From: a virus
DNA: 32,559 nt
IMG/VR virus record: IMGVR_UViG_3300037166_000095
Location: 1-32,559 of that record
Reading direction: 5' to 3' (one strand)
The position numbers and the translations under genes were made by a program. The notes beneath the pieces were generated by a model that was not told where the DNA came from, did not search any database, and saw only the letters and a program-made list of their open reading frames with translations. This document shows positions 1 to 32,559 of the stretch, in pieces (within the stretch, counting starts at the first letter, position 1; each line of letters begins with the position of its first letter).

Positions 1-127
1 GTTCTTTTATGAGCTATTTTTCTTGATTTATCAATAATTTTTTCTATGTTATTATTTATTTTATCACGTTCATCCACTAATGCTTTTTCAATTTTCTTGG
101 ATTCTTTAATATTAGACTTAACCTGTT
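1..127. repeat. Terminal direct repeat, left copy
   Basis: These 127 bases recur exactly as the last 127 bases of the window (32433-32559). A repeat of exactly 127 bp at both ends is what a de Bruijn assembler with k=127 leaves on a circular or circularly permuted molecule. I therefore read it as an assembly overlap rather than a biological terminal repeat. A protein-coding frame runs without interruption through the junction, which supports joining the ends. Confidence 0.95.
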
Positions 128-1757
128 TAGTCTCGCCTTCTGTGATTCCCTTTTCTAATTTCTCTGGATAACCTTTAATATCGTCCTGAATCAAAGAAAT
201 TTCTTGTTGTTTTTCTTTATAAAATGGTGATTCACTGTAAATCTTGCCTTCTTCCTGTGTTTTCTTCCAGAAATTAAATACAGCCTGAGGATAAGTGCCC
301 TCTCCCCTTGCATCTCTTCCCCCTTGCTCAAGGATAAGCTGCTTGTTCTTCATAATGGGCAAAAAACCTGCCGATGTTTTGGTTCCTTCAACATCAGAAA
401 GCCTTCCAAGCTCAACAAGTTCCTTTTGAAATCTATCAAACGCTGGTTTTAAAGCGGCTGCACCTTCATTAACAAATGGGTTTTCATCTTTAGCATTCAT
501 GAAAAGTGATTGAGATACACGGTCTGCGAATTCGCCAGGGGTAAGTTGATCGCTATTCAATTCAGCAATGGCAGCTCTTGCCTTCTTTGCAACCCCCTTC
601 TCAATACCAAGCATCTTATAATAAGCATCTTGATATCCAATGTTGGCAGAGAATGTACTTCTGATAAGCTCGTTCTTCATGGTCTCAACAGATGCGCCGC
701 CGGTTTCACCCTCAAGGTTACCTTTGGTTATCCAGTTATGTTGAATGACATTATTTAAGAACTTGTTCGCTGTTTTATATCTTGAAGCTGCGAGTCTTCC
801 ACCTGGTGTGGTTTCTAATAGCGTACGCCTAACTAATTCTGGGATATCTGCCAATGATTCATCTCGTCTTTTAGTGGCTGCTGCACTTAAAGAAGCGCGT
901 TCGCGCATTGGCTGGTCAGGATCAATCAATGTATCCATTATCTGATTGTATGCAATCTTCTCAGCCTTCGGGTCAATCTGATAAGCCTTTCCAAGCCTAT
1001 TAGCCCCAACCCCTAAAGCGCCGCCCAGTATGCTGCTTGCCGTCACATTCCAAACACTTTCTTGAAACTCTCTTGTGAGCTGGGTATTATGTAGCATCAC
1101 CTCTTGAGCTGATACCGCTGTCGCCGTAGCTAATGCAGGTGATACAAATGCTTTCCCTACCTGCGATAAAGTTTTAGCCTGCTTAAAAATAGCGCCGCCT
1201 GGCATATAATTTGTAAACTCTAAAGGAGATGTATATATTCCAGTCCATAACGCTTGCCAAGGATGCTCCTCAAGTATGGCTTGATTCTTTCTTTCTCTGT
1301 TTAAACGCTCTTCGGTGTCTTTTATTTGTTCAATATTTGTATCAAGAACATAATATTCCAGGTCTGGTAATTGGTCAGGTCTTAAATACTCGGCAGGGTT
1401 AAACTTGTTTAAGTCAACTTCTGCCACATCCCTTGAGCTTCCACGGTTAATCAAAGAGCCAATAGTGTTTTCTCTTTGCATGTATGCCATAAAAACAGAA
1501 CCATCATTGTCAGTTTCAGGCAATCTGTCATCAGCTGGAACAAAGCTATTGAATTTTGGTACAGTTAATATATCAGCATTAAAAGGTGTAAATTCTGGCG
1601 TTACTTCTACAGGCTCAACAAAATCTTTCTCGATGTATGTTTCATCTAATGGTTGAGAATCTGGAATTATTTCAGGCTGTGGCAATGACTCCACTTCATT
1701 GATTTGTTCTACCTCTGTAGGATTCAAAGAATCAAGCACATTGGAATCGTTCATCAT
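1..1757 (-). CDS. Large internal virion protein (T7 gp16-like position), N-terminal part; continues at 32432
   Basis: The open frame runs from 1757 leftward off the window edge. It joins in frame to 32432-30134, giving 1351 residues in the circular genome, close to the size of T7 gp16. The start is ATG-ATG at 1757, about 10 nt after a GGAG, and overlaps the stop of the upstream gene (TGA at 1754-1756). The N-terminal 60 residues are acidic and proline-rich. Alanine/glycine-rich hydrophobic stretches lie near residues 200-215 and 238-250. From about residue 515 the protein becomes a Lys/Glu-rich coiled coil. I see no lytic transglycosylase motif, unlike T7 gp16. Position last among the internal virion genes and before the tail fibre supports an ejection-protein role; this is inferred from synteny and size. 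Confidence 0.8.
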   Translation of the reverse strand, partial: MMNDSNVLDSLNPTEVEQINEVESLPQPEIIPDSQPLDETYIEKDFVEPVEVTPEFTPFNADILTVPKFNSFVPADDRLPETDNDGSVFMAYMQRENTIGSLINRGSSRDVAEVDLNKFNPAEYLRPDQLPDLEYYVLDTNIEQIKDTEERLNRERKNQAILEEHPWQALWTGIYTSPLEFTNYMPGGAIFKQAKTLSQVGKAFVSPALATATAVSAQEVMLHNTQLTREFQESVWNVTASSILGGALGVGANRLGKAYQIDPKAEKIAYNQIMDTLIDPDQPMRERASLSAAATKRRDESLADIPELVRRTLLETTPGGRLAASRYKTANKFLNNVIQHNWITKGNLEGETGGASVETMKNELIRSTFSANIGYQDAYYKMLGIEKGVAKKARAAIAELNSDQLTPGEFADRVSQSLFMNAKDENPFVNEGAAALKPAFDRFQKELVELGRLSDVEGTKTSAGFLPIMKNKQLILEQGGRDARGEGTYPQAVFNFWKKTQEEGKIYSESPFYKEKQQEISLIQDDIKGYPEKLEKGITEGETKQVKSNIKESKKIEKALVDERDKINNNIEKIIDKSRKIAHKR

Positions 1758-4201
1758 TCTGTGCTTTCTCCAAAATAATCACTAAATATCTTTTCGCTTT
1801 CTGGAGCTTTCTTTTGTTCTTCAAATATCATTTCCAAATTGTCTCTGTAACCTTGGTTAGTAAAAAACCATTTATCCTTTAATTCGCTGATTGGCTTATT
1901 TGAAGCATTTTTAATCCGCCTCATTCTTTCGCCTTTGCTCATTTTTTCTAAGAACTTAGGAGCATAAGCATCTAATGGGACGGGTGAGAATGTGGCAGCT
2001 TGATTAGGGCCTCTGCTATCAGATATAGGCTGCAAGAAACCAGACTTATCAATATACCCTAAATCATAAATCGGTCTACCGTTGTCACCATATAGAACAC
2101 GTGGGCCAGATATTAAATAGACTTTTGAAATATGATTACCGACTTTAATTTCAGGCAGCTTCGTAGCATATGCTCCAAAAATATTGGTTTCAACATCATT
2201 TTGTACTTTATCATTTAAAACATTGTTAGCCTGAGACACTGCGGGTAGCGGCCTGTCAACCCATTCTTCAGGATTGAAAGTGCTCATATCAATAGCATCA
2301 GATTCATTTGCCCAGCCTATTGGAGCGCCACCCGCTCCCTTGCCACCATTATCAATAATGTTTTGAAGCGCAACAACAAGCTCATTATCTGTCTCATATT
2401 TTACCGTCGGTATGGCTTCCTCTGGTGGCATGTTGCCAACCTGACCAGGGGGGAAATACTTTGACTCTTTAAATCCCCTCATATTGCGAGCCGTAAGGTC
2501 AACAGCATCATTAAAATCTAGGCCTTGTGCGTAATTTGTTTTTACTTGAGTAACAAATAATCCATAAACTTGTTGGTTTTTATCTGAGTTAGCGCCAAAT
2601 GAACTTTTGAATGCGCTAGGTAATCTGTCTAATGTTGTTTTTCTGTTAAATTCTTTTGTTCGCATCGCGATATAGGGTTCATCAGCATTTAAAATTGTAT
2701 CATTTACTTTCTTAGCTGCAAGTTCGGGCGAAACACCACCTCTAATTAAGCTATTCATCACTATTGCTGCGCGCTCGGCTTCATCTGTAAGCTTTAGCGT
2801 GTTGGGTTGTTGTTGGGTGATTACCATGTCTTGATAAGTCAATGCACCTTGAACCATGGCGATTGGATCGCCGCTTGTTAAAGATGCAGAAACGAGTTTA
2901 TCAAATTCAGCAACATTAGTTTTTAAGCTAAGTCCGCGCACTCCCGACGCGGGTACAGCATTTTCGCCGCCAGTGATAGCATCAGCCATCTGCATAAAAT
3001 TTGCAGGCTGCCCTGTAGCTTCTTCGGTCGCTTTAACGGCTTGAGTGAACATTTCTCCCACAGTCTTTTTATCAATACGCGCACTTTGATTATTCTCAAT
3101 ATCTGTTCTAGCCTGAAAATACTTTGCTTGTGTCTTAGCGGTTGTCGCTTCTTGCTTCTCTAGCGCAGCCTCGTATTGCAAAACCTGCTTATTAGTTAAG
3201 TCATAATCCTGGAAATCAAGGGGACTTGTGACCCAGTTTTCTCGCATGTCACGCTCGAGGCGCAATCCTTCCATTGCATGATGGTCGGCACTTGCTTGCG
3301 CTTGAATGCTCTTAGTAGCAAGAATAGTCTTAGCCACACCATGAGCTTCTGAAACGGTGAGGTTATAGTTCTGAGGATTCGTCACAATATCAGAGAGGAA
3401 TTTATCACCCTGGCCGCGTGATTCATAATCAGCCCATGTTCCCACGGTTAAAGCTTGTCGACCTTCGCTGCCAATCTTCTCTTTCTGATATTGCGCTTCT
3501 GCTGGCGTAATGAAGTTTAGATTCTGGGCGCTTGTTATTAACTTCTCTTTCTCATTAGCAAGGTAGGCTACTTTTAGTTGGTCATTCGCTTGACCAGCCT
3601 CTATGATCTGAGCATTTAATCGTTTCCCAGCAACATCTAATTGTGACGCTACATTAGCACGACCTCTGGCCGCTTCCTTCTCAGCTAATGAAAATTCATC
3701 GTTTCGTGCTGCCGTCGTCAGTTCAATCATTAAGTCATTGCGGTTTGCAGGTTCTGCCGCATCAACATATGCCTTGATGATTTGGTCTGCATTCTGTCTA
3801 TAGCTAGCAGTTATACCAGGCCCCTGGTTTTCTGGCCTACCAAGCATATTGGAATTTTCTTTCAGCGCTTCTTGTGCTTTAAAACTAATGAGCTGCTTAT
3901 CAATCTCATTGTATGATTTGTCGTATGTTCTACCCCATTTTGTGAGACTGAATGGGTTAAAACCACCTTCTGCGGGCGGAATTTCTTCTATAGGTAAATT
4001 CTTTTCAAGCTCAAACTTTTGAAGCCTATCTTCTTGAGCTTCTGCGCCTAGAATACCCTCAGCGATAGGGTCGGTTAACTCTTGCGCAACCGAGTTTAAG
4101 CCAGCAAGGTTTTGTGCCTTTTGCTGAAACACTGTATTGCTTCCACCGCGTAAGCCAAATTCCGGTACTTGCTCAGGTCTGTAATTGATTGGTTTTGGCA
4201 T
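1754..4201 (-). CDS. Internal virion protein (T7 gp15-like position), 815 aa
   Basis: This is a long, mostly helical protein rich in Ala, Gln, Asn and Glu, with no signal peptide or clear membrane segment. It lies between a small gp14-like protein and the 1351-residue gp16-like protein. That order and size match the T7 inner-core/ejection protein gp15 (747 aa in T7). The start at 4201 follows an AGGA that overlaps the stop of the upstream gene, and its stop overlaps the start of the next gene. I recognise no enzymatic motif. Assignment rests on size, composition and gene order, so sequence-level homology to gp15 is not claimed. Confidence 0.7.
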   Translation of the reverse strand: MPKPINYRPEQVPEFGLRGGSNTVFQQKAQNLAGLNSVAQELTDPIAEGILGAEAQEDRLQKFELEKNLPIEEIPPAEGGFNPFSLTKWGRTYDKSYNEIDKQLISFKAQEALKENSNMLGRPENQGPGITASYRQNADQIIKAYVDAAEPANRNDLMIELTTAARNDEFSLAEKEAARGRANVASQLDVAGKRLNAQIIEAGQANDQLKVAYLANEKEKLITSAQNLNFITPAEAQYQKEKIGSEGRQALTVGTWADYESRGQGDKFLSDIVTNPQNYNLTVSEAHGVAKTILATKSIQAQASADHHAMEGLRLERDMRENWVTSPLDFQDYDLTNKQVLQYEAALEKQEATTAKTQAKYFQARTDIENNQSARIDKKTVGEMFTQAVKATEEATGQPANFMQMADAITGGENAVPASGVRGLSLKTNVAEFDKLVSASLTSGDPIAMVQGALTYQDMVITQQQPNTLKLTDEAERAAIVMNSLIRGGVSPELAAKKVNDTILNADEPYIAMRTKEFNRKTTLDRLPSAFKSSFGANSDKNQQVYGLFVTQVKTNYAQGLDFNDAVDLTARNMRGFKESKYFPPGQVGNMPPEEAIPTVKYETDNELVVALQNIIDNGGKGAGGAPIGWANESDAIDMSTFNPEEWVDRPLPAVSQANNVLNDKVQNDVETNIFGAYATKLPEIKVGNHISKVYLISGPRVLYGDNGRPIYDLGYIDKSGFLQPISDSRGPNQAATFSPVPLDAYAPKFLEKMSKGERMRRIKNASNKPISELKDKWFFTNQGYRDNLEMIFEEQKKAPESEKIFSDYFGESTE

Positions 4202-4204
4202 CGC

Positions 4205-4723
4205 TTATCCTAATGGTGTAAATTTACCAGACTGAGTACCGGCTAGATTTGAATCAGGCGCAACAGGTAGCGTCTTATTACCAAACACACCCGCATTATA
4301 TCCCCACGCAGAAGCCCCCAAAATATCCTTGGCAAGTCCCGTGACCGCTCCCATTGTCGTTGTCGACTTCAAAGCTGCGGCTTGTGCTTCCTTGTTTTGT
4401 TTCTGAATATCATTAATGTTGTAGGCTCTATTAATGGCTTCAACATCTCTCGCATAGGAAGATTGTGCTTGTGAACCGAATTGTCGAGCCATACCGGCAC
4501 CCCCACGAGCTGAAGCGGTGGCAACGGATGTGGCCAAGTCTCTTCGATAGGTTTCGGCTTCAACGGCTGCTTTACGCGCAATTTCAAATTCTTGTTGTGC
4601 GTGAGTCAGTGTTGATTCGGCTTTACTGATATTTTCTTGTGCTGCGCCTGCTTTATTTTGACCATAGGCTGAAGCTGCGGCCATGGTGGCTTGCGCTGCG
4701 ATAATTGCGGTACTTGCACCCAT
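4205..4723 (-). CDS. Internal virion protein (T7 gp14-like position), 172 aa
   Basis: A 172-residue Ala-rich helical protein. The N-terminus (MGASTAIIAAQATMAAASAY) is a short hydrophobic, small-residue helix, followed by a Gln/Glu/Ala-rich amphipathic region and a glycine-rich centre. T7 gp14 has similar size and character and forms a channel in the outer membrane during ejection. The gene sits right after tail tubular protein B and before the gp15-like gene, the T7 order. GGAG lies 9 nt before the ATG, next to the stop of the upstream gene. Function is inferred from position and composition. Confidence 0.7.
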   Translation of the reverse strand: MGASTAIIAAQATMAAASAYGQNKAGAAQENISKAESTLTHAQQEFEIARKAAVEAETYRRDLATSVATASARGGAGMARQFGSQAQSSYARDVEAINRAYNINDIQKQNKEAQAAALKSTTTMGAVTGLAKDILGASAWGYNAGVFGNKTLPVAPDSNLAGTQSGKFTPLG

Positions 4724-4725
4724 AT

Positions 4726-7167
4726 TTACATCTCCACGTTATAACCAATTGAGCGGATAGTCATCGGCCCGGGTATTGATTGGCTAATTACTATTTCTTG
4801 CCTTGGCTGCCAATCGCCAGACATCGGATTAATACGGAAAAACCCTTCTTGCGGCTGACCGTGACTATCTAATGTGTATTGCCCATAGTTAATCATAGGC
4901 ACATTCATTTCAGCCGCTGATATATAAAGACTATCAACATAGTCTATCTCAATCTGTTGGATATTTCTTTCAGCAAAAATATTATCACCCTCTTGCGTTG
5001 GTACAAGAATCGGCATAGGTACCAAATAGGGGCGGTACTGAAAGCCTAAATAAAAGGTTTGGCCCTCTAACACTTCATCGACTACTGTATCACCCGATGC
5101 ATCGACAAAGTAAGGGCCATAGGTTGTGCCTTCCCAGATAGCGTATACTTGCTCACCAGCAAGATTTGTGGCACCGGTAACTACACCTGAACTATCGGCG
5201 GATGTGGTTATTTGACTATCCATGTAGGTGTCAAAATCTTGCTGTTCTAAATAAATCCTTGTTCCAAGGTTCATTTGTAAAGCGCTCAACGTAGGTGGCG
5301 TCACCAATGTGGTGTTATTCGTTTGAATACGAATCCAGTATCTTTGGTAGATGTTATTTTGGCTATCAAAGATATCAGATGGTGCCCAATCAAGGGTATC
5401 AGTGAAGCCCCATGTGATGGTTCCATTGCCTGTAAAGCCACCTGTTGTATCAGTTGCGGTAAAGTTATTCCAGTTACCGTTTCCGTCAAGGTATTCATAG
5501 GTTAAATCCACATCAGCGGAAGCATTAACGCTTAGGGTGATATTGAGTCCTGTGTAAGGCATGTTATGGCCAATGAGTAGGTAACCGCCGACCACCAAAA
5601 ATATTTGTTGAGGTAAGATAGCTTGGATTGCTTGGAACCCATCCATGTTTGCATCAGTGTTATAAACAAAATCTGGCGTATCATTATAGGTTGAGCCAGT
5701 GTTAACTTGTCGTTGCACGATAGTTTGGCATAGGCTCTTAAGTCCCATAACCTGTCTAAAATATCCACGCGTGTTTCTAAGGCTCCATGCATTGACGACC
5801 TCATCCTCAAGAGTGGAGAGCATAAGCATTGTGCCATCTTCTTGGGTGGCAAAGAGGAATTTACCGGCTATGTTCCCAGGCAACCACGCACCCATCGAGT
5901 TTATAACTTGAATCAAGTGCGTGGATAGCAGTGCGCCTGGGAGACTGTTTATCTTCGCTTTGTAGGTATCATAATACACTTTGACAATATTTTGTCTATC
6001 AGGCGAAGTATGAAAAATCTGGTTATCTATGTTCACGCTTGGTATGTATGAGCTGCCATCGCCGCCTTGAGGGGGTGCGTAGAAGTCGTTAACGTTGATG
6101 ATGTTTTCGGTTAGTGCATTGGTGGCGTACATCCTTGTAGCGCCGAAGATAATGAACGCATCATCACCGGCGAAGTCTTCGACGGCATCATTTCCTTTGT
6201 AGCCTAGGGCGTATGTGAAGCCTGCTGTGGCGTCATTATCTGAGTCATCGAAGTTATCGTAAACGCCGATGACTGAGAAGGCCATGACATTATTGATGAC
6301 GAGTGAGCGACCCATGACAAGGCGGTTAGTGTAGTAGAGGGCGCGAGCTGGCCAGCCTCTGTTTGCACCTGCGGGAGAGCCGCCGCCAGATGTCCACATT
6401 CTTTCATTGAGTGAAGAGACGGTGCCAAGGATGGCTGCTGTGCTAGTGAAGTCTTCTTGGGTTGTGACTGTCGCCACGGTAGTACTTGACACGGCATTGA
6501 TACGCGCGATCCCACCGCCCCCCACAAACAAACCCCCAACGTGATTGGCGGTATATATAGCGCTTGATGCGGTTAATGTTACTGAGCCGGTGGTTCCGCT
6601 TGGCGTGAAGGTGAATCCTGCAACACGATATTGTGTTCCGCCTAATACTGTGTAGTCGAATACTGGGTAGGTCGAGAAGTTGAAAACAGAAAATGTCCAT
6701 GAACCGGCGCTCCCATTGTTGACCAATTGATGGGTTTGAATGTTTTCGTTGAGGAACAGCACTCTATCTTGACCAACGCAGAAGTCAATGTGAGGGATAT
6801 CAGCAACTGAATAAACAGAAGCTGGTACAGAAGCCACGAGAGCGCCTGCAAAATAGATGTCCAGCGCAACCGTGCTAGTTGTGTCAGGGCGCATGATAAT
6901 AGTATATTCAATCCCATCTTCAGCATTGTATTCAAATATGACACCACTTACTTTCGTGTAGTCTGTAATCGGAACCGGTGGCATGGCTGTTCTATCCATA
7001 ACCACGTCTATATATTGCGACCCAGGAGCAAGGCGGGCGGCACCTGTCCAAAGGGAAACAAGGTTACGCATTTTGCGCGCACCTTTGGCGTAAACGTCGA
7101 CATCATAACGCGCTAGTAGTGTTGGGTCTAGTTCGCCCTTTGTGAAGCAGTTTTGGGTTATCCTCAT
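4726..7167 (-). CDS. Tail tubular protein B (T7 gp12-like), 813 aa
   Basis: The protein forms the nozzle of a podovirus tail. The N-terminus carries the pattern typical of the family: a GELDPTLLARYDVDVY stretch at residues 12-27, then a conserved Asn, then G-A-A-R-L-A-P-G near residue 45. The length of 813 residues fits gp12 relatives (about 800). The rest is beta-rich with many Gly, Thr and Asn. Its ATG overlaps the stop of tail tubular protein A by one base (TAATG), so the two are probably translationally coupled, as expected for proteins that assemble together. Confidence 0.88.
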   Translation of the reverse strand: MRITQNCFTKGELDPTLLARYDVDVYAKGARKMRNLVSLWTGAARLAPGSQYIDVVMDRTAMPPVPITDYTKVSGVIFEYNAEDGIEYTIIMRPDTTSTVALDIYFAGALVASVPASVYSVADIPHIDFCVGQDRVLFLNENIQTHQLVNNGSAGSWTFSVFNFSTYPVFDYTVLGGTQYRVAGFTFTPSGTTGSVTLTASSAIYTANHVGGLFVGGGGIARINAVSSTTVATVTTQEDFTSTAAILGTVSSLNERMWTSGGGSPAGANRGWPARALYYTNRLVMGRSLVINNVMAFSVIGVYDNFDDSDNDATAGFTYALGYKGNDAVEDFAGDDAFIIFGATRMYATNALTENIINVNDFYAPPQGGDGSSYIPSVNIDNQIFHTSPDRQNIVKVYYDTYKAKINSLPGALLSTHLIQVINSMGAWLPGNIAGKFLFATQEDGTMLMLSTLEDEVVNAWSLRNTRGYFRQVMGLKSLCQTIVQRQVNTGSTYNDTPDFVYNTDANMDGFQAIQAILPQQIFLVVGGYLLIGHNMPYTGLNITLSVNASADVDLTYEYLDGNGNWNNFTATDTTGGFTGNGTITWGFTDTLDWAPSDIFDSQNNIYQRYWIRIQTNNTTLVTPPTLSALQMNLGTRIYLEQQDFDTYMDSQITTSADSSGVVTGATNLAGEQVYAIWEGTTYGPYFVDASGDTVVDEVLEGQTFYLGFQYRPYLVPMPILVPTQEGDNIFAERNIQQIEIDYVDSLYISAAEMNVPMINYGQYTLDSHGQPQEGFFRINPMSGDWQPRQEIVISQSIPGPMTIRSIGYNVEM

Positions 7168-7781
7168 TAGGTGCCACCTTCAAAACGGATATCCCACCAT
7201 GGTTTGTGGATGAATGGGCGGCCAGGTGTGGATTGAGCATCAGCAAAGTTTGCACGTGATTCCCAGTGTTTTTTCTGTGCGCTTATTTGGGCATATTTGT
7301 TTGGGGTTGTTACAGACATGGCTATTTGTTCAGCGAGTGCATAGGCCATGTAGAACTTAAAGCACGGATCCCACTTCGTCACCGGCACATATCTTAAGTA
7401 CTTCAAGATGATTGGGCTATTTCCTGTGAGTAGGATTTCATCACCCCAAACCGCATAAAGGACAAAGGGGAAGGTGGAATTAAGGATAAGCATATCACCA
7501 GGAAGTTTAGCTTTATAAATCCACGAATCCCATTGCTCGGGTGGCGGAATCATTTCAAAGATAGAGATTTGTTGCGTATGCTGAGCAAAGCGCCAACGGT
7601 TTGAGCCTAATTCAGCGGCTACTAAAGCGCCGTAGATGTTAGCGGCTGCTTCTGATAAGCGATTACCTGTTTCATTGATATTGATGTTTAGTTGTGAGCA
7701 AAAGGTTCCGGCGAGCTGAATGATTTCAGCATCGGTCATTGGTGCGCCGTAGACTTGCTGGATTGGGTTTGGTAATGACAT
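7167..7781 (-). CDS. Tail tubular protein A (T7 gp11-like adaptor), 204 aa
   Basis: This is the adaptor ring between portal and nozzle. Family features visible are an N-terminal helical region with an N-x-x-L-x-E-A motif, then N-R-W-R-F-A, then W-D-S-W-I-Y-K-A-K-L-P-G-D-M near residue 85-98, and a C-terminal helix with A-L-A-E-Q-I-A-M-S-V. The length of 204 residues is usual (T7 gp11 has 196). The start at 7781 lies 7 nt after GGGG. It sits directly upstream of tail tubular protein B, the conserved order in T7-like phages. Confidence 0.88.
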   Translation of the reverse strand: MSLPNPIQQVYGAPMTDAEIIQLAGTFCSQLNININETGNRLSEAAANIYGALVAAELGSNRWRFAQHTQQISIFEMIPPPEQWDSWIYKAKLPGDMLILNSTFPFVLYAVWGDEILLTGNSPIILKYLRYVPVTKWDPCFKFYMAYALAEQIAMSVTTPNKYAQISAQKKHWESRANFADAQSTPGRPFIHKPWWDIRFEGGT

Positions 7782-7790
7782 TGCTTACCC

Positions 7791-10178
7791 CTATGTTACT
7801 CTTGCATAAACGACAGTCATTAAGACTTCGCCAGAAGTGTAATCTGTTGTGCCGCCGGTATATTCCCAATAAACGCCATTATTGCCCGTTCCAGTAGGCG
7901 TGGATATGGCGGCGCTCGCTGGGAAAGGAACTGAAGCGCTACCCCAATTCTCATTGTTGGGCAAGCTTAATAAGGTTGCAGCTAATATTTCTGTGTAGAT
8001 TGTGATTCCATCGGTGAGAATTAAATCTCGATCGCCACCTGCAAAATTTGTACCACCAAAATTCAAATATATATTGCTAATCGTGTATTGGGCTGATGGC
8101 ACAGAAGTCGTGATTGTTAATACTTTTCCTGCCGACGCTAGCGCTGAAAATGTGCAGTTTGCATTGATAGTGGACAAAATTGCACCTTGTCCGTCATTAT
8201 TGGCCGCCCCATAAATTGTTGAACCCGCAAAGCCAACAACCGCACATGTTCCATCATTTGTTATAGTGGCGGCGCTTCCTGACAATAGATTTATGCTTGC
8301 ACCTGTGGTCAAGTTTGCAAAAGGGGGAGCCAAGCTATAAAGATACACACCGCTTGAGTTAGAAGCAGTAATAGCGGATGAGTTTACACCATAACATAAA
8401 AATGTTGCTAATCCGCCTGTTACGCTTGTGGCTCCCAGACTCAAGCAGGATATGCTAGAGAACCCTGCGCCTTGATTAAACGAATTGATAAATTGTGAAT
8501 TAATAACTGTATTATTAGCTTCATTGTTGAATGTTTCTATTGTTGGAATATTGAATGTGCTGTTATCACCTTCACAGGTTATTGAAAAGTAGTTAAATGC
8601 TGTAAGAGTAACCTGATCATTCGGCTGAATAGTGAAGTTACCGTTAAAGCTTGCATCTAATGACGGCGCATTGATGACCAGTTTTTGCCCTGCTCCTGTT
8701 GTTAAGATAGCTTCTGAGTTCACATTATCGTAATCGTTAGCCTGAATTAATGTTGGAACAGTAGTTGCATTGGTTATTGTTTGCTGGATTGTAAGTAATG
8801 GAGTTTCTATTGATGTGCCTAATGAGGAGTCGTTACCGGCTGTGCTTCTCCAAATTGTAGAAGGATATGCAAAAGGTGTAAACCCTCCGCCACCTGGTTG
8901 CCAAGTAACTGTTCCTGCGCCGTCTGTTTGCAAGAAGTAATTAGCAGTCCCATCAACCAATGGCAATGCGTATGCAGCCCCAGAAGTACTTCCAGGCCCT
9001 ACGCCCGCCGTACCCATCAATACACCACCCACATTCCCATTTATCGTCCCTGTGTTGGATACAATGCATGACGCAGGAGGCACAGTGGTATTCAAATTTA
9101 AAGAACCGGCATTTGTAATTCCGTTGGCATAGGGCGCATTGATAAATGCTGTCATTGTATTATCAAGATTGATTCCATCCAGCTCATTGCAATCTAATAG
9201 AACCGCACCACCACCCGTATGGAATCCCGTATATTGGTTTAATCTCGCGTAAACCGTACCCGTTGATGTAGAAGTGACATTCATATTTCCGCCAGAAATA
9301 AGACTGTTTGAACTAGAGTTGCTCACGAAAGCGTCTACGTACAATGCCTCTAGGATTACTTCATCACCAGCAGCTTGCGTAATACTTCCCTGAAACGATG
9401 TACCAGGGGCAGAAATATTTATCGTATAACCCAACCCAGGAGTTACGATAGTTTCATTATTGCTTCCGTTAGCATCAACAACATAAATAATAACCGGCGC
9501 ACCTGATGCGATTAAATTAATTGCAGCTTGTACCGTAGCTAAAGGCGTCTCAATGCTGGTTCCGGCATTAGAGTCGTTGCCATTTGCTTGTGATACCCAG
9601 AAAGCTTGTTCATAAGCAAAAGACGACCCACCACTTCCATCTGCTGCCGCTGTTATTCTTCCATAGGCATCAACCGTTAAATTAGTACTTGTGTACGAGC
9701 CAGGAGTCACGGCACTCGTGGCAACATCAGCGCTTAAAGCTCCGCCAGAAACTGATCCAGTTAGCCCTGCACCCAGAGTTACTCCATTGAATTGTAGTGT
9801 AGATCCAGACTGATTCGCATATATTGGAAACGTACCACCTAAAGAGGTAGCCCCCGTTATAGTGCCAGAACCCCCACCAGATTGCGCAACAACCGTCACA
9901 TTTCCCGTAACAGAAGTAACAACAAAAACACCTGTAGCATCATTACCGTTTATTTGAATTATATCGTTAACTGCCAATTGCCCCGTGGTTCCTGTTGAGC
10001 CAGCCGCAAATACAGCATCAAGTGTAACCTGGGCAGCATTAAAATATCCGCTTGCCGATATAGTAGCCAATGATTCGTTGGAACCTAATACAGCCGTTCC
10101 GTTGTATACCCATAACTTGCCAGCATCAATATTGCCTGAACTGGAATTTCTCGCTAAATATTGAATATTAAATGGCAT
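7791..10178 (-). CDS. Capsid-associated fibre protein with two beta-helix-like repeats, 795 aa
   Basis: The start at 10178 (MPFNIQYLARNSSSG) is chosen because an AGGA lies about 9 nt upstream and because the N-terminus then aligns with the next upstream gene: 40 of the first 50 residues are identical. Residues 1-100 are this shared, probably particle-binding domain. Residues 165-184 hold a fibre linker (LTVDAYGRITAA). Residues 193 to about 360 and 442 to about 650 are two copies of a beta-rich domain. Each opens with W-x-S-x-x-G-N-D-S-x-x-G-T-S-I-E-T-P-L and resembles right-handed beta-helix (pectin-lyase-like) domains. The gene lies just after capsid, so a head fibre or capsid-bound adhesin is likely. 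Depolymerase activity is possible but no catalytic site is visible. Confidence 0.65.
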   Translation of the reverse strand: MPFNIQYLARNSSSGNIDAGKLWVYNGTAVLGSNESLATISASGYFNAAQVTLDAVFAAGSTGTTGQLAVNDIIQINGNDATGVFVVTSVTGNVTVVAQSGGGSGTITGATSLGGTFPIYANQSGSTLQFNGVTLGAGLTGSVSGGALSADVATSAVTPGSYTSTNLTVDAYGRITAAADGSGGSSFAYEQAFWVSQANGNDSNAGTSIETPLATVQAAINLIASGAPVIIYVVDANGSNNETIVTPGLGYTINISAPGTSFQGSITQAAGDEVILEALYVDAFVSNSSSNSLISGGNMNVTSTSTGTVYARLNQYTGFHTGGGAVLLDCNELDGINLDNTMTAFINAPYANGITNAGSLNLNTTVPPASCIVSNTGTINGNVGGVLMGTAGVGPGSTSGAAYALPLVDGTANYFLQTDGAGTVTWQPGGGGFTPFAYPSTIWRSTAGNDSSLGTSIETPLLTIQQTITNATTVPTLIQANDYDNVNSEAILTTGAGQKLVINAPSLDASFNGNFTIQPNDQVTLTAFNYFSITCEGDNSTFNIPTIETFNNEANNTVINSQFINSFNQGAGFSSISCLSLGATSVTGGLATFLCYGVNSSAITASNSSGVYLYSLAPPFANLTTGASINLLSGSAATITNDGTCAVVGFAGSTIYGAANNDGQGAILSTINANCTFSALASAGKVLTITTSVPSAQYTISNIYLNFGGTNFAGGDRDLILTDGITIYTEILAATLLSLPNNENWGSASVPFPASAAISTPTGTGNNGVYWEYTGGTTDYTSGEVLMTVVYARVT

Positions 10179-10202
10179 TATGGAAATCCTTTTGTTATGA
10201 AG

Positions 10203-10225
10203 AAGGGGGCGATGGATACCCCCTT
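10203..10225 (-). terminator. GC-rich hairpin between the two fibre genes
   Basis: A perfect 7-bp stem, AAGGGGG / CCCCCTT, with a 9-nt loop lies in the gap between the 336-aa and 795-aa fibre genes. On the transcribed (minus) strand the stem is followed by CTTCTTCAT, only weakly T-rich. It may be an attenuator or an mRNA-processing or stabilising hairpin rather than a strong terminator. Confidence 0.45.
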
Positions 10226-10241
10226 GCATTCATATTTGACG

Positions 10242-11252
10242 TTAAACTACCAAGAACCCAATTATGATTGTTCCGTTCAGCGCAGCCGAAGGGTCATTAT
10301 TGTAAATGGTGATAACCGAAGAGCCAGAGGCGGCCGTTGCCTTAATGCTGAAGTTCTGTGTGGTATTTGTACCACCCATTTTAGACACTAATACAACAGA
10401 AGTTGTAGCAACCAATGTATTCGTCAAGGTTACAACATAGTTTCCGCCGGCTGCTGTGGTTAGCGAGCTTGTGGTGATAACACCAGCTTGCTTGCTAATC
10501 GTTACAGCATTGCTTGACTCAGTACCTGTGCCTTTATCCATTTTAAGCTCAGAACCAACCGCCATTTGCTGCACGCCAGAATCAAGAACAAACTTAGCTG
10601 TAGATGCACCTGGGTCAGGAATCGATACAACAGAAGCTTGCCCCATCGCAGCATTGCTGATGGTCGTTACCGTATCGCCAGTATTGGCAACCGCAACAAC
10701 AGCCAAGCTACCCTTTGCACTTGTCGCAGGGAAAGACTTAACAGTACCAGCATGACCACTCGAACCAGCTTGCAAGTTACCTTGGGAAACAAGTAAGTTG
10801 TAAGCTGCAATGTTCTGGTCTGCACCTGGGTTGGTAATAACCACATCAGCCGCAACAATACCAGAGTCAACGATGTCACCTGAGGTGTCACCGAAAGCAG
10901 GTAGGTTACCAATTACAGCAGGAGAACCTGAGTAGGTAACACCGCTGGTTTGATCCCAAACAGCCAAAGTGACGTTTGTCGTAATCGATGTTACGTAGTA
11001 TTCACCGTTGGCATCATTACCACGAATAGATAATACGTCGCCAACAGCCAACGGGCCTGTTGAGCCTGTAGCACCAGCAATCGTGAAGGGAGTCAATGTT
11101 GATTGTGCAGCGTTGAAGTAACCAGAGGCTACGATCGTAGCTAGAGTTTCGTTGGAACCAAAGTTATTGGTACCGTTGTAAATCCAAGCTTTACCAGCGT
11201 CGGTGTTGCCTGAGCTTGAGTTACGTGCGAGATATTGGAATGCAAATGGCAT
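10242..11252 (-). CDS. Capsid-associated fibre/decoration protein, 336 aa
   Basis: The start at 11252 (MPFAFQYLARNSSSG) follows an AAAGGA about 9 nt upstream and gives an N-terminus matching the 795-aa neighbour, with 40 of 50 residues identical. Similarity continues to about residue 95 (G-S-T-G-x-L-A-V, then N-D-A-x-G-x-x-x-V-T-S). The rest is a beta-rich Ser/Thr/Val/Ala sequence without transmembrane segments, ending in hydrophobic G-F-L-V-V. It lies one gene after the major capsid protein, a place where podoviruses often encode decoration or head-fibre proteins. I do not recognise a named family. The shared N-terminus suggests both proteins bind the same site on the particle. Confidence 0.6.
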   Translation of the reverse strand: MPFAFQYLARNSSSGNTDAGKAWIYNGTNNFGSNETLATIVASGYFNAAQSTLTPFTIAGATGSTGPLAVGDVLSIRGNDANGEYYVTSITTNVTLAVWDQTSGVTYSGSPAVIGNLPAFGDTSGDIVDSGIVAADVVITNPGADQNIAAYNLLVSQGNLQAGSSGHAGTVKSFPATSAKGSLAVVAVANTGDTVTTISNAAMGQASVVSIPDPGASTAKFVLDSGVQQMAVGSELKMDKGTGTESSNAVTISKQAGVITTSSLTTAAGGNYVVTLTNTLVATTSVVLVSKMGGTNTTQNFSIKATAASGSSVITIYNNDPSAALNGTIIIGFLVV

Positions 11253-11284
11253 AGTAAAGTATCCTTTCGTTAAGTTAAGCACTC

Positions 11285-11306
11285 AATGGGGGCCGAAACC
11301 CCCATT
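11285..11306 (-). terminator. Hairpin after the capsid gene
   Basis: A perfect 8-bp stem, AATGGGGG / CCCCCATT, with loop TTTCGG on the minus strand lies 9 bases past the capsid stop codon. No T-run follows, so it is not a classical intrinsic terminator. Its place right after the capsid gene parallels the T-phi terminator of T7, where partial termination keeps capsid output above downstream genes; that comparison is inference. Confidence 0.5.
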
Positions 11307-11314
11307 AGTTGATA

Positions 11315-12154
11315 TTAGTTAGGCGTATATACGCACTTCACCATACCGGTTTGATCGATTACACAAGCATTCGCTTCTAACCACATATTGATTAGATAAG
11401 AAGCTTTGGTTGGTACCCAGTCAATCGTACCTTCTAAGCGCGCATTAGCTGCATAGCCGATAGCTTGGCGGTTGTACATATAGAATGTACCGTCTTCCAA
11501 TCCACCTTCTGGCATGCTTGGCAGAACGATGATACGAATACCCAAGATTTCTTGTCCATCCAATCCGTTACCGGCCAATGTTTGGCTCTTCATGAAGAAG
11601 ATATTGGTGAAATGGTCATCAGCCAATAGGTTAGCTTCAGCATCTGCATCCATGATACAGAATAGGTCACCTTTGGCTGCTGCATTTTGACGCAAGAATC
11701 TATGACCTTGCAGGAACTGTTCGTAGGTTGCGTTACCGGAAACCGTAACTGTATTACCTTGTTCAGCACCACCACCGAAGTTAGCGGATGCGATTGCGTT
11801 TATGATCATCTGATCTGAACGACGACCGATAGCTTGTGCGCAAAGGCTCGAATATTCTTGAGTCGCATTTACTGCAAGCTTGTATTTGAATGTGCGGTCT
11901 ACGTATTCAGGTGCGAACCAATCTTGCATCGTTAACGTTACGTTGCGAGAGTTGATATCAAGTGGCGTAACATCATCTTGCACGCCTTTTTGGTTAGCGA
12001 TACCTTTTCCGAATACAGGGAAGTTGATGATTTCGCCGCGTGTACCTTGTTTGACACGGACTGAAGGCTCTAGCAAGAAACCTTGGGATTGGAATTCAGC
12101 ATGTGCGTCGCTGATAAATTGTTGGATTTCGATATTACTGAGTGACATTGACAT
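11315..12154 (-). CDS. Major capsid protein, 279 aa
   Basis: The protein lies directly after a scaffold-like gene and has its own promoter. It has features of HK97-fold podovirus capsids: an N-terminal helix, an R-G-E-I-I-N-F-P-V-F-G-K segment near residue 40, a Q-D-W-F-A-P-E-Y-V-D-R motif near 80, a central I-x-N-A-I-A-S-A-N-F, and a C-terminal beta-rich A-domain. At 279 residues it is shorter than T7 gp10A (about 345). The chosen ATG at 12154 is about 9 nt after AAGGG; a second ATG two codons later is a less likely start. The family call rests on pattern and context. Confidence 0.8.
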   Translation of the reverse strand: MSMSLSNIEIQQFISDAHAEFQSQGFLLEPSVRVKQGTRGEIINFPVFGKGIANQKGVQDDVTPLDINSRNVTLTMQDWFAPEYVDRTFKYKLAVNATQEYSSLCAQAIGRRSDQMIINAIASANFGGGAEQGNTVTVSGNATYEQFLQGHRFLRQNAAAKGDLFCIMDADAEANLLADDHFTNIFFMKSQTLAGNGLDGQEILGIRIIVLPSMPEGGLEDGTFYMYNRQAIGYAANARLEGTIDWVPTKASYLINMWLEANACVIDQTGMVKCVYTPN

Positions 12155-12280
12155 AATTGTGTACCCTTAAAAAAATTAAAACAAATGAATTTGTCCTATC
12201 TCTTCAGGGTATCCAACTACTGTGCTCGGGCGCTTGCGCGGTATCCAGCTTTTTGTCAGGCCTTCGATCTAATTGCAATC

Positions 12281-12309
12281 AGTATAGCTCAACATTTTTT
12301 AAATGTAAA
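12281..12309 (-). promoter_or_regulatory. Sigma70-type promoter for the capsid gene
   Basis: The minus strand shows TTTACA (12304-12309), a 17-nt spacer, and TATACT (12281-12286), each one base from consensus. It sits immediately after the stop codon of the scaffold gene. Transcripts would start near 12274 and carry a leader of about 120 nt. That leader (12155-12280) contains two direct copies of the plus-strand octamer GGTATCCA (12208-12215 and 12240-12247) and a GCGC-TT-GCGC palindrome between them; no gene is seen in it. Confidence 0.75.
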
Positions 12310-12310
12310 T

Positions 12311-13057
12311 CTAACCTTTTCCTTCCCTAATCAATGCATCTTTGTACCGTTGCGATAGCTCACTGCGATAACTCATATCCTTGTTGTAACGCTGGAAGTT
12401 TGTTTTCTTCTCGTTCTCAACAGCCGATGAGCTTTCATATTTAAACCCGTAATTGCTGCCTTGTGTCGGTATGTTATTACTAACAGGCCCGTTAGGATTC
12501 ATGGCAATCAACGTATTAAACCTCTGGAAGTCCTCAGGGGTCTGCAACCATCCCTTAAAGGTTTCCTGCTCTTCTTTCGTGAACTTAGAAAGATATTGAT
12601 CAACACGTTTGGCTTGCTGAACCAGGTCTGGCGTCATGGATTTTTGAAGGCTTTCTTCCATGGAACGTGCCATGCCCTTCAAAGAATCATCATAGCTTGC
12701 CGCCAATTTCTTGATGGCTTCGTTTGATAATCCCATTTCTTTGAAAGTTTCTTTCATGCCTTTGATGATTGGGTCTTCGCCTGACATACCATAATCTTTG
12801 AGCGCGTCAAAATCATAGTCGCCTTCTTTCGGTGCTCCCCACCACTTACCCATTTTGCCCTGTAACTCAGGATAGGCCATAGCTTGATTGCGAATTTGTT
12901 CTTCAAGCGTTTCGCCTTTGAACTTGTCACGCAAAAGCCATGGCATTTCATCCGATTGCGCGGCATCTGGTTGCACAATCGGCTGAGTTACATTCGGGTT
13001 ATCATCATAGCTACCAGCAACTTCTTGGGTACTGGTTGAAATTACTTCATCAGTCAT
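12311..13057 (-). CDS. Scaffolding (capsid assembly) protein, 248 aa
   Basis: An acidic, hydrophilic, helix-rich protein with an N-terminal disordered region rich in Asp, Gln and Pro. A W-x-x-P-x-x-x-x-x-Y-D-F motif near residue 73 is followed by long charged helices and a basic C-terminal tail, which in scaffold proteins contacts the capsid shell. It lies between the portal block and the capsid gene, the standard podovirus position. GAGG precedes the ATG by a short spacing. The family is recognised by composition and position more than by a diagnostic motif. Confidence 0.75.
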   Translation of the reverse strand: MTDEVISTSTQEVAGSYDDNPNVTQPIVQPDAAQSDEMPWLLRDKFKGETLEEQIRNQAMAYPELQGKMGKWWGAPKEGDYDFDALKDYGMSGEDPIIKGMKETFKEMGLSNEAIKKLAASYDDSLKGMARSMEESLQKSMTPDLVQQAKRVDQYLSKFTKEEQETFKGWLQTPEDFQRFNTLIAMNPNGPVSNNIPTQGSNYGFKYESSSAVENEKKTNFQRYNKDMSYRSELSQRYKDALIREGKG

Positions 13058-13068
13058 AGAACCTCATA

Positions 13069-13251
13069 TTATTTGCTCTTAGAATAGCCTTTCATGCCAC
13101 CTTTCATGGCTTCTTTGCCGCCTTTCATCTTGGAAGGTTTTTCACTTACTTTCTTAAGTGAATCTTTTCCAACGGCTGTTGATTTATCCATGTGGGCTGC
13201 TCTGTACTTTTCGGCTTCAGTTTTACCGGCTTTAGGCATCGATTTGGCCAT
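13069..13251 (-). CDS. Small basic protein in the head operon, 60 aa
   Basis: The start at 13251 is set by AGGAG 7 nt upstream; a longer reading from 13368 lacks this and would overlap the previous gene much more. The product is very Lys/Gly/Met-rich, with a C-terminal repeat of the type K-M-K-G-G-K-E-A-M-K-G-G-M-K-G. It begins inside the last 20 bases of the upstream gene and ends just before the scaffold gene. Similar short Lys-rich proteins occur near portal and scaffold genes of podoviruses, function unknown. It may bind nucleic acid because of its charge, but that is inference. Confidence 0.7.
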   Translation of the reverse strand: MAKSMPKAGKTEAEKYRAAHMDKSTAVGKDSLKKVSEKPSKMKGGKEAMKGGMKGYSKSK

Positions 13252-13528
13252 GTTCAATCTCCTGTTTAAGTTCTGCGGGGTCTTTATTTTGCATTGCTGC
13301 GTAAGCTGCGACACGGATGCCGCGTATAAAGTTGTTTCTTCCTTCGTAGAATCTGGCGTAAGATTCACTTACTGCCGGATCTGCAACAGGCGCATAAAAA
13401 TACTTGTGCTCCCAAAGCATCAATAAACGCTGACCGCTTGGGCTGTTAAAAAATATCTCATGACAAAGTGTATTAACTTCATCTTGCCAAGCCTTCTGGC
13501 TCAAGGCCATTTCTTTTTGATTGATCAT
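13232..13528 (-). CDS. Bbp19-like small virion-module protein, 98 aa
   Basis: The start at 13528 overlaps the portal stop by four bases (ATGA) and has GGAG 7 nt upstream. The sequence holds a phage-type pattern: F-x-S-P-S-G-Q-R-L-L-M-L-W near residue 30, then E-G-R-N-N-F-I-R-G-I-R near 65, resembling the small protein family named after Bbp19 of Bordetella phage BPP-1 that sits next to portal genes. The role is not known; a connector or assembly part is plausible. The family call is from memory of the pattern. Confidence 0.6.
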   Translation of the reverse strand: MINQKEMALSQKAWQDEVNTLCHEIFFNSPSGQRLLMLWEHKYFYAPVADPAVSESYARFYEGRNNFIRGIRVAAYAAMQNKDPAELKQEIEHGQIDA

Positions 13529-15174
13529 TGTACTGCTCCTTCAGGGGGATTGTTTGCCATCTGTTCTGCGGCTGCATCCAACAACTCTTGCAGCTCTTCT
13601 TCATCTTTAAATAACTTAGCTTCTAATCCGTACGTTTCACGTAAATATTCTGGTATCTGAACCGATTGCAATGACGCCATCGCAGCTTCTGGCCCCAGCA
13701 AATAAGCCGCTGCCGTCATGTAACCGACAAGCTTGTCGCGACGAATCTCACCGCGCGCTGTCATCAAAGGCGTCTCATAACGCAATCCAACAATATTACC
13801 ATTCAAGTCAATCAAATCACGCAAGACTTCTTGGTCAAGTCCCGCAAAGAACTCAGGCATCAGTCGGTGCATTAAGAAAATGCACCGCTTGATGACAGGG
13901 TCAAAAAACTCAGCTTGCAAGCGCGGGATCATCGCACTGAAAGTCTCAAGATTCTCACGATACCTAATGTTAGATTCTGTCGCCGTCTTGTCAGGCCCAT
14001 TGATTGGCCCAAGCGGCTCTGTGAACATCATCTCATTAATCTGTTGTCGCAACTCATTGGCCACCAAAGTTGTAAACTTGGGATTGCCAGCTTGTGGGAA
14101 AATCTGGATAGGCCATTCACCTTGCACCATCTGCACCGGAATAATAGCGCCAGGCCGAGCAATGAATGTATCTGTGTTCCATGCCGCATCGGTACTCGCC
14201 ATGTACATGGGATTTGCCTGGAAAGCCGCTGCCGTCATCTCATCTTGAATAGCTTTATTGATTGTCGCGGCTGTTGGTGCGCACTCAAGTGATGGGCCAC
14301 GGCCACGGTTTTCGCCAGGAAGAACCATCATGCGAAAGTAAATCCAAGGCCATGAAGCATCACGAGCTACATAAAGCACTTCTTCGTTTTCTGTGATGAC
14401 CGCGTAAACATAACGCTCGCTTTCATCTGCTTCCCAATCTATGTAAGAGCACTCATAGATGTTCACCTTGTCCTTGGCTTCTGAGCCAGGGGGCATGATT
14501 GCATCTTTCCAGATGTGGGGAATTTGGGCTACGGTTACTAGCTTCCAATCACGGAATAGGCCACACACGCCACCCATCGCATCGCCTTCAATCATGACTA
14601 GGGCATCACTGACTGATGAGATTTTAAATGGGTCTTCGCGTGTGCCTTCATTGATTACCATGAAGCCGGTTGATATGAGGCAGTCTGAAATAGCTTCAGA
14701 GGAAGCAAGGTAGAATCTGGATTTGTCTAGCAGGGCAAAGAATTTATTTGTTAGTAGGTCACATGATAGCTGGGCTTGAACATAGGCGGGTGAACCCTCT
14801 TCAAACTTGTCACCTGGTACAAAGCGCATCCATTGCTGCCCTTTGGGTATCATGCCGGTGAGCATCTTGGCTAGTAGTCTTCGATGAGCAACCACAAGCG
14901 TGAGATCAGCGACAGGAGCACCAAGGTTGCGAGCAGGGGCAACAATAGGAAGGTAAAGATTGTACCAAGCGTTAGCATTTGGAGTAGCCCAACGATGAGC
15001 CTGCGTGAGAAGCTGCTTCCATAAAAGCATGTCGGCTTGGGCTGACACACGACGCTCGAAGACATGCTGCACCTCTTCGGTAGTAAGTGTACTTTTTTCA
15101 CGACGGGGAGCCATAGCCTTAACAGCATCAATGACATTTGATTTCTTATTTTTACGTACGCGGTCAATGGCCAT
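13525..15174 (-). CDS. Portal (head-to-tail connector) protein, 549 aa
   Basis: It forms the dodecameric ring through which DNA is packaged and ejected. The length matches T7 gp8 (536 aa). Family features are W-A-T-P at residues 62-65, a W-P-W at 275-277 followed within 20 residues by G-E-N-R-G-R-G-P (287-294), a central helix T-I-N-K-A-I-Q-D-E, and a late E-P-L-G-P-I segment before a T-A-T-E motif near 410. The C-terminus is acidic. AGG lies 7 nt before the ATG. It heads the virion block, followed by Bbp19-like, scaffold and capsid genes. Confidence 0.9.
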   Translation of the reverse strand: MAIDRVRKNKKSNVIDAVKAMAPRREKSTLTTEEVQHVFERRVSAQADMLLWKQLLTQAHRWATPNANAWYNLYLPIVAPARNLGAPVADLTLVVAHRRLLAKMLTGMIPKGQQWMRFVPGDKFEEGSPAYVQAQLSCDLLTNKFFALLDKSRFYLASSEAISDCLISTGFMVINEGTREDPFKISSVSDALVMIEGDAMGGVCGLFRDWKLVTVAQIPHIWKDAIMPPGSEAKDKVNIYECSYIDWEADESERYVYAVITENEEVLYVARDASWPWIYFRMMVLPGENRGRGPSLECAPTAATINKAIQDEMTAAAFQANPMYMASTDAAWNTDTFIARPGAIIPVQMVQGEWPIQIFPQAGNPKFTTLVANELRQQINEMMFTEPLGPINGPDKTATESNIRYRENLETFSAMIPRLQAEFFDPVIKRCIFLMHRLMPEFFAGLDQEVLRDLIDLNGNIVGLRYETPLMTARGEIRRDKLVGYMTAAAYLLGPEAAMASLQSVQIPEYLRETYGLEAKLFKDEEELQELLDAAAEQMANNPPEGAVQ

Positions 15175-15177
15175 CTA

Positions 15178-15390
15178 CTAACCTAGCTTTGTCGTGGTTG
15201 TATTTGGATTAGCTTCGTACGAACCGCCGCCACGAGAACGGTATGAGCGGGCTAGAGTTTTATTTGCTTTGTCACGTTCTTTGTCAGCCTTGGCTTTTTC
15301 TTTGTCTGTTTCGGCCTTTAGTGCTGCCGCTTCGCGCTCGGCTGCCTTTTGAGCATCCTTTGCCGCTTTCTCTGCCTTGTTGCTTCCCAT
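15178..15390 (-). CDS. Ala/Lys/Glu-rich helical protein upstream of portal, 70 aa
   Basis: The ATG at 15390 has AAGGA about 9 nt upstream. Residues 5-48 are almost only Ala, Lys, Glu, Asp and Arg and should form one long charged helix or coiled coil; the C-terminus is Gly/Ser/Thr-rich. It ends a few bases before the portal start. Its first 107 bases overlap, in another frame, the 3' end of the upstream gene. Function unknown; location suggests a head-assembly helper. Confidence 0.65.
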   Translation of the reverse strand: MGSNKAEKAAKDAQKAAEREAAALKAETDKEKAKADKERDKANKTLARSYRSRGGGSYEANPNTTTTKLG

Positions 15391-15793
15391 CTTCAATAAT
15401 CCTTATGTGACCAGGGGTATCAGCCAATAGCCTTGAGTATAATGCATATGGCGTGAGAGTCAATGGCCAGTGTATACCAAGTAGGTATTGGATGGTAGAC
15501 ACACAAGATATAGAACCACACCGCCATATAGATTGGTTCGGTGGCTCTTCCATCTGAAGGCGTAAGATTGTCTGACTGGGATTTAGTTTTCGGTAGGTCT
15601 TCATGAGGTCAAGCCCATGAGCCTTCTTAAGATGACGAAGGTTTAAAGAGGAAAGTGAAGGGTCTAATAAAAACCAATCATCACCGGATTTGAGAATGCA
15701 GTGTACGTGACAAAACCCATCGTGCAAAAAGCGATAAAGAGGATGAGCATCATAACTACTAAATATAATGTAGTAATCTTGACTTTCATACAT
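15284..15793 (-). CDS. Conserved-looking phage protein with Cys/His pattern, 169 aa
   Basis: The N-terminal 135 residues look folded: F-C-H-V-H-C near residue 28, D-D-W-F-L-L-D-P-S near 38, and W-R-C-G-S-I-S-C-V-S near 89 followed by Y-L-L-G-I and L-T-P-Y-A-L-Y. Cys, His and W-x-x-x-D-P patterns hint at a papain-like or transglutaminase-like fold, but no catalytic triad can be assigned. The last 30 or so residues are very basic (G/S/R/K) and are read from DNA that also encodes the start of the next gene, so this tail may be a late extension. The ATG overlaps the end of the upstream gene by 8 bases. Confidence 0.55.
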   Translation of the reverse strand: MYESQDYYIIFSSYDAHPLYRFLHDGFCHVHCILKSGDDWFLLDPSLSSLNLRHLKKAHGLDLMKTYRKLNPSQTILRLQMEEPPNQSIWRCGSISCVSTIQYLLGIHWPLTLTPYALYSRLLADTPGHIRIIEDGKQQGRESGKGCSKGSRARSGSTKGRNRQRKSQG

Positions 15794-15944
15794 TCACTAC
15801 AATCCTGATGAGCTTCTCGCAGGTTTTCTTGCTTTTAGATTTGGCAATGACATGACCCTCAGATTTAATCACAATCTCAGAGCCGATGTCATCCTTCAAG
15901 ATTTTACTGAGCGTTTCCACTCGTTTCTTTAAGCCACTTGCCAT
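15786..15944 (-). CDS. Small basic protein, 52 aa
   Basis: Reading from the ATG at 15944, the product is a short Lys/Ile/Val-rich protein (MASGLKKRVETL start) with no recognised domain. A longer frame begins at 15980 but would overlap the upstream gene further and has no ribosome site. GGGTGG just upstream of 15944 is a weak SD. It overlaps both neighbours slightly, as is common in this compact operon. Function unknown. Confidence 0.5.
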   Translation of the reverse strand: MASGLKKRVETLSKILKDDIGSEIVIKSEGHVIAKSKSKKTCEKLIRIVVNV

Positions 15945-16143
15945 TGACCACCCAATCTTGTGAGCCTTCGTTGAATTCAATCGGCATTAAACAATGACGA
16001 CAAGCCATGTGGGTGGCCTTCTGATATCCGCCCGTTGTTGTCCACTTGGTCACGATAAATGTATGCGTACCATCACCACAGTTTGTGTGCGGTGTTACTA
16101 CCTTGCGAGCCTTTGAGGCCACTGTATCTTTAGGTTCTGCCAT
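15904..16143 (-). CDS. Small zinc-binding-type phage protein, 79 aa
   Basis: The sequence has C-G-D-G-T-H-T-F at residues 22-29 and A-C-R-H-C at 47-51, spaced like a metal-binding site, with aromatic residues between. This pattern is seen in small conserved proteins of tailed phages whose function is unknown. Start at 16143 has GAGG a few bases upstream. It lies between a 56-aa basic protein and a 52-aa protein at the distal end of the recombination operon. Confidence 0.65.
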   Translation of the reverse strand: MAEPKDTVASKARKVVTPHTNCGDGTHTFIVTKWTTTGGYQKATHMACRHCLMPIEFNEGSQDWVVNGKWLKETSGNAQ

Positions 16144-16300
16144 AAAATCCTCTTAGTCTGCGTTTTAGTTGACGTTCACTGAGTATAACGTCAACTACGA
16201 TATGATGCCCAGATTGTTTTTCAATATCATTAGCCTCACGATACCAGTAATATTGGCGCTCGTTAGCCTTTTGATAAACAGATACTCGAACACCCTGCAT
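16130..16300 (-). CDS. Small protein between SSB-like and zinc-binding genes, 56 aa
   Basis: This frame fills the gap after the SSB-like gene. The ATG at 16300 is preceded by TAGGTG at 5 nt, and its stop overlaps the next gene's start by 14 bases. The N-terminus reads MQGVRVSVYQKANERQYYWY; the C-terminus is basic (R-Q-L-K-R-R-L-R-G). No family recognised. Good SD, operon fit and lack of any other gene in the gap support it. Confidence 0.55.
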   Translation of the reverse strand: MQGVRVSVYQKANERQYYWYREANDIEKQSGHHIVVDVILSERQLKRRLRGFYGRT

Positions 16301-16319
16301 ATTACACCTATGTTAGTTA

Positions 16320-16793
16320 TCAAAAAGGAATTTCATCATCAAACCCATTGTCTGGTTTACCTGCCGCAACCGCCGAAGATACAGATGCGCTAACTTTGGC
16401 TTTTTTATCATTAGATGATAGGTAACATTTTACCTGATTCTTATCTGCGTAGACACCACCCTGTGGGTTTGGCTGTCCTTTTTCTACGGTGATTTCGACA
16501 TAGGCGCATTTGTCGATGCAGTCGATATCGCGCATCTGACCCATTTGATATTGTTGGGTCATGTTGGTTGCGTGGCAGAAGCTGTATAGTTTTTGTGGCA
16601 TGGCTTCGAGAAGATAGTCGAATACGGTGTGGGGTGCGCCTTGTTCGTCAAAGACTTCGAGAGTGAGTTTAAGCATCTCATTGCCGCTTTTGCTGGTTTG
16701 TTCGGCTGCATTTGCTACTCGGAAAGAGTATACACCGGCCTTGATTAGGTTCATTGAGTCAATTTCTTCTTTAGTGCGAGGTTTGAATTTCAT
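16320..16793 (-). CDS. SSB-like (DUF669-type) single-strand DNA-binding protein, 157 aa
   Basis: The N-terminal 120 residues resemble OB-fold phage proteins of the DUF669 type: S-K-S-G-N-E-M-L-K-L-T-L-E-V near residue 34, a V-F-D-Y-L motif near 57, then V-E-I-T-V and K-N-Q-V-K-C-Y-L. The C-terminus ends D-D-E-I-P-F, the acidic tip with terminal Phe typical of bacterial and phage SSBs that recruit partners. Its ATG overlaps the stop of the Sak4-like ATPase by four bases, so the pair is coupled. It would coat single-stranded DNA made by the nearby exonuclease. Confidence 0.82.
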   Translation of the reverse strand: MKFKPRTKEEIDSMNLIKAGVYSFRVANAAEQTSKSGNEMLKLTLEVFDEQGAPHTVFDYLLEAMPQKLYSFCHATNMTQQYQMGQMRDIDCIDKCAYVEITVEKGQPNPQGGVYADKNQVKCYLSSNDKKAKVSASVSSAVAAGKPDNGFDDEIPF

Positions 16794-17644
16794 TCAGGTT
16801 TCTCCGATGGTACTTTAGTTAACAGGAAATTAATACATTTTTGAATCGTATCACGTGGCATAAATTCCCACTTTTCAGAAGATGATTTATCTAACCATTT
16901 CAACCAAACCTCAGAAGGAATTTTAAGAACTTTTATTAAACGCTCTATTTCTTTAATTTGCTCTTCTGTTGCAAGTTCTTGAGGAACTGCCTCTTTTTCT
17001 AATATATCCTTTCCATATCTTTTTGCAATCTCTTCGTATGAGAAGGGAAAGCTTTCTCCGTCTGGAAATGATTCCATTCTTGATTTCTTTGCAATCCCCA
17101 CGCGCTCAGGGCCTCTCTTTTGAATCTCAAATACAAGGTCAAACAAATAATCTAGTTTTTTATACCCGTCAAAAACCTGACCAAGCACAGCAAGATTTGT
17201 TCCGTATTCTGTTTTGCTGTGGCAAGTAACAATGACAGACATCTCTAAACGAAGAAGCATATTTAGCAGGTTCTTTATTTGCTTATTGGCATCAGCGTAA
17301 TGACGGCCAAACTCCGTTCCGTTTCTGGCTGCCGATTTATCAAGCAAGTCATTATAAAGATTGGTGAAGGAATCAATTACAAGCGTCTTAAACTCATGCT
17401 TTTCAGTCAATAATGAAATTACCTCAGAAAATACTTCATCAAAATCATTTGTCTGAAATATTACCCCACCATTCTTTGAAAGAATATCGGTATACTGCGT
17501 GTTTTCCGCTCCGCGCTCAGTATCGATTAAATAAACGTGAGGAAAACTTATAGCGCAAGTTGTCTTGCCTGTTCCGGCGGCTCCATAGAATAAGCATTTC
17601 AATCGCTTCTGTATTGCTTCTGGTTTAACTGCTCGTAGTGCCAT
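16790..17644 (-). CDS. Sak4-like RecA-fold ATPase (single-strand annealing/recombination), 284 aa
   Basis: Walker A is G21-A-A-G-T-G-K27-T28, followed by L-I-D-T-E at 39-43. Walker B is T-L-V-I-D91-S, and a sensor-like V-I-V-T-C-H-S lies further on. This is the layout of the phage Sak4 / AAA-domain family, short RecA-fold proteins that promote strand annealing or exchange together with a phage SSB. The partner SSB gene follows directly, overlapping by four bases, and an exonuclease gene lies two genes upstream. Start at 17644 has AAGGGG about 6 nt upstream. Function is well supported by motifs plus neighbours. Confidence 0.85.
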   Translation of the reverse strand: MALRAVKPEAIQKRLKCLFYGAAGTGKTTCAISFPHVYLIDTERGAENTQYTDILSKNGGVIFQTNDFDEVFSEVISLLTEKHEFKTLVIDSFTNLYNDLLDKSAARNGTEFGRHYADANKQIKNLLNMLLRLEMSVIVTCHSKTEYGTNLAVLGQVFDGYKKLDYLFDLVFEIQKRGPERVGIAKKSRMESFPDGESFPFSYEEIAKRYGKDILEKEAVPQELATEEQIKEIERLIKVLKIPSEVWLKWLDKSSSEKWEFMPRDTIQKCINFLLTKVPSEKPE

Positions 17645-17653
17645 GATTACCCC

Positions 17654-17983
17654 TTAGTTTACTGATGAGCTTCTTAATAATGCTTTTTTCTTTTCTAAAT
17701 AATCAGAAGTATCTTTTACATGCATTCTTAGAGAATGCACAAAAGAATCGACTACCTTATCCAATGTTTCGGTAGAGTTGTTTTCAACAATTGCTTGAAC
17801 AAAAATTGTATGGGCTGCTGACATAAGAATACAAGGTGCCGAGCTGTTTTCTTCGTCTTTCCATCCTTTCTGCCCTATCTCGCCTCTGCCAACTGCATTG
17901 AGAAATTCTAATTGTATATCGTGGTACGTTTTAACAAGCTGAGCGACATAAGGCTCAAGAATTTCATTATCAGATCTTTTCAT
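17654..17983 (-). CDS. Hypothetical protein in recombination operon, 109 aa
   Basis: A soluble, helix-rich protein with no recognised motif (MKRSDNEILEPYVAQLVKTY start). It sits between the exonuclease and the Sak4-like ATPase, sharing a four-base ATGA overlap with the exonuclease stop, so it is made with them. It may be an accessory to recombination; nothing in the sequence proves this. Confidence 0.7.
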   Translation of the reverse strand: MKRSDNEILEPYVAQLVKTYHDIQLEFLNAVGRGEIGQKGWKDEENSSAPCILMSAAHTIFVQAIVENNSTETLDKVVDSFVHSLRMHVKDTSDYLEKKKALLRSSSVN

Positions 17984-18642
17984 TTAAATATCTTCTCCAT
18001 CTCTTTAAAATCTTTCTTACTCATCACCACGCCCTCTCTCTCATCAAGATAATCAATCAGGTCTTTGTTATATACAGGCCCTGGCGGGATATCTAATTGG
18101 ACACATGAATAGAATTCTTTCTCTTTTTGGATTAGCATTTCTTCCAAAACAAGATCGCGCTCCAATATGTAGTGACGAAAGTCAACTCCACGAATGAGCA
18201 CAGCCACATAGCATCTATCAGCGTTGCAGACGGCCATATAGTGAACAACTTGTAACAGGTAATTCCTTGGAATAATGTTAGAACCAACGTCGCCCCAACC
18301 TTCAGGAGAAGAAGTAGTTTTAATTTCAACAATTGAGTTTTCCTTATAAACCTTTCCGTCTATATTACCAGCCATCCATGCTAATTTAGGATGGATAATA
18401 ATATCACCGCGCTCCAAAATATCTTTATTTATTTCCTGACCTAACCAATCCCGAATAGCTCCCTCAAGCATAATACCCGCCTTAACCGCTGGCTTATGAC
18501 TAATATCTTCGACGACTGCTCGGCGAGTCTTCTGCTCCCAAAGCTCATAAGGTGTCGTGTAAGGAGACAGGCCACAGATGATACTTGCATCACTTCCAGT
18601 TACGTAGCTTAATCTCTGTTCCTTTTGATCATCTGTTAGCAT
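17980..18642 (-). CDS. YqaJ-type recombination exonuclease, 220 aa
   Basis: The product belongs to the lambda-exonuclease/YqaJ family that resects double-stranded ends for recombination. Visible motifs are G-S-D-A-S-I-I-C-G-L-S-P-Y near residue 16, then E60 in G-I-M-L-E-G-A-I-R-D-W, D95 in G-N-I-D-G, the E106-I-K108 catalytic pair, and a Q-V-V-H-Y-M motif near 132. Start: the ATG at 18642, 6 nt after AAGGA; an upstream TTG is less likely. Size fits the family (about 200-230). With Sak4-like ATPase and SSB it forms a complete resection-annealing set. Confidence 0.88.
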   Translation of the reverse strand: MLTDDQKEQRLSYVTGSDASIICGLSPYTTPYELWEQKTRRAVVEDISHKPAVKAGIMLEGAIRDWLGQEINKDILERGDIIIHPKLAWMAGNIDGKVYKENSIVEIKTTSSPEGWGDVGSNIIPRNYLLQVVHYMAVCNADRCYVAVLIRGVDFRHYILERDLVLEEMLIQKEKEFYSCVQLDIPPGPVYNKDLIDYLDEREGVVMSKKDFKEMEKIFK

Positions 18643-18651
18643 ATTCAATCC

Positions 18652-18975
18652 TTAATGTATCTCTTGATTTCCGAATACTTCTTTGTAGTTATCTTTAACC
18701 ATGATAACAATGTTATTGATAACAGCTTCAACAAGAGCGGTAAGGTGTTCAGTCGACTTATCATCACCCTTTCTGTAGATATCGATAATCATGTTTGCGC
18801 TGAACTCTGCACACAAAACCTGGTCTACAGCTGCTCTATGTATGAAACACATATCCATATACCCGTTAACTCTCATTTGCTCTGACAGTTTCTTTAAGCA
18901 AGCATCCAGCCCATCATTGGCTATTTTGTCAATCATCTCTTTTTCGCTATCATTCGGATGGAACCTATTGCTCAT
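18652..18975 (-). CDS. Hypothetical helical protein, 107 aa
   Basis: Start at 18975 is set by GAGG with a 6-nt spacing; a frame from 18987 lacks this. The product (MSNRFHPNDSEKEMIDKIAN) is helical and slightly acidic, with no recognised domain. It overlaps the end of the upstream coiled-coil gene by 11 bases and ends just before the exonuclease gene. Confidence 0.65.
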   Translation of the reverse strand: MSNRFHPNDSEKEMIDKIANDGLDACLKKLSEQMRVNGYMDMCFIHRAAVDQVLCAEFSANMIIDIYRKGDDKSTEHLTALVEAVINNIVIMVKDNYKEVFGNQEIH

Positions 18976-19159
18976 CTTTAACCTCAACTACAGGATTCTC
19001 TAACTTCGTCAATCTCTCACTCACAATCTCTAACATAGCCTTTAACACAGAAAGCTCTTCATTCAACATGAATACCTTCTTATCAACTACCTGGCATACC
19101 TGTGAAACCTGTCTCTCAAGTAATCCAAACTCTTTATGAAGCATTCTATTATCTATCAT
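18965..19159 (-). CDS. Coiled-coil protein, 64 aa
   Basis: Heptad-like hydrophobic spacing (L-L-x-x-Q-V-S-Q-V, then V-x-x-L-N-E-E-L-S-V-L-K-A-M-L) runs from residue 12 to 55, so a parallel coiled coil is likely. AAGGTG precedes the ATG at 19159, which overlaps the end of the ribbon-helix-helix gene. Function unknown; it may dimerise with its neighbours. Confidence 0.6.
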   Translation of the reverse strand: MIDNRMLHKEFGLLERQVSQVCQVVDKKVFMLNEELSVLKAMLEIVSERLTKLENPVVEVKDEQ

Positions 19160-19319
19160 CTTTCTTCACCTTAATGCGCTCAAGGAAATCAACAATAACC
19201 CCCCTCATGCATTCTGACATCGTAAGCTCATTCTTTGTGCAATACTTAACAAGCTTTGCCTTATCTCTTGGGTCAAGGTAAAAGTTAATGTACTCCTTAC
19301 CCCTAAATTCAGTAGCCAT
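19149..19319 (-). CDS. Ribbon-helix-helix DNA-binding protein, 56 aa
   Basis: This small gene opens the recombination operon. AGGAG lies 8 nt before the ATG at 19319. The sequence has the Arc/MetJ/CopG layout: a short strand (E-Y-I-N-F-Y-L), a first helix (D-P-R-D-K-A-K-L-V-K-Y-C-T-K), a turn, and a second helix (T-M-S-E-C-M-R-G-V-I-V-D-F-L-E-R-I). Such proteins bind tandem or palindromic operators as dimers. A perfect 16-bp palindrome lies about 40 bp upstream over the predicted promoter, which fits autoregulation. Fold call is from pattern; regulation is inferred. Confidence 0.72.
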   Translation of the reverse strand: MATEFRGKEYINFYLDPRDKAKLVKYCTKNELTMSECMRGVIVDFLERIKVKKDDR

Positions 19320-19344
19320 ATGTAATTCTCCTTCAATGAAAAGG

Positions 19345-19372
19345 ATAGTAACATATTACTTACGTAAGTAAA
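19345..19372 (-). promoter_or_regulatory. Predicted promoter of the recombination operon
   Basis: On the minus strand TTTACT (19367-19372) is followed by a 16-nt spacer and TACTAT (19345-19350), which carries an extended -10 (TGT before it). Each hexamer matches consensus at four of six positions. Transcription would begin about 20 nt before the ATG of the ribbon-helix-helix gene, leaving room for its AGGAG. The -35 and spacer are covered by the palindrome at 19356-19371. Confidence 0.5.
19356..19371. promoter_or_regulatory. 16-bp perfect palindrome, likely operator
   Basis: TTACTTACGTAAGTAA is perfectly self-complementary and is built of tandem TTAC/GTAA quartets; a further GTAA lies just beside it at 19348-19351. 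Tandem quartets inside a palindrome are the usual target shape of ribbon-helix-helix dimers. It overlaps the predicted leftward promoter, between that operon and the rightward island, so it could control one or both. Confidence 0.65.
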
Positions 19373-19442
19373 AGGTGTTTTTACATGAGAACGGGGTAAA
19401 AGAGGAGAGCAAAGGAAGATTTGTTAGCTATACTTCAAAAGA

Positions 19443-19468
19443 AAAGGCCAGTATTTCTACTAGCCTTT
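19443..19468 (-). terminator. Hairpin terminator candidate facing leftward
   Basis: On the minus strand the stem is AAAGGC-T-AGTA, GAAA tetraloop, TACT-G-GCCTTT, with one mismatch, followed by TCTTTT. It would stop leftward transcripts arriving from the early block before they reach the operator region. Stem and loop are clear; termination strength is inferred. Confidence 0.5.
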
Positions 19469-19477
19469 GAAATTAAC

Positions 19478-19507
19478 CTACTTCACAACAGCAAGGTAAT
19501 GAAGTAG
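19478..19507. repeat. Inverted repeat with 14-nt loop
   Basis: CTACTTCA (19478-19485) and TGAAGTAG (19500-19507) are perfect complements. The hairpin stands just upstream of the small plus-strand frames and beside a TCGG-AA-CCGA mini-palindrome. Role unknown; part of the structured island. Confidence 0.5.
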
Positions 19508-19552
19508 AATCGGAACCGACTAAAGTATTTCAATTCACAAGGAATCGCCGAT

Positions 19553-19594
19553 ATGCCTACAACCCTTTTTCTTACAAAGGAATCTTCGACATGA
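19553..19594 (+). CDS. Possible 13-residue leader peptide
   Basis: A tiny plus-strand frame (MPTTLFLTKESST) begins with ATG about 10 nt after AAGGA. Its stop overlaps the ATG of the next frame (ATGA). The initiation region matches that of the next frame (ACAAGGAATC..CGATATG versus ACAAAGGAATC..CGACATG). It might be a leader or coupling peptide. At this length chance is hard to exclude. Confidence 0.3.
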   Translation: MPTTLFLTKESST

Positions 19595-19692
19595 GAACTT
19601 TAACAACAACATCCCAAGCTGTCAAGCTAAACCTTCACATTGCTGTCAAATATTTGACGCCCTTCTATCAGGGGGGCACAGCCACGACATAA
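19591..19692 (+). CDS. Possible 33-residue small protein
   Basis: The frame (MRTLTTTSQAVKLNLHIAVK start) begins inside the stop of the 13-codon frame and has AAAGGA upstream, in a repeated initiation context. It contains the GTCAAATATTTGAC palindrome in its coding sequence. No family is recognised. The SD and the ATGA coupling are the only support. Confidence 0.35.
   Translation: MRTLTTTSQAVKLNLHIAVKYLTPFYQGGTATT
19645..19658. promoter_or_regulatory. 14-bp perfect palindrome
   Basis: GTCAAATATTTGAC is perfectly self-complementary and AT-rich in the centre. It is a plausible protein-binding site in the island, for example for a regulator or an initiator. An AAACCTTC octamer flanks it at 19629-19636 and recurs at 19699-19706, with its complement at 19745-19752. 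Confidence 0.45.
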
Positions 19693-19707
19693 AGGCGCAA
19701 ACCTTCC

Positions 19708-19815
19708 ATGAGTTTAACGGGAACATATACAACGTTGTGGCAGCGAAGGTTTATCGAATCACACAAGACTATACAAGATAACTGGGAGCGAATTGACGGT
19801 CAGCGTATCACCTGA
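19708..19815 (+). CDS. Possible 35-residue small protein
   Basis: The plus-strand frame (MSLTGTYTTLWQRRFIESHK start) follows the 33-residue frame after 15 bases. Its upstream AAAGG is about 12 nt from the ATG, a weak spacing. The product has a plausible basic, amphipathic composition but no recognised domain. It is listed because no other gene covers this stretch. Confidence 0.25.
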   Translation: MSLTGTYTTLWQRRFIESHKTIQDNWERIDGQRIT

Positions 19816-19873
19816 GAGATTGGGGAAAGCCGTCATAATGTTGAAGGGGCGTGCCTGGTGGCATAACACTTCT

Positions 19874-19932
19874 GATGCATAGCTCGGGCGATTCAGATGA
19901 TAATATCTGTTTCCTGGCCCGAGCTATGCATC
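19874..19932. ncRNA. Long perfect hairpin, possible structured RNA or origin element
   Basis: GATGCATAGCTCGGGC (19874-19889) pairs perfectly with GCCCGAGCTATGCATC (19917-19932): 16 base pairs without a mismatch. The 27-nt loop holds a second small stem, CAGAT (19894-19898) with ATCTG (19905-19909). It is the strongest secondary structure seen in the window. No T-run follows on either strand, so it is not a simple terminator. It could be a small RNA, an mRNA control element, or a cruciform at an origin; the sequence alone does not decide. Confidence 0.55.
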
Positions 19933-19956
19933 TGCTAACGAACCAAGCAGCATATG

Positions 19957-20020
19957 GCGGGAGCAGGAAGCGAAAGGAAGGAAGGAAAAGGAAGGGAAGC
20001 AAGAGGAAAGAGATAGAGAG
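19957..20020 (+). repeat. Polypurine tract with GGAAG repeats
   Basis: About 64 plus-strand bases contain only around five pyrimidines and include tandem GGAAG/GGAAA units. Such tracts can form triplex DNA or strong RNA-DNA hybrids and are found near some origins. Here it lies between the long hairpin and the first rightward gene. No coding role is convincing. Confidence 0.6.
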
Positions 20021-20047
20021 TAAGTAGCAGTAAAGATGAGGTGAAGT

Positions 20048-20371
20048 ATGATTTTAAGTACAGATAAGCAAGAGATTAAAGGAAGCAAGGAAGCAAAGGA
20101 TTTGTATGGATTATTATTTTGGTTAATTGTAAAGAGACAATCATTTATTGTTGAATTCAACCGAAGGGCTTTAGTTACATTGATTAGAAAGAGCAATAGA
20201 GAATTTAGAGAGAGCCAAATGATACCGGCGGAATTAGAGTTAATGAGGTTGGGGGTATTGCTTGGAATGGATAAAAGAGATGATAAAAGGCATGGAGACA
20301 ATCAAACGGTATATATTATGAGAGATCCGAGAAAAAAGAAAACAAATACCGATTTACCGTGGGATAATTGA
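20048..20371 (+). CDS. Rightward hypothetical protein, 107 aa
   Basis: One of few plus-strand genes. GAGGTG lies about 4 nt before the ATG. The product is charged and basic (net Lys/Arg-rich), with a hydrophobic helix near residues 20-28 (G-L-L-F-W-L-I-V) and a basic C-terminus (R-D-P-R-K-K-K). No domain is recognised. The DNA is AT- and purine-rich relative to the virion genes. It may bind nucleic acid or regulate, but this is only suggested by charge and position next to the structured island. Confidence 0.65.
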   Translation: MILSTDKQEIKGSKEAKDLYGLLFWLIVKRQSFIVEFNRRALVTLIRKSNREFRESQMIPAELELMRLGVLLGMDKRDDKRHGDNQTVYIMRDPRKKKTNTDLPWDN

Positions 20372-20412
20372 AACAAAAACATGATAAAGTCCACACATCA
20401 AAAGGGATCTAA

Positions 20413-20805
20413 ATGTCAAAAGGACTTCTTATGTCAGCGCTCATCGTCTTGGTCTTCCTCGCTCTTTGCTATCTCCTCATCTACCGGTTCGCTCCAACAC
20501 CCAAAGAACCTACAAATCCCATTCCTCTAGCCCTAAAAAAAGAGATAAACGAACACTATGGCAAAGAGACGGTAACAGATGTCACGATGGAGAGCGTAGG
20601 ATATGGTTTTGAGGGCTTAGGCAACGATGAGGGTACTACGCCCGCCCCTACCTACCTAATCACCGCTAAGACGATTATAGACGGTCAGGAAGGGTGTGTT
20701 TATGCGTTGGCTGAGGACTTAACACCGATAGGGATGCATTTGGTAGCCAATGACCTGATACAAAAGATAAGGATGATGAAACACGGCTTGCGAATAATAT
20801 GCTGA
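20413..20805 (+). CDS. Rightward membrane-anchored protein, 130 aa
   Basis: AAGGGA precedes the ATG by about 6 nt. Residues 5-26 form a strong transmembrane segment (L-L-M-S-A-L-I-V-L-V-F-L-A-L-C-Y-L-L-I-Y), followed by a proline-rich linker and a soluble domain of about 90 residues that probably lies in the periplasm. No family is recognised. It is followed by an intrinsic terminator, so it ends the rightward unit. Roles such as superinfection exclusion or lysis control are possible but unproven. Confidence 0.65.
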   Translation: MSKGLLMSALIVLVFLALCYLLIYRFAPTPKEPTNPIPLALKKEINEHYGKETVTDVTMESVGYGFEGLGNDEGTTPAPTYLITAKTIIDGQEGCVYALAEDLTPIGMHLVANDLIQKIRMMKHGLRIIC

Positions 20806-20875
20806 GAGGCTATCATGTGAGTGTGTATACAGCTCCTTGTATATGACAATCCTGAAAGGTACGTAAATGATGTCT

Positions 20876-20905
20876 AAGGGCGGCTTGAACTACCGCCCTT
20901 TTTTA
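20876..20905 (+). terminator. Intrinsic terminator of the rightward unit
   Basis: AAGGGCGG (20876-20883) pairs with CCGCCCTT (20893-20900) around a 9-nt loop and is followed by TTTTATT. This is a clear rho-independent terminator for plus-strand transcripts. No T-run follows in the other direction. Confidence 0.9.
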
Positions 20906-20920
20906 TTGTATGATGCATCC

Positions 20921-20972
20921 GCCGAATGCCTCAATGGATTTTCCGTAGTCACTTGAGCTGCAAACATTCGGC
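20921..20972. repeat. Nested inverted repeat
   Basis: GCCGAATG (20921-20928) pairs perfectly with CATTCGGC (20965-20972). Inside it CTCAA and TTGAG form a second stem. It lies just past the tiny lipoprotein gene and the rightward terminator. It may mark the 3' end of leftward transcripts, but lacks a T-run; role unknown. Confidence 0.45.
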
Positions 20973-20974
20973 AA

Positions 20975-21067
20975 CTAAAAATGTACCCTGCCTAAGCACC
21001 CACTTAACAAAAATATAACAATAGAAAACGTGAGAACAAATATCATTATCCTTGGAAGTGATTGCAT
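20975..21067 (-). CDS. Tiny lipoprotein, 30 aa
   Basis: The frame reads M-Q-S-L-P-R, then a hydrophobic core of about 15 residues, then a lipobox L-L-S-G-C at residues 20-24, and only seven mature residues (CLGRVHF). AAGGA lies about 7 nt before the ATG at 21067 and overlaps the stop of the upstream gene. Signal peptidase II processing would leave an extremely short lipopeptide. Colicin lysis proteins and Rz1-type spanins are also small lipoproteins, so an envelope or lysis role is conceivable, though the gene is far from the endolysin. Confidence 0.6.
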   Translation of the reverse strand: MQSLPRIMIFVLTFSIVIFLLSGCLGRVHF

Positions 21068-21076
21068 TTAGTATCC

Positions 21077-21286
21077 TTACTGTGATGGAGTATTTTGATT
21101 AATATTCAAAGCTAGCACGTCTAGCACTTTGTGGGCAACCGTTAAAACCTGGTAAGCGGTAGAGCCTACTTCACCAGGAGCGGGGTTAGGGATAACGGCG
21201 GTGGCTAAAGAGGATAGAGTGACCAAAATAGGCACACCACGGGCTATGCAGCTGAATAAGCCTTTAAATTTATCGAATAAGCACAT
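21077..21286 (-). CDS. Small hydrophobic protein, 69 aa
   Basis: Start at 21286 has AAGGGGG about 6 nt upstream. The sequence has an amphipathic N-terminus (MCLFDKFKGLF), a hydrophobic stretch of about 17 residues (G-V-P-I-L-V-T-L-S-S-L-A-T-A-V-I-P), and a polar C-terminus. It may be membrane-associated. No family is recognised. The tiny lipoprotein follows directly, so the two may act together at the envelope. Confidence 0.55.
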   Translation of the reverse strand: MCLFDKFKGLFSCIARGVPILVTLSSLATAVIPNPAPGEVGSTAYQVLTVAHKVLDVLALNINQNTPSQ

Positions 21287-21327
21287 AGTTAACCCCCTTT
21301 ATATTAAGGGTAGCTTATATAATTGAT

Positions 21328-21531
21328 TTAGTCACTTAAGGGTTGCAAAAGATGTTTGATAAATTCATCTTGTTGTTTGAAGAGCTTCAAAAGCTTTTTG
21401 TAACGCTCTTTGTGCCACTCTATATCATCTCGTAGAGAATCGATGGTGTCGTCATCTGGGGTATGGTCGGGTGCATCTTGTGGGTCATTGTAGACGTGTT
21501 CTTGGGTAATGTGGCATGGCATATCAGACAT
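21328..21531 (-). CDS. Acidic small protein, 67 aa
   Basis: Start at 21531 is preferred: GAGG lies about 9 nt upstream, while the first ATG of the frame (21540) abuts that GAGG. The N-terminal half is Asp/Pro/His-rich (Y-N-D-P-Q-D-A-P-D-H-T-P-D-D-D); the C-terminal half is a charged helix or coiled coil. It overlaps the end of the upstream gene by 8 bases. Function unknown. Confidence 0.55.
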   Translation of the reverse strand: MSDMPCHITQEHVYNDPQDAPDHTPDDDTIDSLRDDIEWHKERYKKLLKLFKQQDEFIKHLLQPLSD

Positions 21532-21757
21532 TGGTTTCATCCTCTTTTTTATCCATAAGGTGGTTTAAAGCGACATCGCCGGAAGCTCTAAGGTAGAAGG
21601 CCATTAGGTTGGCTAAGACGTGTGGGTCTAAATAGATTTTATGTTCGCAGAGGTCATCATCATGGTGTCCTGTGCGCAAGACAATTTGGTATTCGTCTTC
21701 AAATTCAGCGTATACGCCATCGCCTAAAAAGGCTATGTTTTTTCCTTTATCACTCAT
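21524..21757 (-). CDS. Hypothetical acidic protein, 77 aa
   Basis: GGAG lies about 8 nt before the ATG at 21757. The product is acidic, with a H-H-D-D-D cluster in the middle and a phage-typical K-I-Y-L-D-P-H-V-L-A-N-L-M segment. No catalytic motif is visible. It lies in the middle of the early operon. Confidence 0.6.
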   Translation of the reverse strand: MSDKGKNIAFLGDGVYAEFEDEYQIVLRTGHHDDDLCEHKIYLDPHVLANLMAFYLRASGDVALNHLMDKKEDETNV

Positions 21758-21799
21758 TTCAATTTCTCCGGTCTGTAGGTAGTAAAGTAGGATTATCGT

Positions 21800-21961
21800 C
21801 TAAGGATCACAAGGCAGTGCCAAATGTTCGCATTCCTCTTGCATTTTCTCCCGCTTGCAAGAAGTGCATGTTCTGAAGTGCCCAGGATAATTTTCACTTA
21901 TAAAGACCCCACAGGTATCACAAAGAATACCGTCTTGCTGCAACTCGAAAAACTCTCCCAT
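21800..21961 (-). CDS. Small zinc-finger-like protein, 53 aa
   Basis: The ATG at 21961 overlaps the stop of the YopX-like gene (TAATG) and has GGAGAG 9 nt upstream. Two C-x-x-C pairs (C-D-T-C near residue 14, C-T-S-C near 32) make a zinc ribbon. A last C-x-x-x-x-x-x-C lies in the tail. Probably a metal-stabilised regulator or inhibitor; function unknown. Confidence 0.6.
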   Translation of the reverse strand: MGEFFELQQDGILCDTCGVFISENYPGHFRTCTSCKREKMQEECEHLALPCDP

Positions 21962-22329
21962 TATTTCAATCTCTCCAAAAGTGAGGGGCATTCGTAGACG
22001 TTGCCGGTCACGGTAGTATATTCTGAGAAACCAATTTCATCATTTTCCATGCAAGCTTGATATTCTCCAGCTTCAACCAAAAAGGATGTTACGTTTTTAA
22101 CCTGTAAAAACTGTAACTCATCTTCGCAATCGGTATAAAATTCTATGATATCACCTTCAAATATTTCAACCTCATTACAATCTTTAAGCCCCGTGGATTG
22201 CATAGGAATATATCTGTCGTCTTCCTCTTTGCATTCTCCCCACATCAGATTGCCTTCTTTATCTATATTCCAAGATGGATGTGGATAAAAACATTTATCT
22301 TTTGCATCCCAAACTCTAAAACCTAGCAT
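21961..22329 (-). CDS. YopX-like protein, 122 aa
   Basis: The sequence follows the YopX family closely: F-R-V-W-D near residue 4, a W-x-x-D-K-E-G-N core, then M-Q-S-T-G-L-K-D-C-N near 43, and I-F-E-G-D-I-I near 55, with a C-terminal beta-barrel region. Family members of about 120-150 residues are common in phages and prophages, with unclear function. GGGGGA lies about 10 nt before the ATG, which overlaps the end of the upstream membrane protein gene by a few bases. Confidence 0.8.
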   Translation of the reverse strand: MLGFRVWDAKDKCFYPHPSWNIDKEGNLMWGECKEEDDRYIPMQSTGLKDCNEVEIFEGDIIEFYTDCEDELQFLQVKNVTSFLVEAGEYQACMENDEIGFSEYTTVTGNVYECPSLLERLK

Positions 22330-22502
22330 ATAATAAATCCCCCAATCACCAATAAAATCAAAACAAATAAAGAAGGGTAAAGCAATTTATAAAAAAGCAT
22401 CCCATATTGCTTATGAAGCAACATAATTTTAAATGAAGGGTTGTATACTGCTACCCTCGCATTCCACCAGTCAATCTTTTGGGATTTGGTATCATTTCCC
22501 AT
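22323..22502 (-). CDS. Small membrane protein, 59 aa
   Basis: Reading from the ATG at 22502 (GGGGG about 11 nt upstream), the product has a polar N-terminus (M-G-N-D-T-K-S-Q-K-I-D-W-W) and a C-terminal transmembrane helix (residues 40-58, L-L-Y-P-S-L-F-V-L-I-L-L-V-I-G-G-F-I-I). It is C-tail anchored in form. No family is recognised. Its end overlaps the start of the YopX-like gene. Confidence 0.55.
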   Translation of the reverse strand: MGNDTKSQKIDWWNARVAVYNPSFKIMLLHKQYGMLFYKLLYPSLFVLILLVIGGFIIC

Positions 22503-22535
22503 AATCTATTAACCCCCTATCTTTATCACAGCATG

Positions 22536-22679
22536 TCATATCACATCTCTCTCAATTAAATATCTAATATAGGCGGACACATCCATCTTTCTCTGTTTAG
22601 CCTTAAGTCTTAAGATGGCTAAGTCAGAGAAGGATAGGCGCACGTTGATTCTGTCTCGTTTAATCCGATTTAGTGTCAT
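22536..22679 (-). CDS. Second ribbon-helix-helix-like protein, 47 aa
   Basis: The frame (M-T-L-N-R-I-K-R-D-R-I) has a basic strand (R-I-N-V-R-L-S-F) followed by two helices (S-D-L-A-I-L-R-L-K-A-K-Q-R and D-V-S-A-Y-I-R-Y-L-I-E-R-D). This is the CopG/Arc pattern. An in-frame ATG at 22685 is an alternative start. It overlaps the end of the previous gene. A 15-codon frame starting in its stop (22539 to 22492) is too short to call. As a second small DNA-binding protein it could control the early genes. Confidence 0.6.
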   Translation of the reverse strand: MTLNRIKRDRINVRLSFSDLAILRLKAKQRKMDVSAYIRYLIERDVI

Positions 22680-22941
22680 TGTCATGCCATCCCAACATAA
22701 AACCTTTTATTGCAGCAACCGCACGAAGAAAGCCGCGAGCCTCAGCTGTTGCCGGATCATCATCCCCAAAACGTTTTTGATATGCCTCATGAGTGAATGC
22801 CCAGCTCTCCCCCATTTCCATGGTAAAGTCATAAATCTCAACAGCCGTTTTTTTAACTATTCTCATCTGAACCACCGACTTGGAAACAAGCTGATTAACC
22901 AATCCATCAGCCATCTTTCTTTGTTCTGATTCATCCATCAT
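22660..22941 (-). CDS. Hypothetical protein, 93 aa
   Basis: The start at 22941 is chosen because its ATG overlaps the upstream stop (ATGA); ATGs at 22950 and 22938 are alternatives. The product is helical, with a repeated M-D-E/M-E-M pattern and a C-terminal F-L-R-A-V-A-A-I-K-G-F-M-L-G-W. No domain is recognised. It lies between two membrane-anchored or DNA-binding small proteins in the early operon. Confidence 0.6.
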   Translation of the reverse strand: MMDESEQRKMADGLVNQLVSKSVVQMRIVKKTAVEIYDFTMEMGESWAFTHEAYQKRFGDDDPATAEARGFLRAVAAIKGFMLGWHDNDTKSD

Positions 22942-23255
22942 GGCCACCATATCCGAATAGCTATATTAATAATCTGAGTGACAAACACAATGCCGAAACA
23001 ACACATTGATATTTTAGACACCATATCAACATGCTTATTATTAAGCTCAACCCAATTCCTAAGAATTTCTACTCGCGTTAGATTCATTTGATCCAAAGCG
23101 TTAGCGTCACGAATGTATGACGCAAGACTATTTTCAAGCCTAATCATGTCACGCTCAAGCTTACTGATTCGCTCATCTTTCTTTTGCTCAGCAATGAACC
23201 CCTCTTCAAGAGAAGGGTCAATTGCTATGTTATCTCTGTATATGTTTTCGTGCAT
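22938..23255 (-). CDS. Coiled-coil protein with C-terminal membrane anchor, 105 aa
   Basis: Residues 20-70 form a charged coiled coil (K-L-E-R-D-M-I-R-L-E-N-S-L-A). The last 25 residues form one transmembrane segment (M-C-C-F-G-I-V-F-V-T-Q-I-I-N-I-A-I) ending W-W-P. The topology is that of a tail-anchored protein, with the coiled coil in the cytoplasm. AAGGG lies a few bases before the ATG. No family is recognised; membrane-bound host takeover or lysis control is possible. Confidence 0.65.
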   Translation of the reverse strand: MHENIYRDNIAIDPSLEEGFIAEQKKDERISKLERDMIRLENSLASYIRDANALDQMNLTRVEILRNWVELNNKHVDMVSKISMCCFGIVFVTQIINIAIRIWWP

Positions 23256-23265
23256 TATTTAACCC

Positions 23266-23352
23266 TTATAAATTAACCAATAAAACAACAATGCCTTTAC
23301 CAACGGCAGATGAAACCATGATGACAAGAAACCATAAAACAATATCTTTCAT
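23266..23352 (-). CDS. Membrane miniprotein, 28 aa
   Basis: The ATG at 23352 follows GAGG by 7 nt; an ATG at 23355 overlaps the upstream stop and is an alternative. The peptide (M-K-D-I-V-L-W-F-L-V-I-M-V-S-S-A-V-G-K-G) is nearly one membrane helix, broken only by a G-K-G. It fits neatly between two operon genes, and the next gene's AAGGG follows its stop. Function unknown. Confidence 0.5.
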   Translation of the reverse strand: MKDIVLWFLVIMVSSAVGKGIVVLLVNL

Positions 23353-23741
23353 CATGACACCTCAAAACCATCATAGGTATCAATCGAGATGTAAGCATAC
23401 CAGCCAACATGGTGATAATCAGACATATAATCACTATTGTCAAAATTACCGTTATCCATAATTACCCCAATCCTCCTAAACAATTCATTTGTTTTGTCAT
23501 CAAAGTGCAAGTTATTACCACGAGCCACATCATCAGCGTGTAAATGTACGCGACTAGTGTTCTTCCATTCATGATTCGCTCTGCTGTGATATTCTTCCAA
23601 AAGGTTAACATCAGCCTTTAGAATCTTAAGCGTAATAACCGAGTGATGCTGCTTTGTAAAGGAGAACTTCCAAGACTTTGGGATAACCTTTTTAAGCTCT
23701 TTTCGCATTTCTGAGACTTGTTCAGTTGTAATGTATGCCAT
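23352..23741 (-). CDS. First early gene; LPD29-like protein, 129 aa
   Basis: The N-terminus (MAYITTEQVSEMRKELKKVI) and the pattern W-K-F-S-F-T-K, I-T-L-K-I, then D-Y-H-H-V-G-W-Y-A-Y-I-S-I near the C-terminus resemble the domain called large polyvalent protein-associated domain 29, seen in phage and plasmid proteins of unknown function. AGGAG lies about 10 nt upstream. It is the first gene behind the strong early promoter, so it should be made early and in quantity, as expected of a host-takeover or anti-defence protein; that last point is inference. Confidence 0.65.
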   Translation of the reverse strand: MAYITTEQVSEMRKELKKVIPKSWKFSFTKQHHSVITLKILKADVNLLEEYHSRANHEWKNTSRVHLHADDVARGNNLHFDDKTNELFRRIGVIMDNGNFDNSDYMSDYHHVGWYAYISIDTYDGFEVS

Positions 23742-23792
23742 CTGTGTTAAACTCCTATATGTTGACAGTTACTGAAATTTTGAACTAAAGAC

Positions 23793-23821
23793 AGTGTACA
23801 CACACTTTTAAGTAAAGTCAA
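23793..23821 (-). promoter_or_regulatory. Strong early leftward promoter
   Basis: On the minus strand TTGACT (23816-23821), a 17-nt spacer, and TACACT (23793-23798) form a sigma70-type promoter; transcripts would begin near 23786, about 45 nt before the first early gene. The spacer contains TAAGTAA on the plus strand (23809-23815), a half-site of the 19356-19371 operator. The rest of the 154-bp gap (23742-23895) is AT-rich, and a TTGACA at 23762-23767 faces the other way without a good -10. Confidence 0.75.
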
Positions 23822-23895
23822 TGGTTATTTTGCATGAAATCAATAATATTTAAGCTAGTTATGTTATTTAATACTCCTGAGATAGTAGACACTGA

Positions 23896-24477
23896 ATGAC
23901 CGAAGCAAAGAAAGTCAAGGTACAAACAAGAGAATGGAAAGACTGGCAACCCAAAGACTTTAAGCCTACTCATTGTACTGATATCATTAGAATGATGAGT
24001 AAAGGTGGTGGCCCTCAAACGTTTTGTGCTCAATATAACCTTTCACGTGCTTTGTTTTACCAATGGCTAACCAATTACCCAGACTTCAAGCTGTCTTATG
24101 AGATAGCAAAGCTCCATTGCGACCAATTCCTCTTGAAACAGTTGCAAGACTACTGTGTTGAGGTAGACAAGGATGGTATTGAGACACTGAACATCCAGAT
24201 ATGGAAAGAGCAGAAGAAGATGGTTAGAGAGGTTCAGGAACGCAAAGAAGCAGTGATGCAGGTCAACCTAGAGGGTGACACTAAAACGATGATGACAAGC
24301 GTTTTAAATGCGTTGGGGGCGGGTTTGATTGAGCTTGAGGATGCAACAGCCTTGGCTAACCTGATTGAGCTTAATCAGCGTGTAGGTGAGAATAGTGAGT
24401 TGATGGCTAAGATTGAAGCTTTAGAGCTTGCATTGAAGAGTGGTAGCAGTGATCATGAGTTTAAGGAAGAATCCTAA
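23896..24477 (+). CDS. Small terminase subunit candidate, 193 aa
   Basis: Residues 25-60 hold a helix-turn-helix of the small-terminase kind (D-I-I-R-M-M-S, then F-C-A-Q-Y-N-L-S-R-A-L-F-Y-Q-W-L), followed by a Y-P-D-F-K-L-S-Y-E-I-A-K helix. The middle is a charged coiled coil and the C-terminus is acidic, as in subunits that bind DNA as rings. The size fits (about 150-200). It reads against the large terminase gene, and their ends overlap by four bases. No strong SD is visible before the ATG. It could be another DNA-binding protein, but position next to the large subunit favours terminase. Confidence 0.62.
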   Translation: MTEAKKVKVQTREWKDWQPKDFKPTHCTDIIRMMSKGGGPQTFCAQYNLSRALFYQWLTNYPDFKLSYEIAKLHCDQFLLKQLQDYCVEVDKDGIETLNIQIWKEQKKMVREVQERKEAVMQVNLEGDTKTMMTSVLNALGAGLIELEDATALANLIELNQRVGENSELMAKIEALELALKSGSSDHEFKEES

Positions 24478-25835
24478 TACCCTGGCGCATCATAGTTATA
24501 TGTCCGCGCATATCCTGTTATCTTCTGTAGCTGAGGCTTAGCATATGATTCGTACCAACCAACCAAACCGTATTGAAAGGCAGCACTAGGATGACTCGAC
24601 CAGTCATGTTCCTCATCAGCAGTGAAGCTCCGTCTTGTCTCGTCCCATACGCTACGTGCGACTGTGAGGGCTTCCAATCCATTCTTGCAGCCATCAGAGT
24701 CGATAACTACGTGCTTAAAAGAACTTCTGGCCACTTGTACGCGCTCCATAACCTTAAGCCTGGGTACTGGCATTACATGGACTCCTCGCTCTCTCATGAC
24801 CTGATGGCGCGTTTTTCCGCTTGTCCACTCTGTTTGACTGACATCGTGTGGCAAGAAGTGACCCCCGTATTTGTGGAATTGGAAGGTTCGTCTAACCTTC
24901 TCTAACAGCTCAATGTAATACTCAATGCTGCCGTAGTTCTTGTCATGCTGATAGAAGTAAACAAACTTGTCATCTTGTTTCTGAAACCACCAGATACTAT
25001 TTGTGTCGCGTGACCCAATATCCCATGAGGTGAAGACGGGTAAGTGTGGGTTAACCTTGACACCCTTAGCAATCCTTCCTTCCTTGTAGGCAAGCTCAAT
25101 CTGTTCTGTGAAGAAAGTGCCTTTGATCGCTGCTTCTTCTGAACAATAATATTCCTGTTGTATCAGCGCTTCATCCATTCCTGAGTCGCGTTCTTCCTGT
25201 ATCTGTTCAGGGCTAAAGATATATTTGCCTTCGTTGTCTCTCGTGTCATCAACGGTGAGTGTTCGACACCACCATTTAGGGTTATCCTTGTTAGACTCCA
25301 TTAAACGGTAAGCATGGCCTTTTGCGTAAGCAGTGAACAAGAACATAGCCCAGCCATCAGAACGCTTTATAATCGGTCTTACGTAGTCCCAGATGGCTGG
25401 ATTAGTCTTGTGGTATTCAGAGAAGCATATGCCTTTTAAGTTGCTACCTAAGTGCGATTGCATTAGGGCATCGGCACCGGTGATATGGAGTATTGAGCCA
25501 TTGCGAAAGTTTATCTTACAGTTTGATTGGTTCATTGACTTAACTAGGTGCGCCGGAATCTTATCAATCCATCGCTCGCCTGAAAGGTCTTTACCTTCCC
25601 ATATAACATTTCGAGCCTGACCAATTTTGGGCAACGTGTACACATAGTTCCCAGGAACCATGGCAGCATAAAGCCAAATACTGTTAAACGCTTCGGCGTC
25701 TTTACCTGCACGGCGGTGCAGTTTCTCCATGAAGTAGCGCCGCCCATCATCTTGAAGGAATACTCTAAAGAAATCACGCTGATGCGGGTATGCTTGGAAT
25801 ATATCTTTGAAATAATCTATCTCCTTTACAAGCAT
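24474..25835 (-). CDS. Large terminase subunit (packaging ATPase/nuclease), 453 aa
   Basis: The motor that pumps DNA into the head and cuts it. The ATPase part has an R-R-A-G-K-D Walker A-like loop at 41-46 and a K-G-I-C-F-S-E Walker B with E140. The RNase H-like nuclease part has S-W-D272-I-G-S-R-D277, L-P-H-D331, and H-D411-W-S-S-H-P near the C-terminus. The length of 453 is normal. GGTGA lies 7 nt before the ATG, which overlaps the RusA stop by 10 bases. It closes the leftward late block. Confidence 0.9.
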   Translation of the reverse strand: MLVKEIDYFKDIFQAYPHQRDFFRVFLQDDGRRYFMEKLHRRAGKDAEAFNSIWLYAAMVPGNYVYTLPKIGQARNVIWEGKDLSGERWIDKIPAHLVKSMNQSNCKINFRNGSILHITGADALMQSHLGSNLKGICFSEYHKTNPAIWDYVRPIIKRSDGWAMFLFTAYAKGHAYRLMESNKDNPKWWCRTLTVDDTRDNEGKYIFSPEQIQEERDSGMDEALIQQEYYCSEEAAIKGTFFTEQIELAYKEGRIAKGVKVNPHLPVFTSWDIGSRDTNSIWWFQKQDDKFVYFYQHDKNYGSIEYYIELLEKVRRTFQFHKYGGHFLPHDVSQTEWTSGKTRHQVMRERGVHVMPVPRLKVMERVQVARSSFKHVVIDSDGCKNGLEALTVARSVWDETRRSFTADEEHDWSSHPSAAFQYGLVGWYESYAKPQLQKITGYARTYNYDAPGY

Positions 25836-26179
25836 GTGATAGTCACCGTTGCCCGCCCTGTGTACATCGGCATTCTTGTAATCGTCAATGCATCAATCTG
25901 GTTGTCATCTTCAAAGACACAGGCATGTTGCAAGCTATCTTGTATTGCTTTTAAACAATTGTCCAGATCTCTGCGTCTCTTATCAGGTGGATAGATTAAA
26001 ACGGCCATATGAAGCCGTTGCTTGCATCCAAAGCCTTTGTGTTTAGACTCTGCGAACAGATGCCATACTTCACGGCGGTATGTTAGAGCTCTCTCACTTA
26101 GGAATCGCCTAGCACCTTTCTGTAGCCAGTAATGATTTACTGATGGCGGAAAGGGTAGGTCAAGTGTTAGTAACTCCAT
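25826..26179 (-). CDS. rusA: RusA-type Holliday-junction resolvase, 117 aa
   Basis: The sequence has P-P-S-V-N-H-Y-W at residues 11-18 and Y-P-P-D-K-R-R-R-D70-L-D72-N-C-L-K76, then D91 in E-D-D-N-Q-I-D. These match the positions of the catalytic Asp70, Asp72 and Asp91 and of Lys76 known from E. coli RusA, and the length is the same (about 120). It would resolve branched DNA before packaging, and indeed the gene lies directly upstream of the large terminase. Its start overlaps the end of the endolysin gene. Confidence 0.92.
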   Translation of the reverse strand: MELLTLDLPFPPSVNHYWLQKGARRFLSERALTYRREVWHLFAESKHKGFGCKQRLHMAVLIYPPDKRRRDLDNCLKAIQDSLQHACVFEDDNQIDALTITRMPMYTGRATVTITCL

Positions 26180-26571
26180 AGACCCGCCGGATAGCTACCA
26201 TCTCTATCGCCCACGCCAATGTGTATGAAGCGGCCAGACATAGCACCCTTCTGGGATATTCCTATACGCTTGATGTTCTCTTGGTATGTGGCTATTTTAA
26301 CGTAGCTTATGGCATCTGTTGAGTGTATCAATACATCAACAGCCATACCCTTTGTATGTTCGCCAGGGACTGTCTTGTCGCGCTCTGCGGGGTGCGATAC
26401 ATCGCGATAGCCTGAGCTTACAATTAGGGGTATCCCAATTGTCACCCTAATGCCCTCAAGTGCTTTCATCATCGCATGTGTCATGAAACACAAACCTGTA
26501 TGTTTACACTTCATCTCATCTCGGGTGAAATGAGGATATAAGCCCCATTCATCATCTTTTACTATATCCAT
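26167..26571 (-). CDS. M15-family peptidase endolysin, 134 aa
   Basis: A zinc D-Ala-D-Ala/L-Ala-D-Glu-type peptidase that cleaves peptidoglycan cross-links. Visible are the N-terminal F-T-R-D-E-M-K-C region, S-S-G-Y-R at 52-56, H72-x-x-G-x-A-V-D79 with the first zinc ligands, and R-F-I-H117-I-G for the last ligand. The usual I-D after the last His is I-G here. No signal peptide is seen, so it needs a holin to reach the wall. GGAG lies 9 nt before the ATG. It sits in the late block between a zinc-ribbon protein and RusA. Confidence 0.85.
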   Translation of the reverse strand: MDIVKDDEWGLYPHFTRDEMKCKHTGLCFMTHAMMKALEGIRVTIGIPLIVSSGYRDVSHPAERDKTVPGEHTKGMAVDVLIHSTDAISYVKIATYQENIKRIGISQKGAMSGRFIHIGVGDRDGSYPAGLWSY

Positions 26572-26573
26572 TT

Positions 26574-26765
26574 CTACTGCTCCATTGGTTTGACGTCTGC
26601 GAGTAAATCAGGTCTCAATTCTTTCAATGCTTCAAGCAAACACCATTCACATAGCTTGTATGGTCTTTCGTGACCATCAAAAAGCGCAACCTTTGAATGG
26701 GTATTGCAGCATTGATCGCACTGGGTTGCATAAGGTGCGGGGTCATCACTTTTTATAATTGTCAT
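26574..26765 (-). CDS. Small zinc-ribbon protein, 63 aa
   Basis: Start at 26765 is preferred (GAGGTG about 10 nt upstream, overlapping the end of the previous gene); a frame from 26810 would overlap further. C-D-Q-C-C near residue 16 and C-E-W-C near 40 make a zinc ribbon, with a helix after it. Function unknown. It is transcribed with the endolysin. Confidence 0.6.
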   Translation of the reverse strand: MTIIKSDDPAPYATQCDQCCNTHSKVALFDGHERPYKLCEWCLLEALKELRPDLLADVKPMEQ

Positions 26766-26772
26766 AATCCAT

Positions 26773-27009
26773 TTACACCTCAGAATCAAGTTTAAGGTTA
26801 ATAGACTCAATGTGCTTGGTTATTACATCCAGCATCTCTTGGTTCTTTTTTTGTAGCTCAATAACCGCTTCCTCTTCCTCAGCGCTAATCGGATCAGCGG
26901 TTCTAGCTGCTGCAATAGCAATGACAGCCAGTGCCGTGCTTATCTCGACTTGATGGTCTGTAAGCACTTTGACGGTATCTTGATACATCTTTTTGATATT
27001 AAACTTCAT
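26773..27009 (-). CDS. Hypothetical protein with short hydrophobic segment, 78 aa
   Basis: GAGGAG lies 7 nt before the ATG. After a basic N-terminus a hydrophobic stretch of about 14 residues (I-S-T-A-L-A-V-I-A-I-A-A-A-R) is followed by an acidic run (E-E-E-E) and a coiled coil. The stretch is short for a membrane helix, but position near the endolysin makes it the best holin candidate nearby. This is tentative. Confidence 0.5.
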   Translation of the reverse strand: MKFNIKKMYQDTVKVLTDHQVEISTALAVIAIAAARTADPISAEEEEAVIELQKKNQEMLDVITKHIESINLKLDSEV

Positions 27010-27011
27010 GA

Positions 27012-27140
27012 TTAACTCCTCACGGGGTTTAAGTGTAGTTGACCCATTGGCACATGTGTAGACTGTCCCCGTACGGGGGAGACTTTACCGGTGACAAAGG
27101 TTTGACGTGGTTGTTTTCTCACCTGAGCTTTACTTCTCAT
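27012..27140 (-). CDS. Small basic protein, 42 aa
   Basis: The frame begins inside the stop of the previous small frame (ATGA) and ends three bases before the next ATG. The product is rich in Arg, Lys, Pro and Gln (M-R-S-K-A-Q-V-R-K-Q-P-R). It has no SD of its own, so it would rely on coupling. It holds a 12-bp palindrome (CCCCGTACGGGG, 27067-27078). No family recognised. Confidence 0.4.
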   Translation of the reverse strand: MRSKAQVRKQPRQTFVTGKVSPVRGQSTHVPMGQLHLNPVRS

Positions 27141-27235
27141 GGTGAAGGTGTCCAGTCATTGTTTTGCTTGCCCCATACTTTACCCTTAACGCCCGTCTTA
27201 AACGACTTAGGCGCTGGGTTCTTGGGCTGCTTCAT
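27137..27235 (-). CDS. Small basic protein, 32 aa
   Basis: The frame starts within the last 29 bases of the previous gene and reads M-K-Q-P-K-N-P-A-P-K-S-F-K-T-G-V-K-G. It is Lys/Pro-rich and basic, with a W-T-P-S-P end. Its stop overlaps the next start (ATGA). Lack of an SD lowers confidence, but it fills a gap that otherwise has no gene. Confidence 0.4.
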   Translation of the reverse strand: MKQPKNPAPKSFKTGVKGKVWGKQNNDWTPSP

Positions 27236-27392
27236 TGGCTTGGGCTTTTGCATGTTCTGCTCCTTTGGCGGCTTTGTGGGCTGCAATCAGTGCCTCAATC
27301 TGTGTGATTAGCGTTTCGGCTTCAGGCTCTACACCGACGGCAATCTGTTCAAGTGTTGGCAACAATGCCAAGATTTCTGTTACTAATGTCAT
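27207..27392 (-). CDS. Small acidic helical protein, 61 aa
   Basis: AGGA lies about 9 nt before the ATG. The N-terminal helix is amphipathic (M-T-L-V-T-E-I-L-A-L-L-P-T-L) and the rest is Ala/Glu/Gln-rich, ending E-P-S-A. No domain is recognised. It is one of several short genes between the tail fibre and the endolysin. Confidence 0.55.
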   Translation of the reverse strand: MTLVTEILALLPTLEQIAVGVEPEAETLITQIEALIAAHKAAKGAEHAKAQANEAAQEPSA

Positions 27393-27393
27393 A

Positions 27394-27642
27394 TTACTTT
27401 TCCTCTCTGTTTCTCATTTCACCTGGTCTCATGGGTTCTTGCGTCATGCCTTCAAATACGTATGTATTTGGGCAGTTTGGCATACCATGAAAGGTGTTGT
27501 TCATAGCCATTTTCAAACCCATTGGGTTATGCATAGGCATAGGGGTATCTTTCTCATAGACAATGCATTGTGCGTTAGGAGCCCTGAAGTTCTGCACATC
27601 GCCCTTTGCTGGGTTTCCATCTCTGGTAGGTTTAGTAGCCAT
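27394..27642 (-). CDS. Hypothetical Met/Pro-rich protein, 82 aa
   Basis: GAGGTG lies about 4 nt before the ATG. The product is rich in Met, Pro and Asn (M-P-M-H-N-P-M-G-L-K-M-A-M-N-N) with two Cys residues and a charged C-terminus. No family is recognised. Such small proteins downstream of the fibre are often minor virion or chaperone factors; nothing here proves it. Confidence 0.55.
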   Translation of the reverse strand: MATKPTRDGNPAKGDVQNFRAPNAQCIVYEKDTPMPMHNPMGLKMAMNNTFHGMPNCPNTYVFEGMTQEPMRPGEMRNREEK

Positions 27643-27650
27643 TGTTCACC

Positions 27651-27827
27651 TCATTTACGTAGTTTAGAAAGTGTATCGGCAAGTTGCGCTTCTTTGCGCA
27701 ATCTTGGGTTGCTAGAATGCTCAGCTACTTTAATCTTGCCCTCGGGTATCTTTTGTTCCAGTGGAACGTGTAGGGCTTTGTGTAGAGCGCCTGGTCGCTT
27801 GATAGCTCCCTTAATCCAATCTGACAT
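27651..27827 (-). CDS. Conserved small phage protein, 58 aa
   Basis: Start at 27827 is set by AAGGAGATATATC before the ATG, an ideal SD that overlaps the stop of the tail-fibre gene; a longer frame from 27872 is unlikely. The sequence M-S-D-W-I-K-G-A-I-K-R-P-G-A-L-H-K-A-L, then K-I-P-E-G-K-I, and a C-terminal L-R-K-E-A-Q-L-A-D-T-L match a pattern I recognise in many phage genomes as a short conserved protein of unknown function. Confidence 0.7.
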   Translation of the reverse strand: MSDWIKGAIKRPGALHKALHVPLEQKIPEGKIKVAEHSSNPRLRKEAQLADTLSKLRK

Positions 27828-27838
27828 GATATATCTCC

Positions 27839-30130
27839 TTATGGTAATCGTGTAGCTGTAATATTGCCGCACATGGTGGGTGTTCCTGCGCCATAGGATG
27901 CAAGACCGGTAATATAAACTGTAGTTGTGCCCGAAACTGACACTGTTAAATCTGGGACACCTATACCAATATTAGCCCCACTTGCGGCTGCTGAGAAGCC
28001 ATTTTCGGTCATTGAGTTATCGGGAGCTGTGGCAGATGTGAGGCTTAGCCATCCTTTACCAATGGTGTTGGCTGCGCCTGATGACGTGGTATCAAAGAAG
28101 ATGTTGCCTGTCACGTTCCAATTTCCAGCCGTCAAAGGTATTGATGCCATATCTTTAGCGCTTCCTGATGCTGCGCAAGAGACTGCTGAAGCTGAGGGGA
28201 CATTGTGAGTGATAATTTCGCCCACGTAACCGGTTGCGGGCAAGCTAGCTGCGGTTGAGCCTTGGATAGCTACGCCGCCAGTACCTTTCCCTTTTATCTG
28301 TAATGCGATATTGGTATCTGTACCCGTTGTTTCTATTGATACGGGTGTTCCTGTTGCTGAATTGATTATATTTGCGGCATTAACGGCGGAAGCGACAGAG
28401 TTTAGGTTAAGGATTGCATTGTTGTTCCCATCAAAGAAAACATAATAGCCAGTACCTTTTGTTTTGAATGCCATAGAAATATTGGTATCAGATCCAAACG
28501 ATTCAAGATATGGAGCCATACCCGTATCATTGTTAGAGGCACCGAGATAATTAACTGCTGAAACAGCTCCTGGGCCTGCTGCAAATGCAATGTTATTTGC
28601 GCCGTCTCTTACGTAGACAGAACCATTACCCTTAGCCATTAATACCATGTTGATATTTGTGTCACTACCATCGACAGAAACAATCGGTGAGTTGCCCGAT
28701 GATGCATTCTCTATCAGAACGTAGTTCACAGAATTGGCAACAGGTTGCCCAAATACGATTGGAGTACCATTATCTTGCGTTAAGCTTACTTCACCAGCCC
28801 CTTTTGAATACAAGTAAAGCCCGACATCAGTATCTGAACCAAGAGCAGATATCGAGGGCGCACTACCCGTCGTGTTATCTGTCAGCGATAAATAATTAAC
28901 GCCAGATGCCTTATGAGTTAACAGCAAAGCAGGTGAACCACTCACCACATTACCACTCGATGCATAATAAGCCGCCTGATATATCGTGCCAGGATTTACC
29001 CCGCCCCCGTCTGTCATATTAGCTACAGGGCTATCAAGCTGGAATGTAGCGCCATCATAAGTTGCCTGAACAATCTGTCCAGCCAAAATATCTGCATTAG
29101 CAAGTTGTGCGTTATAGTTCTTATAAAGAGCAACAGCCCCCAAGCCATTCACATTAAGCGTTGAAGCGCCTGTGTTAGGGTTGGCCGCCTTAAAGTAAAC
29201 CGTTTGACCCTCAACATACGATGCTAAAGGCGGGTTTAATGCTATCTCAAACGTGTTAGTTGTCCCAGTATCATCAGCATAGATGTAGGTATTATCCTGA
29301 AGTGCCGTAGCATTGGCTACATAATCAAACACCAATTGCGTGCTATTAACAAACACAGGTGCCTTTCCTGCTGCTGCCCCGCTTGTTGGCCATAGTGCGC
29401 CATCAATTGATACATAGCCACCAGGCGAAAGGATGACATTGCCATTCGTCACGGCTCTAACATCATTTGTTCCGGTAAGGATTAGGTTTGAGCTAATAGA
29501 GGTTAACGTATCACCTATGACCTGCAAATCTGTTTGTTGGATATAGTTATTACCAGGTATCAGGTTCGTCGATGTTAAGCGGTTGCCGTCAGTGAATGAG
29601 CCGTCGACACCTACTACTGAGGTCGGTAAGCTTACGGCTATGATAGCGGTATTGTCTGCATTCTTCTGCCATGTTGAAAGCGGGGGAAGAATGGGGATAA
29701 GCCTGTCAACGGTAACATCAATATCCTGGCTAATGAGCGCATAGGGGGCATACTGAAGCATTAGATAGTTGACTGTAGTTGTTGTATCACGAATCATGAT
29801 GACATCACGGTTAAAATCTTCGTTAAGCTGGCTACCAGTTAATGCTGAGATGGTAGGCGTGTAAATGCTTGTACGGTCGATGACCATCAAATCTTGAATG
29901 ACAATCATATCGTTTAGGGATGCGCCAACATTGAGTGTTAGTGTACCGCCTGATGTGGTTTGTTCACCTGCTAGTGTGTAGTCTGTAGTGAGGACTAGAA
30001 GCACGCCATTTTGCCAAACGCTTAAGTCGCTGTTATTGATAAAGGGGAAAGGGATAGCAAATTCTGTTTGCATATCGGTAGCGGTATACCTGACCCAAGA
30101 AGGAACGTTATTAACTTTAAAGTTTGCCAT
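27839..30130 (-). CDS. Tail fibre protein with T7 gp17-like N-terminus, 763 aa
   Basis: Residues 1-150 match the virion-binding domain of T7-type fibres: F-A-I-P-F-P-F near 24, L-S-V-W-Q-N-G-V-L-L near 36, D-Y-T-L-A-G near 50, then I-Q-D-L and L-N-E-D-F-N-R-D. Residues 411-625 hold four tandem units of about 57 residues (cores N-Y-L, T-G-x-x-P, G-S-D-T-N-I, K-G-x-G). Residues 640-763 are a variable C-terminal domain, likely the receptor-binding tip. AAGGA lies about 9 nt before the ATG, next to the stop of the large internal virion gene. It attaches to the tail and selects the host. Confidence 0.85.
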   Translation of the reverse strand: MANFKVNNVPSWVRYTATDMQTEFAIPFPFINNSDLSVWQNGVLLVLTTDYTLAGEQTTSGGTLTLNVGASLNDMIVIQDLMVIDRTSIYTPTISALTGSQLNEDFNRDVIMIRDTTTTVNYLMLQYAPYALISQDIDVTVDRLIPILPPLSTWQKNADNTAIIAVSLPTSVVGVDGSFTDGNRLTSTNLIPGNNYIQQTDLQVIGDTLTSISSNLILTGTNDVRAVTNGNVILSPGGYVSIDGALWPTSGAAAGKAPVFVNSTQLVFDYVANATALQDNTYIYADDTGTTNTFEIALNPPLASYVEGQTVYFKAANPNTGASTLNVNGLGAVALYKNYNAQLANADILAGQIVQATYDGATFQLDSPVANMTDGGGVNPGTIYQAAYYASSGNVVSGSPALLLTHKASGVNYLSLTDNTTGSAPSISALGSDTDVGLYLYSKGAGEVSLTQDNGTPIVFGQPVANSVNYVLIENASSGNSPIVSVDGSDTNINMVLMAKGNGSVYVRDGANNIAFAAGPGAVSAVNYLGASNNDTGMAPYLESFGSDTNISMAFKTKGTGYYVFFDGNNNAILNLNSVASAVNAANIINSATGTPVSIETTGTDTNIALQIKGKGTGGVAIQGSTAASLPATGYVGEIITHNVPSASAVSCAASGSAKDMASIPLTAGNWNVTGNIFFDTTSSGAANTIGKGWLSLTSATAPDNSMTENGFSAAASGANIGIGVPDLTVSVSGTTTVYITGLASYGAGTPTMCGNITATRLP

Positions 30131-30133
30131 GGT

Positions 30134-32559
30134 TTAGTATCCTTCCCTGTTCTCAATAAGATTAAAAGTGTTTCCCGTTTCAGTCACAAGTTGATCTGAC
30201 AACCAATTCATGTAAAAGATATTCTGAAAAGGTAAAAGCCTAGTCAATGACTTAATATCCTTTGTCGTTATGTCGGCATTACCCCGCGCTGACTGACCAA
30301 ACTTATTAGCCAATAAAACCAAATCAGCGGCAGATCCATAAGTTGGCCCAAGTGCTGCACCCAATGCTCCTCTGGTTTGGTATCTGCTTACGCCTGTGCC
30401 ACCAGTCAACACATCCCCTATGTCAATAACTTCCATGAGAACCCCTAGCACACCGCTCCTATCAAGCGATTCTTTAGCTAAGTTCTTAAGCTCTAAATCA
30501 GGCTCTTTCCCCTTTGAATATGATGATAGCACATAGCCCAATGCTCCTAAGCCTAACATTGATACCACGCCGGTGTATGTTTCAACATCCTTTCTTCTTT
30601 GTATGCCAGAAACAAGAGTTTTATTGGTTGCGGAAAACATGAATGATTTAAACTGCAACAAAAGTTTACCTGGGACTGTATGGCCTACAAGTGGAATGTC
30701 GGCTGCTCCTGGATAATTTAGGGTCACTTCTATGTCTTTAGCGATGGCGTGTTGGTATGCTCTCAAAGCATCGGCTTGAAAAGAATCTCTAACATCCCAG
30801 TTAGTCCAGTCAGCGACCCGAGTGCCGTTACTGCTTATGTTTGATTCTTTGCTTGTTTGGCTGGCAATATAATCAAAGTACATTTCATCAATACCGAGTT
30901 GCGCAAGTCGCGTACGAGCGCGCTTGGTTACTTTTCCACCATTAACGATTTTATGGATGGTTGACAGCGTGTCATTGATGGCAAGATTTCCGGCGGCTCT
31001 TTCTGTTAAGGATGTCCATTGATTAAATAATGTCAGGTCGCCATACGCTTGAGATAAGGCGCTAAAGGATTTAGTCATAAAGCCTGGGTTTGTGGATAGG
31101 GTTTCCTGATCTACAAACATGCCAACCCTAAGCCCAAGTTCGGATTCTATTGAATAGTTGATAGCTTTGATATCGCGGCTTGATATTTTACGAAAACTTG
31201 GGTCAGAAAGCATCGGTACAAGTCCGTGATAGATAGTATTGAATACCCCATTTTGCATACCGATACGGCCAACGTCTGTGATTGATGAAATCGTTATACC
31301 GCCTAGCATTCTGAGGGCATTGTAGGCTCTAAAGTTTTCAAAGAACTTTGACCATCCTGTTGAGTTTACATTAAAGCCATTTTCATAGATTCCTTTAACG
31401 ATATCGATTGAGGCTATAATGTCTCGCTCGATAGCTTTGAGTTTCTTATCTTCCCGTGCAATTTGTTTTCCGGTCATACCTTGTGTGCGCTGTACAAATT
31501 CAGTATGAAGTTCATTTGAAATAGATTTTCTCATGTCTTCAAAGCTTTCAAAACCAAGTTCTCTTGCTTTCTTTTCAAGGGCAATCAAGGGTGATAACCC
31601 TCTGGCATAAGAGTTTAAGAGTTTGACTGGGTCTTTTATATGCCATGGATGAAGCGCTTCTTGGTCAACAAGTAATGTGCGCTCTTTAAGTGAATTGGTT
31701 CTGTTAAAAGATTGGACAAAAGGATTTAGAAGTAGGTCTTCCTGATGACCTAGCACTTTATCGACATGTTGCTCGACGTGTGACCATAAAACATCATCGC
31801 TCAAATCGAAGGGGAATAGATTGCCTTCGTCATCGATAGTGTATTTTGGTGCATTTTTTGCAATTTCGCGTTTAATTTCTGATATTCTATCCTCAAGTTT
31901 ACCTACTTCATCCTTTGTTTTGTTTTTAACTTTGGATTTATCAAGTGATTTATGTTGTTTCTCTAAATCGAATATCTTGCCACGTATGTCTTTAATCTCT
32001 TTATCAAGAGGTTCAAGTCTTTCAATAGAAGATAAAATATCATTACGTAGTTTAATATCTTCAACGTCATAATATTTATTAATTAATTTGATCAATCTTT
32101 CAGGAGACTTATCAAGATTAAAAACAAAAGAACTATGCTCTTTTTCAGTTAATTTTAATTTATCATTTAAAGGCGGCAACTGATTTTTTAGATCTGCAAT
32201 CTTAAGCTTCGCAGCAGATTGAGCCATTTTTTCTTTTTGAAAATTAGCATTTATTTTAGCTGCTTCATTTGCAAATTTAACCTGCTCTTTTCCTGTAGAA
32301 TTCAATGACATTTTCTGCCATTTTTTTACTCTCCTGGCTTCCTTTTCATTTTCTAAGTTAGAATGAAAAAGATAATTTTTTAAACTTCTAATTTCACTTT
32401 CAACTTTATTAATTTCTTTTTGTAAATCAAGAGTTCTTTTATGAGCTATTTTTCTTGATTTATCAATAATTTTTTCTATGTTATTATTTATTTTATCACG
32501 TTCATCCACTAATGCTTTTTCAATTTTCTTGGATTCTTTAATATTAGACTTAACCTGTT
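30134..32559 (-). CDS. Large internal virion protein (T7 gp16-like position), C-terminal part; continues from 1-1757
   Basis: The frame is open from the right edge to its stop at 30134 and joins in frame to bases 1-1757; bases 32433-32559 are the duplicate of 1-127. In the joined protein residues about 515-780 are a long Lys/Glu/Asn-rich coiled coil coded by very AT-rich DNA. A globular part follows. A hydrophobic segment at about 1208-1223 (V-V-S-M-L-G-L-G-A-L-G-Y-V-L-S-S) precedes a C-terminus with L-L-P-F-Q-N-I-F-Y-M-N, a pattern seen at the end of large podovirus internal proteins. Its stop overlaps the ribosome site of the tail fibre. Likely an ejected protein; no enzyme motif seen. Confidence 0.8.
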   Translation of the reverse strand, partial: QVKSNIKESKKIEKALVDERDKINNNIEKIIDKSRKIAHKRTLDLQKEINKVESEIRSLKNYLFHSNLENEKEARRVKKWQKMSLNSTGKEQVKFANEAAKINANFQKEKMAQSAAKLKIADLKNQLPPLNDKLKLTEKEHSSFVFNLDKSPERLIKLINKYYDVEDIKLRNDILSSIERLEPLDKEIKDIRGKIFDLEKQHKSLDKSKVKNKTKDEVGKLEDRISEIKREIAKNAPKYTIDDEGNLFPFDLSDDVLWSHVEQHVDKVLGHQEDLLLNPFVQSFNRTNSLKERTLLVDQEALHPWHIKDPVKLLNSYARGLSPLIALEKKARELGFESFEDMRKSISNELHTEFVQRTQGMTGKQIAREDKKLKAIERDIIASIDIVKGIYENGFNVNSTGWSKFFENFRAYNALRMLGGITISSITDVGRIGMQNGVFNTIYHGLVPMLSDPSFRKISSRDIKAINYSIESELGLRVGMFVDQETLSTNPGFMTKSFSALSQAYGDLTLFNQWTSLTERAAGNLAINDTLSTIHKIVNGGKVTKRARTRLAQLGIDEMYFDYIASQTSKESNISSNGTRVADWTNWDVRDSFQADALRAYQHAIAKDIEVTLNYPGAADIPLVGHTVPGKLLLQFKSFMFSATNKTLVSGIQRRKDVETYTGVVSMLGLGALGYVLSSYSKGKEPDLELKNLAKESLDRSGVLGVLMEVIDIGDVLTGGTGVSRYQTRGALGAALGPTYGSAADLVLLANKFGQSARGNADITTKDIKSLTRLLPFQNIFYMNWLSDQLVTETGNTFNLIENREGY
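32433..32559. repeat. Terminal direct repeat, right copy
   Basis: Exact duplicate of bases 1-127 (see that entry). In a circular or trimmed genome it should be counted once, giving about 32,432 bp. Confidence 0.95.

Follow-up and report, generated by a model that had tools for sequence, protein, structure and literature searches.

In type I toxin-antitoxin systems such as hok/Sok and AapA/IsoA, an antisense RNA covers the ribosome-binding region of a tiny ORF that is carried on a structured RNA. Among phages, the lambda PR'/6S RNA is a short terminated transcript made from a strong promoter, and HK022 put is a structured leader that precedes an operon. In ColE1 replicons, a short, hairpin-rich and terminated antisense RNA (RNA I) opposes a longer structured RNA (RNA II), and no replication protein is needed. 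RNA-based origins have also been established for some extrachromosomal mycobacteriophages without repA, namely Alma, LadyBird and RedRock (Wetzel et al, 2020; PMC7157519). In these non-RepA phages, replication of the prophage needs a noncoding RNA region, and lytic growth is normal after deletion of this region (PMC7157519).

Here, we analyse a noncoding island in the genome of a short-tailed phage that can be compared with each of these systems. Like the non-RepA mycobacteriophages, in which a few hundred bases of transcribed noncoding sequence are implicated in replication (PMC7157519), this phage has no recognised initiator; unlike their RNA origins, which adjoin parABS and serve prophage maintenance, its predicted locus has no recognised parABS beside it. 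As in ColE1, we find an antisense RNA of about 100 nt with a promoter, stem-loops and an intrinsic terminator, all as sequence predictions. The locus differs from ColE1 in that the two predicted RNAs overlap by 32-74 nt rather than over all of RNA I, and in that it has no Rfam RNAI match. The layout of type I toxin-antitoxin loci may be shared as well, but the micro-ORF found here is weakly supported and encodes a peptide that is not hydrophobic and has no family match. In contrast to lambda PR'/6S or HK022 put, transcription of the terminated RNA runs away from the structured leader. We conclude that the island is a genuine RNA locus that is conserved and contains a well-supported small RNA together with a single firm hairpin, and we weigh the functions that it may serve.

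The phage genome and its relatives

The sequence analysed, referred to throughout as the window, is the whole of a virus record of 32,559 bases. It encodes a short-tailed phage with a T7-type head-tail connector, a Phage_capsid_2 capsid, terminase subunits, and internal virion and tail proteins. The nearest named relatives of its portal, at <30% identity, are Methylophilales phage MEP301, Vibrio podophages and pelagiphages. The ORFs cut off at either end of the window (3-1757 and 30134-32557, minus strand) match the first versus the last parts of the same internal virion families (phrog_342, phrog_16310). Because each of them matches a different half of a single internal virion protein family, the record probably lacks little of the genome; the matches suggest a nearly complete genome that is circularly permuted. 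A DNA similarity search of phage and plasmid collections returned no match, and a tRNA/tmRNA search found none.

Relatives were collected by IMG/VR scans with the portal, capsid, Sak4-like, exonuclease and terminase proteins. Only two relative contigs cover the island, L004 (IMGVR_UViG_3300021182_000169) and L006 (IMGVR_UViG_3300004092_000075), and the locus comparison comprises three sequences: the window, L004 and L006. The latter, a contig of 8,762 bases, and L144, one of 24,070 bases, may be two pieces of one relative, because both come from metagenome 3300004092 and together sum to 32.8 kb. Some fifteen relatives with Sak4-like proteins of at least 55% identity were found; except for L004 and L006, they share neither synteny nor the hairpin described below with the window. 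An exact scan of IMG/VR for the arms of this hairpin returned 37 stretches, all of which proved unrelated on inspection except those in L004 and L006. Scans of bacterial and archaeal genomes with the portal and terminase found none, and searches with a single neighbouring gene retrieved no close homologues, either for 20048-20371 or for the exonuclease alone.

A conserved noncoding island between divergent gene sets

The island occupies positions 19320-20047, a gap of 728 nt between a leftward gene (19149-19319) and a rightward gene (20048-20371). The initial annotation had described it as a largely gene-free stretch in a genome whose genes elsewhere overlap or touch. By the gene list of this analysis, it is indeed the largest gap in the window, but the contrast holds only roughly, because the next largest gaps measure 583, 526 and 467 nt, some of them with small ORFs. 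As also described there, the island divides leftward from rightward genes, and its own frames are small and without family match. The features at its borders are as follows:

19149-19319, minus strand: ribbon-helix-helix (RHH)-like repressor gene of 56 aa, the first gene of the leftward operon in the window phage
19356-19371, no strand assigned: perfect palindrome TTACTTACGTAAGTAA of 16 bp, overlapping the promoter-like site TTTACT-16-TACTAT of the RHH gene
19956-20040, plus strand: polypurine tract that precedes the first rightward gene
20048-20805, plus strand: two small genes of 107 and 130 aa with no assigned function, in place of which L004 and L006 have unrelated small genes

The position and anatomy of the island are conserved in the window, L004 and L006. 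Each of the three islands is bordered on its left by a leftward recombination operon that has an RHH-like gene close to its beginning, and on its right by a few small rightward genes, which are unrelated between the phages. The island is kept in two relatives, where the initial annotation had named a lack of such conservation as a ground for refuting its reading.

The 56-aa protein matches a PHROG transcriptional repressor (E 7e-4) and, weakly, the Pfam family RHH_9 (E 0.085); RHH-like genes also lie to the left of the island in L004 and L006. The palindrome TTACTTACGTAAGTAA probably serves the RHH gene as its operator. In L004 (about 5850-5880) and L006 (2880-2926), the corresponding position ahead of the RHH gene is taken by different inverted repeats. 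The presence of a different inverted repeat in each phage at the promoter of an RHH-like gene would be consistent with co-evolving autoregulation. L004 (5447-5803) and L006 (2536-2859) have an SSB gene that separates the RHH gene from the island; no such gene occupies this place in the window phage.

The sequence features first noted in the island were largely recovered, with qualifications. Inverted repeats with arms of ≥7 and loops of ≤40 are enriched, numbering three in the island where shuffles average 0.6 and 2 of 60 get to three, but not extreme: other 668-nt segments of the window also reach three. The octamer AAACCTTC is repeated at 19629 and 19699, with its complement at 19745, and is not conserved at the corresponding places in L004 or L006. 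The polypurine tract is present as the most purine-rich 80-nt stretch of the whole window (0.89, start 19956), with purine fractions of 0.57 in L004 and 0.54 in L006. We abandoned the candidate reading of a conserved R-loop site here, since the tract is not conserved. No Rfam family exceeded its gathering threshold for the island, and the three loci gave only sub-threshold matches. The initial observation is in this sense partly confirmed.

A leftward small-RNA gene

The firmest result of our analysis is a well-supported, predicted small-RNA gene that reads leftward within the island. Its parts are as follows:

19597-19625, minus strand: sigma-70 promoter TTGACA-17-TAAAGT with TG, driving the small RNA
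19436-19591, minus strand: predicted small-RNA gene of about 150 nt, with hairpins and a terminator
19443-19468, minus strand: intrinsic terminator of the small RNA, with counterparts at 4962-4989 in L004 and 2120-2150 in L006

The leftward promoters of the three phages all have a 17-nt spacing (TTGACA/TAAAGT in the window, TTGACG/TACTAT in L004 and TTGACA/TATATT in L006), and an intrinsic terminator follows about 100-150 nt after the promoter in each of them. When both strands were scanned for a promoter followed by a terminator within 60-170 nt, the window and L004 each yielded only this unit, and L006 yielded it and one other; its position is homologous in all three phages. Its promoter is the top-scoring promoter of the whole window, and likewise in L006. 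The predicted small RNAs fold better than their shuffles, with z values of -3.1 (window), -4.7 (L004) and -4.5 (L006). We discarded an earlier reading of the leftward promoter as the source of a leaderless peptide, since its CATG is the complement of the rightward start codon.

A rightward structured RNA

On the plus strand, the island carries one solid RNA element, hairpin C, and several features of more tentative standing:

19482-19510, plus strand: tentative candidate rightward promoter TTCACA-17-TAGAAT, with weaker counterparts in L004 and L006
19629-19706, plus strand: two octamers AAACCTTC (19629 and 19699), alternative pairing partners of GAAGGTTT at 19745-19752
19680-19927, plus strand: proposed RNA fold with several stems (D, E, A, B and C), in which only stem C is firm
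19874-19932, plus strand: hairpin C, with near-invariant outer arms AGCTCGGGC and GCCCGAGCT, a 3' bulge and a covarying inner stem

The folding energy of the plus strand at 19600-19935 is well below that of shuffles (z -5.3, 0 of 100), and in the window, L004 and L006 the plus strand folds better relative to its own shuffles than the minus strand does. Within this region, hairpin C stands out as a conserved rightward RNA element. Its arms form 16 bp in the window and include 9-nt core arms that are identical in the window, L004 and L006; its inner stem differs in sequence among the three phages and retains pairing. In an automatic alignment, all counted cells of hairpin C pair and four pairs are changed on both sides, a level of covariation that is reached by 19 of 500 shuffles and lost on sliding. 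A covariance model of the hairpin scores 75, 72 and 52 bits on the plus strand versus 28-31 bits on the opposite strand, and, in 0.53 Mb of sequence from related and distant phages, has no match outside the three phages at E <1.

Further stems, E, A and B, are proposed from a hand alignment. In this alignment of 19751-19927, which was made to fit, 126 of the 129 cells of 45 pairs are canonical and 28 pairs have changed on both sides, with 6 G-U against 1 A-C on the plus strand. Stem D, which lies 5' of the hand-aligned stems, was placed by inspection. When stem A was aligned automatically and without forcing, the covariation of the hand alignment was not recovered, and we therefore regard stems D, E, A and B as tentative; local folding supports the stems other than C unevenly. 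The rightward promoter is likewise tentative, as is an overlap between the two RNAs: the candidate promoters, weak in L004 and L006, would give an overlap of 32-74 nt at the 5' ends.

Replication genes and a possible origin function

The DNA genes to the left of the island encode a DUF669/ssDNA-binding protein, a Sak4-like AAA protein and a YqaJ/RecE exonuclease. The exonuclease (17980-18648) has 222 aa in the window and is similarly short in L003; those of L004 (6286-7191) and L006 (3518-4441) have about 300 aa and an additional C-terminal part. Among the window proteins scanned against Pfam and PHROGs, we found no polymerase, helicase, primase or initiator, in agreement with the earlier remark that the phage shows no replicase of its own. 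No scanned window protein matched ParA or ParB, and no parABS cassette was recognised beside the island.

More distant relatives of the phage do have initiators. G009 and G012, whose portals are about 45% identical to that of the window, encode replication-initiation/DnaD-like proteins, and about 290-340 nt of noncoding sequence lie upstream of each of these initiator genes. G014 shows weak similarity to the initiation protein of G012, and G016 and G006 each have one similar-sized protein without family match that might be an initiator equivalent by position. Neither these initiators nor their possible equivalents have a counterpart in the window, L004, L006 or G015. In G012, a tyrosine integrase (L155 13698-14849) lies beside the replication-initiation gene, and part of this portal group is therefore probably temperate.

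From these observations, we infer a candidate replication function for the island. Our tentative preference, at less than even odds, over an early leader or a toxin-antitoxin-like locus, is for an RNA-based, counter-transcribed replication control region or origin that resembles either ColE1 or the non-RepA mycobacteriophages. In such a system, the strong leftward promoter would give rise to a short, hairpin-rich antisense RNA that ends at the intrinsic terminator, and a longer rightward RNA would carry conserved secondary structure up to hairpin C, followed by the short set of variable genes. The rightward RNA would serve as a pre-primer or origin transcript for the host polymerase, at or just past hairpin C, and pairing of the antisense RNA with its 5' part would set the frequency of successful priming. 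We consider it unlikely that the clade swapped the initiator protein of its distant relatives for an RNA-only origin with an antisense copy-control RNA that recruits the host polymerase.

The initial annotation had proposed an origin of replication, a small RNA or a control region, and this interpretation is partly supported. The small-RNA gene and the structured RNA element speak for it, but the suggested GC-skew check yielded no origin signal, as the skew at fourfold sites keeps its sign across the island. The window contains one DnaA box versus four expected, with none in the island, and the RNAI family has no match at E up to 10 in the loci of the window, L004 and L006. Given that the phage encodes DUF669 and Sak4-like proteins as well as a RecE/YqaJ exonuclease, its replication may be recombination-dependent, and the scans could have missed a small unrecognised initiator.

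Alternative functions of the locus

The island may instead be an early control region, in which the rightward RNA forms the structured 5' leader of a fast-changing rightward early operon and has no role in replication. In all three phages, hairpin C lies about 50-120 nt upstream of the first rightward gene, with no rightward terminator after it, and the unrelated downstream genes fit a leader of interchangeable early genes. Such a leader might act by antitermination, RNase protection or translation control, and the small RNA would regulate the leader or act elsewhere; no antiterminator was recognised in the window phage. This explanation does not account for the absence of a detected initiator in the clade versus its presence in distant relatives, and it would rely on a rightward promoter that is weak in L004 and L006. 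We regard it as somewhat unlikely.

The start of the small RNA also coincides with a possible coding sequence on the opposite strand:

19591-19692, plus strand: tentative micro-ORF MRTLTTTSQAVKLNLHIAVKYLTPFYQGGTATT of 33 codons, with its ATG at the predicted small-RNA start and the Shine-Dalgarno sequence AAGGA upstream
19553-19594, plus strand: upstream frame of 13 codons, present in the window only, whose stop overlaps the micro-ORF start (ATGA)

The 13-codon frame arises from a tandem Shine-Dalgarno/ATG repeat at 19539-19594 (AAGGAATCGCCGATATG / AAGGAATCTTCGACATG). Counterparts of the micro-ORF start at the same place in L004 (32 codons) and L006 (25 codons). In all three phages an AGGA-type Shine-Dalgarno sequence lies 6-9 nt before the ATG, which is opposite the small-RNA start, and the peptides have a common A-V-(K/N)-L core and contain no D or E. 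The locus could accordingly resemble a type I toxin-antitoxin system, with the Shine-Dalgarno region of a 25-33 codon micro-ORF covered by the leftward antisense RNA. Against this, the in-frame similarity falls short of significance, being equalled in 514 of 5000 column shuffles, and the distances of the ATG and the core are confounded, being also set by the promoter on the opposite strand. Hydropathy is mixed across the three peptides, and the window peptide, at a GRAVY of 0.02, is not hydrophobic. This reading would also leave the conserved hairpin downstream unexplained, and we consider a toxin-antitoxin-like role quite improbable.

We similarly doubt that the island encodes stand-alone, trans-acting structured RNAs whose adjacency would be incidental. 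The 5' region of the small RNA contains UCCU, which may pair with ribosome-binding sites, and no family match was obtained; yet the fixed head-to-head layout in three phages suggests a linked function. That the island is leftover intergenic DNA with chance inverted repeats would agree with inverted-repeat counts only modestly above chance and with the poor conservation of many segments, but is highly improbable for a region whose promoter, terminator and hairpin are conserved at one position in three diverged phages.

Implications for phage replication

The RNA-based, counter-transcribed origin that we tentatively prefer bears on how small podoviruses without a polymerase or a recognisable initiator begin DNA replication. 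If true, it would extend RNA-primed origins to another phage group, in a defined segment of about 700 bp, and would suggest an exchange between protein-based and RNA-based initiation. Should the island prove to be an early leader under antisense control, or a micro-toxin locus, it would still represent a new structured phage RNA without a counterpart in Rfam.
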